From an uncultured Gammaproteobacteria bacterium (GTDB lineage Bacteria; Pseudomonadota; Gammaproteobacteria; DRJJ01): 64,000 nucleotides of DNA. Where the stretch lies: contig CAMYJU010000003.1 in assembly GCA_947258795.1 (NCBI GenBank), positions 62,001 through 126,000 of the forward strand, read 5' to 3'. Below are positions 1-64,000 of the stretch, in pieces. The translations under genes were made by a program, and so were the position numbers. Under the pieces are notes generated by a model. That model worked only from the letters and a program-made list of their open reading frames with translations. It had not been told where the DNA came from and made no database searches. Position 1 is the first letter of the stretch. The number at the start of each line of letters is the position of its first letter.

Positions 1-462
1 CGCCTGAAAGATACCTGGATCAATCCCCTGAGCCTGTCGGAGCAGATCGCGATCGATGTACTGGGCAAGCCATTGAGTAAGGAGGCCAACCTGGAAGACC
101 TGCTCAAGCGACCGGAAATGGACTATGAGCGAATTCATGAGCTGCCAGGATCAGGCTCACCGGTTGAAAATGCTGACGTGGCCAGGCAGGTCGAGATCCA
201 GGTAAAGTACAGTGGCTATATCCAGCGCCAGCAGGAGGAAATCCTGCGCCATATCAAACACGAGTCGCGTGAGATACCGGAAGCATTCGATTATGAAGCC
301 ATCAAAGGCCTTTCCAGTGAGGTCAGGCAAAAGTTGCTGGATCACAAACCTGGTACGATCGGGCAGGCCGCCCGTATCCCGGGTGTGACACCGGCGGCAA
401 TATCCCTGTTGTTGATACATCTTAAGAAAAGAGAGTATATTGAGCGCAAACAGGCGGGTTAG
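1..462 (+). CDS. mnmG: tRNA uridine-5-carboxymethylaminomethyl modification enzyme MnmG, C-terminal part
   Basis: This is the 3' end of mnmG (gidA); the reading frame is open from base 1 and the start lies outside the window. With MnmE, MnmG places the cmnm5 group on the wobble uridine (U34) of certain tRNAs. The visible 153 residues match the helical C-terminal domain of the family, including the YSGYI and IPGVTPAAISLLL-type segments that contact MnmE and tRNA. The FAD-binding part is not in the window. The gene is followed by a DUF302 gene and by rsmG, its usual neighbour. A possible downstream pair for the same tRNA modification lies at 4042-5692. Confidence 0.95.
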   Translation, partial: RLKDTWINPLSLSEQIAIDVLGKPLSKEANLEDLLKRPEMDYERIHELPGSGSPVENADVARQVEIQVKYSGYIQRQQEEILRHIKHESREIPEAFDYEAIKGLSSEVRQKLLDHKPGTIGQAARIPGVTPAAISLLLIHLKKREYIERKQAG

Positions 463-504
463 CCTGTCATAACAATCATGGACAAGTATCACAGGGGGTT
501 CGAA

Positions 505-969
505 ATGACTAAGTTTTTTGCAGCAGCCATCATCAGTATGATTCTCGCAGTACAACCGGTCTGGGCAGATCATGGCCGTCTGATCACCAAGAAAAGCGCA
601 CATAGTGTCAAGGTTACCATTGACAGGCTGGAGAACATCATCACCAAAAAAGGCATCAGGGTCTTTGCCCGTGTTGATCATAAAAAGAACGCCAAAACTG
701 TCAATCTGGACATGCGCCCGACTACGGTGCTGATATTCGGTAACCCGAAAATGGGTACCCCGCTGATGAACAGCAAGCAGGCCATCGGTATCGACTTGCC
801 GATGAAGGCACTCGCCTGGGAAGACGCGGATGGTATTGTCTGGCTGACATATAATGAGCCGGCCGGTATGGCAGACCGTCATCATATCAGTGATCGTGCA
901 GAAGTGATCAAGAAAATGACCGGTGCATTGGACAAGTTTACCACCGGCGCTACATCGCCCTCGCCCTGA
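505..969 (+). CDS. DUF302 domain protein, probably exported
   Basis: A 154-residue protein. I chose the ATG at 505 because a purine-rich ribosome-binding site (AGGGGG) sits six bases before it and because translation then begins directly with a signal peptide, MTKFFAAAIISMILAVQPVWA, ending near residue 21. An in-frame ATG at 478 would add nine residues. The mature part carries the DUF302 signature, with FGNPKMGTPLM followed by a hydrophobic segment and a WLTYN-type stretch. The biochemical function of DUF302 is not established. It sits between mnmG and rsmG, where gammaproteobacteria usually have no gene, so it is probably a local insertion. Confidence 0.85.
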   Translation: MTKFFAAAIISMILAVQPVWADHGRLITKKSAHSVKVTIDRLENIITKKGIRVFARVDHKKNAKTVNLDMRPTTVLIFGNPKMGTPLMNSKQAIGIDLPMKALAWEDADGIVWLTYNEPAGMADRHHISDRAEVIKKMTGALDKFTTGATSPSP

Positions 970-996
970 TCAGGGCAGGTATTAGCAGACTTCTGT

Positions 997-1629
997 ATGA
1001 CGGATGACAGCGCTGCTCTGCTTATCCGGGGGCTGGCCGACCTGGGGCTGGAGTCGGATGAACAGCAGCTCAGCCGTCTTCAGTCATACATCAGCCTGCT
1101 GCAAAAGTGGAATAAGGCCTATAACCTGACTACGGTCAAAACGGCTCAAGGGATTATTTCACAGCATTTGCTGGATTCACTTGCTATAACTTCATATATA
1201 GAGGGTGAAAACCTGCTGGATGTGGGTAGTGGTGCAGGCCTGCCGGGAATACCGCTTGCGATCATGCTACCTGAACTCAGGGTTACCATGCTGGACAGTA
1301 ATGGTAAAAAAACCCGTTTTATTAACCAGGCCGTACTCGAATTGGGACTGGACAATGCAAGGGCTATCCATACCCGGGTTGAAGACTACCAGGCCGATAC
1401 CATGCCCGATATGATTGTAACCCGTGCATTTGCGCCACTGCAGAGGATGGTCAAAAGTTGCGGACGTCTGCTGGAACAGGATATTCCGCTACTGGCCATG
1501 AAGTCGACCCGGTTGGATCGCGAATTGGAAGATTGGCCGCATCATAACTGGGATGTTCGGGTCCATGAGTTAAGCATACCGGGGATCAAGGCTGAACGCT
1601 ATGCCGTGATGATCCGGAAACAATCGTAG
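997..1629 (+). CDS. rsmG: 16S rRNA (guanine-N7)-methyltransferase RsmG
   Basis: RsmG (GidB) methylates N7 of G527 in 16S rRNA in the cytoplasm using S-adenosylmethionine. The 210-residue length is normal for the family. Residues 73-84 carry the SAM-binding loop LLDVGSGAGLPG, and the N-terminal helix YNLTTV near residue 42 is also characteristic. The gene follows mnmG as in many gammaproteobacteria. In most of these, parA comes next; here it is about 11.9 kb downstream. The upstream ribosome-binding site is weak, but the start fits the usual length. Confidence 0.95.
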   Translation: MTDDSAALLIRGLADLGLESDEQQLSRLQSYISLLQKWNKAYNLTTVKTAQGIISQHLLDSLAITSYIEGENLLDVGSGAGLPGIPLAIMLPELRVTMLDSNGKKTRFINQAVLELGLDNARAIHTRVEDYQADTMPDMIVTRAFAPLQRMVKSCGRLLEQDIPLLAMKSTRLDRELEDWPHHNWDVRVHELSIPGIKAERYAVMIRKQS

Positions 1630-1653
1630 TCGCGAACTCAGCGGGTACCGAGG

Positions 1654-1668
1654 CTGTATCAGATACAG
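1654..1668. promoter_or_regulatory. Perfect 15-bp palindrome
   Basis: CTGTATC-A-GATACAG is a perfect inverted repeat with a one-base centre, placed after rsmG and 170 bases before the lipoprotein gene. It resembles a LexA box (CTGT-N8-ACAG) but has a seven-base rather than an eight-base spacer, so a LexA call is not justified. It could be an operator for an unknown dimeric regulator. Confidence 0.25.
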
Positions 1669-1836
1669 GAGAAAAGTTTTTTAAATCACTAAAACTGTTA
1701 ATACAGTCATTTCAATAGTAAGTGCGCAATTTACTAGTAGCTAACCGGGAAAAAACTGGTAAGGGAAGACAAGGCATTCAGTATCACTACCCGGCTGTTA
1801 AGCTCATATGACATATCAACAACAAGGAGAGAGTGA

Positions 1837-2718
1837 ATGAAGAACAAATTACGCTTAGTTAGCCTGCTGCTACTTATTGTGGCAGTTTCTGGTTGTGGTT
1901 TAACGGCTAAACAAGTTGTCAAAACTCAATCGTTCGGTACAGCAACATCAAAAATTGGGAAATTAGGCGAAGAGGAATTTATCAATATTCGAAATGGAAT
2001 AATAGAAATGAACAAGGAGCTAATTTCAATCGATAACACTAAAACCGCGAGCAGTTTAAAATTCGATCGGCCTACCTCTGCAGAAGCTACCGTAACTAGA
2101 GTTGCTGCAACGAAGGCACTTAAATTGTACGGTGAATTGCTGGTACAGCTGGTAACAGAAGATCGAACGGAAAATCTTCAAATAGTTGCCAATTCATTAA
2201 TAGATAATACAACAGCTGCCTTAAATAGGGATCTTACGGATGGTAAAAAAGGTGCGTTAAACAAACTTATCGCTGGCCTTGGATCATTTTTAATAGAAAA
2301 GAAGAAAGCTGATGCGGCAAAAGAAATTATCCCGGCATATGAACAACCGGTTAATGAGCTTGCGGATTTGTTAAGTGATGATTTCTCTCTGGACGAGGGA
2401 TCACTTGGTTTTCTGAAAGCATATGACACAACTGCGAAACGGTTAAAAAATGCTTCAATGAAGTTGATAAACGCGGGTGATCGGTATTCTGTACTAGAAC
2501 GAGATCGCGCTGTTTATGCTTTTATATTGTCAGAGAAAGCAATTTCTCGTGCGACTGAGATTAGTAAAAAAGCAAAAAATGTAATAAGCAACCTTAAAAA
2601 GGCTAACGCTGAACTAGTAAAGGTTATCAAAGATAAAGAGTACTCTACTGACGATATCAAAGTATACGCTAAGCAGATGCAAGAGTTGCTGAATATGTAT
2701 CAAGTACTAGCTTATTAA
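1837..2718 (+). CDS. Unknown lipoprotein
   Basis: A 293-residue protein of unknown function. A lipoprotein signal peptide is clear: positively charged start MKNKLR, a hydrophobic core and the lipobox VSGC with the acylated cysteine at residue 20. The rest is rich in Lys, Glu, Ala, Leu and Asn and looks mostly helical, with no cysteines or recognisable catalytic motif. A good ribosome-binding site (AAGGAGAG) precedes the ATG. The gene is clearly richer in A and T than rsmG or parA, which suggests horizontal acquisition. Nineteen bases separate its stop codon from the start of the small coiled-coil gene, so the two are probably co-transcribed and may work together in the cell envelope. Confidence 0.8.
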   Translation: MKNKLRLVSLLLLIVAVSGCGLTAKQVVKTQSFGTATSKIGKLGEEEFINIRNGIIEMNKELISIDNTKTASSLKFDRPTSAEATVTRVAATKALKLYGELLVQLVTEDRTENLQIVANSLIDNTTAALNRDLTDGKKGALNKLIAGLGSFLIEKKKADAAKEIIPAYEQPVNELADLLSDDFSLDEGSLGFLKAYDTTAKRLKNASMKLINAGDRYSVLERDRAVYAFILSEKAISRATEISKKAKNVISNLKKANAELVKVIKDKEYSTDDIKVYAKQMQELLNMYQVLAY

Positions 2719-2737
2719 AATTATACGGAGACTCATC

Positions 2738-3043
2738 ATGTCAAGCTTAGGCAAAGAACTTCACGATACAATACGTAATCTTGAGAAAATCAGGGATATG
2801 CAAGACCCGCCATCTGATAATGTTATAGAAACGCTAGATAAATTGTATGAGCAACAAATTGAGTTAATTGAAGCTGCAATCAACAGAGCCACAGAGGAAT
2901 ACAGGAAAGCAACTGATGCAATGAAAGACGCGGCAAACAAAACAAAAGAGGCTCTAGATGATTTGACCAAATTAGAACAATCTATCAGCAAAGTAGCAAA
3001 CGCTATTGGGAAGGTGACAGAACTTCTGTCAAAAGTGGCCTAA
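2738..3043 (+). CDS. Small coiled-coil protein of unknown function
   Basis: A 101-residue protein with no cysteine, tryptophan or signal peptide. It is dominated by Lys, Glu, Ala, Leu and Ile in a heptad-like pattern, from about residue 38 (YEQQIELIEAAINRA) to the end (IGKVTELLSKVA), so a long coiled coil is likely. A ribosome-binding site (ACGGAGA) precedes the ATG. It lies 19 bases after the unknown lipoprotein gene and shares its AT-rich composition. I do not recognise the family. A cytoplasmic partner or regulator is possible, but no function is supported. Confidence 0.7.
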   Translation: MSSLGKELHDTIRNLEKIRDMQDPPSDNVIETLDKLYEQQIELIEAAINRATEEYRKATDAMKDAANKTKEALDDLTKLEQSISKVANAIGKVTELLSKVA

Positions 3044-3199
3044 CAAGCACACTAACTCGGACGGCAGGATCCAAGCCAGTCAGCTTTGCAGCTTTAGGCA
3101 GCCACTAATGCATGGTGATAGATATTTTCGACGGTTGTGATCGACAAGCTCGAGAAAATACTCAAAATGGGTATACAGATTGTCGCCTGACCAGACGGC

Positions 3200-4042
3200 C
3201 TACCAGTTAAAATTTATGCCGACGAGTCCATAGGTCAGGTCACCACCACTGGAGGCCTCAGTTTGACCCGCCTCCAGCGTCAGTATCCAGTTGGTCTGGC
3301 TGAAATAATTGAGCCTCAGGCTGGTAACGTCACTGTGTTCCTCATCTACGGCCGATTCAATACGGGTACGTTCAATACCAATTCTCTGGTGTGGAAAGTT
3401 ATATGCAAGCTCATAGGAGTAGTAGTAATCGGTTAGTCCCCGGGTATAGAGCAGGGCCTGCAATGAGAGTACACGGCCTGCGGCTGGATTAGTAAATATT
3501 CGGGTATCGATAGAGTAATCATATTTTTTTCCGCCCACAGAGATTTCGAACGGATCAAAACCATAGTACCAGGCATCTACACCAACTGTTGTGCTATGAA
3601 ACGAACGTGATACGCGCCTGTTGTTTCTGGCCTGACTATATATCTTGATGTTTCGGTATTCAGGGCTTAAAAGAAACTGCCAGTTGTCAGTTTTAAGACC
3701 GATGTTGATATTCAGGGTATCAGCCAGTATGCGTTGATCAGTACCCCAGCGCTCATAGCTGGCTCCGAGATCCCAGGCAGTATTTAATTGATAGTTATAC
3801 GATACGTTGTAACCGTTTGCACTCAGATCTGTTGGTATCTCCGGGACACGGGTGATGTCTACCCCGATAGCAAATAGATGGTCATTATTAATGACTGTCA
3901 ATTCGGAATAGTAGCGGTCAGTATCGGCATCATCGCTTGCCGCTTCCAGGTACAGTGAATATTCTGTTTCGTCAGCCTGTATCAATGTAATGTTTAAGGC
4001 CGAAAACAGCAGGATCAAAAAATTTATATTCGATTTATTCAT
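3200..4042 (-). CDS. Putative outer-membrane beta-barrel protein
   Basis: A 280-residue protein starting with a probable signal peptide (MNKSNINFLILLFSALNITLIQA). The mature part has many alternating polar and hydrophobic stretches rich in Tyr, such as YNVSYNYQL and YYYSYELAYNF, and it ends in an aromatic residue (GINFNW). Both are typical of outer-membrane barrels folded by the BAM complex. Its ATG overlaps the stop of the upstream methyltransferase gene in a TAATG junction, so translation is probably coupled. Why a barrel should be tied to a tRNA-modification pair is unclear. No substrate can be inferred. Confidence 0.7.
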   Translation of the reverse strand: MNKSNINFLILLFSALNITLIQADETEYSLYLEAASDDADTDRYYSELTVINNDHLFAIGVDITRVPEIPTDLSANGYNVSYNYQLNTAWDLGASYERWGTDQRILADTLNINIGLKTDNWQFLLSPEYRNIKIYSQARNNRRVSRSFHSTTVGVDAWYYGFDPFEISVGGKKYDYSIDTRIFTNPAAGRVLSLQALLYTRGLTDYYYSYELAYNFPHQRIGIERTRIESAVDEEHSDVTSLRLNYFSQTNWILTLEAGQTEASSGGDLTYGLVGINFNW

Positions 4043-4620
4043 TATTGTTTTGATTTTGTTATGCCTATCCAGACTGGCGCAGGCCTGTTACCGGTTTCCG
4101 TAATCAACTGCTCTACCCTGTAGTTTGTCGCAGACAAACCTTTGCTCCAGCGTAAGACCTGCCCGGTTTCAAGCTTACCATGTTCATGGCCGGGATAGGC
4201 GACAATACTGATCACGCCGCCGGGCGCAAGTAAGGTGCAGGCCTGATCCAGTGCCTTCAGGGTGGTTTCAAACTGTGTGGTCAGTCCATGACAACCGCCG
4301 GGCAGGTAACCCAGGTTGAACATGATCGCACTGACACCGCCGTGATACTGTACAGGGATACTCGCCCGCATATACTGGTGGCCTTGCTTTAACAGGATGA
4401 GCTGGTCTGAATGGCCGGCCTGTTGCAGACGGCTGCGAACCTGGTCGATTGCCTTTGTCTGGATATCAAAGGCGTATACACGACCCGTTTTGCCGACCTG
4501 CTCAGCAAGGAAAAGTGTGTCATGACCATTACCGGCAGTTGCATCAATAACGGTATACCCGCGCCGGATATGATGCGCTATAAATTCCCTGGCATGATCG
4601 GTCAGCCGTTTTTCAGACAT
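4042..4620 (-). CDS. mnmM: YtqB/MnmM-like SAM-dependent methyltransferase
   Basis: A 192-residue class I methyltransferase of the family called rRNA_methylase or YtqB. The SAM-binding motif I is DATAGNGHDT at residues 26-35, and the family-typical FNLGYLPGG lies at residues 101-109. In Bacillus subtilis, YtqB was renamed MnmM and converts nm5s2U34 to mnm5s2U34 in tRNA; assignment of the same activity here is inference from sequence resemblance and context. I chose the ATG at 4620 because it begins the conserved domain. Upstream in-frame sequence is the antisense-like shadow of the oxidoreductase gene. The start overlaps the end of that gene by eight bases, and the stop overlaps the start of the barrel gene. 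Confidence 0.82.
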   Translation of the reverse strand: MSEKRLTDHAREFIAHHIRRGYTVIDATAGNGHDTLFLAEQVGKTGRVYAFDIQTKAIDQVRSRLQQAGHSDQLILLKQGHQYMRASIPVQYHGGVSAIMFNLGYLPGGCHGLTTQFETTLKALDQACTLLAPGGVISIVAYPGHEHGKLETGQVLRWSKGLSATNYRVEQLITETGNRPAPVWIGITKSKQ

Positions 4621-5692
4621 CAGGACAGCGCTCCTGGTAACGCCGGATGTCGGATTCGGGATCAAGTGGTATCTGACGGGTAAGCAGCTTGATAAAGGCT
4701 GAAACAAAATAAGGGATGGTGAGGCTGCCCTTTGAACCAAAACCATTAAAGATTGCCAGTGATTCAAATTGTGGATGGATACCGACAAACGGCATGCGGT
4801 CGCGGGTTGCGGGACGAACGCCGGCCTGATGTGACAGAAGGCTGAATGGTCTGGTCGTGTTGCGGCTTGCATTGAGTTCATCCAGTAGTTGCATGCCGCT
4901 GTCGTGATCGGGTTCCGGGTTGTCGCGACCCGGGTGCATACTCGCACCGAATCGGTAGCGACTACCCTGCAGTGGCAATAACCAGTGTCCGAAACTGAGT
5001 ATGGCGTCGTTTTGTATGTCCGGCCCGCTGACAGTGAGGATATCGCCATGCAGGGCCTGCATCGGCAACCAGTTAAACCAGGGGTTTTTCAACATCCGCG
5101 CACCCTCACAAAAAATAACCTGTCTAACCTGATAATCCTGCCATTGCACATGGTCGCTTGTGATGACCAGATCGTCATATCGGATTACTGTGTTCAGTAT
5201 CAGCTGATGTTCATGGAAATAGCTTGCGAGCGTGTCAATGCAAGTGACTGTATCCAGGTATCCTCCTTGACGAATATAGAAACCGCCGAGTTCGTGTCTG
5301 ACAGGAAAATCCTGCGTATCAGGCCCGAACGGTCTACCGAGATATTTATTAAATCGCGCCTGATTATGGCGTTTGTCATAGTAATGTTGCTCCTGTGTAT
5401 TTCTGAACAGTCGCGCAATCCTACGTGGTTGAAATACCTGAACAGAAAAGACCTGCTCGATCTGGTTGTACAGTTGTGAGGCCGCATGCAGTTGTGGGTC
5501 GATCTGCGCTGACAATGCCAGGCGCAGACCGGTCACCGGATTGATCATACCGGCAGCAACAGGAGATGCCCCGCTGTATTCCGGATCGCGGGTTATTCTG
5601 ATATTAAATCCGCCCAGGTGGAGTTGCCAGGCCAGCAGGCTGCCGGCCAGGCCCTGCCCGACAATCAGAAAATCCAGTTCAGTCTGTGACAT
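4613..5692 (-). CDS. DAO-family FAD-dependent oxidoreductase, MnmC(o)/MnmL-like
   Basis: A 359-residue flavoprotein of the D-amino-acid oxidase family. The dinucleotide-binding loop GQGLAG is at residues 12-17, and the C-terminal half carries GVRPATRDRMP and NGFGSKG, both similar to the oxidoreductase half of MnmC. MnmC(o) removes the carboxymethyl group of cmnm5s2U34 to give nm5s2U34. The next gene, overlapping by eight bases, encodes a MnmM-like methyltransferase that would complete mnm5s2U34. I chose ATG 5692, where the FAD domain begins; an earlier in-frame start would add 29 residues unlike the family. A glycine- or sarcosine-oxidase-like activity cannot be excluded from sequence alone. 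Confidence 0.8.
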   Translation of the reverse strand: MSQTELDFLIVGQGLAGSLLAWQLHLGGFNIRITRDPEYSGASPVAAGMINPVTGLRLALSAQIDPQLHAASQLYNQIEQVFSVQVFQPRRIARLFRNTQEQHYYDKRHNQARFNKYLGRPFGPDTQDFPVRHELGGFYIRQGGYLDTVTCIDTLASYFHEHQLILNTVIRYDDLVITSDHVQWQDYQVRQVIFCEGARMLKNPWFNWLPMQALHGDILTVSGPDIQNDAILSFGHWLLPLQGSRYRFGASMHPGRDNPEPDHDSGMQLLDELNASRNTTRPFSLLSHQAGVRPATRDRMPFVGIHPQFESLAIFNGFGSKGSLTIPYFVSAFIKLLTRQIPLDPESDIRRYQERCPDV

Positions 5693-6432
5693 ATGTTGCG
5701 AAATCGTTTGCGAAATCCTGACTATATCACGTGACGAATGGTGGAATCGCAACGTCTCCCTTAAGACTGTCGATGACATCGGCCTGACAACAAAATATCA
5801 CCATTCGCATATCAAACCTGTACGGCGTACAGCGATGGCCTACTCTTGAGTGCAGTACCGAACCATTCAAGTGCTTGCAGCCGCTGCTGCAGGAAATGAG
5901 TAGATATTACCGAGGTTCGTGACATCAGAGTGAGCACATCGGTTCGGGTAATAGCATACACAAAAATAGAGAATTATCGCCTGCGCGTTTGTACATACAG
6001 GTGTTCTGCATCGGAGAGAAATTTTTTGGAGGTCTTGCTATAGTTTTGCCAACTGAGAACATAATCCTGGATGACGATCAACGTGATGTATAGGCTGGCG
6101 ACCGTAAGACGAGGGGCTAGCCGAGCGGCACGGTATCGGGTATCCGCAGGCATTCCTCCTGATTCCCCGCTGCATGCCGACAATTCGCCTATGCCATCGT
6201 CAACGGTTTATCATTGTAATCGTAGATTGCGGACCTCAATGACCCAATAAAGGGATGGGAAACAATATGTCGAGGTATGACGCGTTGAGGATCTTATGGT
6301 TCAATACCTCTATGTAAACGGCGCTGAGCACGGAAGCGGCAATTCCATCATTATTCGCGGTATGATGGGCTATTATTCCGGACACACAGGAAAAGTTGGC
6401 CTTTTCAGGCCGGCCACAACAGGAGACACTGC
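5693..6432. other. Intergenic stretch without a convincing gene
   Basis: This 740-base region lies between the divergent oxidoreductase operon and ackA and should hold both promoters. Short open frames are present, the longest a 69-codon minus-strand frame at 5974-6183, but none has a good ribosome-binding site or a recognisable product. I see no tRNA, no transposase remnant and no strong terminator. It is long for a gammaproteobacterial spacer, so it may contain decayed sequence. Confidence 0.5.
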
Positions 6433-7632
6433 GTGATCAAGGTGCTGGTCATCAACTCGGGCAGTTCCTCCATCAAGTACCAGCTTTTCAATATGGATGG
6501 AGAGGTCGTTCTCGCTTCCGGTGTGGTCGAGCGTATCGGTGAAAGACATGGCCTGCACAAGCACCGGTTACACAGGGACAATGACATAATTGAAAGTCGC
6601 TACGAGCAGTGTGTTAGCGACCACCGCGCCGGCTTGTCGCGCATCGGTACGCTGTTGCGCGAGTCCGGTGCAGTTAGCGAGCTATCGGAACTGTGCGCGA
6701 TCGGGCATCGCGTGGTACACGGTGGTGAATCCTTCCGGGAGCCTAGCCTGATCAACAGCGAGGTACTACAGCTAATTCGGGACAGGATTCCGCTTGCGCC
6801 CCTGCATAATCCGGCCAATGTGATGGGTATCGAGGTCGCCCTGCAAGAGGCACCGCACATACCCCAGGTTGCTGTATTTGATACGGCTTTCCATCACTCC
6901 ATACCCGCGCATGCGTATCGCTATGCCCTGCCCGAGTGGCTATACACCGAACACAGCGTGCGCCGTTACGGCTTTCACGGCACCTCGCACCGTTACGTGG
7001 CTAAACAGGCGGCTTCCTGTCTCGGAAAACCACTGGAGTCCCTCAACCTGATTACGCTGCACCTGGGCAATGGCGCCAGCGCTGCGGCGATCGCTCAGGG
7101 TCAAAGCGTGGATACCTCAATGGGCATGACACCGCTCGAGGGACTGATTATGGGAAGCCGTTGCGGTGACATGGATCCGGCTATCCACTTCTACCTGGGC
7201 CGTAGCACCGGCCTGGACTACGATGAGATAGAGTCGCTACTCAACAAGGAGAGCGGCATGAAAGGGATCTGCGGCGCCAACGATATGCGAGAAGTACACC
7301 GTCTGGCCGATGCAGGAGAACCTCGGGCCAGGCTTGCGCTGGATATGTATTGTTACCGCATTAAAAAGTATATCGGCGCCTACTACGCTGTACTCGGCCG
7401 GCTGGATGCTGTCGTGTTTACCGGAGGTATCGGTGAAAACGATGCATGGGTACGCGAGCAATGTTGTACGGGTCTGGAGGCGCTGGGGATCAGACTCGAT
7501 GCAGAGAAGAATGCCGCTGCCGACCGGGAGACCCTCGACATACACAGGGAAAGCTCTTCGGTCTGCCTGCTGGTGATCCCAACCAATGAAGAACTCGAAA
7601 TTGCACTGCAAGCCGTAAGCTGCATAAATTAA
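6433..7632 (+). CDS. ackA: Acetate kinase
   Basis: AckA interconverts acetyl phosphate plus ADP and acetate plus ATP in the cytoplasm. The 399-residue product has the family's full length, the N-terminal phosphate-binding motif NSGSSSIKY (residues 7-15), the middle motif GFHGTSH and the C-terminal FTGGIGEND. The start codon is GTG at 6433 with an AGGAG ribosome-binding site seven bases upstream. It lies divergently from, and near, the phosphoketolase gene at 8672-11065. That enzyme makes acetyl phosphate, so together they would turn sugar phosphates into acetate and ATP. Confidence 0.96.
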   Translation: MIKVLVINSGSSSIKYQLFNMDGEVVLASGVVERIGERHGLHKHRLHRDNDIIESRYEQCVSDHRAGLSRIGTLLRESGAVSELSELCAIGHRVVHGGESFREPSLINSEVLQLIRDRIPLAPLHNPANVMGIEVALQEAPHIPQVAVFDTAFHHSIPAHAYRYALPEWLYTEHSVRRYGFHGTSHRYVAKQAASCLGKPLESLNLITLHLGNGASAAAIAQGQSVDTSMGMTPLEGLIMGSRCGDMDPAIHFYLGRSTGLDYDEIESLLNKESGMKGICGANDMREVHRLADAGEPRARLALDMYCYRIKKYIGAYYAVLGRLDAVVFTGGIGENDAWVREQCCTGLEALGIRLDAEKNAAADRETLDIHRESSSVCLLVIPTNEELEIALQAVSCIN

Positions 7633-7798
7633 AAGAGCAGGGATGCGGCTTACATGAACTGCGATCCTGCGTAACTATGTAAACACCCGTCAGAATGGCC
7701 TGATTGTCTCGACCAGCGACATAGCAGCATGGTTACAGGTGAGAAGGAGTACTGTTGTCGGATAACATGTGCCGTGCAGTCCATCGCTAATCGATACC

Positions 7799-8541
7799 CT
7801 AGTGAATCTCCTCGCTCACAATGCCATGCGATTCCGCCGCCAGCTGTGCCTTGCGTAAGCCCTCCGGCGTGCGTAGGTTTTCGGCAGGCGCCTCGATTTC
7901 CACTTGCATGGGCTCGACTTTCCAGATATCCCGACAATAGTCGAGTATCGAGCGGTCCGAAGAGAACTTGCCGATACGAGCCACGTTCAGTATTGACATG
8001 CGCGACCAGTGATGGGGATCGCGATAGGCATGATCCACCTCGGCCTGGCTGTCAAGATAGGACTGGTAATCGGCACACAGCATAAACGGATCTTGCTGGC
8101 GCAGATTATCGGTCAAAGGCCGAAACAGTTCGGTGTCGCCGTGTGAAAACACACCCGCATCGATCAGGTCCAGTGCGGCCTGCAACTCGGCGTTCTCCTG
8201 ATAGTATTCCCAGGGGTGATAGCCTTCGTTCTTGAGTCGCATGACTTGTTCCACCGTCAGTCCGAACAGGAAAAAATTTTCGGCGCCCACTTCTTCCCGT
8301 ATCTCAACATTGGCACCATCCAGCGTGCCGATGGTCAGCGCCCCGTCTTGATCCAGCGATTCAGTACGCGGTCTCTTATGGTGTAAGCGGCCGCCATATA
8401 TAGATCATGGGGTGTGGCTACGTCATGAAATTTCCCCTGAGTATAGAAAAGATTGTCAAGGTAGGCCCTTTTCAGGGCCTCCACGCTAATACCTGTCCGA
8501 ATCGACTCGTGATCGCTCTCAAGCTCTGGTTGGCTACTCAT
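7799..8541 (-). pseudogene. glgP: Glycogen phosphorylase remnant with a large internal deletion
   Basis: Two pieces of one glycogen phosphorylase gene are joined. The first, 8541 to about 8340, encodes the N-terminus (SIRTGISVEALKRAYLDNLF) after an intact AAGGAG ribosome-binding site. The second, from about 8340 to 7799, continues in another frame with the conserved [15 protein letters not shown] segment and the C-terminal [17 protein letters not shown] region. Normal enzymes have roughly 800-850 residues, so about 600 codons, including most of the active site, are missing and the join is out of frame. The gene cannot make an active phosphorylase. It lies just downstream of phosphoketolase on the same strand and was probably once in that operon. 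Confidence 0.88.
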
Positions 8542-8671
8542 GTAACAACTCCTTGTAATACTGGTAGGAGCGACTTCAGCGTTAAAGACCCTGTCTGCTG
8601 GTAAGCTTCGCAGCTTTAGCCGCGCCTACGAATGATGAAGAATCAATGCGCAATATTTGCATTACCCATTG

Positions 8672-11065
8672 TCAATAGGGCCACTTCCAGTCACGCGCTT
8701 CGGGTTTGTCGATGCCGTGCTCGTGCGCGTAGTTGCGGCATTCGATCTGCATGTCACGCAGTTTTTCCTTCACGTGCGCACCGGCTACCTGCAGGCGTGG
8801 CACGCGGCTGATGACATCGATGGCCAGGCTGAAGCGGTCAATTTCGTTATTGATGGCCAGTTCCAGTGGCGTATTGATATTGCCCTTTTCCTTATAACCA
8901 CGCACATGCAGGTTGTTGTGATTGGTGCGCCGGTAGGCCAGGCGGTGAATCAGCCAGGGGTAGCCGTGGAAATTGAAAATAATCGGCTTGTCCACGGTGA
9001 ACAGGCCATCGAAGTCGCGATCGGACAGTCCGTGCGGATGTTCATCCTCCGATTGCATACAGAACAGGTCGACGACGTTAATGAAGCGGATTTTCAGGTC
9101 TTCGAAATGATCGCGCAACAGGGCCGTGGCCGCCAGTGCTTCCTGGGTGGGGATATCCCCACAGCCCACCATCACCACATCAGGCTCACTACCCTGGTCG
9201 TTGCTGGCCCAGTCCCAGATACCGATTCCCTTGGTACAGTGCTTGATGGCGGCCTCCATATCCAGGTACTGAATGTGCATTTGTTTGTCGGCGACGATGA
9301 CGTTGATATCGTCGTGACTGCGCAGACAATGATCGGCCACGGACAACAGGGTGTTGACGTCCGGCGGCAGGTAGATGCGCGTGACCTCCGGATTCTTGTT
9401 GACCACCACATCGAGGAAACCGGGATCCTGGTGGGTAAAACCGTTATGATCCTGGCGCCATACCGTGGAGGTGATCAGCAGGTTCAGGGAGGAGATCCGT
9501 GCCCGCCAGGGAATCTCTTCGCATATCGCCAGCCACTTGGCGTGCTGGTTATACATGGAATCGATCACGTGCACGAAGGCCTCGTAGGTGGCGAAAAAAC
9601 CATGCCGCCCGGTAAGCAGATAGCCTTCCAACCAACCCTCCAGGGTATGTTCGGAAAGCATTTCCAGTACCCGACCGTCGGGAGAGAGTTCGCCGCCATC
9701 CAGGTCTTCCGGCAGGAAATCAGACAGCCACAGCTTTTTACTCACCTCATAGATAGCATGTAATTTATTGGAGGTATTTTCATCCGGCCCGAAGACGCGG
9801 AAGTTGTCCATGTTCTTACGCATAATGTCACGCAGGAACTCGCCCAAGGGTGGTGTATTGGCCACCTCCATGCGCGCCGGCTCGGGCACCGCCACCCCGT
9901 ATGCGCGGAAGTCCGGCATGCGTAAGGCCTTGCGCAATAAACCACCATTGGCGTGCGGATTGGCGCTCATACGCCGCTCTCCGTTAGGCGCCAGGGCCCT
10001 CAGTTCCGGGAGCAGCCTGCCCTGTTCGTCAAACAGTTCCTCGGGCTTGTAACGCTTGAGCCAGTCTTCCAGCATCTGCAGGTGGGCCGGATTGTCGTGC
10101 ATGCCTGAGAGCGGTACCTGGTGTGCACGCCAGAATCCTTCGACTTTCTTGTCGTCGACATACTTCGGCCCGGTCCAACCCTTGGGTGTACGTAACACGA
10201 TCATCGGCCAGCGCGCGCGCGTCGCCGTGCCACTTTCGCGCGCCTGTTTTTGTATTAATCGTATATCCGCCAGGCAGTGGCCCATAGTCTCGGCCATGGT
10301 CTGGTGCAGCAGCATTGGATCATCCCCTTCTACGAAATAGGGATTCCAGCCATAGCCCCGGAACAGACTTTCCAGTTCCTCGTGTGAAATGCGTGATAGT
10401 AGCGTTGGGTTGTTGATCTTGTAGCCGTTCAGATGCAGGATCGGCAGTACCGCGCCGTCGCGGATGGGGTTCAGGAACTTATTCGAATGCCAGGACGTGG
10501 CGAGCGGGCCGGTTTCCGCTTCGCCATCCCCGACCGCGACTGCCACCAGCAGGTCGGGATTGTCGAAAGCCGCACCGAAAGCATGCGAAATACTGTAGCC
10601 CAACTCACCGCCTTCGTGAATCGAGCCCGGTGTTTCCGGCGTACAGTGGCTGCCGATGCCACCGGGAAACGAGAATTGCCTGAAGAAATTCTGCATGCCT
10701 TCTGCGTCTTCGCTCATATCCGGGTAGATCTCGGAGTACGTGCCCTCCAGGTAGACCGGCGCCAGCACTCCGGGTGCACCATGCCCCGGACCGGCCAGGA
10801 AAATCGCGTTCAGATCATGATTTACAATCAGCCGGTTAAGATGGGTATACATGAAGGACAGTCCAGGACTCGCGCCCCAGTGTCCCAACAGGCGGTTCTT
10901 GATGTGTTCGGGTTTCAACGGCTCTTTGAGCAGGGGATTTTCCAGCAAATAGATCATGCCCGCCGCCAGGTAGTTACAAGCACGCCAATAGGCGTCGACT
11001 TTTACGAGCACTTCTGGAGAGAGAGGTTTATCAGTGATTTCCAATTCGGATACGGCAACAGACAT
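8672..11065 (-). CDS. xfp: Phosphoketolase (xylulose-5-phosphate/fructose-6-phosphate)
   Basis: This thiamine-diphosphate enzyme cleaves xylulose 5-phosphate or fructose 6-phosphate to acetyl phosphate plus glyceraldehyde 3-phosphate or erythrose 4-phosphate. The 797-residue product has the usual length. Visible family motifs include [20 protein letters not shown] and the ThDP-binding segment [12 protein letters not shown] chose ATG 11065 because GGAGGT lies seven bases upstream; a start seven codons earlier would place that site inside the gene. Acetyl phosphate would go to the nearby AckA. The downstream glycogen phosphorylase gene is destroyed. Confidence 0.96.
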
Positions 11066-11183
11066 GGCGAATACCTCCATTATCAATCGACTATCGATTC
11101 AGCATAATTCTGTGCTAGTAAAAAATGTTTCCTGGGAGATTACGTTGAGAAGATTAAGTATAGGTCAGTGCCGGATTAGTACA

Positions 11184-11255
11184 AACGCAGGTAATTGTGT
11201 CCAGGTACACGCCGTATAGGAAATAGAAACCACCGATTTGGTAGGTTAATGGGAA
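11184..11255 (-). pseudogene. Fragment of a DAO-family FAD oxidoreductase gene
   Basis: About 24 codons on the minus strand translate to a peptide with LGGFY/YLDT-type features (IGGFYFLYGVYLDTITCV). It matches the segment ELGGFYIRQGGYLDTVTCI of the intact oxidoreductase at 4613-5692 at about 13 of 24 positions, and the DNA is also recognisably similar. The sequence on either side does not continue the match. It is therefore likely to be a scrap of a related gene lost by deletion, lying between phosphoketolase and the multicopper oxidase. A chance match is possible for so short a piece. Confidence 0.4.
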
Positions 11256-11330
11256 TGCCAGGGGCTCAGGTTCTAATCGTCTGTGCCCTCCGGTCACGAT
11301 CACATGGTCAGTAGTAGAAATGTGGGAATA

Positions 11331-11360
11331 AAAAAAGCCAGGCATAAGCCTGGCTTTTTT
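11331..11360. terminator. Bidirectional intrinsic terminator
   Basis: An eight-base stem AGCCAGGC/GCCTGGCT with a four-base loop is flanked by six A on one side and six T on the other. It ends transcription of the multicopper oxidase gene, whose stop is 23 bases away on the minus strand. The flanking A and T runs allow it to work in both directions. Confidence 0.9.
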
Positions 11361-11382
11361 GGTTACGAGCCGAAGTTGATGC

Positions 11383-13068
11383 CTAGGGCACAACCTGCAT
11401 GAAGCTCATCATGCCGCGGTCTGCGTGCTCGAGCAGATGGCAGTGGAACACCCAGCCACCCGAGGTGTCGATGCCAGGGACCTTGCCTGAGGCAAAGATC
11501 TGACCTTCACGACCGGTGTCATCAAACTTGACCGCCAGGCGCATGACCGTGCGGCTGCGCATCATGGCCCCGGGGCGGCGCGGCACGTAGATGGTGTCCT
11601 TGTCTTCGGTGAACGCCGCCGGTACGGTGTAGTTATTGTCCGGGTTGTCCATATCGATGAATTGGGTATCGATATGCTGGAACATGAAGCCATGCAGGTG
11701 GAAATTGTGATCGCCACCGGTCATATTCCAGACCTCGATGATGCGGGTCTCATTGGGCTTGACCATCGGCGCGTCAGCAGCAGTCACCATGTCGAAAGGC
11801 AGGCCCATGCCGTTTTTCATCATCACGAAGAAGTTCAGGTCGCCGTTCGCATCCGGCTGGCTGTGCCCGAAGCGCACCGGTACCATCGCTGCGCCTGTGG
11901 TATCCACTGCGGTGACCGGGCGCAGGGATGAAGGCGGTATATATTCGATGCTCGGTTTCCTATGTTTCTTGACTTCAAATGTCGCCAGAATCTGCTTCGC
12001 TGCGCGGCCATCATGATGGGCATGGCCAAAACCGATTGTGCCATCCGGTTGGTAGAAGGCACTGTGTCGGCCGCGGGCCATGTCATGCCATTCGAGATGG
12101 ATTTCCTCTTCTGTGCCGGTCGGGGTAAACACGACATCGGCGCGCTCACCCGGGGTCAACAACAGGCCTTTCGACAGGTCAGGATCAGAAATATAGCTGA
12201 CCGACCCGTCATGTCCATGTTCAGCGATGGTCGGGATCGCCGGGATTTCGACCGGGTTGGTGATCAGGCCGGCGTCGCCACCGATGCGCCACATGCGCAG
12301 GCCGTGACTGAGTGACAGGCGCATAAAGCGGGTATTGGAGACGTTGACCAGACGCAAGCGGGTGGGCTTGCGCTTGTGGATCTTGATCTCCGCTTGTTGC
12401 TGTCCATTGACCAGCAGCACATTACCCTCGCGGCCGTTGACCTGCATCGAGGCATTGGCCAGTGGATCGGTCGGATAGAACTCGGCAACCTGGCCGTTTT
12501 CGTCCAGCAGGATGTCGTCCAGTACCAGCACCTTGGCCTTCTTCGGTAGTCCGAACGCCTTGTCCTCTGCCTTGTCGCGTACGACCAGTGCGCCGGCCAG
12601 GCCCTTTTCAACCTGTTCGTTGGAACGCACATGCGGGTGATACCAGAAGGTTGCGGCACGCAGCAGGGCAAACTCGTATCGGAAGTAGCCTCCGGGCTGG
12701 ACCGGGTTTTGCGCTATATTGCTGCCATCCATATTGGCCGGCAGCTCCAGACCATGCCAGTGTACCGTGGTCTCTTCATCCAGGTAGTTATAGAAGTGAA
12801 CAATCAGTTTGTTACCGACGTCCGCGCGGATGGTCGGGCCGGGCATGATGCCGTTATAGGTCCACACGCGGGTGGACTGATCCGAGTCATCTTCGAATTC
12901 GATATCGGCCTCGGTCGCATACAGCACGACCTCGACAATATCATCATCCGGATTAATATCCGGCAAGATACGGGTTTTGTATTTGTCGCCTGCGACGGCG
13001 ACCTGTGTCAGCAGGGCCGAGATCGCAAACAAAGACAGCAAACGCTTGCTAAGGCTAAACGGGTTCAT
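11383..13068 (-). CDS. Periplasmic multicopper oxidase
   Basis: A 561-residue blue copper oxidase, secreted by a Sec-type signal peptide (LLSLFAISALLTQVAVA, cleaved near residue 26). All four copper-binding motifs are present: HWHG at about 103, HPH at about 145, HNFHLHG near 460 and HCHLLEHADRGMM near the end, so type 1, 2 and 3 copper sites should form. I chose ATG 13068, with GGAGGAG upstream; an in-frame TTG five codons earlier overlaps that site. Substrate cannot be told: copper tolerance, metal oxidation or oxidation of organic compounds are all possible. A Met-rich copper-tolerance segment is not obvious. It is transcribed away from parA. Confidence 0.92.
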   Translation of the reverse strand: MNPFSLSKRLLSLFAISALLTQVAVAGDKYKTRILPDINPDDDIVEVVLYATEADIEFEDDSDQSTRVWTYNGIMPGPTIRADVGNKLIVHFYNYLDEETTVHWHGLELPANMDGSNIAQNPVQPGGYFRYEFALLRAATFWYHPHVRSNEQVEKGLAGALVVRDKAEDKAFGLPKKAKVLVLDDILLDENGQVAEFYPTDPLANASMQVNGREGNVLLVNGQQQAEIKIHKRKPTRLRLVNVSNTRFMRLSLSHGLRMWRIGGDAGLITNPVEIPAIPTIAEHGHDGSVSYISDPDLSKGLLLTPGERADVVFTPTGTEEEIHLEWHDMARGRHSAFYQPDGTIGFGHAHHDGRAAKQILATFEVKKHRKPSIEYIPPSSLRPVTAVDTTGAAMVPVRFGHSQPDANGDLNFFVMMKNGMGLPFDMVTAADAPMVKPNETRIIEVWNMTGGDHNFHLHGFMFQHIDTQFIDMDNPDNNYTVPAAFTEDKDTIYVPRRPGAMMRSRTVMRLAVKFDDTGREGQIFASGKVPGIDTSGGWVFHCHLLEHADRGMMSFMQVVP

Positions 13069-13525
13069 TTTTTTCTCCTCCAAGTCTCCACGCCTATTTT
13101 TAGTAAAAAAACAGACATTTACATCCCGGTAAGACGACTAGTCATCCAGATTAAGTAATGGACGGATTTTTATTGTGTCAGCAACGCTAGCAAATTTATG
13201 TGTAAAAGTCACAATAATAGTGTGCTTTGAGCACATAAATACCTTATATACACTCGAGTATTTTATGGATAGCGTGCTGACAAACAGAGATCTCGGCTTG
13301 TTTGCTTGATCGGGTATCCGGATAATAGCCGGAGCTTGTGTAGGTTTTATGACAGCAGCTGTAATCACCCGGATTACTGAAAACTATCATTAAGTAGCGC
13401 AATCCGGTAAAGGCCAGGCTGTACAACCGATTGAATTTTTTATTTTTAATTTTTTATTGTTATTCCATACCCGGCTCAGGTTAAACTCATAGGCCCGACT
13501 TGGGGCTCGGCTCACTATTTCGCTT
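13069..13525. other. Intergenic region between multicopper oxidase and parA
   Basis: No convincing gene is seen. The region should hold the divergent promoters for the oxidase and parA. It contains an imperfect palindrome at 13133-13146 with a perfect core GACTAGTC, and a very AT-rich tract at about 13434-13464 just upstream of parA. No parS-like site (TGTTTCACGTGAAACA) was seen here. Confidence 0.5.
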
Positions 13526-14338
13526 ATGACCAGAATACTTGCCATTGCCAATCAAAAAGGTGGCGTGGGTAAAACCACCACCACGGTCAATCTGGCCGCA
13601 TCGCTTGCAGCCACGCGCAAGCGTGTGTTGCTGGTGGACATGGACCCGCAGGGCAATGCGACCATGGGCAGTGGTGTGAACAAGAATGAGCTGGAGCAAT
13701 CCGGTTGCGAAGTCCTGCTCGGCGAGGCCCCGGTCAGCAGTGTGCGCGTCACACTGGAAGAGTCGAGTATCGATGTGCTGCCATCCAATGCTGACCTGAC
13801 TGCCGCCGAGGTGGCATTAATGCAGCAGGAGGGCCGCGAGCATAAACTGCGCGATGCACTGGATTCGATCAAACACGAGTATGACTATATATTGATCGAC
13901 TGCCCGCCGGCGTTGAATATGCTGACCATCAATGCGATGGTTGCGGCGCGTGGCGTGATTATTCCGATGCAATGTGAGTACTATGCGCTCGAGGGCCTGA
14001 CCGCATTGATGAATACCATTGAGCAGATCAAGGGCAGTGTCAATCCCGGGCTTGAGATCGAGGGGATATTGCGCACCATGTTCGATCCGCGTAATAACCT
14101 CGCCAACCAGGTGTCGTCACAGTTGATTCTGCATTTCGGCGACAAGGTCTATCGCACCATGATACCGCGCAATGTCAGGCTGGCCGAGGCGCCGAGCCAC
14201 GGTCTACCAATTATATTGTATGATAAGACCTCTCGTGGCGCCTTGTCCTACCTGGCGCTGGCTGGCGAGATGCTCAGGCGCGAGGAGAGCCAGGCGGCTG
14301 CGCCGATGGACGTCGGCAATACTGCACAGCAGGCCTGA
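13526..14338 (+). CDS. parA: Chromosome-partitioning ATPase ParA (Soj)
   Basis: ParA is a Walker-type ATPase that binds DNA when bound to ATP and, with ParB and parS sites, moves newly copied origins apart. The 270-residue protein begins with the deviant Walker A motif KGGVGKTTT near residue 11 and has the Walker A' region DMDPQGNAT and Walker B segment YILIDCPPALN. It lacks the N-terminal DNA-binding extension found in plasmid type Ia ParA proteins, so it is the chromosomal type. It lies 52 bases before parB. Confidence 0.95.
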   Translation: MTRILAIANQKGGVGKTTTTVNLAASLAATRKRVLLVDMDPQGNATMGSGVNKNELEQSGCEVLLGEAPVSSVRVTLEESSIDVLPSNADLTAAEVALMQQEGREHKLRDALDSIKHEYDYILIDCPPALNMLTINAMVAARGVIIPMQCEYYALEGLTALMNTIEQIKGSVNPGLEIEGILRTMFDPRNNLANQVSSQLILHFGDKVYRTMIPRNVRLAEAPSHGLPIILYDKTSRGALSYLALAGEMLRREESQAAAPMDVGNTAQQA

Positions 14339-14390
14339 GTAACAGTCACAGAGCGTGGCAAACACCAACAAATAGATTGATTTTCAGATA

Positions 14391-15269
14391 ATGGCTACAA
14401 AAAAACGCGGATTGGGGCGAGGACTGGATGCCCTGTTGGGGGGCGCAGTCTCTGCGTCAGCAACGACTACGGCTGAGGAAACAGAAGACGGTGTCCTCAA
14501 GGTATTACCGGTCGATGTGATCCAGCGCGGTCGTTACCAGCCGCGTGTCGATATGCACCAGGAATCGCTGGAAGAACTCGCCGATTCGATCCGCGTGCAG
14601 GGCGTGGTACAGCCAATCGTGGTGCGCCCGATCAGTGCGGGTAAATACGAAATCATCGCCGGTGAGCGGCGCTGGCGTGCGGCCCAGGTGGCCGGCCTGC
14701 AGGAAATCCCGACGGTCATCCGCGAGGTGTCTGACCGCGCCACGATCGCGATGGCGCTGATCGAGAATATCCAGCGTGAAGACCTGAATCCGATGGAAGA
14801 GGCCTATGCGCTGAAGCGCCTGATCGACGAATTCGAAATGACCCAGCAGCAGGCCGCCGAGGCGGTCGGGCGCTCGCGCACCGGGGTGACCAATCTGCTA
14901 CGCATGCTGGACCTGAGCGAAGGCGTCAAGGAAATGGTTACCCAAGGTAAGCTGGAGATGGGACATGCCCGTGCTCTGCTGGCACTGAAGGATGGCAGAC
15001 AGCTGGAGGCGGCCAAAACGGTGGTATCCAGGGGTAGCTCGGTGCGTGAAACCGAACGCCTGGTACGCAAGCTGCTCGGTGAGCAGGCCGGTAAGGCGAA
15101 AAAAGCCAAACCGCGCATCGATCCGGACATCCGCCGCCTGCAGGACGAGCTGTCCGAAAAGCTCGGTGCGATGGTACAGATTCAGCATGGCGGAAGCGGC
15201 AAGGGAAAACTGGTCATACGCTACAACAGCAGTGACGAGCTGGACGGGATTTTAGATCATTTTAGCTAG
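14391..15269 (+). CDS. parB: Chromosome-partitioning protein ParB (Spo0J)
   Basis: ParB is a CTP-binding clamp that loads at parS sites and partners ParA. The 292-residue protein has the N-terminal KKRGLGRGLDALL segment that stimulates ParA, the ParB/Srx CTP-binding motif GERRWRAA, then a helix-turn-helix region (QQQAAEAVGRSRTGVTNLLR), and a C-terminal dimerisation domain. The start is ATG at 14391. It follows parA and precedes the ATP synthase genes, as in Pseudomonas and relatives. Confidence 0.95.
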   Translation: MATKKRGLGRGLDALLGGAVSASATTTAEETEDGVLKVLPVDVIQRGRYQPRVDMHQESLEELADSIRVQGVVQPIVVRPISAGKYEIIAGERRWRAAQVAGLQEIPTVIREVSDRATIAMALIENIQREDLNPMEEAYALKRLIDEFEMTQQQAAEAVGRSRTGVTNLLRMLDLSEGVKEMVTQGKLEMGHARALLALKDGRQLEAAKTVVSRGSSVRETERLVRKLLGEQAGKAKKAKPRIDPDIRRLQDELSEKLGAMVQIQHGGSGKGKLVIRYNSSDELDGILDHFS

Positions 15270-15342
15270 TATCTTGTTGTTTTTATACATAATATTTAAT
15301 TCCCCTCGATTAATATCATTGATTGGCTGCTGTAAATATTTA

Positions 15343-15372
15343 TTGACCCCATGCATCCGATTTATATATACT
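15343..15372 (+). promoter_or_regulatory. Candidate sigma-70 promoter of the ATP synthase operon
   Basis: TTGACC at 15343 and TATACT at 15367, each one base from consensus, are 18 bases apart. They lie between the parB stop and the atpI start, in the position expected for the atp operon promoter. Transcription would start near 15380. Confidence 0.55.
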
Positions 15373-15451
15373 GCGCGCCGAAACGAACTCGGCAAAAAGC
15401 CCGGTCAATGGGGTGCGGCCTCGATACCTTGCCTGGAATGGTACTTTTCCC

Positions 15452-16703
<1,252 letters not shown>

Positions 16704-16738
16704 ACCGGTTTTACTGTTTAACACGTACCTAATTTTAG

Positions 16739-16990
<252 letters not shown>

Positions 16991-17043
16991 TATTAGGCTT
17001 CAGTACGTATTCGTCTTAACGAAACCATTCTGAAGGTTATCGC

Positions 17044-17523
17044 ATGAATATCAATTTAACTCTCATAGGACAGTCGATTACGTTCTTTGTGTTCGTGTGG
17101 TTCTGCATGAAATTTATCTGGCCGCCACTGACGAATGCCTTGCATGAGCGCAAGAAGCGAATCGCCGATGGTCTGGCTGCAGCAGAACGCGGTCAACATG
17201 AACAAAAGCTTGCACAGGAGCGCGCAACCGAGACCCTGCGTGATTCCAAGACACAGGCTGGCGATATCATCAATCAGTCTCAAAAACGTGCCAGTGAAAT
17301 CATTGAAGAAGCCAAGAGCGATTCGCGCACTGAGGGCGAACGCTTGCTCAATGCGGCCAGGGCCGAGATCGAGCAGGAAGTTAATCGTGCTCGTGAAGAA
17401 CTGCGCAAGCAGGTGGCTACACTGGCTCTGACAGGAGCTGGCAAGGTACTGGAACGGGAAATCGATGAGGCTACTCACAGCAAACTGCTGGATGAGCTGG
17501 CCAAGCAGATTCAGGCAGGCTAA
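17044..17523 (+). CDS. atpF: ATP synthase F0 subunit b
   Basis: Subunit b is the peripheral stalk. The 159-residue protein has one N-terminal transmembrane segment ([20 protein letters not shown]) followed by a long, charged helix that forms the dimeric coiled coil reaching F1. Length and composition are normal. Its last base overlaps the first base of atpH (TAATG), consistent with coupled translation. Confidence 0.96.
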
Positions 17524-18059
17524 TGGCTGAATTAACCACCATCGCAAGACCATACGCTCAGGCCGTTTTCAAGCATGCGCAGGAGAACGACAGCTTTGAT
17601 CAATGGTCAGACATGCTCGAGTCGGCGTCTTCAGTAGTGCAGGATTCAGCCATGTGTGAGGCAATGGCTAGCGCCAGGCTGAGCCGTGAACAAATCATCA
17701 GCATGTTGATCGATGTTTGCGCCGATGCCCTGAATGATCAGGGACGCAATCTGATCCGCTTGCTGGATGAAAACGACAAGCTGACGTTATTACCAGAAAT
17801 CGCGACTGTTTATGAACAGTATCGCGCCGAAGCCGAACAGACCGTAGAGGCGAAAATGGTCTCCGCTTACCCGGTTAGTGAATCCCAGCAGGAAATGATT
17901 GCAGCAGCATTGGCAAAAAGGCTGGGTAGCAAGGTAAGTCTGGACGTTAGTGTCGACCAGACCCTGCTAGGCGGTGCCGTTATACGTGCCGGTGACATGA
18001 TTATCGACGGTTCGGTACAGGGCAAGCTGAACAAGCTGGCCAGTACCATGAACCAATAA
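17523..18059 (+). CDS. atpH: ATP synthase F1 subunit delta
   Basis: Delta joins the b-subunit stalk to the top of the F1 head. The 178-residue product has the N-terminal helical domain (TTIARPYAQAVFKHA, the signature start) and the C-terminal part with LLGGAVIRAGD and IIDGSVQGKLNKLA, typical of the OSCP/delta family. It overlaps atpF by one base and is 13 bases before atpA. Confidence 0.95.
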   Translation: MAELTTIARPYAQAVFKHAQENDSFDQWSDMLESASSVVQDSAMCEAMASARLSREQIISMLIDVCADALNDQGRNLIRLLDENDKLTLLPEIATVYEQYRAEAEQTVEAKMVSAYPVSESQQEMIAAALAKRLGSKVSLDVSVDQTLLGGAVIRAGDMIIDGSVQGKLNKLASTMNQ

Positions 18060-18072
18060 GAGGACTTAGGTT

Positions 18073-19614
18073 ATGCAACTCAATCCATCCGAAATCAGCG
18101 AGCTGATCAAAAAACGCATCGATTCATTTGATGCAGCCGCGGAGGCCCGTAACGAGGGTACAGTCGTCAGTCTGACTGACGGTATTGTACGTGTACACGG
18201 GCTGGGTGACGTAATGGCCGGCGAAATGCTTGAGTTTCCCGGTGACACATACGGTATGGCACTCAACCTGGAACGTGATTCCGTAGGTGTGGTTATTCTC
18301 GGTTCCTATAAACACATTACTGAAGGTGACAGCGTCAAGTGTACCGGACGTATTCTGGAAGTACCTGTTGGTGGGGCACTGCTCGGCCGTGTTGTTGACT
18401 CTCTGGGAATGCCGATCGATGGTAAGGGTGCAATCGGTACCGATCTGAGCTCGCCGATCGAAAAAGTGGCTCCAGGTGTTATCAGTCGAAAGTCAGTCGA
18501 CCAGCCGGTACAGACCGGTCTGAAATCCATTGACGCGATGGTGCCGATCGGACGTGGACAACGCGAACTGATCATCGGCGACCGCCAGACCGGTAAAACA
18601 GCTGTCGCAATCGATGCCATCATTAACCAAAAAGGTACCGGGGTTAAATGTATCTATGTGGCCGTTGGTCAGAAGGCATCTTCGGTTTCAGGTGTAGTAC
18701 GCAAGCTCGAGGAACACGGTGCCATGGAGCACACCATTGTGGTGGCTGCAACCGCTGCCGAGTCAGCAGCAATGCAGTTCATTGCACCCTACTCCGGTTG
18801 TGCAATGGGTGAATACTTCCGTGATCGGGGTGAAGACGCACTGATTATTTACGATGACCTGACCAAGCAGGCCTGGGCCTATCGTCAGGTTTCCCTGCTG
18901 CTGCGCAGGCCGCCGGGCCGTGAAGCCTATCCTGGTGACGTGTTCTACCTGCACTCCCGTCTGCTGGAGCGCGCTGCACGTGTTAATGAAAATTTCGTTG
19001 AACAGGCCACCAACGGTGAAGTCAAAGGCAAGACCGGTTCACTGACCGCCCTGCCGATTATCGAGACCCAGGCCGGTGACGTATCGGCCTTCGTACCGAC
19101 CAACGTGATCTCGATTACAGACGGTCAGATCTTCCTGGAATCCGATCTGTTCAACGCTGGTATCCGTCCTGCTATCAACGCCGGTCTTTCGGTATCACGT
19201 GTAGGTGGTGCCGCACAGACCAAGATCATCAAGAAGCTGGGCGGCGGTGTACGCCTGGCGCTGGCGCAGTTCCGTGAACTGGCGGCCTTCGCACAGTTCG
19301 CATCTGACCTGGACGAAGCAACCCGTAACCAGTTGGAACGTGGGCAGCGTGTAACCGAATTGATGAAGCAGAAACAGTACTCACCACTGAGCATCGCTGA
19401 AATGGCCGTATCCCTGTATGCAGCCAATGAAGGTTATCTTGATGATGTTGAAGTTAACAAGGTGGTTGATTTCGAGGCGGCGATGCACGCGTTTGTTAAC
19501 TCAAACAATGCCGATCTGATGGACAAGATCAACGAAGCAGGTGACTACGACGACGATATTGCAGCAGGTATCAAGGCTGCGATCGAAAGCTTCAAGTCGA
19601 CCAGTACCTGGTAA
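18073..19614 (+). CDS. atpA: ATP synthase F1 subunit alpha
   Basis: Alpha is the regulatory nucleotide-binding subunit of the F1 hexamer. The 513-residue length equals the E. coli protein. Walker A is GDRQTGKT near residue 170, and the alpha/beta signature segment [10 protein letters not shown] is present. The start has an AGAGGA ribosome-binding site. The gene is in the standard place between atpH and atpG. Confidence 0.97.
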
Positions 19615-19629
19615 GAGGAGTAGCCGGCA

Positions 19630-20493
19630 ATGGCCAGCGGTAAAGAAATACGCACCCAGATCAAGAGCATCCAGAATACGCAGAAAATCACGCGTGCGAT
19701 GGAGATGGTTGCCGCATCCAAGATGCGCAAGGCCCAGGATCGCATGCAGGCCTCACGGCCGTATGCGGAAAAGATGGTCAATGTGATCGCTCACCTGGCG
19801 CAGGCACACTCGGAGTACAAGTCGACCTACATGATCGAGCGCGAAGTCAAACGGGTCGGTTTTATTATCATTTCCAGTGACCGCGGACTATGTGGTGGTC
19901 TGAATGCGAACCTGTTTCGTACCACATTGGCAGAAATGAAGGCCTGGGACGACAAGAACATCGACATCGATATGTGCACCATCGGCAGCAAGGCCAGCGG
20001 TTTTTTCAAGAGGCTGTCGGGTAACCTGCGCGCAAATACCACGCACCTTGGCGATGCACCAAAGCTTGAAGAGCTGCTGGGTGCGATCAAGGTCATGCTG
20101 GATGCGTACGAAGATGGCGAAATCGATCGTCTTTTTATCGCGCATAACGTGTTTGCCAACACCATGACCCAGAAGCCGAAAGTTGCTCAGCTGTTACCTA
20201 TTTCATCTCCCGAGAAGGATGAGGAAATAGAACATCACTGGGACTACATCTATGAGCCTGAGTCCAAGTCTGTACTTGATGCCCTGCTGATGCGTTATAT
20301 TGAGTCACTGGTCTACCAGGGTGTGGTGGAGAATATTGCCTGTGAGCAGGCTGCGCGGATGATCGCAATGAAGAGCGCCTCTGATAATGCAGGCGATCTT
20401 ATTGATGACCTGAACCTGTCGTATAACAAGGCACGTCAGGCTGCGATTACCCAGGAATTGTCAGAAATTGTTGCCGGTGCTGCTGCAGTTTAG
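19630..20493 (+). CDS. atpG: ATP synthase F1 subunit gamma
   Basis: Gamma is the rotating central shaft. The 287-residue protein has the conserved N-terminal helix ([20 protein letters not shown]) and the C-terminal helix ([20 protein letters not shown]) that form the coiled coil inside the head. Length is normal for gammaproteobacteria. It is 15 bases after atpA with a ribosome-binding site AAGAGGAG. Confidence 0.96.
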
Positions 20494-21912
<1,419 letters not shown>

Positions 21913-21936
21913 GCAACCTTCATACGGGACAGAATT

Positions 21937-22377
21937 ATGGCGATGACAATACACGTCGACATCGTGAGCGCAGAAAAGGAAATTTTTTCCGGTACCGCTG
22001 AAATGGTATTTGCGCCGGCTGCCATGGGTGAGGTGGGCATAGCGCCCCGTCACACACAGATGCTGACACCACTGAAGGCGGGTGAAGTCAGGGTCAGGAC
22101 ACATGGTGACGAAGAGCGGATGTTCTATGTGTCCGGCGGCATGCTGGAAGTACAGCCGCATATGGTTACTATCCTGGCGGATACGGCAGTCCGATATCGA
22201 TTACGCTCGTGCAACCGCCGAATTGGCAGAAGCTGTGGCGCAGCTGCGCACGCTGGAAAAAATCCGCAAGATGACCAAGTAGCTACCTTACTATTTTACT
22301 CACAGACAACTCCGGAAGCTGATCATGAACGATGCAGTTCGCGTAGAGCGCAATATGGCTGTTTATTTCACCTATAG
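21937..22377 (+). CDS. atpC: ATP synthase F1 subunit epsilon, with internal deletion and frameshift
   Basis: The first 85 codons encode a normal epsilon beta-sandwich domain ending in VTILADTAV. After that the frame is wrong. The expected C-terminal helix continues in the +2 frame as [20 protein letters not shown] and stops at 22282. Compared with E. coli epsilon, roughly 25 codons between the two parts are missing, and the deletion is not a multiple of three. As written, the frame runs on to 22377 with 61 unrelated residues and overlaps the next gene by 53 bases. The N-terminal domain is enough to join F1 to the c-ring; the lost helices are the self-inhibitory part. An assembly or sequencing error is an alternative explanation. 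Confidence 0.85.
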
Positions 22378-22816
22378 TATCAGGGATGAAGACGGTGAGA
22401 TTCTGGAGCAGAGTGACCTGCCGATCGGCTACGTTCATGGTACCGACAGTGGCCTGGTCGAAAAGGTCGAAATGGCGATCGAGGGCATGGCTGCCGGTGA
22501 AACGGTGGAAATTCCGGTATCGCCGGAAGAAGGCTTCGGCCCGACTGATCCCGACCTGACCTATACCGATGTTGTCGAAAATGTACCGCCCGAATACCGT
22601 CATATCGGTGCCGAGGTGCAGTTCCAGAACGATCGCGGCGAAGTTAAAACCTTTGTAGTCTCCAGTATTGAAGACGGCAAACTGACTGTAGACGGAAACC
22701 ACCCGTTAGCTGGTAAAAACCTGATTTTTAACGTCAAGATTACAGAAGTTCGTGCAGCAACCGCTGACGAACTGCAACGCAGGCGTCTCGAAGATAATTC
22801 AGGCATGATCCATTAG
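22325..22816 (+). CDS. FKBP-type peptidyl-prolyl isomerase, SlyD/SlpA-like
   Basis: A 163-residue cytoplasmic prolyl isomerase and chaperone. The FKBP domain begins at about residue 8 and is split by the insert-in-flap domain typical of SlyD ([20 protein letters not shown]). The conserved [15 protein letters not shown] lies near residue 127. The His/Cys-rich metal-binding tail of E. coli SlyD is absent; the protein ends shortly after the domain. The start overlaps the shifted reading frame of atpC but would not overlap an intact one. Confidence 0.9.
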
Positions 22817-23152
22817 AGGTCAGCCGGGCCAGGTTCTGGCCGCCCTGTTTGTCATTACCTGGTAGTTATACTGGTTGTTGCAGCCTGCTCCATCCAGCAG
22901 CATGGCGCTCCTGCCTGGTCTGTAAAACAATATCGCTTTTAAGCCTGGTTGATGGGCGTACGTTATAGCCTGTGTTCGTGGTTTTGTCGATGACAATCAG
23001 GCGCTGACTGGTTGTTGTTGTCGACGCCACTTATATTTATTCTCTGAGTTCACCGAAATATCAAAAAATCGTGTCAAACCCGGATTGAGGGTATCGACTT
23101 CATGATAACATTGATATGCTTGCTTAGTTATAAGAGTAAATTCAGGAAAATC
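22817..23152. other. Intergenic region upstream of glmU
   Basis: No gene of convincing length was found in these 336 bases. The stretch should contain the glmU-glmS promoter. An in-frame ATG at 23102 upstream of glmU has no ribosome-binding site. I see no strong terminator after the isomerase gene. Confidence 0.45.
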
Positions 23153-24508
23153 ATGGCTCTAAGTATCGTTATACTGGCTGCCGGGCAAGGTACACGGATG
23201 CGTTCCAGGTTGCCCAAGGTGTTGCACCGACTGGCCGGAAAGACCCTGCTGGAACACGTTGTTGAAACCGCAGCACAATTACCGGATAGTCATATCCAGG
23301 TAGTGTATGGCCATGGCGGCAACCAGGTACCTGAGCAGCTGGCCCAATTGCCGGTCAAATGGGTGGAGCAGGCAGAACAACTGGGTACCGGGCATGCGAT
23401 GATGCAGGCCATGCCCGGGATCGCACCTGAAGACCAGGTCCTGGTTTTGTATGGCGATGTTCCCCTGATCAAGGTCGATACACTCTCCAGCCTGCTTGAG
23501 CAGGAGGGACTGGCGCTGCTGACCGTAGAACTGGAAGAGGCCGAGGGCTATGGCCGCATCGTCAGGAATGCACATGGAGGTATTGAACGGATAATCGAAC
23601 ATAAGGATGCCAGCGAGCAGGAGCGCCAGATCAGCGAAATCAATACCGGCATTATGGCTTGTAACGCAACCCAGATGTCAGCCTGGTTACAACGTCTCGG
23701 TAACGATAACAGCCAGGGCGAGTATTATCTGACCGACCTGATCGAAATGGCTGTGAATGAAGGCATTGATGTGAGTTCAGCAAGCCCGCAAACAGAGGCG
23801 GAAGTGATGGGCGTGAACGATCGCTCGCAACTGGCCATGCTGGAGCGGGTTTTCCAGCAAGAACAAGTTGAGGCATTAATGCGTGACGGGGTAACGGTGA
23901 TGGATCCTGCCAGGCTGGATATCAGGGGTACAGTCAGCAGTGGCCAGGATGTGGTACTGGATATCAACGTGATACTGGAAGGTAAAGTCGAACTCGGTGA
24001 GGGCGTACAGATTGGCGCTAATACGTTTGTACGTAATTGCAAAATCGGTGACGGCGTGATCATCAAGCCGCACTGTGTATTGGAAGACGCCGAAATCGGC
24101 AGGTTGTCGACGATTGGTCCTTTTGCCCGGATCAGGCCGGAAACCTCTCTGGCTGAAAATGTGCATATCGGTAATTTTGTAGAGATTAAAAAATCCTCGG
24201 TCGCAAATAACAGCAAGATCAATCATCTCAGCTATGTCGGAGATTCCGAGGTCGGTCAGGATGTCAATATCGGTGCCGGCACCATCACCTGTAATTATGA
24301 CGGTGCCTACAAACACAAAACCATTATAGGTGACAATGTATTTATCGGTTCAGATACTCAGTTGATTGCGCCGGTCACGGTTGGCAATGGTGCAACCATC
24401 GGTGCAGGTTCCACCATCACCAGTGATGCTCCGGAGAATGAGCTGAGCCTGAGCCGTACAAAACAGATTTCACTCAAGGGTTGGAAACGACCTGTTAAAA
24501 AGAAGTAA
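23153..24508 (+). CDS. glmU: Bifunctional GlmU, acetyltransferase and uridylyltransferase
   Basis: GlmU acetylates glucosamine 1-phosphate and then makes UDP-N-acetylglucosamine, the precursor of peptidoglycan and lipopolysaccharide. The 451-residue protein starts at MALSIVILAAGQGTRM, the pyrophosphorylase signature with the nucleotide loop, and continues into a left-handed beta-helix of hexapeptide repeats from about residue 250. The conserved GAGTITCNYDG lies near residue 376. I chose ATG 23153; the longer frame adds 17 non-family residues. glmS follows after 15 bases. Confidence 0.96.
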   Translation: MALSIVILAAGQGTRMRSRLPKVLHRLAGKTLLEHVVETAAQLPDSHIQVVYGHGGNQVPEQLAQLPVKWVEQAEQLGTGHAMMQAMPGIAPEDQVLVLYGDVPLIKVDTLSSLLEQEGLALLTVELEEAEGYGRIVRNAHGGIERIIEHKDASEQERQISEINTGIMACNATQMSAWLQRLGNDNSQGEYYLTDLIEMAVNEGIDVSSASPQTEAEVMGVNDRSQLAMLERVFQQEQVEALMRDGVTVMDPARLDIRGTVSSGQDVVLDINVILEGKVELGEGVQIGANTFVRNCKIGDGVIIKPHCVLEDAEIGRLSTIGPFARIRPETSLAENVHIGNFVEIKKSSVANNSKINHLSYVGDSEVGQDVNIGAGTITCNYDGAYKHKTIIGDNVFIGSDTQLIAPVTVGNGATIGAGSTITSDAPENELSLSRTKQISLKGWKRPVKKK

Positions 24509-24523
24509 ACAGGGATAACAGAC

Positions 24524-26356
24524 ATGTGCGGCATAGTCGGTGCAGTAGCAGAACGAGATGTAACGCAAATACTGATTGAAGGGCTCCGTCGACTCGAGTA
24601 TCGGGGCTATGATTCAGCAGGCATAGCGGTACTTGATCAAAACAACTGTCTTCAGCGTATACGTACGCTGGGCAAGGTCCAGCAGCTGGCCGATGAACAG
24701 GATAAACACCAGATTCATGGCACGCTCGGCATTGCCCATACACGTTGGGCTACGCATGGTGAACCGGCAACAAAGAACGCACATCCCCATATATGTCGGG
24801 ACCGGGTATCCCTGGTCCACAACGGTATCATCGAAAATTATGAAGCCCTGCGTGAGCAGCAAATTGAAAAAGGTTTTGAGTTTACCTCTGACACCGATAC
24901 CGAAGTGATCGTTCACCAGGCAACTTACTACGTCGAACAGGGCATGGATTTGCTGGCGGCCGTTAAGGCGACGACAAATGACCTGCAAGGCGCTTATGCC
25001 CTCGGGGTAATCTGTACCGATGAACCCGGGCGCCTGGTCGCAGCACGTAGTGGCAGTCCACTGGTAATCGGTATCGGTATAGGTGAGTATTTCATCGCCT
25101 CGGATGTCGCTGCACTGCTGCCGGTTACACAAAGATTCCTGATCCTTGAAGAAGGCGATATGGTCGATATTCGGACCGACAGCCTGAAAATCTATGGTGC
25201 GAGCGGTAACGAGGTTGAGCGCAAGGAACACCTGTCCGAGCTGAGTGCGAATGCGGTTGAGCGTGGTATTTATCGACATTACATGCTCAAGGAAATCTAT
25301 GAACAGCCGCAGGCCATCAGTAATGCCCTGGAGGGTCGTGTCAGTGGCAATCGCGTGCTGGAAGAATCGTTCGGACCCGATGCCAATGAGATATTCAGCA
25401 AGGTGGAAGGCGTACAGATTATTGCCTGTGGTACCAGTTATCATGCCGGCCTGATCGGCAGTTACTGGCTGGAGGCGATGGCCGGGATACCATGTAGTGT
25501 CGAAGTGGCCAGTGAATTCCGCTACCGCAAGCCGGTCGTTCGTAAAAATTCACTGATCGTCACCCTGTCACAATCCGGTGAGACCGCAGATACCCTGGCC
25601 GGACTGCATGAGGCCAGGCGGCTGGGTTTTGGCAAATCACTCGCGATCTGCAATGTACCGGAAAGTTCGCTGGTACGTGAATCGGACCTGGTGATAATGA
25701 CCCGGGCCGGACCGGAGATCGGTGTGGCCTCGACCAAGGCCTTTACCACGCAGTTGGTTTGCCTGATGCTGCTGGTGCTGGTACTGGGCAGGCATAACAA
25801 CATGGACGAGGAAACCGAGGCCAGGATTATTGCCGAACTGAAGAGCCTGCCGCGCAAGATCGAATCGGCCCTGAAGCTGGATGACGCGATCAAGCTGCTG
25901 GCCGAGGATTTTGCCGACAAGCACCATGCCCTGTTTCTGGGCCGGGGTGCGCAATACCCAGTGGCCATGGAAGGCGCTTTAAAGCTGAAAGAGATATCCT
26001 ATATCCATGCAGAGGCCTACCCGGCCGGCGAACTCAAGCACGGCCCACTGGCTCTGGTTGACGAAGATATGCCGATTATCAGCGTGGCACCGAATAACGA
26101 GTTACTGGAAAAACTGAAATCCAATCTGGAAGAGGTGCGTGCCAGAGGTGGGCGCCTGTATGTGTTTGAGGATGAAAATGCCAACATGGAGGCCCGGCCG
26201 GGATTAAAGATCCTGGCAGTGGAAACGGTAGATGACAGTATCGCACCGATAATCTATACCATCCCGTTACAGTTACTTTCCTATCATGTCGCGGTGTTGC
26301 GCGGCACAGACGTGGATCAGCCTCGTAATCTGGCCAAGTCAGTGACAGTAGAATAA
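24524..26356 (+). CDS. glmS: Glucosamine-6-phosphate synthase (isomerizing)
   Basis: GlmS makes glucosamine 6-phosphate from fructose 6-phosphate and glutamine, the first step of amino-sugar synthesis. The 610-residue protein begins MCGIVGA; the N-terminal cysteine exposed after Met removal is the glutaminase nucleophile. The glutaminase domain covers about 1-220, followed by two SIS domains with the GTSYHAG and SQSGETADT substrate-binding loops, and ends in the conserved LAKSVTVE. It is 15 bases downstream of glmU. Confidence 0.97.
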
Positions 26357-26365
26357 TATTAAAGG

Positions 26366-26395
26366 ATCCTCTGAATCAGGGGTTTCTTAATCAGG
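26366..26395 (+). repeat. Short hairpin with the CCTCTGAATCAGGGG motif
   Basis: CCTCTGAATCAGGGG followed by TTTCTT forms a small hairpin ten bases after glmS, and a second copy of AATCAGG follows. It could be a weak terminator. The same AATCAGAGG core also occurs at 45034-45050 and 48695-48745, always between genes, so this may be a member of a small intergenic repeat family. Confidence 0.35.
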
Positions 26396-26484
26396 CTCTA
26401 TAAGCAGTACGGGCTATAACGGATTTTGAATCGGGTTCTTGCCAGAACCGGACAGCGCACGGTCCGGAACGGGGAGTCAATCGT

Positions 26485-27405
26485 ATGCCAAGGCAGTCCA
26501 AGCCGGGAAGGCCGGTTATATTTGGTGAAGTGTTATATGACCACTTCCCTGACGGGAACAAGGTCCTTGGTGGTGCGCCATTCAATGTTGCCTGGCATTT
26601 ACGTGGATTCGGTCTTAACCCGTTGCTGGTAAGTCGTATCGGTAACGACGAGGCCGGTCAGGAAATCCTGATGCACATGCGTGACTGGGGACTGGCGATC
26701 CAGGGGATACAGATCGATGCCGGGCACCCGACCGGCGTTGTTCAGATCGAGCTACAGGATGGACAGCCCGCCTATACCATCGTTCCGGATCAGGCTTATG
26801 ATCATATCAGCTATTCACTGCTGAAAGACTGTCTCGGACAACAGTTTATCAGCGTGCTGTATCATGGCAGCCTGGCTACCCGTTCTGAAGTTTCCCGGGA
26901 TACCCTGCAACAGCTGGTTGCTGCCAGCAGACCACTGCGTTTTGTCGATATCAATCTTCGCCCCCCGTGGTGGGATCCGGAGACAATCAAGGAACTGATT
27001 GCCGGAGCGGAATGGCTGAAACTGAATGACCAGGAAATGGCTGAACTGACCGGAAACGAAACAGATAGCAGTCGTGAGCGTGAGGTCGTGGCCAGGGAAA
27101 TGCTGGAACGTTACCGGCTAGAGAGTATCGTGCTGACCGAAGGGGAACGTGGCGCCTGTATCATCAATGACCAGAAGACCATGTGTGGTGCCAGTGCGCC
27201 GGTATCAGATATTCAGGATACCGTTGGTGCCGGGGACGCGTTCAGTGCGGTTTGTTTGCTCGGTTACAGTCATGGCTGGGATGACCAGGTCACCCTGGGG
27301 CGGGCGCTGGATTTTGCCGCGAGCATCTGTCAGCAACGTGGTGCGATTATTCACGATCCGGAGTTTTATGCCGGTTTTCTGATGCGATGGACGCATAGTA
27401 GTTGA
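26485..27405 (+). CDS. PfkB-family sugar kinase, probable fructokinase
   Basis: A 306-residue ribokinase-family enzyme. The N-terminal FGEVLYDHFPDG and GGAPFNVAWHL segments fit fructokinases, and the C-terminal DTVGAGDAF contains the catalytic aspartate. Fructokinase would phosphorylate the fructose released when sucrose synthase works in the cleavage direction. This is inferred from the neighbours: the stop codon overlaps the start of sucrose-phosphate synthase by one base (TGATG), and sucrose synthase follows. A similar kinase accompanies sucrose genes in some methanotrophs. Adenosine or other sugar kinases are less likely. Confidence 0.85.
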   Translation: MPRQSKPGRPVIFGEVLYDHFPDGNKVLGGAPFNVAWHLRGFGLNPLLVSRIGNDEAGQEILMHMRDWGLAIQGIQIDAGHPTGVVQIELQDGQPAYTIVPDQAYDHISYSLLKDCLGQQFISVLYHGSLATRSEVSRDTLQQLVAASRPLRFVDINLRPPWWDPETIKELIAGAEWLKLNDQEMAELTGNETDSSREREVVAREMLERYRLESIVLTEGERGACIINDQKTMCGASAPVSDIQDTVGAGDAFSAVCLLGYSHGWDDQVTLGRALDFAASICQQRGAIIHDPEFYAGFLMRWTHSS

Positions 27406-29552
27406 TGCAGACGCAGCAAGACCTGTATATCGTGTTGATCAGTGTGCATGGCCTGGTCCGAGGTGACAGGCTTGAGCTGGGCTGCGATGCCGATACCGGT
27501 GGGCAAACACTGTATGTCGTTGAGCTGTTACGCGCGCTTGCACGTCATCCGCAGGTAAAGCGCGTGGATTTGCTGACCCGCCTGGTTGAAGACAGGAATA
27601 CAGATTCAGACTACGCGCAAGCAATAGAAAAAGTAGAGGACGGCGCGAATATTGTCAGGATACGTTGTGGGCCCCGCCGTTATATCCGCAAGGAGCTGTT
27701 ATGGCCTCACCTGGATGCCTTTGTCGACAACAGCCTGCAATACTTTCGCAAGATAGGTCATTGTCCCGATATTATCCATAGCCACTATGCCGATGCCGGT
27801 TATGTAGGCTCCAACCTTGTGCAGCTGATTGGTGTGCCACTGATACATACCGGTCATTCGCTGGGCAGGGTAAAAAAAAACCGCCTGCAGGAACAGGGTA
27901 TGAGCGCCAGGCAGATACAATCCCACTACAACATCAAGCAGCGTATCGAGGCCGAGGAAGTCGCGCTTGGCAATGCCGCGATGGTCATCACCAGTACCAG
28001 ACAGGAAGTGAATGAGCAATATCGACAGTATGAAAATTACCATCCTGCTCGTGATGTGGTGATCCCGCCGGGGATCGACCTGGTGCGATTTCATCCACCA
28101 GCGGACAGTTCTGGATTACCCACGATACACCGGTCCATCAGCAAATTTTTAATTGAGCCGCAAAAACCGGTCATACTCGCCTTGTCACGCCCGGATGAAA
28201 GGAAAAACATTCATACCCTGATCAAGACCTACGGTGAAAGCAGGGAACTGCGCAAACGTGCAAACCTGGTGGTCATCGCAGGGAATCGGGATGACATCGT
28301 CAAGATGGACGAGGCCGCGCGCAAGGTCTTGACGGATATTTTACTGATGATGGACCGTTATGACCTGTATGGCCATATGGCGATACCCAAACATCATTTG
28401 CCAAAGGATGTGCCGGATCTTTACCGTATGGCGGTTCAGCTGAAAGGGGTGTTTGTCAATCCGGCCCTGACCGAACCTTTCGGCCTGACCCTGATCGAGG
28501 CAGCCGCCTGTGGCCTGCCGGTAGTGGCGACTTCTGACGGTGGTCCGACAGAAATCGTCACTAATTGTAATAATGGAAAACTAGTGGACCCGCTGGACAG
28601 CAAGGAAATCGAGCGCGCGTTGGTCAGCATGTTGCGCAATAAAAACATCTGGAAGCAAATGTCCAGAAACGGCATCCTTGGCAGCCGGGAACATTACACC
28701 TGGGATGGTCATGTCGCCAAGTACATGCGAGAAACAAACCGGCTGCTCAAGGAACACCATCAGCACCAGGCGGTTTCACCGGGAAAAAGCCGCTTGCCAG
28801 GCATAGACAGAATACTGGTCTGTGATATCGATAACACCCTGTTAGGTGATCAGGGAAGCCTGACCAGGCTGATGGAGCTGTTGCGTGAAAACGAACAGCT
28901 CGGTTTTGCGGTGGCAACAGGCAGGCGAATCCAAAGCACACTGGATATCCTTGATGAGTGGGATGTACCGGTGCCGGATATCATGATCACCTCCGTTGGC
29001 GCCGAGATTTATTACCGTCACCGTGTGATGTGTGACCATGGCTGGCAAAAGCACGTCAACTATCGCTGGAAACCGGCCGCAATACGCTCTGCCCTGCGCA
29101 ATATGCCCGGACTCAAACTGCAGCCTGCCTCGGAGCAACTGCAGTACAAAATCAGTTACTTTATCGATCCGGGCAAGATGCCCTCACTGGCAATGATACG
29201 GCGCCATTTGCGGCTGTGTGATTTACATGCCAAGCTGGTGCTATCGCATGATGCCTATCTGGATATACTGCCGGTGCGTGTCTCGAAAGGTCTGGCGCTG
29301 CGCTACCTGACCATGAAATGGGCGATACAGCCCGAACGCATGCTGGTTGCCGGTGATTCGGGTAACGACGAGGAAATGCTCAAGGGCAATACCCTGGGTG
29401 TGGTGGTAGGAAACTACAGCAAGGAAATCGAACGATTGCGCGGCAAACCCAGGGTCTATTTTGCCGATGCCGAGTATTCCGAAGGGGTGCTGGAAGGTAT
29501 TTCCTACTACGATTTTCTGGACCGAGTACGTATACCCAATGACGAAGCCTGA
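27405..29552 (+). CDS. Sucrose-phosphate synthase with C-terminal phosphatase-like HAD domain
   Basis: A 715-residue fusion. The first about 460 residues are a GT4 glycosyltransferase (HGLVRGDRLELGCDADTGGQ at the start, EPFGLTLIEAAACGLPVVA near 360) that joins UDP-glucose and fructose 6-phosphate. From about residue 468 there is a HAD phosphatase domain with the DIDNTLLGD nucleophile motif and GDSGNDEEM metal site, which would release sucrose from sucrose 6-phosphate. The motif aspartates are intact, so both steps may be done by one protein. The start is ATG 27405, overlapping the kinase stop. Confidence 0.92.
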   Translation: MQTQQDLYIVLISVHGLVRGDRLELGCDADTGGQTLYVVELLRALARHPQVKRVDLLTRLVEDRNTDSDYAQAIEKVEDGANIVRIRCGPRRYIRKELLWPHLDAFVDNSLQYFRKIGHCPDIIHSHYADAGYVGSNLVQLIGVPLIHTGHSLGRVKKNRLQEQGMSARQIQSHYNIKQRIEAEEVALGNAAMVITSTRQEVNEQYRQYENYHPARDVVIPPGIDLVRFHPPADSSGLPTIHRSISKFLIEPQKPVILALSRPDERKNIHTLIKTYGESRELRKRANLVVIAGNRDDIVKMDEAARKVLTDILLMMDRYDLYGHMAIPKHHLPKDVPDLYRMAVQLKGVFVNPALTEPFGLTLIEAAACGLPVVATSDGGPTEIVTNCNNGKLVDPLDSKEIERALVSMLRNKNIWKQMSRNGILGSREHYTWDGHVAKYMRETNRLLKEHHQHQAVSPGKSRLPGIDRILVCDIDNTLLGDQGSLTRLMELLRENEQLGFAVATGRRIQSTLDILDEWDVPVPDIMITSVGAEIYYRHRVMCDHGWQKHVNYRWKPAAIRSALRNMPGLKLQPASEQLQYKISYFIDPGKMPSLAMIRRHLRLCDLHAKLVLSHDAYLDILPVRVSKGLALRYLTMKWAIQPERMLVAGDSGNDEEMLKGNTLGVVVGNYSKEIERLRGKPRVYFADAEYSEGVLEGISYYDFLDRVRIPNDEA

Positions 29553-29622
29553 GCTGAAGAATTTTGGTCAGTCCTGTCTATACTAGGGGAAAACACAAGA
29601 AGAACAAGAGGCAAAACCCGTA

Positions 29623-32016
29623 ATGCATGCACAATTATCCGAGTTCATCGAACAGCAGCGTGAGACTGTATTTGCCCTGTTGCGCTACTTTATCGCACAG
29701 GACCGCGCATTCATGCTGCAGTCAGACTTGTGGGATGCCTACGAGTCATTCTGTGAACTGGACAAGAACCAGAGGGCCTGTAATCCACAGCTGGCGGACA
29801 CCATACGCCTGACCCAGGAGGGCGTGATAGACAGCCCGTGGGTGTACCTGGCCATACGGCCGCGCAAGGCGCGCTGGGTCTATATCCGTTTCCATATGGA
29901 ATCGCTGGATTATGAAGAAATCAATACGGCCGAGTTTTTGGCCTTCAAGGAAGGCCTGGTCAGTGGCCGGGATTACCATAGCAGCTGGACCCTGGAACTG
30001 GATCTGGGCCCGTTTAACCGCAATTTCCCGAAATTACAGGAATCACGCAGCATTGGAAAGGGTGTCGAATTCCTGAACCGGCGCCTGTCCAGCCAGCTGT
30101 TTCATGATTGGGAAAAGGGTGACCGGCGTTTCCTTGAGTTCCTGCGTCTGCATCAGTATCAGGGCATACAGCTGATGCTGAACGAAAACATCACCACCCT
30201 GCATGAACTCCAGCAGAACCTGCGTCGTGCTCAGGACTTCCTGCGTCTGCAGCCGGAACAGGCAGGCTGGGATGAGGTCGGCCTCATGATGTCACGTCTG
30301 GGGTTGGAACGCGGCTGGGGTGATACCGCCACGCGTATGCTGGAGACCCTTGAAATGCTGACCGAGATCCTCGAGGCCCCGGAACCCAGTATCGTCGAGC
30401 GTTTTCTGGGCCGTATCCCGATGATCTTCAACGTTGTGATCCTGTCCCCGCACGGTTATTTCGGACAGGCCAATGTACTGGGACTGCCGGATACCGGAGG
30501 CCAGGTCGTATACATACTGGACCAGGTGCGCGCGCTGGAGCACGAGATGCGTGAACGCCTGCAGGCTCAGGGCCTGGATATCGACCCGCGTATTATCGTG
30601 GTGACCCGGCTGATACCGGAAGCCGATCACACCACCTGTAACCAGCCGCTCGAACATATTATTGGTACTGAGAACGCGACCATCCTGCGCGTACCATTCA
30701 GAACCAGTAAAGGAGAAATCCTGCAACACTGGGTATCGCGTTTTGAAATCTGGCCCTACCTGGAACGCTTTACCGATGAAGTGGAAAAGGAAGTCGTTGC
30801 CGAGCTCGGTATGCGGCCGGATCTGATTGTTGGCAACTATTCTGACGGAAACCTGGTCGCCACCCTGCTTTCGCAGCGCCTGAACGTCACCCAGTGCAAT
30901 ATTGCCCATGCCCTGGAAAAGGCCAAGTACCTGTATTCCGACCTGTACTGGCAAGACAATGAAGAGGCCTATCATTTTTCCTGCCAGTTTACCGCAGACC
31001 TGATCGCGATGAACGCCGCCGATTTTATCATTACCAGCACCTACCAGGAGATCAGCGGTCGTCACGACAGTGTCGGTCAATATGAAAGCTATAATGCGTT
31101 TACCATGCCAGGACTGTACCGGGTTGTCGATGGTATTGACCTGTTTGATCCGAAATTCAATATCGTTTCACCCGGCGCTGATGCCAATATCTATTTCCCG
31201 AATAGCGATGCAGAGCGGCGTATGAATGCCACGCATATCGAGATAGAGGATCTGGTATTCGGCGGCGAGCGCAAGGATGGACGGGGTGTACTGACAGACC
31301 ACGACAAGCCGATTATTTTCACCATGGCGCGTCTGGACAGAATCAAGAATATTACCGGTCTGGTGGACTGGTACGGTAACAGTGAGGAATTGCGCAAACA
31401 CGCTAACCTGCTGGTGGTTGCCGGACACGTCGATATTGACAAATCCAGTGACCAGGAAGAACGGCAACAGATCCAGCTGATGCATGATCTGATGGACAAA
31501 TATCAACTGGATGAGCAGTGCCGATGGCTCGGTATTCATCTTGACAAGGGCCTGTCCGGCGAGCTGTATAGATGGATAGCCGATCGCAAGGGGGTGTTTG
31601 CCCAGCCTGCGCTATTCGAGGCGTTTGGTCTGACCGTGATCGAGGCCATGGTCAGCGGACTGCCCACCTTTGCGACCCAGTATGGTGGTCCGCTGGAAAT
31701 CATCGAACACGGACGCTCCGGATTTCATATCGATCCTAACCATGATGAAAAGACGGTGCGTATCTTTCTTGATTTCTTTGAACGATGTGCCAGCGAGGAG
31801 GATTACTGGCAGCAGATATCGACGGGTGGTATAGAGCGGGTGCACAGCCGTTATACCTGGAAGTTGTATGCGGAACGTATGATGACGCTTTCGCGTGTGT
31901 ATGGATTCTGGAAATATGTGACCGATCTGGAACGCGATGAAACCCGTCGCTACCTGCAAATGTTTTATGGCCTGCAGTTCAAGCCGCTGGCCGCCGCACT
32001 GGAACAGGACGTCTAG
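29623..32016 (+). CDS. Sucrose synthase
   Basis: Sucrose synthase reversibly turns sucrose plus a nucleoside diphosphate into fructose plus nucleotide-glucose. The 797-residue length matches known bacterial and plant enzymes. N-terminal regulatory regions occupy about the first 270 residues; the GT-B catalytic part follows with [12 protein letters not shown] near 285 and the donor site [15 protein letters not shown] near 665. It lies 70 bases after the sucrose-phosphate synthase gene and is probably in the same operon. Together with that enzyme and the kinase it completes a sucrose cycle. Confidence 0.94.
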
Positions 32017-32042
32017 CCCGCATATATGGTGAGAAATGCGAG

Positions 32043-32513
32043 CTAGTGATATTTCTTTATCACAATAGTCGTGATGATCATCATTAACAGAACGGATGCG
32101 CTGAAGTAGTACAGACCGCTATGGATCTCGACCCGTGCAAGCACACCCAGCTTGACCGATACAATCAGCAATGCGACCACAAACACATCGAGCATCGACC
32201 AGCGTCCGATTTTTTCCAGCCACAGCAACTTGCGTTGATGTCGCATACGGTGACTGTTCCAGGCTACGGTCAGTATAGATATTTTGGCTATCGGTAGCAG
32301 GATACTGAAGCCAAAGATTAGTGTGAATATCAGGTACTCCCTTTCGGCTACCAGTTGCCACAGGCCACTTAATATACTGACGGTATTATTGAAAACCAGT
32401 AGTTTGGTCAGAGTAAAAACCGGAAGATAAATGCCGACCAGGAAACTGGCCAGTGCCACAAGCAGCATCAGGTTTACAAGCACTTGCCTGGAGAGAATAG
32501 ACATGGCACACAT
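32043..32513 (-). CDS. PqiA-family inner-membrane protein, single-domain
   Basis: A 156-residue protein with four predicted transmembrane segments, for example LMLLVALASFLVGIYLPVF and LIFTLIFGFSILLPIAKISI. The segment GRWSMLDVFVVALLIVSVKLG is the signature of the PqiA family (paraquat-inducible protein A). E. coli PqiA has two such halves and works with MCE proteins in lipid transport; this is a single half without a neighbouring MCE gene. A second in-frame ATG lies nine bases downstream, and neither start has a strong ribosome-binding site. It is convergent with sucrose synthase. Confidence 0.85.
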   Translation of the reverse strand: MCAMSILSRQVLVNLMLLVALASFLVGIYLPVFTLTKLLVFNNTVSILSGLWQLVAEREYLIFTLIFGFSILLPIAKISILTVAWNSHRMRHQRKLLWLEKIGRWSMLDVFVVALLIVSVKLGVLARVEIHSGLYYFSASVLLMMIITTIVIKKYH

Positions 32514-32555
32514 CTTACATGAAAATGGTGTCAGATCGTTAAAGGCATTCTTTGC

Positions 32556-32993
32556 TTACAAATACTGCCTTATCCATGCCACCAGATTTGCCTGATCCAT
32601 CGCGCCAGCCTGACGCGCAATTTCACGGCCATTTTTGAACAGTGCCAGGGTCGGTATGCTGCGGATATTGAATTTCGCAGCCAGCATCTGTTCATTTTCT
32701 GTGTTGACCTTGGCTAGCCTGACCTGGGGTTCGAGTTGAGATGCTGCCTGATTAAAAGATGGTGCCATCATTTTGCAGGGGCCGCACCAGGGCGCCCAGA
32801 AATCGACCAGTACCGGAATATCACTGCGGCCAACATGCTTCTGAAAAGTGTGACTGTCCAGCTCCAGTGGCTTGCCAGTAAAGAGTGCGTCTCTGCATTT
32901 GCCACACTTGGCGCCATCCTCCAGACGTTTTTTCGGTACACGATTGATACTGTCGCAATGCGGGCATACGATATGGTAAGCAGACTGGCTCAT
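32556..32993 (-). CDS. trxC: Thioredoxin 2
   Basis: A 145-residue cytoplasmic thioredoxin with an N-terminal zinc-binding domain: CPHC and CGKC pairs in the first 40 residues. The active site is WCGPC near residue 69, and the cis-proline is in SIPTLALF. This arrangement is that of TrxC, which in E. coli is induced by oxidative stress. It is separated by 42 bases from the PqiA-like gene on the same strand. Confidence 0.94.
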   Translation of the reverse strand: MSQSAYHIVCPHCDSINRVPKKRLEDGAKCGKCRDALFTGKPLELDSHTFQKHVGRSDIPVLVDFWAPWCGPCKMMAPSFNQAASQLEPQVRLAKVNTENEQMLAAKFNIRSIPTLALFKNGREIARQAGAMDQANLVAWIRQYL

Positions 32994-33034
32994 GAATTAC
33001 TCCAATTTACAGGTTTTGCTCTATATGGGGATAC

Positions 33035-33256
33035 GTGGTGGCAAAAACAAGCGATAATTCCGAAACTGATGGCCGGATACCGCGATGGGCAAGATGGCAG
33101 GCGCAGGATGTTGATGGGCGCTGGTGGGTGTATGAGCATGAACCCAACCAGGGTGATACGGGCTGGTATGAGAACGAAGTCGGCCGGGCCAGCCCACTGA
33201 AACAGGATGACCCTCCACTGGATTGGCGCAAACAGTTGATTAAAATAGATAACTAA
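33035..33256 (+). CDS. Small Trp-rich hypothetical protein
   Basis: A 73-residue protein with seven tryptophans (RWARWQAQDVDGRWWVYEHEP). It probably starts with GTG at 33035, since no good ATG precedes the Trp-rich part. A purine-rich ribosome-binding site is weak. I do not recognise a family, though small Trp-rich proteins of this kind are often seen in gammaproteobacteria. It is divergent from trxC with only 41 bases between them, so the start codons share a promoter region. Confidence 0.55.
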   Translation: MVAKTSDNSETDGRIPRWARWQAQDVDGRWWVYEHEPNQGDTGWYENEVGRASPLKQDDPPLDWRKQLIKIDN

Positions 33257-33473
33257 CTGTTTGCAAATGTAAACATCAAGGGCTTATTTGGCCGGTTCAA
33301 AACTGACACTGGCCACCGACCCGAACAGGGCAATGGCTACAGATAATTAGCTGGCAATAATAAAATAAGATATCATTTGTCGGAATGAAATCCGGCAGTC
33401 ATCTGTAAGCTAGTTACAGGATTGTTGATTATTCTGTCTGGAAGCGAATCGAAGCAGACGATAGTACTGACAT

Positions 33474-35045
33474 ATGTTTAGAATTTTCAGTTCGGCATCA
33501 CCCTTTTCCCATCCTGTCACCGATACGGATGAACTTGCAGCGGTTGACCTGGGCTCCAACAGCTTTCATATGATTATTGCGCGTAACGAGAATGGTCAGA
33601 TCCGTGTTTCCGATCGTCTGCGCGAAATGGTGCAACTGGCAGATGGTCTTGATGAGCAGTGTAATCTGAGTGATGTAGCCAGGGAAAAGGCATTAGAATG
33701 CCTGAACCGTTTTGGTCAAAGACTGGCTGAAATACCGGATGCGAATGTTCGCATCGTCGGTACCAGTGCATTACGTCGTGTAGCCAATGGTTCCGGCTTC
33801 CTGTCCGATGCAGAAGATGCCCTGGGACATGGTATTGAAATCATTTCCGGCATCGAAGAAGCACGCCTGATCTATCTGGGTGTTGCACATAGTATCGGTA
33901 GTGGCGATGGTCGTCGACTGGTAGTCGATATCGGCGGTGGTAGTACCGAGGTTATTCTGGGCAGTGGTTTTGAGACCGATCAACTCGAAAGCCTGGGGAT
34001 GGGATGCGTTTCGGTCAGTAAGGAATATTTCAAAAGCGGTAAACTGGGTAAACAATCTCTTCAGCAGGCCATTCTGTCAGCACGCGTGAGGCTGGATGGC
34101 ATGTTACCACAATACAGTAAACAGGGATGGCAGGAAGCCGTCGGTGCATCCGGAACGGTGCGTGCCATTGCCAGGGTGGTACAGGCACAGGGATGGTGTG
34201 AAGACGGCATCAGTTTTTCAGCGATGAAAAAGCTGCGCAAACGACTTTTTGAAATTGAGTATGTAGACGGTCTGGATTTTGATGGTCTGGAAGAAAAACG
34301 TCGCAAGGTGTTTGCAGGCGGCTTTGCGGTGCTGTATGGCATATTCAAATCCCTGTCTATCGATCATATGCGGGTAGCGGACGGTGCCTTGCGTGAAGGC
34401 GTGTTGTATGACCTGATCGGTCGTTTGCAGCATGAAGACGTACGCGAGCGCACCGTCGATGTGATGAGCAAGCGCTATGTCATCGATCAGCCTCAGGCAC
34501 AACGCGTAGCTGATAGTGCAAGAGAGCTGTACCGTCAATGTGCTGGTAGTTGGGATCTTGATGATGCAGAGCATCTGAATCTGCTGATCTGGTCTGCGCG
34601 ACTCTATGAAGCCGGATTGACCATCGCTCATAGCGGTTATCACAAGCATGGCGCCTATCTGGCCGCCAATGCGGATATGCCGGGGTTTTCCCGGCAGGAA
34701 CAGGCCTGCCTGTCGGCGCTGATCCGGGGACACCGGCGCCGATTTCCGCTATCGGTATTCAAGAGCCTGCCTGCCGGTCTCCGTACTGCAATGTCACGCC
34801 TCTGTGTGCTATTGAGACTGGCCGTGCGTCTGAATCGCAGCCGGACTGATACCGGGCAGATCAGTCCGCAAATCAGGATCAAGGATGAAAAGATTCGCCT
34901 GGTGTTTCCACCCGCCTATCTGACCAGCAACGATCTGATATTGGCCGAACTGGAGCAGGAAGCTGAATTACTGAAGGAGGCAGGTTGGAAACTGGTCATC
35001 AGGGAAGATCAAGGCAATGAATCTGTATCAGAGATCTCGTCATAA
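33474..35045 (+). CDS. ppx: Exopolyphosphatase / pppGpp phosphatase family
   Basis: A 523-residue member of the Ppx/GppA family, which removes terminal phosphates from polyphosphate or the gamma phosphate from pppGpp. The N-terminal actin-like domain has AAVDLGSNSFHMIIAR, with the catalytic-glutamate region near residue 140 (ISGIEEARLIYLGVA) and the phosphate loop DIGGGSTE near 160. The C-terminal part is an HD-like region. The full length favours Ppx over the shorter homologue. No ppk gene is nearby. Confidence 0.93.
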   Translation: MFRIFSSASPFSHPVTDTDELAAVDLGSNSFHMIIARNENGQIRVSDRLREMVQLADGLDEQCNLSDVAREKALECLNRFGQRLAEIPDANVRIVGTSALRRVANGSGFLSDAEDALGHGIEIISGIEEARLIYLGVAHSIGSGDGRRLVVDIGGGSTEVILGSGFETDQLESLGMGCVSVSKEYFKSGKLGKQSLQQAILSARVRLDGMLPQYSKQGWQEAVGASGTVRAIARVVQAQGWCEDGISFSAMKKLRKRLFEIEYVDGLDFDGLEEKRRKVFAGGFAVLYGIFKSLSIDHMRVADGALREGVLYDLIGRLQHEDVRERTVDVMSKRYVIDQPQAQRVADSARELYRQCAGSWDLDDAEHLNLLIWSARLYEAGLTIAHSGYHKHGAYLAANADMPGFSRQEQACLSALIRGHRRRFPLSVFKSLPAGLRTAMSRLCVLLRLAVRLNRSRTDTGQISPQIRIKDEKIRLVFPPAYLTSNDLILAELEQEAELLKEAGWKLVIREDQGNESVSEISS

Positions 35046-35352
35046 GTAGACCGGGTCTTTGCCCTGCTAGCAATCAAAATCCTTCCGGAAAGCCACCTGG
35101 GAACCAGATAGTTTTTATCACTACCCTGCTGGTGAATTAATCACAATTCATTTGCCAATAGTTCGCTGGTTAAACCCGGTTTTAGGCCCTAGATTAATAA
35201 TAGGGAAGACTCTTTAGATAAGGATGTCAGCACAATAAAGCAGTACTAACACATCAGAGGATGTAATGATGCGATTACTATTCAATAAAAAAGGATTTAT
35301 TGGATTGCGCATCATTTCAACTTGAATACATCGTATTCACAAGGAGTGAGTC
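35046..35352. other. Intergenic region after ppx
   Basis: These 307 bases hold no convincing gene. A 19-codon frame (35266-35325) has a plausible AGAGGATG ribosome-binding site but no other support. The region likely contains the promoter of the orphan gene at 35353. Confidence 0.4.
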
Positions 35353-35976
35353 ATGTCTAATATCATTGTTTACCGGGACCGCGCCAGGGCAGAGGCAAGC
35401 ATCTATCTCAAGGGCTACCCAGGAACGCCAAGATGGACTGAGCGCTACCGGGGACCGGTATGGAAACCCGGGGATTTTGATGGTTCTTTCGTCAGACTGA
35501 GAACGGACTTTCCGTCAGGCGCAGATAACTTTGTACCAGGTCATAGCTACGGTGGATTTGCCAAGGCAGAGATTATACAGAATCGTGCTTACATGGTTCT
35601 CCACACCTGGTTCGATGTCGCCTGCTGGGCCGACATTGATGGTGGATGTCTTTCCGGCGTCGATATCATCGGATATTCACATATTGATCTGGATACCGTG
35701 TTCTCGGTCAGAGATGGCGATGGCACCATTGATTTGAGCGGGGTAAACCATCCTGGCCCCCCTGGTGAATTGATCTTCAGGCTCTACAACCTGACCGCTG
35801 GGGTTGTTGTCACTACTACGACATTTGGTACCTATACTCTTGATAACAACCATGTCTATCGGCTCAGGGCGCATGCCGAGGCTGAGGGTACCGGTGATCC
35901 GGATCATCCAGCCACGTTGGATATCCGTTTCGAAGACTCCACGATCTTTGTACCGGGTGCGCCAGAATCCAGCTAA
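35353..35976 (+). CDS. Orphan protein of unknown function
   Basis: A 207-residue protein of no family I recognise. It has no signal peptide or membrane segment and looks beta-rich, with many Gly, Asp and Thr and aromatic stretches such as MVLHTWFDVACWADIDGGC. Two cysteines lie in that stretch. The sequence TTTTFGTYTLDNNHVYRLRAHAEA near residue 155 resembles a beta-sandwich strand pattern in carbohydrate-binding or adhesin-like modules, but this is only an impression. AAGGAGTG precedes the ATG as a strong ribosome-binding site. It stands alone between spacers of about 300 and 200 bases. Confidence 0.7.
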   Translation: MSNIIVYRDRARAEASIYLKGYPGTPRWTERYRGPVWKPGDFDGSFVRLRTDFPSGADNFVPGHSYGGFAKAEIIQNRAYMVLHTWFDVACWADIDGGCLSGVDIIGYSHIDLDTVFSVRDGDGTIDLSGVNHPGPPGELIFRLYNLTAGVVVTTTTFGTYTLDNNHVYRLRAHAEAEGTGDPDHPATLDIRFEDSTIFVPGAPESS

Positions 35977-36190
35977 GATCTGAACCTGGCTGGAGCTGGA
36001 GACTCCAGCCAGGATTGGCCCCGGGATTTGCGGGTGTTAACGTGATCACATTCCTGATGGCTTTGTATCGGCTTACTTATAAGCTGTTGTTTATATAAAC
36101 TATTTGCTATTAATAATAGACCTGTTTTTACTAAACTTTTAGCTAAAAGTGCCGTTAAATGGATATACGCACTTTTTGCGGAGTTTTTGT

Positions 36191-36430
36191 ATGTCTGAAA
36201 TTTCAGCCCTGTCACAGGCGATGGCCGGTATTTACCGCGGAATGGCCGGTATGAAGAAAAACGCCGGTGAGATCGCCAGCGCCGCCCAGCTGGAAAGCGG
36301 TGCGACCGCCCAGACCCTGACGCGTCCGATTATCGAGATGAAACAGAACCAGCACCTGGTACAGGCCTCGGCAAAGGCGGTCAAGATTATTGATGAGACC
36401 ATCGGTAGCCTGTTTGACGAAAAGGCCTGA
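36191..36430 (+). CDS. Small protein resembling the flagellar rod/hook C-terminal segment
   Basis: A 79-residue helical protein starting at ATG 36191, eight bases after a GCGGAG ribosome-binding site; an earlier in-frame ATG at 36149 lacks one. The C-terminal half (IIEMKQNQHLVQASAKAVKI) has the pattern of the Flg_bbr_C segment of flagellar rod and hook proteins, where a helix with AQ, AN or AS and K-V-I positions ends in a short hydrophobic tail. No other flagellar gene is in the window, and the rest of a rod protein is absent. The next gene starts within 16 bases, so the two are co-transcribed. Confidence 0.6.
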   Translation: MSEISALSQAMAGIYRGMAGMKKNAGEIASAAQLESGATAQTLTRPIIEMKQNQHLVQASAKAVKIIDETIGSLFDEKA

Positions 36431-36445
36431 TTGTCAATATCGTCT

Positions 36446-37057
36446 ATGGATATCAATTCGGTCAGCCCGGTAGCCAGCTATCACCTACACACGGCGCAAC
36501 AACCCTCCTCTGCCACTCCGGGTGTTAACGATACGTCTGCCAATAACAATGGCCGTACACATCAGTCTGGGCATGAGCAGCGTAGCTCTGGCGTGGACAA
36601 GTCAGATCGGCAGTTATCAGAACCTGAGCAACGCGAGGTACGGGAACTGCAGCAGCGTGACCGTGAAGTCAGGGCGCATGAGGCGGCACACAAGGCCGCT
36701 GCCGGACGCTATGCAACCAGTGGCCCCAGTTATGACTATCAACGTGGTCCGGACGGTCGCCAGTACGCGGTTGGCGGTGAAGTCAGTATAGATACTAGTA
36801 AACCCGAGGATCCGGCCGAGGCACTACGCAAGGCCCAGACCATCCAGGCCGCCGCGCTGGCGCCGGCAGAGCCGTCGGCACAGGACAGGAAGGTAGCCCA
36901 GGAGGCTGTCAAAATGGCTGCAGATGCACGCTCCGAAATGGCCAGGCAGTCGGCTGAGGAAGCCGGACAAGCTATGCCGCGATCCAGAGAAGATCACTAT
37001 GCTGTTGGCAGCGGCTCGGCGGCCGCACCGGGCAGCGTGCTGGATGCGTTCGTCTGA
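36446..37057 (+). CDS. SprA-related putative metalloprotease (CJM1_0395-like)
   Basis: A 203-residue protein of the SprA-related family, a group annotated as putative metalloproteases. The conserved block is around residues 65-125: LQQRDREVRAHEAAHKAAAG with an HEAAH zinc-protease-like motif, followed by GPSYDYQRGPDGRQYAVGGE. The N-terminal 60 residues are polar and low in complexity. I prefer ATG 36446; a TTG five codons earlier directly follows the previous stop. Proteolytic activity is not demonstrated for the family. A terminator follows. Confidence 0.8.
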   Translation: MDINSVSPVASYHLHTAQQPSSATPGVNDTSANNNGRTHQSGHEQRSSGVDKSDRQLSEPEQREVRELQQRDREVRAHEAAHKAAAGRYATSGPSYDYQRGPDGRQYAVGGEVSIDTSKPEDPAEALRKAQTIQAAALAPAEPSAQDRKVAQEAVKMAADARSEMARQSAEEAGQAMPRSREDHYAVGSGSAAAPGSVLDAFV

Positions 37058-37085
37058 TCCGGATTTATAGCAAGTATTCGAAGAA

Positions 37086-37115
37086 CAAACGGGCCGTTCA
37101 GGCCCGTTTGTTTTG
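37086..37115. terminator. Intrinsic terminator
   Basis: A GC-rich stem AACGGGCC/GGCCCGTT with a four-base loop is followed by TTTGTTTTGG. It lies between the converging ends of the SprA-related gene and mlaC, and can end the plus-strand transcript. An A-rich stretch before it would allow weak action in the other direction. Confidence 0.85.
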
Positions 37116-37138
37116 GTTTCAGCAAATACGGCTACTAT

Positions 37139-37738
37139 CTAGCCACTCGCGGTCAGTTCCTGGTTTTTATCGCGCATCTGCTTGAGCAGGCCATCAATAC
37201 CATCCTTTTTAACGATTTCCTTGTAGGTGCTGCGATAATTACTGACCAGGCTGACCTCTTCAATAATGACATCATAGACCAGCCACTTGTCGCCTGTCAG
37301 TAACAGCTTGTAGTTGATTGGTATGTTGGCTGTCTCTGTGACGATTTGGGTATACACGGTGGCCTTGCGTTTTTTTAACTTCTCACGCATAAACTCGACC
37401 TTCTCATTGGTGTAGGCCTTGATCCGGTCAAGATAGGTGAACAGCAGCAGTTCCGAGTACAGGTCTATAAATTCCTGTTTTTGTGTGTCAGTAGCCTTCT
37501 TCCAGTTGGTGGCCAGGGTGCGCTGGGCCATCGCGCGGTAAAAAAAACGCTTGCTGATCACTTCCCTGAGCAGGGGTTCTTTCTGCGCCCACCCGGCATC
37601 GGTGCGCAGTGTGGCCATGACTTCATCAACCGTGACCTTCATCTGGTCTGTCGGATTACCGGCATGGGCCTGAATACTGAAACCCGCCAGGGCAATTAAA
37701 AGTGACAGAATAAATGTAAACTGCTTTGGGCGTCTCAT
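37139..37738 (-). CDS. mlaC: Periplasmic phospholipid-binding protein MlaC
   Basis: MlaC carries phospholipids through the periplasm between the outer-membrane MlaA and the inner-membrane MlaFEDB complex. The 199-residue protein starts at ATG 37738 with a signal peptide (FILSLLIALAGFSIQAHA) and has the family pattern of a helical and beta domain that encloses lipid tails, including the FFYRAMAQRTLATNWKKAT and LLFTYLDRI segments. It is the last gene of the mla operon here, 13 bases after mlaA. Confidence 0.92.
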   Translation of the reverse strand: MRRPKQFTFILSLLIALAGFSIQAHAGNPTDQMKVTVDEVMATLRTDAGWAQKEPLLREVISKRFFYRAMAQRTLATNWKKATDTQKQEFIDLYSELLLFTYLDRIKAYTNEKVEFMREKLKKRKATVYTQIVTETANIPINYKLLLTGDKWLVYDVIIEEVSLVSNYRSTYKEIVKKDGIDGLLKQMRDKNQELTASG

Positions 37739-37751
37739 AGGGCTCGTCCTG

Positions 37752-38576
37752 CTACTTGTGTTCATCAATGATCGCTGCACGGTGCTGGGCATAGGCATCA
37801 CGTACGACCAGATACGGGTCTAGTGATTGCTCACGTATCGCGTCGTAAGTATCTTTATCAATGGAGATTTCATTGATCGTTTCGACAGCACGGATAGCGA
37901 CATAGTTTGTATTGATCTGTTCATCATTGTTGATCAGATAGGTTTTCGGATCAAGGTAGAAATCGACCAGATTGCCAATTCCGTCACGTGCGCTGCTTGG
38001 ACCGAGAATCGGCAAAACCAGGTAAAATCCGGGTCCTGCGCCCCAGTGTCCCAGGGTGGTGCCAAAATCGATCTCCTGACGTGGCAGCTGATAATGATCC
38101 TTGCCAACATCGTGGAAACCCGCAATGCCCACCGTTGAATTGATCAGGAAACGCCCGGTTTCGTTGTAGGCATCCTTGCCCCTGCCCTGTAGAACGGCAT
38201 TGACGATACGGATAGGTGCCTTCAGGTTGTAGTAAAAGTCTGAAATGGATACACGGATCGGTTCCGGGGCGATATAGCGCCAGCCGCGTGCGATCGGTTT
38301 CAGTAAGATGATATAGAGCTTGTCGTTGAACCAGAATATCGCGCGATTGAACGGCTCGATCGGGTCGGAGATTTCGACATCTTCTTCTTCACCGAGCAGG
38401 GCATCGAGTTCGGCATCGGACATGGTGCCGGCTTTATCATTCTGCGCAAGCAAAATGTGTGTATGCCTGTTATTGTTAGTCGTGCCATACCCGGTGTTCT
38501 GATCCGGTCTGGTGTTCTGTTGGCCGCATCCGGCAAGCAGGAAAGTGACGAGTATACTGGCAAGTATTTTTTTCAT
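37752..38576 (-). CDS. mlaA: Phospholipid-transport lipoprotein MlaA (VacJ)
   Basis: MlaA is the outer-membrane lipoprotein that removes misplaced phospholipids from the outer leaflet with a porin. The 274-residue product has a lipoprotein signal with lipobox LAGC and acylated Cys at about residue 17. The family core (EPFNRAIFWFNDKLYIILLK, near 80; GHWGAGPGFYLVLPILG, near 170) is present. It is longer than E. coli VacJ because of a charged N-terminal linker of about 60 residues. In E. coli mlaA is elsewhere in the genome; here it is in the mla operon and overlaps mlaD by one base (TAATG). Confidence 0.94.
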   Translation of the reverse strand: MKKILASILVTFLLAGCGQQNTRPDQNTGYGTTNNNRHTHILLAQNDKAGTMSDAELDALLGEEEDVEISDPIEPFNRAIFWFNDKLYIILLKPIARGWRYIAPEPIRVSISDFYYNLKAPIRIVNAVLQGRGKDAYNETGRFLINSTVGIAGFHDVGKDHYQLPRQEIDFGTTLGHWGAGPGFYLVLPILGPSSARDGIGNLVDFYLDPKTYLINNDEQINTNYVAIRAVETINEISIDKDTYDAIREQSLDPYLVVRDAYAQHRAAIIDEHK

Positions 38577-39043
38577 TAGTCTTTACTCTTGCTTTCGAAA
38601 ATATATTTACTGATTAACTCCTCGATGACGATGGAAGATTCGGTTTCCGATATTTCATCACCGTGTTCCAGCATGATATCTGATCCGCCCGGCGTCAGTT
38701 TGATAAATCGGTCGCCGATGATGCCGGCTGTACGAATCGAGGCAATGCTGTCGTCTGTCAGCTGGATATCGTGTTCGATATTCAAGACCACGATAGACTC
38801 ATAATCTTCCCTGTCCAGTGAAATCGTCTTGACGGAACCGACCTTGACGCCGGCAATCTCCAGCGCGGCACCCTCCTTCAGGCCGGTTGAAGACGAAAAA
38901 CGTGCAATAACTTCATAACCAGGTTGTTTGAACAAATTGGTCTCGCCCAGTACGACGGACAGATAGCTGGCCGTAACGATGCCCAGAATTACAAACAGCC
39001 CGACCATCAGTTCTATATTGGGTGTAATACGCTTGACGCTCAT
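38576..39043 (-). CDS. mlaD: MCE-domain protein MlaD
   Basis: MlaD is the periplasmic hexameric ring protein anchored by one N-terminal transmembrane helix (IELMVGLFVILGIVTASYLS). The MCE domain covers residues about 40-120 (SSSTGLKEGAALEIAGVKVG). The 155-residue length is normal for Mla-type proteins. Its stop overlaps the mlaA start. It lies 31 bases after mlaE. Confidence 0.94.
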   Translation of the reverse strand: MSVKRITPNIELMVGLFVILGIVTASYLSVVLGETNLFKQPGYEVIARFSSSTGLKEGAALEIAGVKVGSVKTISLDREDYESIVVLNIEHDIQLTDDSIASIRTAGIIGDRFIKLTPGGSDIMLEHGDEISETESSIVIEELISKYIFESKSKD

Positions 39044-39074
39044 TTATTATTCTCCATCACAGGTGTAGCGTTGC

Positions 39075-39878
39075 TTACAGCATGATCAGTCCAACAACAT
39101 AATCAAGCGCCAGGACGCTGACCGAAGACATGACCACAGCGTTTGTCGTTACCAGGCTGACGCCCTCTGCACCGAATACGCCACTGCGATTCTGATGCAC
39201 ATAAAAACCCTTGTAGGAACAGATCCAGACGATGATAACGCTGAATGTCAGTGGTTTGACCAGGCCCAGACGCAGGTCGGCCCAGTCGACATTGGTGATC
39301 ATGCCCTGAATGAATGCACCAGAAGGCACGTCATTGTTGATGACCGCAACCAGGTAGCCGCCGCAGATACCGACTACATCAAACACGCAGGTCAGCAGCG
39401 GCAGTGAAAAGATAGTGGCTATAAATTTCGGTGTAATCAGGAAACGATACGGGTCTATACCCATGCACTCCAGCGCATCGATCTGTTCGGAATTACGCAT
39501 AATGCCCAGCTCGGCGGTCATCGCTGAACCAGCACGTCCGATGACCATCAGTGCAGCCAGTACCGGCCCCAGTTCCTGGATCAGGCCCAGCGCCGTGGCT
39601 GCCCCGATCAGTTCCATATTGCCGTATTGCTTGAGATTGTAATAGGCCAGCAGTGCCAGCACCATGCCGGTGAACATACCGGTTACTATAATCACCAGTA
39701 GTGAACGCGCACCGATAAAATAGATCTGGCGTAACACGGCAGTGAAGCGTATTGGCAGAATAAAAATATTACCCAGGCAATGCACCAGGAAGATGATCAT
39801 GGACCCGGTCAGTCTGGTGATATAAATCGATTCAAAGCCGATTTTCTCGATCAGGCGAATCGGTGTTGCCAGTAACAT
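39075..39878 (-). CDS. mlaE: ABC transporter permease MlaE
   Basis: MlaE is the inner-membrane permease of the phospholipid transporter. The 267-residue product has about five or six hydrophobic segments. The conserved ELGPVLAALMVIGRAGSAMTAELG segment near residue 105 includes the family's coupling helix, followed by EQIDALECMGIDP. It follows mlaF after 78 bases. Confidence 0.94.
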   Translation of the reverse strand: MLLATPIRLIEKIGFESIYITRLTGSMIIFLVHCLGNIFILPIRFTAVLRQIYFIGARSLLVIIVTGMFTGMVLALLAYYNLKQYGNMELIGAATALGLIQELGPVLAALMVIGRAGSAMTAELGIMRNSEQIDALECMGIDPYRFLITPKFIATIFSLPLLTCVFDVVGICGGYLVAVINNDVPSGAFIQGMITNVDWADLRLGLVKPLTFSVIIVWICSYKGFYVHQNRSGVFGAEGVSLVTTNAVVMSSVSVLALDYVVGLIML

Positions 39879-39956
39879 GATTTGTTCCTTATAAACTGTT
39901 GCCAGGATATGTTCCGGATTATCCGCATCCTGGCGTCGGTGTCTTTGTTGTTACAG

Positions 39957-40784
39957 TCAGCCCTCTCTGGTCAGGCGTTGCAGATAGGCCTCCGGGTCAA
40001 TGTCCTCGTCTTTGGGCTTGCGGTTCAACAGGTTCTGTACACGCTCATTATCACAGTTTTTCACGTCCTCGACACTGCCGGTAATCAGTATCTGGCCCTG
40101 GTCAAGCACGGTGATACGGTCGGCAATCCTGAACGCGCTGTCAAGTTCATGGGTGACGATAACAATAGTCATGCCCATTGCATCACGCAAACGCAGTATC
40201 AGTTCGTCCAGTTCTGCTGACACCACCGGATCGAGTCCGGCCGATGGCTCATCGAAGAACAGCAGTCTGGGATCCATGATAATCGAACGCGCCAGTGCGA
40301 CGCGCTTGATCATGCCGCCGGACAGTTCTGACGGCATTAAATCCTCGAAACCCGCCAGGTTGACAACCTCGAGTTTCATGCGCGTCATGATCTTGATGGT
40401 CATGTCATCCAGACTGGTGTGTTCGTACAATGGTAACTGGATGTTCTCCGCTACGGTCATGGAGCTGAACAAGGCACCGCCCTGGAAAGCGACGCCCATG
40501 TTGCGGCGCATTTCATACATTTGTTTTTTACTCAGCTGGGTAATGTCCTGGCCCAGCATGTAAATAGACCCCGAGGATGCCTGGTGCAGTCCGAGCATAT
40601 GCCGCAGCAGCGTGGTCTTGCCGGAACCACTACCGCCCATAATGACCATGACTTCGCCCTTGCGGACATTGATGTTTACATTGTGCAGGATTTCCCGGTC
40701 ACCAAAGTGAGTGACCAGGTTTTCGACCCGGATAACATGCTCTATGTCCTTGTCCTGGGTGCTTACGTCCGGCATACGTGTCAT
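39957..40784 (-). CDS. mlaF: ABC transporter ATP-binding protein MlaF
   Basis: The 275-residue ATPase drives MlaE. Walker A is GGSGSGKTT near residue 51, the signature is SGGM in ELSGGMIKRVALAR near 154, and Walker B is LLFFDEPSAGLDP near 175. The C-terminus has an extension after the ATPase core of the sort that binds MlaB in E. coli. The gene begins 17 bases after the STAS gene, so both are in one transcript. Confidence 0.95.
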   Translation of the reverse strand: MTRMPDVSTQDKDIEHVIRVENLVTHFGDREILHNVNINVRKGEVMVIMGGSGSGKTTLLRHMLGLHQASSGSIYMLGQDITQLSKKQMYEMRRNMGVAFQGGALFSSMTVAENIQLPLYEHTSLDDMTIKIMTRMKLEVVNLAGFEDLMPSELSGGMIKRVALARSIIMDPRLLFFDEPSAGLDPVVSAELDELILRLRDAMGMTIVIVTHELDSAFRIADRITVLDQGQILITGSVEDVKNCDNERVQNLLNRKPKDEDIDPEAYLQRLTREG

Positions 40785-40801
40785 CTATCCAGTATCTTTA
40801 T

Positions 40802-41125
40802 TCAGTTCTGTATTTCGTCAATATTGCTATAAATCGGGAATACGCTGTCCAGGCGCGCCAGCTTGAGAACCTGCATTGCCGCATTGCTGATATTCAGCAG
40901 CCCAAAGGATTGGCCGGCCTTCTTGCTTAGCTGATAGCCTTCCACCAGGCTGGCGATACCCGAGCTGTCGATATAGCTGACATCGGACAGATCGATCAAC
41001 ACATTTTGCTTGTCTTTCAGGGTGTTCAGTATTTCCTCACGGGCCCTGGGCGAATAGTGCAGATCCACTTCGCCTATCAGTGAAATGATGCTATGACCGG
41101 CTTCGTTACGTTTCTTGATTTCCAC
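40802..41125 (-). CDS. STAS-domain protein (anti-anti-sigma / MlaB-like)
   Basis: A 107-residue STAS domain. The phosphorylation-type motif is YIDSSGIASLVEGYQL near residue 54, which has the Ser pair of SpoIIAA/RsbV proteins; the candidate serine is about 56. In E. coli the STAS protein MlaB binds MlaF and is needed for transport. This protein occupies that role by position, 17 bases before mlaF, yet is preceded by an RsbW-like kinase and a SpoIIE-type phosphatase. So it may act as MlaB, as a phosphorylated antagonist in a partner switch, or as both. No other STAS gene is in the operon. Confidence 0.88.
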   Translation of the reverse strand: MEIKKRNEAGHSIISLIGEVDLHYSPRAREEILNTLKDKQNVLIDLSDVSYIDSSGIASLVEGYQLSKKAGQSFGLLNISNAAMQVLKLARLDSVFPIYSNIDEIQN

Positions 41126-41149
41126 AACTCTCTCTCTTGATAGTTCTGA

Positions 41150-41575
41150 CTAGCAGTTGGTCAGGTTGATTTTCATCATCAGTACATTGCCATAACCATC
41201 GGATTGGCCGAGATAGCTGACCTCGGTCATAATTTCACGTATAAAATGAACGCCCAGTCCGCCCGGACGGATATCTTTCAGGTCCCTGGGCTTGATGAAT
41301 TCCGGGTCCATGGTTGGTGCATGGTCCTTGACCTGTATCACCAGCGTGTCACCCTCGCTGTACAGTTCCAGTGCAATATCGCGCCTGCCCTGGTAATCCT
41401 CCGGGTAGGCATGCTGAATGATATTCATACAGGCTTCGTTAATCGCCAGGATAATCCGGTCTACGGTTTCGACACAGTCGGTCAGTTTAAGGGTGGCACT
41501 GCGGATCCTGTCCCGTATCTCCCTGAGATTGCAGGAATCGGCCGGTATTGACAGCTCCAGCAGGGCGTTACGCAT
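41150..41575 (-). CDS. RsbW-like anti-sigma serine kinase
   Basis: A 141-residue histidine-kinase-like ATPase of the anti-sigma (SpoIIAB/RsbW) type. The N box is INEACMNIIQHAYP near residue 48, and GGLGVHFIREIMTEVSY near 105 is the second nucleotide-binding box. The usual DxGxG motif is changed to KDHAPTMDP, a variant common in phosphatase-linked members. The expected role is to bind and phosphorylate the STAS protein encoded 24 bases downstream. The start overlaps the end of the phosphatase gene by eight bases. No sigma factor gene is next to it. Confidence 0.9.
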   Translation of the reverse strand: MRNALLELSIPADSCNLREIRDRIRSATLKLTDCVETVDRIILAINEACMNIIQHAYPEDYQGRRDIALELYSEGDTLVIQVKDHAPTMDPEFIKPRDLKDIRPGGLGVHFIREIMTEVSYLGQSDGYGNVLMMKINLTNC

Positions 41576-43268
41576 TGGGTGTCCTGTTTTCCAGCATTAC
41601 CAGCGTAATGTCGTCCTTAAGCGTATCTGATTGAGTCATAAACTGACTGAACAGTATATTTATCAGCTCATCCGCTTCCCGATCATGCAATTTGTGTAGC
41701 AGCTTTGCAAGCCCGGAAACGCCGAGCACCTTGCCTGGTGCGTATTCACCCTCAATCAGGCCGTCAGAGAACAAATACAGGCGAGCGTCGTTCAGCGCCA
41801 GCGTTTCAATTTCATATTGGCAGTCTGGCATGATGCCCAGTGGTGGCCCGGATGCACCCAGTTGCTTCACTTCACCTTGGTCCGCGATTAGCAATGCCGG
41901 CGGATGGCCGGCATTGACCAGCTTTAGCTGGTCGTTGGCCGGGTCATACAGGCCGCAGGTCAGGGTGACAAACATACCGCGGACCATGGTCTCGGCCAGC
42001 TCGCTGCTGATCGTTGCCAGCAGTCGCGCCGGATTAGTCTCATTTTTACCGAGACAGCGAAACAGGCTGCTGGTTTTGGCCATCATCAGTGCGGCAGTAA
42101 TGCCCTTGCCGGATACATCACCGAGGTTGAAATAGATCCTGCCATCCGGCAGTTTGAAATAGTCGTAAAAGTCACCGGACAACTCATGCGCAGACTGGTT
42201 GTAACCACTTACCGGAAAGGAAGGGTCCTGTTGCGCCGGTAACAGACCGGTCTGGATTTCACGTGCAATCTGTAATTCCTGGTCCAGTGCGGCCGACAGG
42301 CGGTCCTGTTCAGCCAGTGCGGATTCAAGCTTCCAGGTCAGTTCCTGGTAGCTCATGTTTTCCTCGGCCAGACGCTTGTTGGCTTGTGTCAGGATGTCTT
42401 CGAATTCCGGTTGCTGGCTGATGTTCAGGCCCAGTGTCTCGGCCGAACGCTCGACCTGTTCGGGCATCGCCGCCAGACAGGCGTCGGCCTGTTCCTGTTT
42501 CAGGCCAATCAGCCTGTCTGCAAGAAACTGGTACCGCCGCAGGCATTCGCCGGTTGCCCTGGCGGTGAAAACCGCTGTCATCCAGTCACCCAGGTAGAGT
42601 ACCTGGCACATGCTGGTGCCCTTATCGTTTAACTGCTCGGTATTACAGTTGTGGTGGGACCCGAGCACATTGCTCAGCTCCTCGGGCAGCGACCAGGTCT
42701 GACACAGTAACTGCAACAGGTTGTCGTGAGTAATGCCGAATACCTGCTGTTCCCGTTGATAGCGCTGTTCAGGGTCCAGCTTGCGCAGATCCTCCCAGCT
42801 TTTTGCCTTGGCAGGCTGTATGAAGCACATCACCAGCAGACTGAAATCCTGGAGCAACCCGGCAGTGAAGCATTCATCGGCATCCAGGCCGGTTTGTTCC
42901 GCCAACAGCCTGGCGGCGACCGCATGACGCAGGGTGTCTTCCCAGAATCCGCCTATGTCGAAGTCCGGTAAGGCATTGTGACGTACCGAGTCGCGCACTG
43001 ATATACACAAGACCAGGTTGCGTAACGCGCGTTGTCCGAGGATACTGACCGCGCGGTTTACCGACTTGATGTCGGACGGCATGTTGAAATAGGCGGAATT
43101 GACGATGCGTAGCAGTTCCGTTGACAGGACAGGGTCCTGGGCAGCCAGTTCGGCCAGCTGTTTATTATTGACTTCCTTGCGCGCGCAGGCACGCAGGATC
43201 TGCATGGCCGCCTGGGGGGGTGCCGGCAGATCGGCAGGTCGTACGTTAAAGTGTTCCTTGTACCCCAT
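41568..43268 (-). CDS. HDOD domain fused to SpoIIE/RsbU-type PP2C phosphatase
   Basis: A 566-residue protein. Residues about 15-215 form an HDOD domain (ILRACARKEVNNKQLAELAA, VNSAYFNM, AVSILGQRALRNLVL); the metal-binding residues of true HD phosphodiesterases are not obvious. A probable coiled coil (about 290-345) links it to a C-terminal PP2C-like domain from about 350. The latter has the metal-binding GDFYDYF, GDVSGKGI, FSDGLIEG and DDITLVML motifs, so phosphatase activity is likely. It would remove phosphate from the STAS protein in response to a signal sensed by the HDOD part. The gene is first in a transcript that continues into mla. Confidence 0.92.
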   Translation of the reverse strand: MGYKEHFNVRPADLPAPPQAAMQILRACARKEVNNKQLAELAAQDPVLSTELLRIVNSAYFNMPSDIKSVNRAVSILGQRALRNLVLCISVRDSVRHNALPDFDIGGFWEDTLRHAVAARLLAEQTGLDADECFTAGLLQDFSLLVMCFIQPAKAKSWEDLRKLDPEQRYQREQQVFGITHDNLLQLLCQTWSLPEELSNVLGSHHNCNTEQLNDKGTSMCQVLYLGDWMTAVFTARATGECLRRYQFLADRLIGLKQEQADACLAAMPEQVERSAETLGLNISQQPEFEDILTQANKRLAEENMSYQELTWKLESALAEQDRLSAALDQELQIAREIQTGLLPAQQDPSFPVSGYNQSAHELSGDFYDYFKLPDGRIYFNLGDVSGKGITAALMMAKTSSLFRCLGKNETNPARLLATISSELAETMVRGMFVTLTCGLYDPANDQLKLVNAGHPPALLIADQGEVKQLGASGPPLGIMPDCQYEIETLALNDARLYLFSDGLIEGEYAPGKVLGVSGLAKLLHKLHDREADELINILFSQFMTQSDTLKDDITLVMLENRTPNA

Positions 43269-43300
43269 ACTGATTCACCCGGAAACTGATTACCTGCCTG

Positions 43301-44269
43301 TTAGTCATCGAGGGCACCACCGCAGCTGCTGCCCTGTCCGGCTGTACATCCATAACAGTGACCGGCTACCCGGATCGGGTGTCCTTTCAGAACTCGAGGC
43401 TCCAGTTCACTGATATGGGTGGGTCTGGTTGTTGTATCCATACCTATCGGCAGGTCCAGCATCTGGTTGAAGTCACAGTCGTAGACATAACCGCGCCAGT
43501 CGATACTGATTAGGCTGCGACACATCACCTCGGGCAGGTTTTGCGGCTGGTGCGCATTGCGTAGCGTGTCCATATACTGCCTGAAGCGGCCTTTTGATAT
43601 CAGGGTACTGCCAAAACGCTTGATTGGCATGTTGGCCAGTGCGAACAGCCGGGTAAATTCGACATGGTATTGCTCGCGCAGGCGCTGACGATAGTCCTGT
43701 TCCAGAACGGCCTGGTCGGGAGGCAGTGTATCGCCTTGCGGGTTGTATACCAGGCTGAGTTGTAACGGGCTGTCTGACAGGCCGTAGCCCAGTGCATTGA
43801 GCGTGCGCAGCGAGCGCAGACTGGCCTGAAACACCCCCTTGCCACGCTGCCGGTCTACATTCTCTTCCAGATAGCAGGGCAGTGAGGCAATGATCTGCAC
43901 CGAATGACTGGCCAGAAAGGCAGCCAGATCCTCTTGTCCCGGTTCCTGCAGGATGGTCAGGTTGCAGCGATCGATCACCTCCAGCCCCTGTTCCCGCGCC
44001 TGGGCCACCAGTTGTCTGAAATGCGGGTTTAGCTCGGGTGCACCTCCGGTCAGGTCCAGTGTCTGCGCACCGGCTTTTACAGTGAAATCAAGAACATGGC
44101 TAATGGTCTTCCAGTCCATCGATTCTGTACGGTTGGGTCCGGCATTGACATGACAATGCAGGCATTGCTGATTGCAACGGTAGCCCAGATTGACCTGTAC
44201 GGTTTGCAGTTCCTGTCTGATGATGGACGGAAAATCGGTATCGACCAGTAGTGGTAGTGTCGCATGCAT
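43301..44269 (-). CDS. arsS: ArsS-like radical SAM enzyme (arsenosugar biosynthesis)
   Basis: A 322-residue radical SAM protein. The iron-sulfur cluster motif is CNQQCLHC near residue 32, followed by NAGPNRTESM and LTGGAPELNP. The C-terminal DUF3641 part ends in CYGCTAGQGSSCGG. These features match ArsS, which works with the methyltransferase ArsM to make an arsenosugar precursor. No arsM gene is in the window. The start is ATG 44269. It lies 32 bases upstream of the phosphatase gene on the same strand, so co-transcription with the downstream partner-switch genes is possible. Confidence 0.9.
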   Translation of the reverse strand: MHATLPLLVDTDFPSIIRQELQTVQVNLGYRCNQQCLHCHVNAGPNRTESMDWKTISHVLDFTVKAGAQTLDLTGGAPELNPHFRQLVAQAREQGLEVIDRCNLTILQEPGQEDLAAFLASHSVQIIASLPCYLEENVDRQRGKGVFQASLRSLRTLNALGYGLSDSPLQLSLVYNPQGDTLPPDQAVLEQDYRQRLREQYHVEFTRLFALANMPIKRFGSTLISKGRFRQYMDTLRNAHQPQNLPEVMCRSLISIDWRGYVYDCDFNQMLDLPIGMDTTTRPTHISELEPRVLKGHPIRVAGHCYGCTAGQGSSCGGALDD

Positions 44270-44474
44270 GGTATTTGGTTTTCCTGCCGGGCTGTTATAT
44301 GGTTTGCTAGGTGCGGTGGATGGAACGTTTTGTCAATATATAGACAAAACGGGCCAGTAAGGTTCCAGTTAGCATCGGGATATCGCACATAGACAGGTAA
44401 CAGATACTGGCTGTAATAGTCTTCCTGCCCTGATCTTAACAGGGCGGATCGGTTTATCAATAGGCGTGCCGCGT

Positions 44475-45023
44475 ATGGCAGAACCCTGGACAATACCTGA
44501 AAACTGGCAGGAGCACTCGTTACGCCTATCCGCATGGCGGGCTGCGCCACAGTCCAGCCAGGTGGCCAGGCAGAACCTGGCCGGTATCAGGACTTTATTG
44601 CAAAGGTATTATCAACAGGGCCGGGACACTTCCCTGTTAAAAATACTGGAAATGACCGGACGTTACTGGCTGGATGATTTTCAAGCGGCTGATTTTGACA
44701 ATATGATCTGTACCCTGGGCAATCAGAAATACTGCGCACTGGCGCGGCTGGTGTATGGTCAATTATTGATTAGTTTCAAATGTGATGGGGCCCATGCGAT
44801 GCTGGCCGCAGGCTTCCTGCGTATTCAGCCATGGCTGGAGCCGGCTGAGTATTTTACCCTGATGAAGCGGCATCAGCAGCTGCTGGCACTGAGGCTTGGG
44901 CGTAAAACACCCATAGCCCTGACTTTGCCGGAGTTACTTGATGAGGCGGCCGTAGTACGCCAGTTACAAGGCAGACAGCATGCCAGGCTGTCATTGGGGC
45001 CAGGCACAGATACACTCGGTTAG
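44475..45023 (+). CDS. Hypothetical protein
   Basis: A 182-residue protein of unknown function, helical, with no signal peptide or membrane segment. I prefer ATG 44475 over the in-frame GTG at 44466. It has two cysteines and several Trp. No recognised motif was found. It is divergent from arsS and precedes a BASS transporter gene by 32 bases, but whether either is functionally linked is unknown. Confidence 0.65.
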   Translation: MAEPWTIPENWQEHSLRLSAWRAAPQSSQVARQNLAGIRTLLQRYYQQGRDTSLLKILEMTGRYWLDDFQAADFDNMICTLGNQKYCALARLVYGQLLISFKCDGAHAMLAAGFLRIQPWLEPAEYFTLMKRHQQLLALRLGRKTPIALTLPELLDEAAVVRQLQGRQHARLSLGPGTDTLG

Positions 45024-45033
45024 TTATAGGTAG

Positions 45034-45050
45034 GCTTAATCAGAGGTTCC
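45034..45050. repeat. Short AATCAGAGGTTCC intergenic repeat copy
   Basis: GCTTAATCAGAGGTTCC lies just before the BASS transporter gene. It resembles GACTTAATCAGAGTTTCC at 48729-48745 and the inverted GGAACCTCTG at 48695. All are intergenic. Confidence 0.35.
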
Positions 45051-45055
45051 TAAAT

Positions 45056-46018
45056 ATGGTTAGTTTTGTTGGCGCGATGCTGACCCAAACCACCCGCTTC
45101 CTGGCGCCGCTAACACTGATTGCTGCCGCGATTGCCTACTTCCAGCCATCGCTGTTCATGTGGCTTCAGACATCGTTAAGCTGGTTGTTTGCGGCCACCA
45201 TGTTTGCGCTGGGCATTGTGATCGAGCCGGAGGAGCTGGGTGAAACGGTGCGTACACCCGGGCGTATCGGTCTGGGAGTGCTGGCCCAGTACACGATCAT
45301 GCCCTTGCTTGGCCTGATGGCCGCGATTATCGCCAAATTGCCACCGGAACTGGCACTGGGCTTTGTGCTGGTCGGTAGTGCCCCGGGCGCAATGGCCAGT
45401 AACGTGATTGTCTACCTGGCTGGTGGTGCGGTGGCTTACTCGGTTTCGTTGACCGTGGTCGCTACCCTGTTGTCGCCGCTGGCAACCCCGTTTCTGGTGC
45501 AGCAGCTGGGCGGTGCTTTCATGGAAATCGATTTCGTTGCGATGATGATCAAGATCATGTGGATGGTCGTCATTCCGCTGATCAGTGGTTTATTGATACG
45601 TCGCTACCTCGGCCCTGCCCTGCCTGCCGCACGTGCGCTCGCACCGGCGATCGCGGCCATTTCGATTGTGCTGATTTGTGCATTTGTGGTCGCCGCGAAC
45701 CGCGACCGTCTTGCCGACCTGGGTCCGGTTGTTATATTGCTGGTTGTGCTGATGAATGCGCTGGGTTATATGTTGGGCTGGCTGTATGCGCGTTTCTGTC
45801 GTTTCGATCACCAGCATCGCATTACCCTGTCGATCGAGATCGGTATGCAGAACGCCGGCATGGGCGTGGTGCTGGCCGCAACCCAGTTCCCGGGGCAGTC
45901 CGGTGTCGCCTTGCCGGCCGCCCTGTTTGCATTCTGGAGCGTGATCACCGCCGCGGCCACTACCGCGTGGTTGAGACGTCAGCCTGCAACTGACCCTGTA
46001 CGTCAAAATCTGACATGA
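45056..46018 (+). CDS. Bile acid:sodium symporter family (BASS) transporter
   Basis: A 320-residue integral membrane protein with about nine or ten hydrophobic segments. The family motifs GSAPGAMASNVIVYLAGG near residue 107 and EIGMQNAGMGVVLA near 258 form the crossed unwound helices that bind sodium and substrate. Bacterial members move organic anions such as pantoate or pyruvate; the substrate cannot be told here. The start is ATG 45056. A strong promoter for a downstream RNA begins just after its stop. Confidence 0.9.
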   Translation: MVSFVGAMLTQTTRFLAPLTLIAAAIAYFQPSLFMWLQTSLSWLFAATMFALGIVIEPEELGETVRTPGRIGLGVLAQYTIMPLLGLMAAIIAKLPPELALGFVLVGSAPGAMASNVIVYLAGGAVAYSVSLTVVATLLSPLATPFLVQQLGGAFMEIDFVAMMIKIMWMVVIPLISGLLIRRYLGPALPAARALAPAIAAISIVLICAFVVAANRDRLADLGPVVILLVVLMNALGYMLGWLYARFCRFDHQHRITLSIEIGMQNAGMGVVLAATQFPGQSGVALPAALFAFWSVITAAATTAWLRRQPATDPVRQNLT

Positions 46019-46020
46019 AT

Positions 46021-46049
46021 TTGACGTCCCACCGTCATTTTTCTGTAAT
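46021..46049 (+). promoter_or_regulatory. Strong candidate sigma-70 promoter
   Basis: TTGACG at 46021 and TGTAAT at 46044 are each one base from consensus and are exactly 17 bases apart. Transcription should start near 46057. No credible ORF follows for over 640 bases, but a series of stable inverted repeats and a terminator do. Confidence 0.65.
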
Positions 46050-46056
46050 CTGATAT

Positions 46057-46479
46057 ACCATTTAATTTTTGTGTATATCGAGTATTATCTATGATAACAG
46101 TATCTTGCCGTTATTCCACCATTTCTGGCACAGGGCTTGCTTCTGTGTATGTTAAAGCCTCTGAAGGCACGCTCAAGTAACATACAGTGCTGCCGAAATA
46201 CATGTCAGAGCAAAGTTTCGCGTTCCTCCCGGTAGATCGGGATGCGTACTGAATCTAAGACAGATTCTTAAGCGGGCGGTTTTTGGGTGTTGGTGTGAAT
46301 GTCCAGATATTGGAAATCCTGAAAACACCATACGGCCCCATGCTGATGTGAGTGATTCATATCGCAAGGGAAACCAGACCGCCGGTGAGGGACGCACTGA
46401 TTTATGGTTGACTCCTCCGGCGCAATGTTTTGTTAAGCGCATTCACCCTGCCTACCCCCGGCAGGGTTTTTTTTGCCCT
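46057..46479 (+). ncRNA. Candidate structured non-coding RNA of unknown type
   Basis: Between a good promoter and an intrinsic terminator lies about 420 bases with no convincing ORF but dense complementarity. Visible stems include TGTATGTTA (46146)/TAACATACA (46178), enclosing GCCT/AGGC; CCCG/CGGG at about 46228-46241; GAATCT/AGATTC at about 46251-46267; and a long-range GGCGGT/ACCGCC helix (about 46275-46383) enclosing GGTGTT/AACACC and the 7-bp GATGTGA/TTCATATC hairpin. It does not match what I know of RNase P, tmRNA, 6S or SRP RNA, nor of common riboswitches. It may be a free small RNA or a leader upstream of hemB, but hemB begins 220 bases after the terminator. Confidence 0.5.
46444..46479 (+). 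terminator. Intrinsic terminator after the candidate RNA
   Basis: CCCTGCC/GGCAGGG with a short loop of seven bases is followed by a run of eight T. It is a textbook rho-independent terminator about 220 bases before hemB. Confidence 0.92.
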
Positions 46480-47718
<1,239 letters not shown>

Positions 47719-47740
47719 TAGACGCTGTCATATTACCGCG

Positions 47741-48694
47741 ATGCCGGTAACGAAACATAGATTACACAATATCCTGCATTCGCTGTTGTTACTGTCTGCG
47801 ATGGCCCTGCTGCTGGCGGCGCTGGGTTATTTGCTGGCCGGTACCATCGGCATGGTTATGGCGCTGGGCTTCAGCATCGTAGCCATGGTCATGCATCCGG
47901 GTATGTCGCCCTATCTGTTATTGCGCCTGTACCGTGCCCGTGAACTGGATGCCCGACTGGCACCGGACCTGAACCGGGTAGTGCAGGAACTGGCCCGGCG
48001 CGCACAGCTGCCACATAGTCCGAAACTGTTTTATATACCCAGCGACACCATCAACGCCTTTACGGTCGGCAGTCGAGAGCATACAGTGATTGCGATTACC
48101 CAGGCCATGCTGGAGCGTATGCCGACACGTGAGTTTATCGGGGTGCTGGCTCATGAAATGAGCCATGTCAGTAACAGGGACACCTGGGTGATGGGTGTTG
48201 CTGACCTGTTCAGCAGGCTGACTGCCTCGTTATCACTATTTGGCCAGTTGTTGTTATTGATCAACCTGCCACTGCTGCTGTTTTCTGACTACACTATCAG
48301 CTGGTTTGCGATCCTGTTGCTGATACTGGCGCCTAACCTGAGCGCGTTGCTGCAACTGGCATTATCGCGTACACGTGAATATGATGCCGACCTGGGTGCG
48401 GTTGATCTGACCGGTGATCCGGTTGGGTTGGCACAGGCGCTGGACCGGCTGGAACACGAGACCGGGCGCTACATGGAGCAGCTTTTCAGACCCGGCAGCC
48501 GGGTACCGAATCCGTCCCTGTTACGTACGCATCCGCCTACCGAAGAACGTATACGACGCCTGATCGAGCTGGCAGAAAGCCGGCAGGCAGCCGCTATTGC
48601 TCATGAATTACCGGTTTTATCACCTCCGCAGTGGTCGTCACAAAGACCACGTACGCGCCACCCACGCCGGCATATCAGCGGCCTGTGGTATTAG
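47741..48694 (+). CDS. M48-family membrane zinc metalloprotease, HtpX-like
   Basis: A 317-residue membrane protease. Two N-terminal transmembrane segments (about 12-50) are followed by the zinc-binding HEMSH at residues 138-142, two further hydrophobic segments and the third zinc ligand region near 215 (REYDADLGAVDLTGDP). HtpX degrades misfolded membrane proteins in E. coli; this homologue has the same layout with a basic C-terminal tail (RPRTRHPRRHIS). It begins 22 bases after hemB and may be co-transcribed. Confidence 0.9.
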   Translation: MPVTKHRLHNILHSLLLLSAMALLLAALGYLLAGTIGMVMALGFSIVAMVMHPGMSPYLLLRLYRARELDARLAPDLNRVVQELARRAQLPHSPKLFYIPSDTINAFTVGSREHTVIAITQAMLERMPTREFIGVLAHEMSHVSNRDTWVMGVADLFSRLTASLSLFGQLLLLINLPLLLFSDYTISWFAILLLILAPNLSALLQLALSRTREYDADLGAVDLTGDPVGLAQALDRLEHETGRYMEQLFRPGSRVPNPSLLRTHPPTEERIRRLIELAESRQAAAIAHELPVLSPPQWSSQRPRTRHPRRHISGLWY

Positions 48695-48745
48695 GGAACC
48701 TCTGGGTCAGCAGCACAATTCGCGATAGACTTAATCAGAGTTTCC
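48695..48745. repeat. Imperfect inverted repeat between convergent genes
   Basis: GGAACCTCTG at 48695 and CAGAGTTTCC at 48736 pair at nine of ten positions across about 31 bases. The element lies exactly between the ends of the protease gene and the fusion gene, and may form a bidirectional end structure. Its half-site is shared with the repeats at 26366 and 45034. Confidence 0.45.
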
Positions 48746-50005
48746 TTAGTTCGCAGGTTCCGCCAACAGCTGGTTGACAATGCCGATCACGCCCGCGGTG
48801 TTCCAGTCGATGGCACCAAACAGCGCATAGCGAACCTGGCCGTTTCGGCCAATCAGGTAGGAGGTGGGATAGGCAAAGACCTTCCAGCGATTCAGTGTCG
48901 AGCCGTCTGTGTCTTGCAGTATGGTGAAATCGACCTTGATCTCATCACGTAAAAAGCGTTTTATCTCGTCTGGTTGTTCTGCCATGTTAACCGCCAGGAT
49001 ACTGAATGGCCGCTCGGCAAAATGGTCCTGTAGTTTCTGCATCGATGGCATCTCGTGGACACACGGCGGACACCAGCTGGCCCAGAAATTGATCAGCACG
49101 ACCTGGCCACTGTAATCTGCCAGATCGTGGTAATGATTGTCCAGATCGGTCAGCTTCAGCCCAGGTGGCTGCGGTGTGCCTTTGTAGGGACGCAGTTTAC
49201 GTTCGGCTTTACCTTCCGCGGGCGCGGGGGCACGGGAATAATGATCGACTGCCTTGCGCGTATGGCCAGCGATGCTTTTCAGCAGCTTTAAGCCGTTCGC
49301 AACCGTTGCGGGTAATTGTTGCGCGCTAGCCTGTTCGGTTGTAGTCGCGTCCGGACGATAATAAAAACGATCACGCACCTGGTCCAGAAAGCGGGTGAAT
49401 ACCGTGCTGCCGGATGCAGACAGGGCCGGGACGGTATTCCTGAGCTGCCAGAACCACGGCGACTTGCGCGGCTGGATCAGGTAGACAGGCAGATTGCTGG
49501 CCCTGACGATCGGCAGCAGTTCACCGTCCAGGCCGGGTTCCGGCGTGCGTACGAACAGTTTTGGACTGATCAGGACGATACCCGCGAGTGGTTCGCTTTC
49601 AGCGTGTTGCAATTGCCAGTGTCGTGCTGCTCGCAGCAGCGGGATCGCACCGCGCCCACTGGCCATCAGGTAGACGCGTTTGTTGGTCTGTTGCCGTACT
49701 CGCTGAATCAGCTCGGCCAGTTCATCGGCAGGCAGTGCTTCGAGGCTGCTGCTGACTGCGGACAGGAACCACCCGGAGAACAGGTCCGCATACCAGACCT
49801 CGACCCCGAGACCAGCCAGATCCTTACTGACGGCCTGCCAGGTCTCGTGTTCACCCGCCTCGGACGGAAACCACAGGATCAGGTCCTGGCCATCACCCAT
49901 GAAGCTCTCGATCGGGACATCGACCCCTGAGTCCAGCCTGATATCAGCGAACAAGGTAGAGCAGGTGAACAGGGCGATCAGTGTCAGTAGTAATCGTCTG
50001 CGCAT
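48746..50005 (-). CDS. Fusion of VirJ/AcvB-like alpha/beta-hydrolase-type domain and TlpA-like thioredoxin
   Basis: A 419-residue exported protein: signal peptide MRRRLLLTLIALFTCSTLFA, then an N-terminal domain (about 21-230) like the VirJ/AcvB family, followed by a linker rich in Pro, Ala and Lys, and a C-terminal thioredoxin fold of the TlpA type with the CxxC site FWASWCPPC near residue 310 and cis-Pro in AYPTSYLIG. In VirJ-like enzymes the nucleophile elbow is GxSxG; here it reads ASGRG, so hydrolase activity is uncertain. The join of these two modules is unusual. It lies divergent to a two-component system. Confidence 0.82.
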   Translation of the reverse strand: MRRRLLLTLIALFTCSTLFADIRLDSGVDVPIESFMGDGQDLILWFPSEAGEHETWQAVSKDLAGLGVEVWYADLFSGWFLSAVSSSLEALPADELAELIQRVRQQTNKRVYLMASGRGAIPLLRAARHWQLQHAESEPLAGIVLISPKLFVRTPEPGLDGELLPIVRASNLPVYLIQPRKSPWFWQLRNTVPALSASGSTVFTRFLDQVRDRFYYRPDATTTEQASAQQLPATVANGLKLLKSIAGHTRKAVDHYSRAPAPAEGKAERKLRPYKGTPQPPGLKLTDLDNHYHDLADYSGQVVLINFWASWCPPCVHEMPSMQKLQDHFAERPFSILAVNMAEQPDEIKRFLRDEIKVDFTILQDTDGSTLNRWKVFAYPTSYLIGRNGQVRYALFGAIDWNTAGVIGIVNQLLAEPAN

Positions 50006-50073
50006 AGTTGTACATCAAAATTCGTCAGCATACGGAATGTTTTAGTGTGATGATTCCGTGATGTTTTTAACCT

Positions 50074-50085
50074 AGTATATATACT
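50074..50085. promoter_or_regulatory. Palindrome upstream of the two-component system
   Basis: AGTATATATACT is a perfect 12-base palindrome 22 bases before the response regulator start. It may be an operator or part of an AT-rich promoter. It does not fit the spacing of a LexA box. Confidence 0.3.
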
Positions 50086-50106
50086 GTAACCCGGAAGCAG
50101 GCTGAT

Positions 50107-50820
50107 ATGAAGCGCATACTGGTAGTTGAAGACAATCTGGATATAGCCAATCTGGTTGCGATGCACCTGCGAGACATGGGTGCGACGGTCGATCTGGAAA
50201 ATAACGGGCACGACGGCCTGAAACAGGCCAAAGCGATAGATTATGATCTGGTCATCCTAGACCTGATGTTACCCGGCATGGATGGTCTCGAGGTGTGTAC
50301 CGAGCTACGCAAGCGTGCTGCCTATACCCCTATCCTGATGTTGACAGCCAAGACGGCCGAGGCCGACCGCGTACTGGGGTTGGATACAGGCGCCGACGAT
50401 TACCTGACCAAGCCATTCAGCGTACGTGAGCTGATTGCGCGTGTGAAAGCTATTTTTCGTCGTGTAGAGTCCATGGTGCAGCAGGACAGTGAAGATGCCG
50501 AGGTGGTGCAGGCCGGTGAGCTGCGTATCGAGCAACAGACACGACTGGTCAAGGTTGGCGATCAAGCCATCGACCTGACCGCCCGCGAATTCGATCTGTT
50601 ATGGCATTTTGCTGCGCATCCCGGTCAGGTGTTTACCCGGAGCCAGCTGCTGGACCGGGTGTGGGGTTACGGCCACGACGGTTATGAACATACGGTCAAT
50701 TCACATATCAACCGACTACGCTCCAAGATCGAAAAAAATCCGGCCAGCCCGGCCTATATCCTGACCGTGTGGGGAGTCGGCTACAAGTTTGTGAATCATG
50801 CGGAAGGTCGTTCGGCATGA
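50107..50820 (+). CDS. OmpR-family response regulator
   Basis: A 237-residue DNA-binding response regulator. The receiver domain covers about 1-120 with the acidic pocket ED near residues 8-9, the phosphorylated Asp52 in VILDLMLPGMDG and Lys near 102 in YLTKPFSV. A winged-helix domain follows (about 140-235), with the DLTAREFDLLWHFA segment. The histidine kinase gene overlaps its stop in an ATGA junction, so the two form a pair. Confidence 0.95.
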   Translation: MKRILVVEDNLDIANLVAMHLRDMGATVDLENNGHDGLKQAKAIDYDLVILDLMLPGMDGLEVCTELRKRAAYTPILMLTAKTAEADRVLGLDTGADDYLTKPFSVRELIARVKAIFRRVESMVQQDSEDAEVVQAGELRIEQQTRLVKVGDQAIDLTAREFDLLWHFAAHPGQVFTRSQLLDRVWGYGHDGYEHTVNSHINRLRSKIEKNPASPAYILTVWGVGYKFVNHAEGRSA

Positions 50821-52286
50821 TGTTCAACAAGCTCTATCACAAGATTGCAACCATTCTGTTCGCGGTGGTGTTTCTGATCGGGATCGCGTTTTACCTGGTG
50901 CTATCCTATAGCGCCGGGCAATACCAGCAAGAGGTTGCGCAGAAACTGAATATCGGACTGGCGCAGCATATCGTCGAGGAAGAGGCCTGGCTGGCCGGTG
51001 AAAAGGTCAATCACCAGGCACTGGAAAAACTGTTCCACAACCTGATGGTGATCAATCCGACCATCGAAGTCTATCTGTTGAACCCGGAAGGAAAAATTCT
51101 CGATTACGCAGCGCCGAAGGGCAAGATCAAGCGTCAGTCGGTAGATGTGGTGCCGATCAGGCATTATCTGCAAGGCAATGTGACCTATCCATTTGCCGGC
51201 GATGATCCACGTTCGTTACAGCGTCAGAAGGTTTTTTCGGTCGCAGAGATTAAAGGCAAGGAGGGCCTGGCAGGCTATGTGTATGTGATCCTGGGCGGTG
51301 AATTGCTGGACGGTATCAATGAGCGGATCAAGGACAGTTACATTCTGAAATACGCGATGTTTATGCTGCTCGCAGCGTTGCTGGTTGCCCTGCTCGCCGG
51401 ACTGGGCAGTTTTTCCTTTGTGACACGACGTATCCGTAAGCTGTCCGATATCATGCAGGCATACAGCCAGAATCCGGACCGGCAGGGCGAGCGCTTTGCG
51501 GTTGCTGACGGATCCAGCGACGAAATTGATCAGTTGGGAGCCAGTTTTAATGACATGGCAGACCGTATCGATCAGCAGGTCGAGTCGCTGAGACAAAATG
51601 ATGCACAACGGCGCGAGCTGATTGCCAATGTCTCACATGACCTGCGTACCCCGTTGACTTCATTGCACGGTTATCTGGAAACCCTGTTGCTGAAGGATGC
51701 CGACCTCAGTGTGGCAGAAAAACGCCACTACCTTGAGATCGCTAACGCACGCAGCAAGCAGTTGAACGACCTGATAGCTGAACTGTTTGAGCTGGCCAAA
51801 CTGGATTCCTGCACCACGCTGATGAATGTCGAGGCCTTCTCCCTCGGTGAACTGGTACAGGACGTAATACAGAAGTTTCAGTTACAGGCCGAAAAACGCG
51901 GTATACACTTGCAGGCACAGTTCGTTTCAGACCTGCCGTACGCCTATGGCGATATCGGCCTGATGCAACGTGTGCTGGACAACCTGGTCGAGAACGCCTT
52001 GCGCCATACACCCAAGGGTGGGCAGGTCAGTATTACACTCGATGCCAACCCGGACAAGCTGACCGTCAGGGTGGCCGACAATGGTTGCGGTATTCCGCCA
52101 TCCGAACTAGCTCATATCTTTGACCGTTTTTATCGTATGGAAAAGAATCGTGAGAATGCCGAGCATGCCGGACTGGGTCTGGCCATTGCCAAGCGCATAC
52201 TGGACCTGCATGGCAGTGTGATACGTGCGCATAGCCAGTTACAACAGGGCACCACCTTCGAGTTCAATGTCCCCTCCTACCACTGA
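50817..52286 (+). CDS. Membrane sensor histidine kinase
   Basis: A 489-residue kinase that overlaps the response regulator by four bases. Transmembrane segments lie at about residues 11-30 and 180-200, with a periplasmic sensor region between them. A HAMP domain (about 200-255) and a coiled linker precede the phospho-accepting box ANVSHDLRTPLTS near residue 280. The ATPase domain has the N box VLDNLVENALRHT, the DNGCGIP loop and HAGLGLAIAKRIL. The signal is unknown. The spondin-domain gene lies downstream after 130 bases and could be a target. Confidence 0.95.
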   Translation: MMFNKLYHKIATILFAVVFLIGIAFYLVLSYSAGQYQQEVAQKLNIGLAQHIVEEEAWLAGEKVNHQALEKLFHNLMVINPTIEVYLLNPEGKILDYAAPKGKIKRQSVDVVPIRHYLQGNVTYPFAGDDPRSLQRQKVFSVAEIKGKEGLAGYVYVILGGELLDGINERIKDSYILKYAMFMLLAALLVALLAGLGSFSFVTRRIRKLSDIMQAYSQNPDRQGERFAVADGSSDEIDQLGASFNDMADRIDQQVESLRQNDAQRRELIANVSHDLRTPLTSLHGYLETLLLKDADLSVAEKRHYLEIANARSKQLNDLIAELFELAKLDSCTTLMNVEAFSLGELVQDVIQKFQLQAEKRGIHLQAQFVSDLPYAYGDIGLMQRVLDNLVENALRHTPKGGQVSITLDANPDKLTVRVADNGCGIPPSELAHIFDRFYRMEKNRENAEHAGLGLAIAKRILDLHGSVIRAHSQLQQGTTFEFNVPSYH

Positions 52287-52416
52287 ACGCAATCCATGGT
52301 ATTTTTCTGATAGTTAGATCTGTTTTATTTCGTGATAGAAAAGTGAACTTTTCGTGATTGTGCTGTGACATCTGTTTGTCATTCTGTCGCTCTGGATAAA
52401 CAGATACGGAAGGAGT

Positions 52417-53097
52417 ATGCAGATGAACAAGTTATTTAAATATGCCAGTGTGGGCCTGATTCTGTCAGTTGCTGCCAATGTGGCAATGGCCAGGCATGAC
52501 GGGGGTGATATCACTGGTAACTGTGCGGTGACGATAACCAATCTGACACCCGGACAGACGTTCACGCCAATCATGGTCGCCAGCACGGTTGAAGGCCAGC
52601 ATGTGTTCAGTCTGGGTAGTGTGGCATCGAGTGATCTGGAGGCGGTAGCCGAGAGTGGTGATACTGGGCCGTTGGAAGCCACATTGATCAACAACGGTGT
52701 GGCGTTGGCAACTGCCTCCAGCGGTGCACTGCTGGATCCTGGGCAGAGCGTAACTGTGAATATACCGGCGTCGGGCAAGTTCCGCTATCTAAGTATTGCA
52801 TCAATGCTGGTTCCGACCAATGATGGCTTTATTGCAGTCAACAATATCGCCTTACCAAAGGTAATCGGTAAACGCGTGACTGCTTTTTCTCGCGTCTATG
52901 ATGCGGGTACCGAAACCAATGACGAGCTTTGTGGCAATATACCCGGTCCGTTCTGTGGCGGTGAGCCATTCAATGCCGCATCCGGTGAAGGTTTTGTGCA
53001 TGTACATAACGGTATACATGGCATCGGCGATCTGTCCCCTGCGCAGTTTGACTGGAAAAACCCGGCTGCGAAGATCATGATCACATGTAGTCAATAA
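52417..53097 (+). CDS. Exported spondin-domain protein
   Basis: A 226-residue protein with a signal peptide ending near residue 26 (LILSVAANVAMA). The mature part matches the spondin N domain family (CAVTITNLTPGQTFTPIMVA, HVFSLGSVASSDLEAVAESG, SMLVPTNDGFIAVNN), a beta-sandwich known from animal extracellular matrix proteins and found in many bacteria. Its bacterial role is unknown. Four cysteines in the mature part could form two disulfides. A ribosome-binding site (GAAGGAG) precedes the start. A second ATG at 52423 is possible. Confidence 0.88.
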   Translation: MQMNKLFKYASVGLILSVAANVAMARHDGGDITGNCAVTITNLTPGQTFTPIMVASTVEGQHVFSLGSVASSDLEAVAESGDTGPLEATLINNGVALATASSGALLDPGQSVTVNIPASGKFRYLSIASMLVPTNDGFIAVNNIALPKVIGKRVTAFSRVYDAGTETNDELCGNIPGPFCGGEPFNAASGEGFVHVHNGIHGIGDLSPAQFDWKNPAAKIMITCSQ

Positions 53098-53403
53098 CCT
53101 GACTCAAGTTCCTGCCCCTGCCATGTTAAACAGGCAGGGGTTTTCTTTTTTTGCCTGGTAGTACCCGGGATCCGCTTTATTGTCCGCCAGTTGCGCAACG
53201 CTATAAGACTCGTTGATCCTCCACCGTCTTTATTACGGTTTTCATATACATAGATTAAAAGATATATATCCATGCATAATTCACCGGTAGTGGGCAATAA
53301 CAATGATTGAATATCTGCATGGCGTCAGATTCTGGTCTATAAAATACTTATGGAATATGATGTGTGGTGTCTACCGACCAGGACAGTCGGCGAGGAGTGA
53401 GTG
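53098..53403. other. Intergenic region with terminator
   Basis: These 306 bases follow the spondin-domain gene. They hold a terminator at 53111-53147 and the probable promoter of the small DUF3330 gene. No gene of convincing length is present. Confidence 0.5.
53111..53147 (+). terminator. Intrinsic terminator after the spondin-domain gene
   Basis: The stem CCCCTGCC/GGCAGGGG with a ten-base loop is followed by TTTTC and TTTTTTT. It ends the transcript of the spondin-domain gene 14 bases after its stop. Confidence 0.92.
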
Positions 53404-53577
53404 ATGAAAGAAAACAAACCACAAGTTGAAGACGAAAAAGTCGAGTGCTCTGTTTGTCTGAAAGAAGTTCCTGTTTCCGAGGCGGTTAATGAAGAGGCAA
53501 CAGATTATGTTGTGCACTTCTGTGGTCTGGACTGCTACGAAAAATGGAAACAGCAGTCAGAGAACAAATCTGAATAA
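53404..53577 (+). CDS. Small DUF3330-like cysteine-pair protein
   Basis: A 57-residue protein, MKENKPQ... to NKSE. It has the pattern CSVCLKEVPVSEA near residue 15 and YVVHFCGLDCYEKW near 38, two CxxC-type pairs that probably bind a metal ion such as zinc. This fits the DUF3330 family, some members of which occur with mercury resistance genes. The ATG at 53404 has a GAGGAG ribosome-binding site nine bases before it. No mer genes are nearby. Confidence 0.8.
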   Translation: MKENKPQVEDEKVECSVCLKEVPVSEAVNEEATDYVVHFCGLDCYEKWKQQSENKSE

Positions 53578-53757
53578 ACTGTTCACCGCAGGCAGCATCG
53601 ATCAGCCGTGGTCGTATGCCTGCCTTTGTCACTGATCAGCTTGCAAGAGTCGAATCCCGTCCCCCCTGGCCCGGTCGGTTTCTGTTTCTGACCGCTCGCC
53701 TGTAGTACGGCGGTTGTCAATTTCGCACTTGCGGACGATTCCCGATATGATTGAAGC

Positions 53758-53886
53758 ATGATCCTGAATGAACTTCGTTATCTGTTTGCGGTTGCACGTG
53801 AGCGCCATTTTGGCCGGACAGCGCAGTCCTGCCATGTCTCGCAGCCGACCCTGTGTGTCGCGTTCAACAGGCCAGTCAAAGTATGA
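53758..53886 (+). pseudogene. Truncated OxyR/LysR-type regulator, N-terminal helix-turn-helix only
   Basis: A 42-codon frame begins MILNELRYLFAVARERHFGR and continues into AQSCHVSQPTLCV, the DNA-binding helix-turn-helix of OxyR-like LysR regulators. After QPTL it diverges and stops, so the ligand-binding domain and most of the gene are gone. In many bacteria OxyR controls peroxide genes; this remnant lies directly upstream of the rubrerythrin gene, so an intact copy may once have controlled it. It is too short to make a regulator. Confidence 0.75.
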
Positions 53887-53889
53887 TAG

Positions 53890-53918
53890 TTATTAACTAT
53901 TATAAAATTAGTTATAAT
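53890..53918 (+). promoter_or_regulatory. Rubrerythrin promoter overlapped by an inverted repeat
   Basis: A perfect TATAAT at 53913 has a weak TTATTA at 53890 spaced 17 bases upstream. ATTATAA (53899-53905) and TTATAAT (53912-53918) form a perfect inverted repeat with a six-base spacer that covers the -10 element. The repeat resembles a PerR/Fur-family box (TTATAAT-ATTATAA), but the half-sites are spaced differently. Confidence 0.5.
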
Positions 53919-53946
53919 CAATTAGATTAATCAATGTGCGGGACAT

Positions 53947-53984
53947 ATGATTCTCTGCGTAGACAACGAACCACGGAGAATCAT
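53947..53984 (+). promoter_or_regulatory. Inverted repeat covering the rubrerythrin ribosome-binding site and start
   Basis: ATGATTCTC (53947-53955) and GAGAATCAT (53976-53984) are perfectly complementary over nine bases, extended by CGT/ACG inside. The second arm includes the ribosome-binding site GGAGA and the first two bases of ATG 53983. In the transcript a hairpin would hide both, so translation may be regulated. Confidence 0.6.
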
Positions 53985-54459
53985 GATGAACAACGAAAAT
54001 TCCATAACGATACAGAACCTTGAGGCGGCATTTGCCGGTGAATCGATGGCCCATATCAAATACCTGTATTTTGCTAAAGTATGCCGGGCGCAGGGCGATG
54101 ATCAGACTGCAAGGGTGTTTGAGGATACCGCCCGTCAGGAAGTGCAGCATGCATTTGGCCATCTTGACCTGTTGATGCCGGCTGAGCGGTTAACGCCGGC
54201 GGCATGCCTGGAAATGGCGATCGAGGGCGAGACCCATGAGTACACTGAGATGTACCCGAAATTCCGGCACCTGGCGGAACAGGAAGGCAACGAGGCCGCG
54301 GTCAGGGAAATGGATGAGCAGATTGAAGAGTCACGCGAACATGCACAGATGTTCCAGAAGACACTGGAGATCGCACAGAAACGTTTTGACGCCCTGACCC
54401 GTGTCGAGCAAAAACATGCCGATCACTATCGTCAGACGTTAGAAACAATTAACAGCTGA
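53983..54459 (+). CDS. Rubrerythrin-type diiron protein
   Basis: A 158-residue ferritin-like protein. Glutamate and histidine iron ligands are visible in FAGESMAHIKY near residue 20, TARQEVQHAFGH near 50, EGETHEYTEMYP near 85 and EESREHAQMFQ near 118. It lacks the C-terminal rubredoxin domain of classical rubrerythrins. A separate rubredoxin and a reductase are encoded next to it, so electrons could pass NADH to reductase to rubredoxin to this protein to reduce hydrogen peroxide. I chose ATG 53983, with GGAGA upstream; a second ATG follows at once. Confidence 0.92.
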   Translation: MMNNENSITIQNLEAAFAGESMAHIKYLYFAKVCRAQGDDQTARVFEDTARQEVQHAFGHLDLLMPAERLTPAACLEMAIEGETHEYTEMYPKFRHLAEQEGNEAAVREMDEQIEESREHAQMFQKTLEIAQKRFDALTRVEQKHADHYRQTLETINS

Positions 54460-54510
54460 TCGCTACAGTTAGCAGTATTATAAAACAGAATTGAAAATTG
54501 GAGATTGAAC

Positions 54511-54675
54511 ATGAAGAGATGGCAATGTGTGGTATGTGGATTTATCTATGATGAAAGTGCGGGTTTGCCTGAGGAAGGGATCGCGTCCGGCACGCGCTGG
54601 GACGATATCCCGGATGACTGGGCATGCCCGGACTGCGGTGTCGGTAAATCCGACTTTGATATGGTTGAAATCTGA
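54511..54675 (+). CDS. Rubredoxin
   Basis: A 54-residue rubredoxin with the two iron-binding pairs CVVC near residue 6 and CPDC near 39. It has the classical length and composition, with conserved Trp, Tyr and Asp around the iron ([26 protein letters not shown]). It is 51 bases downstream of rubrerythrin and 15 before the reductase. GGAGATTG precedes the ATG. Confidence 0.95.
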
Positions 54676-54690
54676 GCATAGGAACAGAAT

Positions 54691-55836
54691 ATGTCAGACC
54701 CAGTAATCATCATAGGCAGTGGCCTGGGCGGCTACACCGTGGCCAGGGAATGGCGCAAACGGGATAGCCAGACTCCGCTGATGCTGATCAGCGCCGACGG
54801 CGGCGAATCCTATTCCAAGCCGATGTTGTCCAATGCGCTGGACAAGGGCAAGACGGCCGCGGCACTGGTCATGGCGGACGCCGGGAAAATGGCCGAGACC
54901 CTGAACGCGGATATTCGTACCCGTGTGCGGGTCGAGGCGATTGATCCCGGGCAGCACCGTATCGTGACCACCGCCGGGGAGTACCGCTATAGCAAGCTGG
55001 TACTGGCCATGGGTGCTAATCCGATCAGGCTGATGTTCAAGGGGAATGCCGCCAACGAGGTACTGTCAGTCAATAACCTGGACGATTACCGCTTGTTCAG
55101 GGAGCAACTGCAAGACAAACAACGGGTGACCATTATCGGCGCCGGATTGATCGGCTGCGAGTTTGCGAATGATCTGTGTGGCCAGGGTGTCCAGGTGCAA
55201 CTGGTCGATCTGGCCGAGCAGCCGCTTGGCCGCTTGCTGCCGCAAAAAATGGCCGCAACGGTGCAACAGGCCCTCTCACAGACAGGTGTTAGCTGGTACC
55301 TGGGTCGTTCAGTCAAGGAAATCAACAGCGCGCAGCATGGCTATCAACTGGATCTCGATGATGGCAGCAGGATAGCGTCCGACCTGGTGGTGTCGGCAGT
55401 CGGCTTACAGCCGGTGACGGACATTGCGGTACAGGCCGGTATCGATTGCAATCGTGGCTTAGTCGTAAACCGCCAATTACGAACCAGCGCCAGTGATGTG
55501 TATGCGCTCGGAGATTGTGCCGAGGTGGAAGGCCTGGTATTGCCTTTTGTTATGCCATTGATGAATGCAGCAAGAACGCTCGCCGCCAACCTGGCCGGTG
55601 ACGAGAGCGAGGTGAGCTATCCGGCCATGCCGGTGGTGGTGAAAACACCGGCGATACCGCTGGTTGTGTGTCCACCATCGGCAAACCAGCAGGGGTCCTG
55701 GACTGAGACAGCGCAGGATGACAGCATGGTCAGCCTGTGTCGTTCAGCTGACGGTGAGTTACTGGGTTTTGCGCTGTGCGGCAGTGCGGTTGATCAAAAG
55801 GCGAAACTGGCCAGCCAGATAAAGCCCTGGCTATGA
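54691..55836 (+). CDS. Rubredoxin-NAD(+) reductase
   Basis: A 381-residue flavoprotein of the pyridine-nucleotide disulfide reductase superfamily. The FAD site is GSGLGGYTVAREW near residue 8, the NAD site is GAGLIGCEFANDL near 150, and the second FAD motif is VYALGDCAEV near 270. It has no redox-active cysteine pair, as expected for rubredoxin reductases. Its position right after rubrerythrin and rubredoxin supports the role of supplying electrons from NADH. Confidence 0.93.
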   Translation: MSDPVIIIGSGLGGYTVAREWRKRDSQTPLMLISADGGESYSKPMLSNALDKGKTAAALVMADAGKMAETLNADIRTRVRVEAIDPGQHRIVTTAGEYRYSKLVLAMGANPIRLMFKGNAANEVLSVNNLDDYRLFREQLQDKQRVTIIGAGLIGCEFANDLCGQGVQVQLVDLAEQPLGRLLPQKMAATVQQALSQTGVSWYLGRSVKEINSAQHGYQLDLDDGSRIASDLVVSAVGLQPVTDIAVQAGIDCNRGLVVNRQLRTSASDVYALGDCAEVEGLVLPFVMPLMNAARTLAANLAGDESEVSYPAMPVVVKTPAIPLVVCPPSANQQGSWTETAQDDSMVSLCRSADGELLGFALCGSAVDQKAKLASQIKPWL

Positions 55837-55840
55837 ACTA

Positions 55841-56107
55841 TCAGTCGCTAAGGACGGTGTGTTGCCGTACCAGCCTGAGTTTTTGTTGACGGTTTAATTT
55901 CCTGATTTCAGCTTCACGCTTGCAGGCCTCGGAACGATTGTTGACAGCCTCGCAATATACCAACTCCACTGGTTGACGCGCGCGGGTATAGCGGGCGGCC
56001 GACCTGGTATTGCTGTTGTGTTCATCGATACGTCGCTGAACATCAGTACAGACGCCGGTATACAATGAATCGTCGGCACAACGTACGATATAGGTAAACC
56101 AGGTCAT
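55841..56107 (-). CDS. GIY-YIG nuclease-superfamily protein (UPF0213)
   Basis: An 88-residue protein with the GIY-YIG nuclease fold: YIVRCADDSLYTGVCTD at the start, a conserved arginine and glutamate (EACKREAEIRKL). This is the YhbQ/UPF0213 type; the biological role is not known. It overlaps the upstream START-domain gene by four bases. Confidence 0.9.
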   Translation of the reverse strand: MTWFTYIVRCADDSLYTGVCTDVQRRIDEHNSNTRSAARYTRARQPVELVYCEAVNNRSEACKREAEIRKLNRQQKLRLVRQHTVLSD

Positions 56108-56820
56108 GGTGAGCGGGATTCAAATCCGGTTGCGATACCGTCCGTGCCGTAGATCAGGCGTTGTTGCTGGTAGACCGGTTTCTGCACAATGTCACGCAGC
56201 TTGCTGAGTGTGTAGAAGGGTATATCGATCAGCAGGCCGTTGATCAGCCAGGCCGGGAGATTGCCGGCCGGCTCGGTATGTTGCTGCCAGATGACTTCGG
56301 TCCAGTTATCAGCGAGTGGGGTAAAGCGATAAAACCCGCTAGAGCGTGTGATCATGACCAGGTCCAGGCTACGGATATGATCACAGCCCGCGGTATGCCT
56401 GGTTTCACAAAAGTCAGGGTTGGCATTCATCTGCATGGTTACCACCTTGCTGACCGGGTCCTGGTTGATAGCGGTATGGAAGATCAGCCCACGATCGGTT
56501 ACAAACCAGGGCATTTTGCTGACCTGGAAATTATAGCGCTCGACGAACCTGACCTGGTGCAACATTAACGGCTGTGCGCAATTATGTACCCAGTCAGGAC
56601 AGGCATCGGTGTCATCCATTACCGCCAGCAGGCTGTCTAGGCTGGCATGGATCCTGGTTACGCTCCTGAACTGCTTGATTGCTGAATCAGGCAAGTCGCG
56701 CAGATAAACCCGAATACCCTCCTCGTCCCGGTATAACTGCCATGGCTGTGCGTATGCGTGTGTGTTACCTAACTGAAATAACACCGCCAAGGCGAGAGTT
56801 CTGGCAATAAGGGCATTCAT
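56104..56820 (-). CDS. Exported START-domain protein
   Basis: A 238-residue protein with a signal peptide (LALAVLFQLGNTHAYA) and a START lipid-binding fold (YRDEEGIRVYLRDLPDS, LLAVMDDTDACPDWVHNC, TEVIWQQHTEPAGNLPAWLIN). Four cysteines suggest disulfides in the periplasm. I chose ATG 56820, which starts the signal peptide; an in-frame GTG at 56856 overlaps hemF. It may bind lipids or hydrophobic ligands; none is known. Confidence 0.85.
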   Translation of the reverse strand: MNALIARTLALAVLFQLGNTHAYAQPWQLYRDEEGIRVYLRDLPDSAIKQFRSVTRIHASLDSLLAVMDDTDACPDWVHNCAQPLMLHQVRFVERYNFQVSKMPWFVTDRGLIFHTAINQDPVSKVVTMQMNANPDFCETRHTAGCDHIRSLDLVMITRSSGFYRFTPLADNWTEVIWQQHTEPAGNLPAWLINGLLIDIPFYTLSKLRDIVQKPVYQQQRLIYGTDGIATGFESRSP

Positions 56821-56842
56821 GTGCGAGTGATTGCTACCGGTC

Positions 56843-60207
<3,365 letters not shown>

Positions 60208-60254
60208 CGGACGGGCGCTTTGTTCTATGTCATGGTTATGTGGATGCTGCGGGA

Positions 60255-60812
60255 TCAGGCGGAACGAAAGACCTTACCACTCAGTAGATCTCTGATCTCG
60301 GTCGGCTTGCTGTGTTTGCCGGTTTCACCCCCCAGTATATGTCGAATCCGGTTATGTAGCTGCAATTGTACCTGCAATCGTGACCTGGCCGGGCGCTTGC
60401 CACTGAGATTGGCGCTGGTCGAGACGATGGCCTGTCCGGCAGCGCGGCATAGCGCGGCCGCAACCGGATGGGCGGTGACCCTGACGGCGATACTGGTGTG
60501 CTGACCGCGCAGCCATAGCGGCGTCTGTTCAGATGCCGGTACCAGCCAGGTAGTCGGCCCCGGCCAGCTGGCATCCAGCCTGGCCTGCATAGTATCGCTT
60601 AGCTTAGCCATGAATGGCCGCAATTGTGACTGATCGGACGCAATCAGGATCAGGCCTTTTTCAACAGGCCGATCCTTGATTTGCAGTAGTCTGAGTACGG
60701 CAGCGGCATTGTAGGGATCGCAACCGAGGCCATAAACGGCCTCGGTCGGATAGGCGATGATTTCGCCGAGTTGCAGCGCGCGGACGGCCTGTTGCAGCTG
60801 CCAGCGGTTCAT
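60255..60812 (-). CDS. tsaC: Threonylcarbamoyl-AMP synthase TsaC
   Basis: TsaC makes threonylcarbamoyl-AMP for the t6A37 modification of tRNAs that read ANN codons. The 185-residue protein has the YrdC domain with IAYPTEAVYGLGCDPYN near residue 18, LIASDQSQL and the SANLSGK motif near 145. I chose ATG 60812; an in-frame TTG farther upstream overlaps purE. The length matches TsaC rather than the longer Sua5. Confidence 0.94.
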   Translation of the reverse strand: MNRWQLQQAVRALQLGEIIAYPTEAVYGLGCDPYNAAAVLRLLQIKDRPVEKGLILIASDQSQLRPFMAKLSDTMQARLDASWPGPTTWLVPASEQTPLWLRGQHTSIAVRVTAHPVAAALCRAAGQAIVSTSANLSGKRPARSRLQVQLQLHNRIRHILGGETGKHSKPTEIRDLLSGKVFRSA

Positions 60813-60822
60813 CGTATCGGCG

Positions 60823-61323
60823 TCAGAGGGTTTTTTGCAGCTCGGCGTCTTTGGCAATCACGGACTCGGCGTTGGCCTCGCGTTCACTGCGCAAGCGGTC
60901 GGCCAGACCGGCATCGGTCTGCGCGAGTATCTGTGCTGCCAGATAGGCCGCATTCTTGGCCCCGGCCTTGCCGATCGCGACACAGGCTACCGGTATACCA
61001 CCCGGCATTTGTACGGTTGATAGTAGCGAGTCCATGCCCTTCAGTGGTCCGGCATCCAGTGGCACGCCGATCACCGGCTTCAGGGTCAGTCCGGCGACGG
61101 TACCGGCCAGGTGAGCCGCCAGTCCGGCAGCTGCAATAAACACACCGCAACCGCGCGATTCAGCGTCCTTGACGTAGGCATGGGTGGCTGCCGGAGTGCG
61201 GTGGGCCGAGGTAATCTTGACCTCGAACGGGACCTGCAGTGATTTGAGCACATCCATGGTGGCCTGCATCACGGGCAGGTCGGAGTCTGATCCCATTAAT
61301 ATAGCTACAAATGATTCTGACAT
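60823..61323 (-). CDS. purE: N5-carboxyaminoimidazole ribonucleotide mutase PurE
   Basis: PurE moves the carboxyl group of N5-CAIR to give CAIR in purine synthesis. The 166-residue product has [10 protein letters not shown] near residue 11, SAHRTP near 40 with the catalytic histidine and AGLAAHLAG near 72. It is the class I form. The partner gene purK is not in the window; tsaC follows 10 bases downstream. Confidence 0.96.
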
Positions 61324-61369
61324 GTTGTTTTCCAGTATGTAGGGTTAATACCTGTAGTGAGTAATTTTG

Positions 61370-63676
61370 CTAGTCTTCTGTCTCGGGTTCTTCAACCGCT
61401 TCGGAGAACTTGCACTCCTTTTGCGGACAGACTTTTTCGGTGCCACGTTTTTTGGTGGTCTTCAGGGTCAACATCGGCCAATCGCATTCAGGGCACTTTT
61501 CATTCAGTGGCGGATACCAGACCGCGTATTCACAATCCGGGTAGCGCTCGCAAGAATAAAAGATCTTGCCGCTGCGTGCCTTGCGTTTGAGCATATTGCC
61601 CTGTTTGCAAGTCGGGCATTGTACGCCAGTGTCTTCCGGTTTTTCCAGTGGCTCGATGTATTTGCAGTTCGGGTAGCTGCTGCAGCCGATAAACTTGCCA
61701 TAACGGCCATGACGGATGATCAGGTCTGAATCGCATTGCGGGCATTTTCTGCCTTCTATGACCTCAGGCTCGGTCGAGGAGCCCGGTTCGTCACCGAGAT
61801 TACGGGTATAGTCACAGTCCGGAAATGCGGTACAGCCGATGAAGCGACCACGGCGTCCCAGCCTGATGCTAAGTGGACTGCCGCATTTCGGACAGTTCTC
61901 ATCCATCTCTTCCTGGGTGACTTCCTTGCGCGAGACGCTTTGTTCCTTTTCATCGACCAGTTGCTTGAACGGTGTCCAGAACTCGCGCATCAACGCGACC
62001 CAGTTGCGTTCGCCACGGGAGACCTCATCGAGTTCGTCCTCGAACCGGGCGGTGAAGTCATAGTCGACATACTTGGTAAAATGGTTGGTCAGGAACTTGT
62101 TCACCACCATGCCGACATCGGTCGGGAAGAAGCGTTTTTTCTCCAGGCTGACGTAATCCCGGTTTTGCAGGGTCGAGATGATCGACGCATAGGTCGACGG
62201 CCGTCCGATGCCATATTCTTCCAGCGCCTTGACCAGGCTGGCCTCGGTAAATCGCGGTGGCGGTTCGGTGAAATGCTGTTCCGGCCTGATCTTGATCAGG
62301 TCGATTTGTTCCCCTTCAAGCAAAGGTGGCAACAGGCGATTCTGGTCATCGTCACTGGTTTTGGCATCGTCGACGCTCTCCTGGTACACCGCCATAAAGC
62401 CCGGGTTGGCGATGGTTGAGCCATTGGCGCGGAACACATGCTCCGTGGTCTCGGCTGGGCTCATATCGACCGCAACGGTATGGATGGTCGCATGTATCAT
62501 CTGGCAGGCGACGGTTCGTTTCCAGATGATGTTATACAGTTTGTACTGGTCCTTGCTCAGGAATTCCTTGATCGACTCGGGTACCCGCTCTGCCGAGGTC
62601 GGTCGAATCGCCTCGTGCGCCTCCTGGGCGTTCTTGGCCTTGGTTTTGTAGGTGCGCGGCTGCTCAGGCACATTATCCTTGCCATAGCGTTCTGCGATCA
62701 GTGCGCGGATCTCATCCAGGGCCTCCTGGGCCAGGTTAACCGAGTCGGTGCGCATATAGCTGATCAGGCCGACGGTGTTGCCGCCGATATCGATACCTTC
62801 ATAGAGTTGCTGAGCGATACGCATGGTGCGCTGCGCGGTAAAGCCGAGTTTGCGTGCGGCCTCCTGTTGCAGGGTGGAGGTAATAAACGGTGGCGCCGGG
62901 TTGCGCTTACGTTTTTTCTTTTCCACTTTGCGTATGGTCAACTTGCTGGATGCTGCCTTGAGCAAGGTGTCTTCGCATTCGTCGGCCTGTTCCTGGTTAC
63001 TGATACTGAACTGGCTGAGTTTTTCACCCTTGTACTGGGTCAGTTTACCAAGGAAATTCTGGCCCTGGCTGGCGACGTCAGCCTCGATGGTCCAGTATTC
63101 ACGCGCCTCGAATTTTTCGATTTCCTGTTCGCGCTCGACGATCAGGCGCAGCGCCGGGCTCTGCACGCGACCGGCCGACAGGCCGCGACGGATTTTTTTC
63201 CATAGCAGTGGTGACAGGTTGAAGCCGACCAGGTAGTCCAGTGCACGACGTGCCTGCTGGGCCTCGACCAGTTCGTTGGATAATGGCCGCGGGTTGGCCA
63301 TGGCATCCTGGATCGCGCGCTTGGTGATTTCATGGAAAATGACGCGCTCGACATTCTTGTCCTTGAGCAGGCCCTGTTCGCGCAACAGCTCGGACAAATG
63401 CCAGGAAATGGCTTCGCCTTCACGATCCGGGTCAGTCGCCAGGTACAGGGTGTCGGCTTTTTTCAGCGCCTTTTTGATCGTATCAACATGCTTGCTATTC
63501 TTTTCGATGACGCTGTATTTCATCGAAAAGTCATGCGCCGGGTCTACTGCCCCTTCTTTCGGGATCAGATCACGTACATGCCCATAGGACGCCAGTACAT
63601 CAAAGTCCTTGCCCAGATATTTCTTGATGGTTTTGGATTTTGCCGGTGATTCGACTATGACCAGATTCTTACTCAT
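61370..63676 (-). CDS. topA: DNA topoisomerase I
   Basis: TopA relaxes negative supercoils. The 768-residue protein has the TOPRIM domain (VIVESPAKSKTIKKYLG and DPDREGEAI), the active-site tyrosine in ISYMRTDS near residue 310 and four C-terminal zinc-ribbon repeats (CPKCGSPL, CPQCDSDL, CPTCKQGN, CPECDWPM). The length is somewhat below E. coli TopA. It follows smg on the same strand after 29 bases, in the usual gammaproteobacterial order. Confidence 0.97.
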   Translation of the reverse strand: MSKNLVIVESPAKSKTIKKYLGKDFDVLASYGHVRDLIPKEGAVDPAHDFSMKYSVIEKNSKHVDTIKKALKKADTLYLATDPDREGEAISWHLSELLREQGLLKDKNVERVIFHEITKRAIQDAMANPRPLSNELVEAQQARRALDYLVGFNLSPLLWKKIRRGLSAGRVQSPALRLIVEREQEIEKFEAREYWTIEADVASQGQNFLGKLTQYKGEKLSQFSISNQEQADECEDTLLKAASSKLTIRKVEKKKRKRNPAPPFITSTLQQEAARKLGFTAQRTMRIAQQLYEGIDIGGNTVGLISYMRTDSVNLAQEALDEIRALIAERYGKDNVPEQPRTYKTKAKNAQEAHEAIRPTSAERVPESIKEFLSKDQYKLYNIIWKRTVACQMIHATIHTVAVDMSPAETTEHVFRANGSTIANPGFMAVYQESVDDAKTSDDDQNRLLPPLLEGEQIDLIKIRPEQHFTEPPPRFTEASLVKALEEYGIGRPSTYASIISTLQNRDYVSLEKKRFFPTDVGMVVNKFLTNHFTKYVDYDFTARFEDELDEVSRGERNWVALMREFWTPFKQLVDEKEQSVSRKEVTQEEMDENCPKCGSPLSIRLGRRGRFIGCTAFPDCDYTRNLGDEPGSSTEPEVIEGRKCPQCDSDLIIRHGRYGKFIGCSSYPNCKYIEPLEKPEDTGVQCPTCKQGNMLKRKARSGKIFYSCERYPDCEYAVWYPPLNEKCPECDWPMLTLKTTKKRGTEKVCPQKECKFSEAVEEPETED

Positions 63677-63705
63677 ATAGATAATTTAAATAAGTGCTCG
63701 CCGGT

Positions 63706-64000
63706 TTAGTGCAGGTATTCCGCTTCCTGTTCAAATACCATGTTCTCTATCCATTCAAAGGTGTATTCCTGTTCGGGCTGGTTGAACAGCACCATCAGGG
63801 TCACCCATTTCAGTCTTTCGATATCGATATCGTCCTCATCAAGCGCCATCACCCGGTCAATAATCAGCTCGCGGACGGTCGCAGTGATTACGCCGGTCTG
63901 CTCCAGGTAGATCAGAAAGCCCTGGCAGTCGAGATCCAGGCGTTCGCTTTCAGCCTCATGATACAGGCGGGTTGACTGTGGCGCCGGTGCCCTGTCTATC
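63706..64000 (-). CDS. smg: Smg family protein (DUF494), C-terminal part
   Basis: The frame enters from the end of the window and stops at 63706. The visible 97 residues match the C-terminal half of Smg, with CQGFLIYLEQTGVI, RELIIDRVMALDEDDI and WVTLMVLFNQPEQEY. Smg is a conserved protein of unclear function found next to topA and dprA. The start is outside the window. Confidence 0.9.
   Translation of the reverse strand, partial: IDRAPAPQSTRLYHEAESERLDLDCQGFLIYLEQTGVITATVRELIIDRVMALDEDDIDIERLKWVTLMVLFNQPEQEYTFEWIENMVFEQEAEYLH

Follow-up and report, generated by a model that had tools for sequence, protein, structure and literature searches.

Organization of the locus

The window, by which we mean the whole 64,000-nucleotide stretch analysed here, encodes on its minus strand, between positions 37139 and 43268, an HDOD-SpoIIE phosphatase, an RsbW-type kinase, a STAS protein, MlaF, MlaE, MlaD, MlaA and MlaC, in that order. 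A preliminary description of this DNA had reported the same gene order on a single strand, and our analysis agrees with it: all eight genes lie on the minus strand, each with its expected Pfam family (HDOD and SpoIIE, HATPase_c_2, STAS, ABC_tran, MlaE, MlaD, MlaA and MlaC). The spacing described there was also recovered, with an 8-base overlap between the phosphatase and kinase genes and a 78-base gap between mlaF and mlaE; the gaps are 24 bases for kinase-STAS, 17 for STAS-mlaF and 31 for mlaE-mlaD, while mlaD and mlaA share 1 base. Scanning the operon revealed no clear internal promoter or terminator signal, since promoter-like sites occurred at the shuffled level and terminator-like sites, found above that level, were scattered over both strands.

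The three regulatory genes come first. The PP2C-type phosphatase (41568..43268, 566 aa) combines an HDOD domain (2e-48) with a SpoIIE domain (5e-43), and is followed by a serine kinase of the RsbW/SpoIIAB type (41150..41575, 141 aa; HATPase_c_2 1e-21), whose closest PDB entry is RsbW (6m36, 7e-18). The RsbV-class STAS protein (40802..41125, 107 aa; STAS 6e-19) contains a candidate phosphorylation site, Ser54 (codon at 40964..40966), which aligns with the phosphorylated serine of SpoIIAA.

Downstream, mlaF (39957..40784) encodes an ATPase of a distinct subclass whose best PDB fold match is the MlaF of MlaFEDB (6xbd). It precedes the permease gene mlaE (39075..39878; Pfam MlaE 1e-71), the gene of the MCE-domain protein MlaD (38576..39043; over the cut-off of TIGR04430, OM_asym_MlaD), mlaA for the outer-membrane lipoprotein (37752..38576; Pfam MlaA 5e-67) and mlaC for the periplasmic shuttle (37139..37801; Pfam MlaC 4e-41). 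The listed mlaC start is a GTG that makes the gene overlap mlaA by 50 bases, and translation more likely begins at an in-frame ATG near 37738. All five Mla homologs exceed the Pfam cut-offs; in NCBIfam, MlaD passes the equivalog cut-off, and MlaF, MlaE, MlaA and MlaC match Mla models below the Mla-specific cut-offs.

Taken globally, the window genome (G000) has three MlaE genes. Besides the one described here, C18 carries a canonical mlaF-mlaE-mlaD-mlaB operon, in which mlaC is missing between mlaD and mlaB and the MlaF tail is of the handshake type (FHYPAADYFEDL); the third gene, on C2, encodes a STAS-MlaE fusion and is accompanied by its ATPase gene. The mlaA and mlaC genes, on the other hand, are the genome's single matches to their families, both in the window operon. 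The STAS gene, previously called the only one, is thus unique in the operon and not in the genome. A true mlaB elsewhere, which had been named, in combination with a lack of MlaF-STAS contact, as a finding that would speak against phosphorylation control, does exist on C18, but beside its own handshake-type MlaF. Because of this separate canonical set, we rejected the idea that the window STAS gene is the displaced mlaB of the genome. The genome further encodes two kinases of the RsbW class that are matched strongly over their full length, the second belonging to a separate cNMP-SpoIIE/STAS/RsbW cluster on C6.

A predicted partner-switching module with an RsbV-class STAS protein

The kinase, phosphatase and STAS protein that make up a partner switch are encoded together at this locus. 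The STAS protein scores 68.5 bits against TIGR00377 (cut-off 53.45), as an RsbV-class anti-sigma antagonist does, and only 25 bits against the NCBIfam model mlaB_1, whose cut-off is 90. Against PDB profiles, members of the RsbV/SpoIIAA class were matched with E values of 1e-17 to 1e-9, versus 3e-3 for MlaB. By its sequence and predicted fold, it is therefore an RsbV/SpoIIAA-class protein and not an MlaB ortholog, and we predict it to be a partner of both the kinase and MlaF.

Residues Asp53, Ser54, Ser55, Gly56, Ala58 and Glu62 are invariant in all 58 STAS proteins. The serine of phosphorylated type noticed earlier in this protein is Ser54, within the DSSG motif, at the SpoIIAA phosphosite, and its equivalent in E. 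coli MlaB is Thr52 (PMC7367683). A DSxG serine was rejected as sole proof of phosphorylation, given that the canonical MlaB proteins of G000 and G011 also read DSAG; that of G000 does so with no kinase gene seen within its roughly 3.6-kb locus, which makes Ser54 alone weak evidence.

The other two proteins retain their catalytic elements. The kinase displays the GHKL fold, the N-box Glu/Asn and the G-rich box of RsbW/SpoIIAB proteins, and its catalytic residues Glu47 and Asn51 are invariant in 57 of 57 relatives. The phosphatase has the metal-binding Asp motifs of the SpoIIE/RsbU type, and 48-51 of 52 relatives retain its PP2C motifs. It is predicted to dephosphorylate the STAS protein, its N-terminal HDOD domain probably serving as signal input, and at three loci (L018, L019 and L063) it is fused to the kinase. 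As a structural view of the module, an AlphaFold2 model of the window kinase and STAS protein was obtained as one chain of 257 residues, translated across the stop codon of the kinase gene. The domains match SpoIIAB/RsbW and RsbV, and the pTM of 0.77, which comes with an artificial linker of ~9 residues and no interface error estimate, suggests a defined arrangement of the two.

MlaF, the putative second partner, carries a C-terminal extension ending in DPEAYLQRLTREG, a motif kept across the subclass (defined by E <= 1e-100 against A2). This tail is predicted to be helical (terminal helix at 264-272 in the model) and shows a near-invariant Y..RLT motif, with the Tyr and Leu at i,i+4.

Conservation and co-inheritance in Gammaproteobacteria

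In a sample of 369 gammaproteobacterial genomes, 58 have a STAS ortholog at E <= 1e-28, a cut-off separated by a gap from the next matches near 1e-19; G070, with a partial STAS match in that lower range, was counted owing to the full module at its locus. At each of the 57 loci whose sequence extends far enough, the kinase gene is the neighbour of the STAS gene and has the same orientation. Mla-type transporter genes lie directly downstream of the STAS gene in 53 of the 58 loci, the window included, in line with a first scan where they followed it at 13 of 14 gammaproteobacterial loci. The arrangement sought in relatives is hence no local accident, and its conservation over 33 families excludes chance.

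The transporter genes themselves vary. The majority layout is E-F-long MCE-PqiC-like lipoprotein, while other loci resemble the window with F-E-D-A-C. Loci L109-L112 show E-D-A-C and have mlaF on the opposite strand, L065-L067 contain both permease sets and one mlaF, and L069, L070 and L083 have mlaF alone. In two genomes outside the class, G374 and G493, the module is joined by E-F-D-lipoprotein, and MlaF has the tail described above. The modules of L058, L061, L082, L091 and L099 stand apart from mla genes.

The MlaF subclass occurs in 59 of the 369 genomes and together with the STAS protein in 56 (Fisher p about 5e-60; 33 families), with both thresholds set after seeing the data. Since linked inheritance alone would yield part of this co-occurrence, the unlinked cases weigh most. 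The subclass is kept in four of the five genomes with unlinked modules, and in G043, G184, G119 and G342 module and mlaF are found on different contigs, both being kept. In G022 and G305, which represent two families, mlaE-D-A-C is located elsewhere and has no mlaF of its own, and mlaF still follows the STAS gene. Along the STAS tree, whose forks are poorly resolved, the permease types interchange and the STAS-MlaF pair persists.

Exceptions are few. At the threshold used, the STAS protein lacks an MlaF of the subclass in G214 (a short contig) and G313 (STAS and kinase present). Conversely, MlaF occurs without the STAS protein in three genomes, G011 (where mlaF borders a contig end), G234 and G066, and all of them lack an RsbW match at 1e-10; G234 and G066 indicate that the STAS protein is not indispensable to the MlaF subclass. 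A few conserved sites of the MlaF helical subdomain and tail are changed in G234, G066 and G119, within the background range.

Proposed activation mechanism and alternatives

Because the kinase, phosphatase and STAS protein are inherited with MlaF, here and in relatives belonging to at least 33 families, reversible phosphorylation of the STAS protein very probably raises or lowers lipid transport. The previous analysis leads to the hypothesis of a phospholipid ABC transporter (MlaFEDAC) encoded along with the switch governing its activity, a partner switch in which MlaF, and not a sigma factor, would be the second partner; as a whole, we regard this as the probable explanation of the operon. 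Mechanistically, the unphosphorylated STAS protein would bind MlaF at its helical subdomain and C-terminal tail, in the manner of E. coli MlaB, and would be needed for assembly or ATPase activity of the transporter. The RsbW-type kinase would bind the STAS protein and phosphorylate Ser54. As this residue would sit in the face contacting MlaF, the phosphorylated or kinase-held STAS protein would leave MlaF, and transport would fall. In turn, a signal, perhaps received through the HDOD domain, would lead the phosphatase to remove the phosphate and restore transport. From these comparisons we infer STAS-MlaF binding, Ser54 phosphorylation and the direction, with the phosphorylated form as the off state.

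Control of transport by phosphorylation of the STAS protein had been proposed in the preliminary description. Comparative genomics strongly supports it, through co-occurrence that includes unlinked cases, kinase adjacency and invariant residues, but the label "MlaB-like" has to be dropped. Being closer to RsbV than to MlaB, the STAS protein may not share the MlaB binding mode, and the kinase could have further partners.

The direction is suggested by E. coli, where the affinity of MlaB for MlaF is reduced by the phosphomimetic change T52E (PMC7367683) and ATPase activity is lost with T52A (PMC5016091); for this reason the unphosphorylated STAS protein most likely supports MlaF. With the opposite sign, the STAS protein would inhibit MlaF and phosphorylation would free the transporter. 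Sequence cannot tell the sign, but in E. coli MlaFE depends on its STAS partner to assemble and to hydrolyse ATP (PMC5016091), and we consider this inverted scheme very unlikely. A further reading makes the STAS protein a constitutive MlaB-like assembly factor, its amount or stability tuned by the kinase and phosphatase with no acute switching. A stabilising rather than switching role is allowed by the finding that E. coli MlaB stabilises MlaF and that extra MlaF bypasses it (PMC7367683), and two genomes keep MlaF without the STAS protein. However, kinase, phosphatase and Ser54 are retained in practically all genomes with the STAS protein, needlessly for an unregulated scaffold, so that this reading appears marginally less credible than the inverted one.

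The strongest competitor, unlikely in our view yet less so than these two, is a switch that acts on another target (a sigma factor, anti-sigma factor or enzyme) and is expressed along with the transporter owing only to a shared role in envelope stress. Sigma control is the task for which RsbW/RsbV-class proteins are best known, 11 matches to sigma-70 region 2 occur in the genome, and some modules stand apart from mla genes, as listed above. The cognate sigma factor typical of sigma-controlling partner switches is nevertheless missing in and near the cluster, as already described for this DNA: no sigma factor match lies within the window, the nearest on the contig being about 60 kb or more away. 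Against another target also speak the MlaF subclass kept despite unlinking, the STAS gene still beside mlaF where mlaE has left, and the good conservation of MlaF (58-70% identity) despite a change of permease type (about 31% identity between types). A partner switch acting on MlaF may reach further: phospho-STAS might control one MlaF that serves interchangeable Mla-type and Mpc/Pqi-type permeases, shared by both in L065-L067, and so set total inter-membrane lipid traffic. Such a widespread switch, with an ABC transporter ATPase as output, we put forward tentatively, as somewhat less probable than not.

Relation to known systems

Control of MlaB by Thr52 phosphorylation has been proposed in two E. 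coli studies, neither naming a kinase (PMC5016091, PMC7367683), and one of them describes how active MlaB is regulated as still open. The window operon supplies a candidate kinase-phosphatase pair for the STAS protein, making the question of regulation directly testable. In the open-access papers searched, with subscription journals mostly outside their range, Mla/MCE transporters were connected to partner switching by the E. coli hypothesis only. The earlier statement that such a system was not known to be described therefore stands for the combination, absent from these papers, while phosphoregulation of MlaB as such had been proposed already. The parts are of known kinds; judged from sequence, what appears new is a partner switch with an ABC transporter ATPase as output. 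If true, partner switching would extend beyond transcription, where it is mainly known, to the control of an ABC transporter ATPase and thereby of outer-membrane lipid balance, bearing on the barrier function and drug tolerance of Gram-negative bacteria.

Compared with E. coli MlaFEDB, the window operon encodes the same transporter family with a small STAS protein as the expected binding partner of MlaF, an MlaF tail in which Tyr and Leu have the same spacing, and a Ser/Thr at the SpoIIAA phosphosite. In E. coli, however, MlaB comes last in the operon, belongs to another STAS subfamily and has no known kinase or phosphatase, its phosphorylation being hypothesised only (PMC5016091, PMC7367683).

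With the RsbU/RsbW/RsbV and SpoIIE/SpoIIAB/SpoIIAA switches, the module shares a SpoIIE-type phosphatase, an RsbW-type kinase with the catalytic Glu/Asn kept, an RsbV-class STAS protein with DSSG, and the same folds; unlike them, it has an HDOD input domain and its output is apparently an ABC transporter ATPase instead of a sigma factor. Gammaproteobacterial partner switches with non-sigma outputs are represented by SiaABCD and HsbR-HsbA-HsbD of Pseudomonas, which act on diguanylate cyclases or motility regulators and not on a transporter. Finally, the commonest downstream set (MlaE, MlaF, long MCE protein, PqiC-like lipoprotein) has the layout of the Mla-Pqi chimeric system Mpc of Brucella (PMC12436622). 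There, the STAS domain is fused to the permease MpcE (PMC12436622), whereas here it is a free protein linked to a kinase and a phosphatase.

Both the only mlaC and the only mlaA of G000, the genome of the window, lie within the window operon. The same genome carries a canonical mla operon (locus L002, G000:C18:54340-57972) of the order mlaF-mlaE-mlaD-mlaB, without mlaC. Because the sole mlaC and mlaA sit in the window operon, one shuttle may be common to both inner-membrane complexes. G000 also holds a second partner-switch cluster (L006, G000:C6:8392-11712), formed by a cNMP-binding SpoIIE phosphatase, a STAS protein with the motif SSAG, and an RsbW kinase.

In three compared loci (L018, L019 and L063), the phosphatase and kinase are fused into a single HDOD-SpoIIE-RsbW protein of about 710 residues. 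Directly upstream of the window phosphatase lies a radical SAM/DUF3641 gene (43301-44269, reverse strand), which occupies this position in several families (also L019, L021, L061, L063, L066, L068 and L073). A small protein without Pfam match, encoded at 44466-45023 on the forward strand, recurs next to the module, and its family may be a further component of it. Members are also found near the module in L018 (6321-6830), L058, L059 and L073; in L061 a gene of this family overlaps the STAS stop codon.

Outside the Gammaproteobacteria, to which the family of genome G465 does not belong, L237 (2632-6937) is an outlying relative of the module: MlaE, an ABC ATPase that looks degenerate and in which no Walker A motif can be recognised, a long MCE protein and a possible, repeat-rich lipoprotein, followed by RsbW and STAS.

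Finally, L065, L066 and L067 present a single mlaF flanked by two permease sets, with no second mlaF. An E-F-D-lipoprotein set resembling Mpc, the Brucella Mla-Pqi chimeric system, precedes mlaE-D-A, accompanied in L066 and L067 by mlaC; it looks as if one ATPase would serve two transporters.
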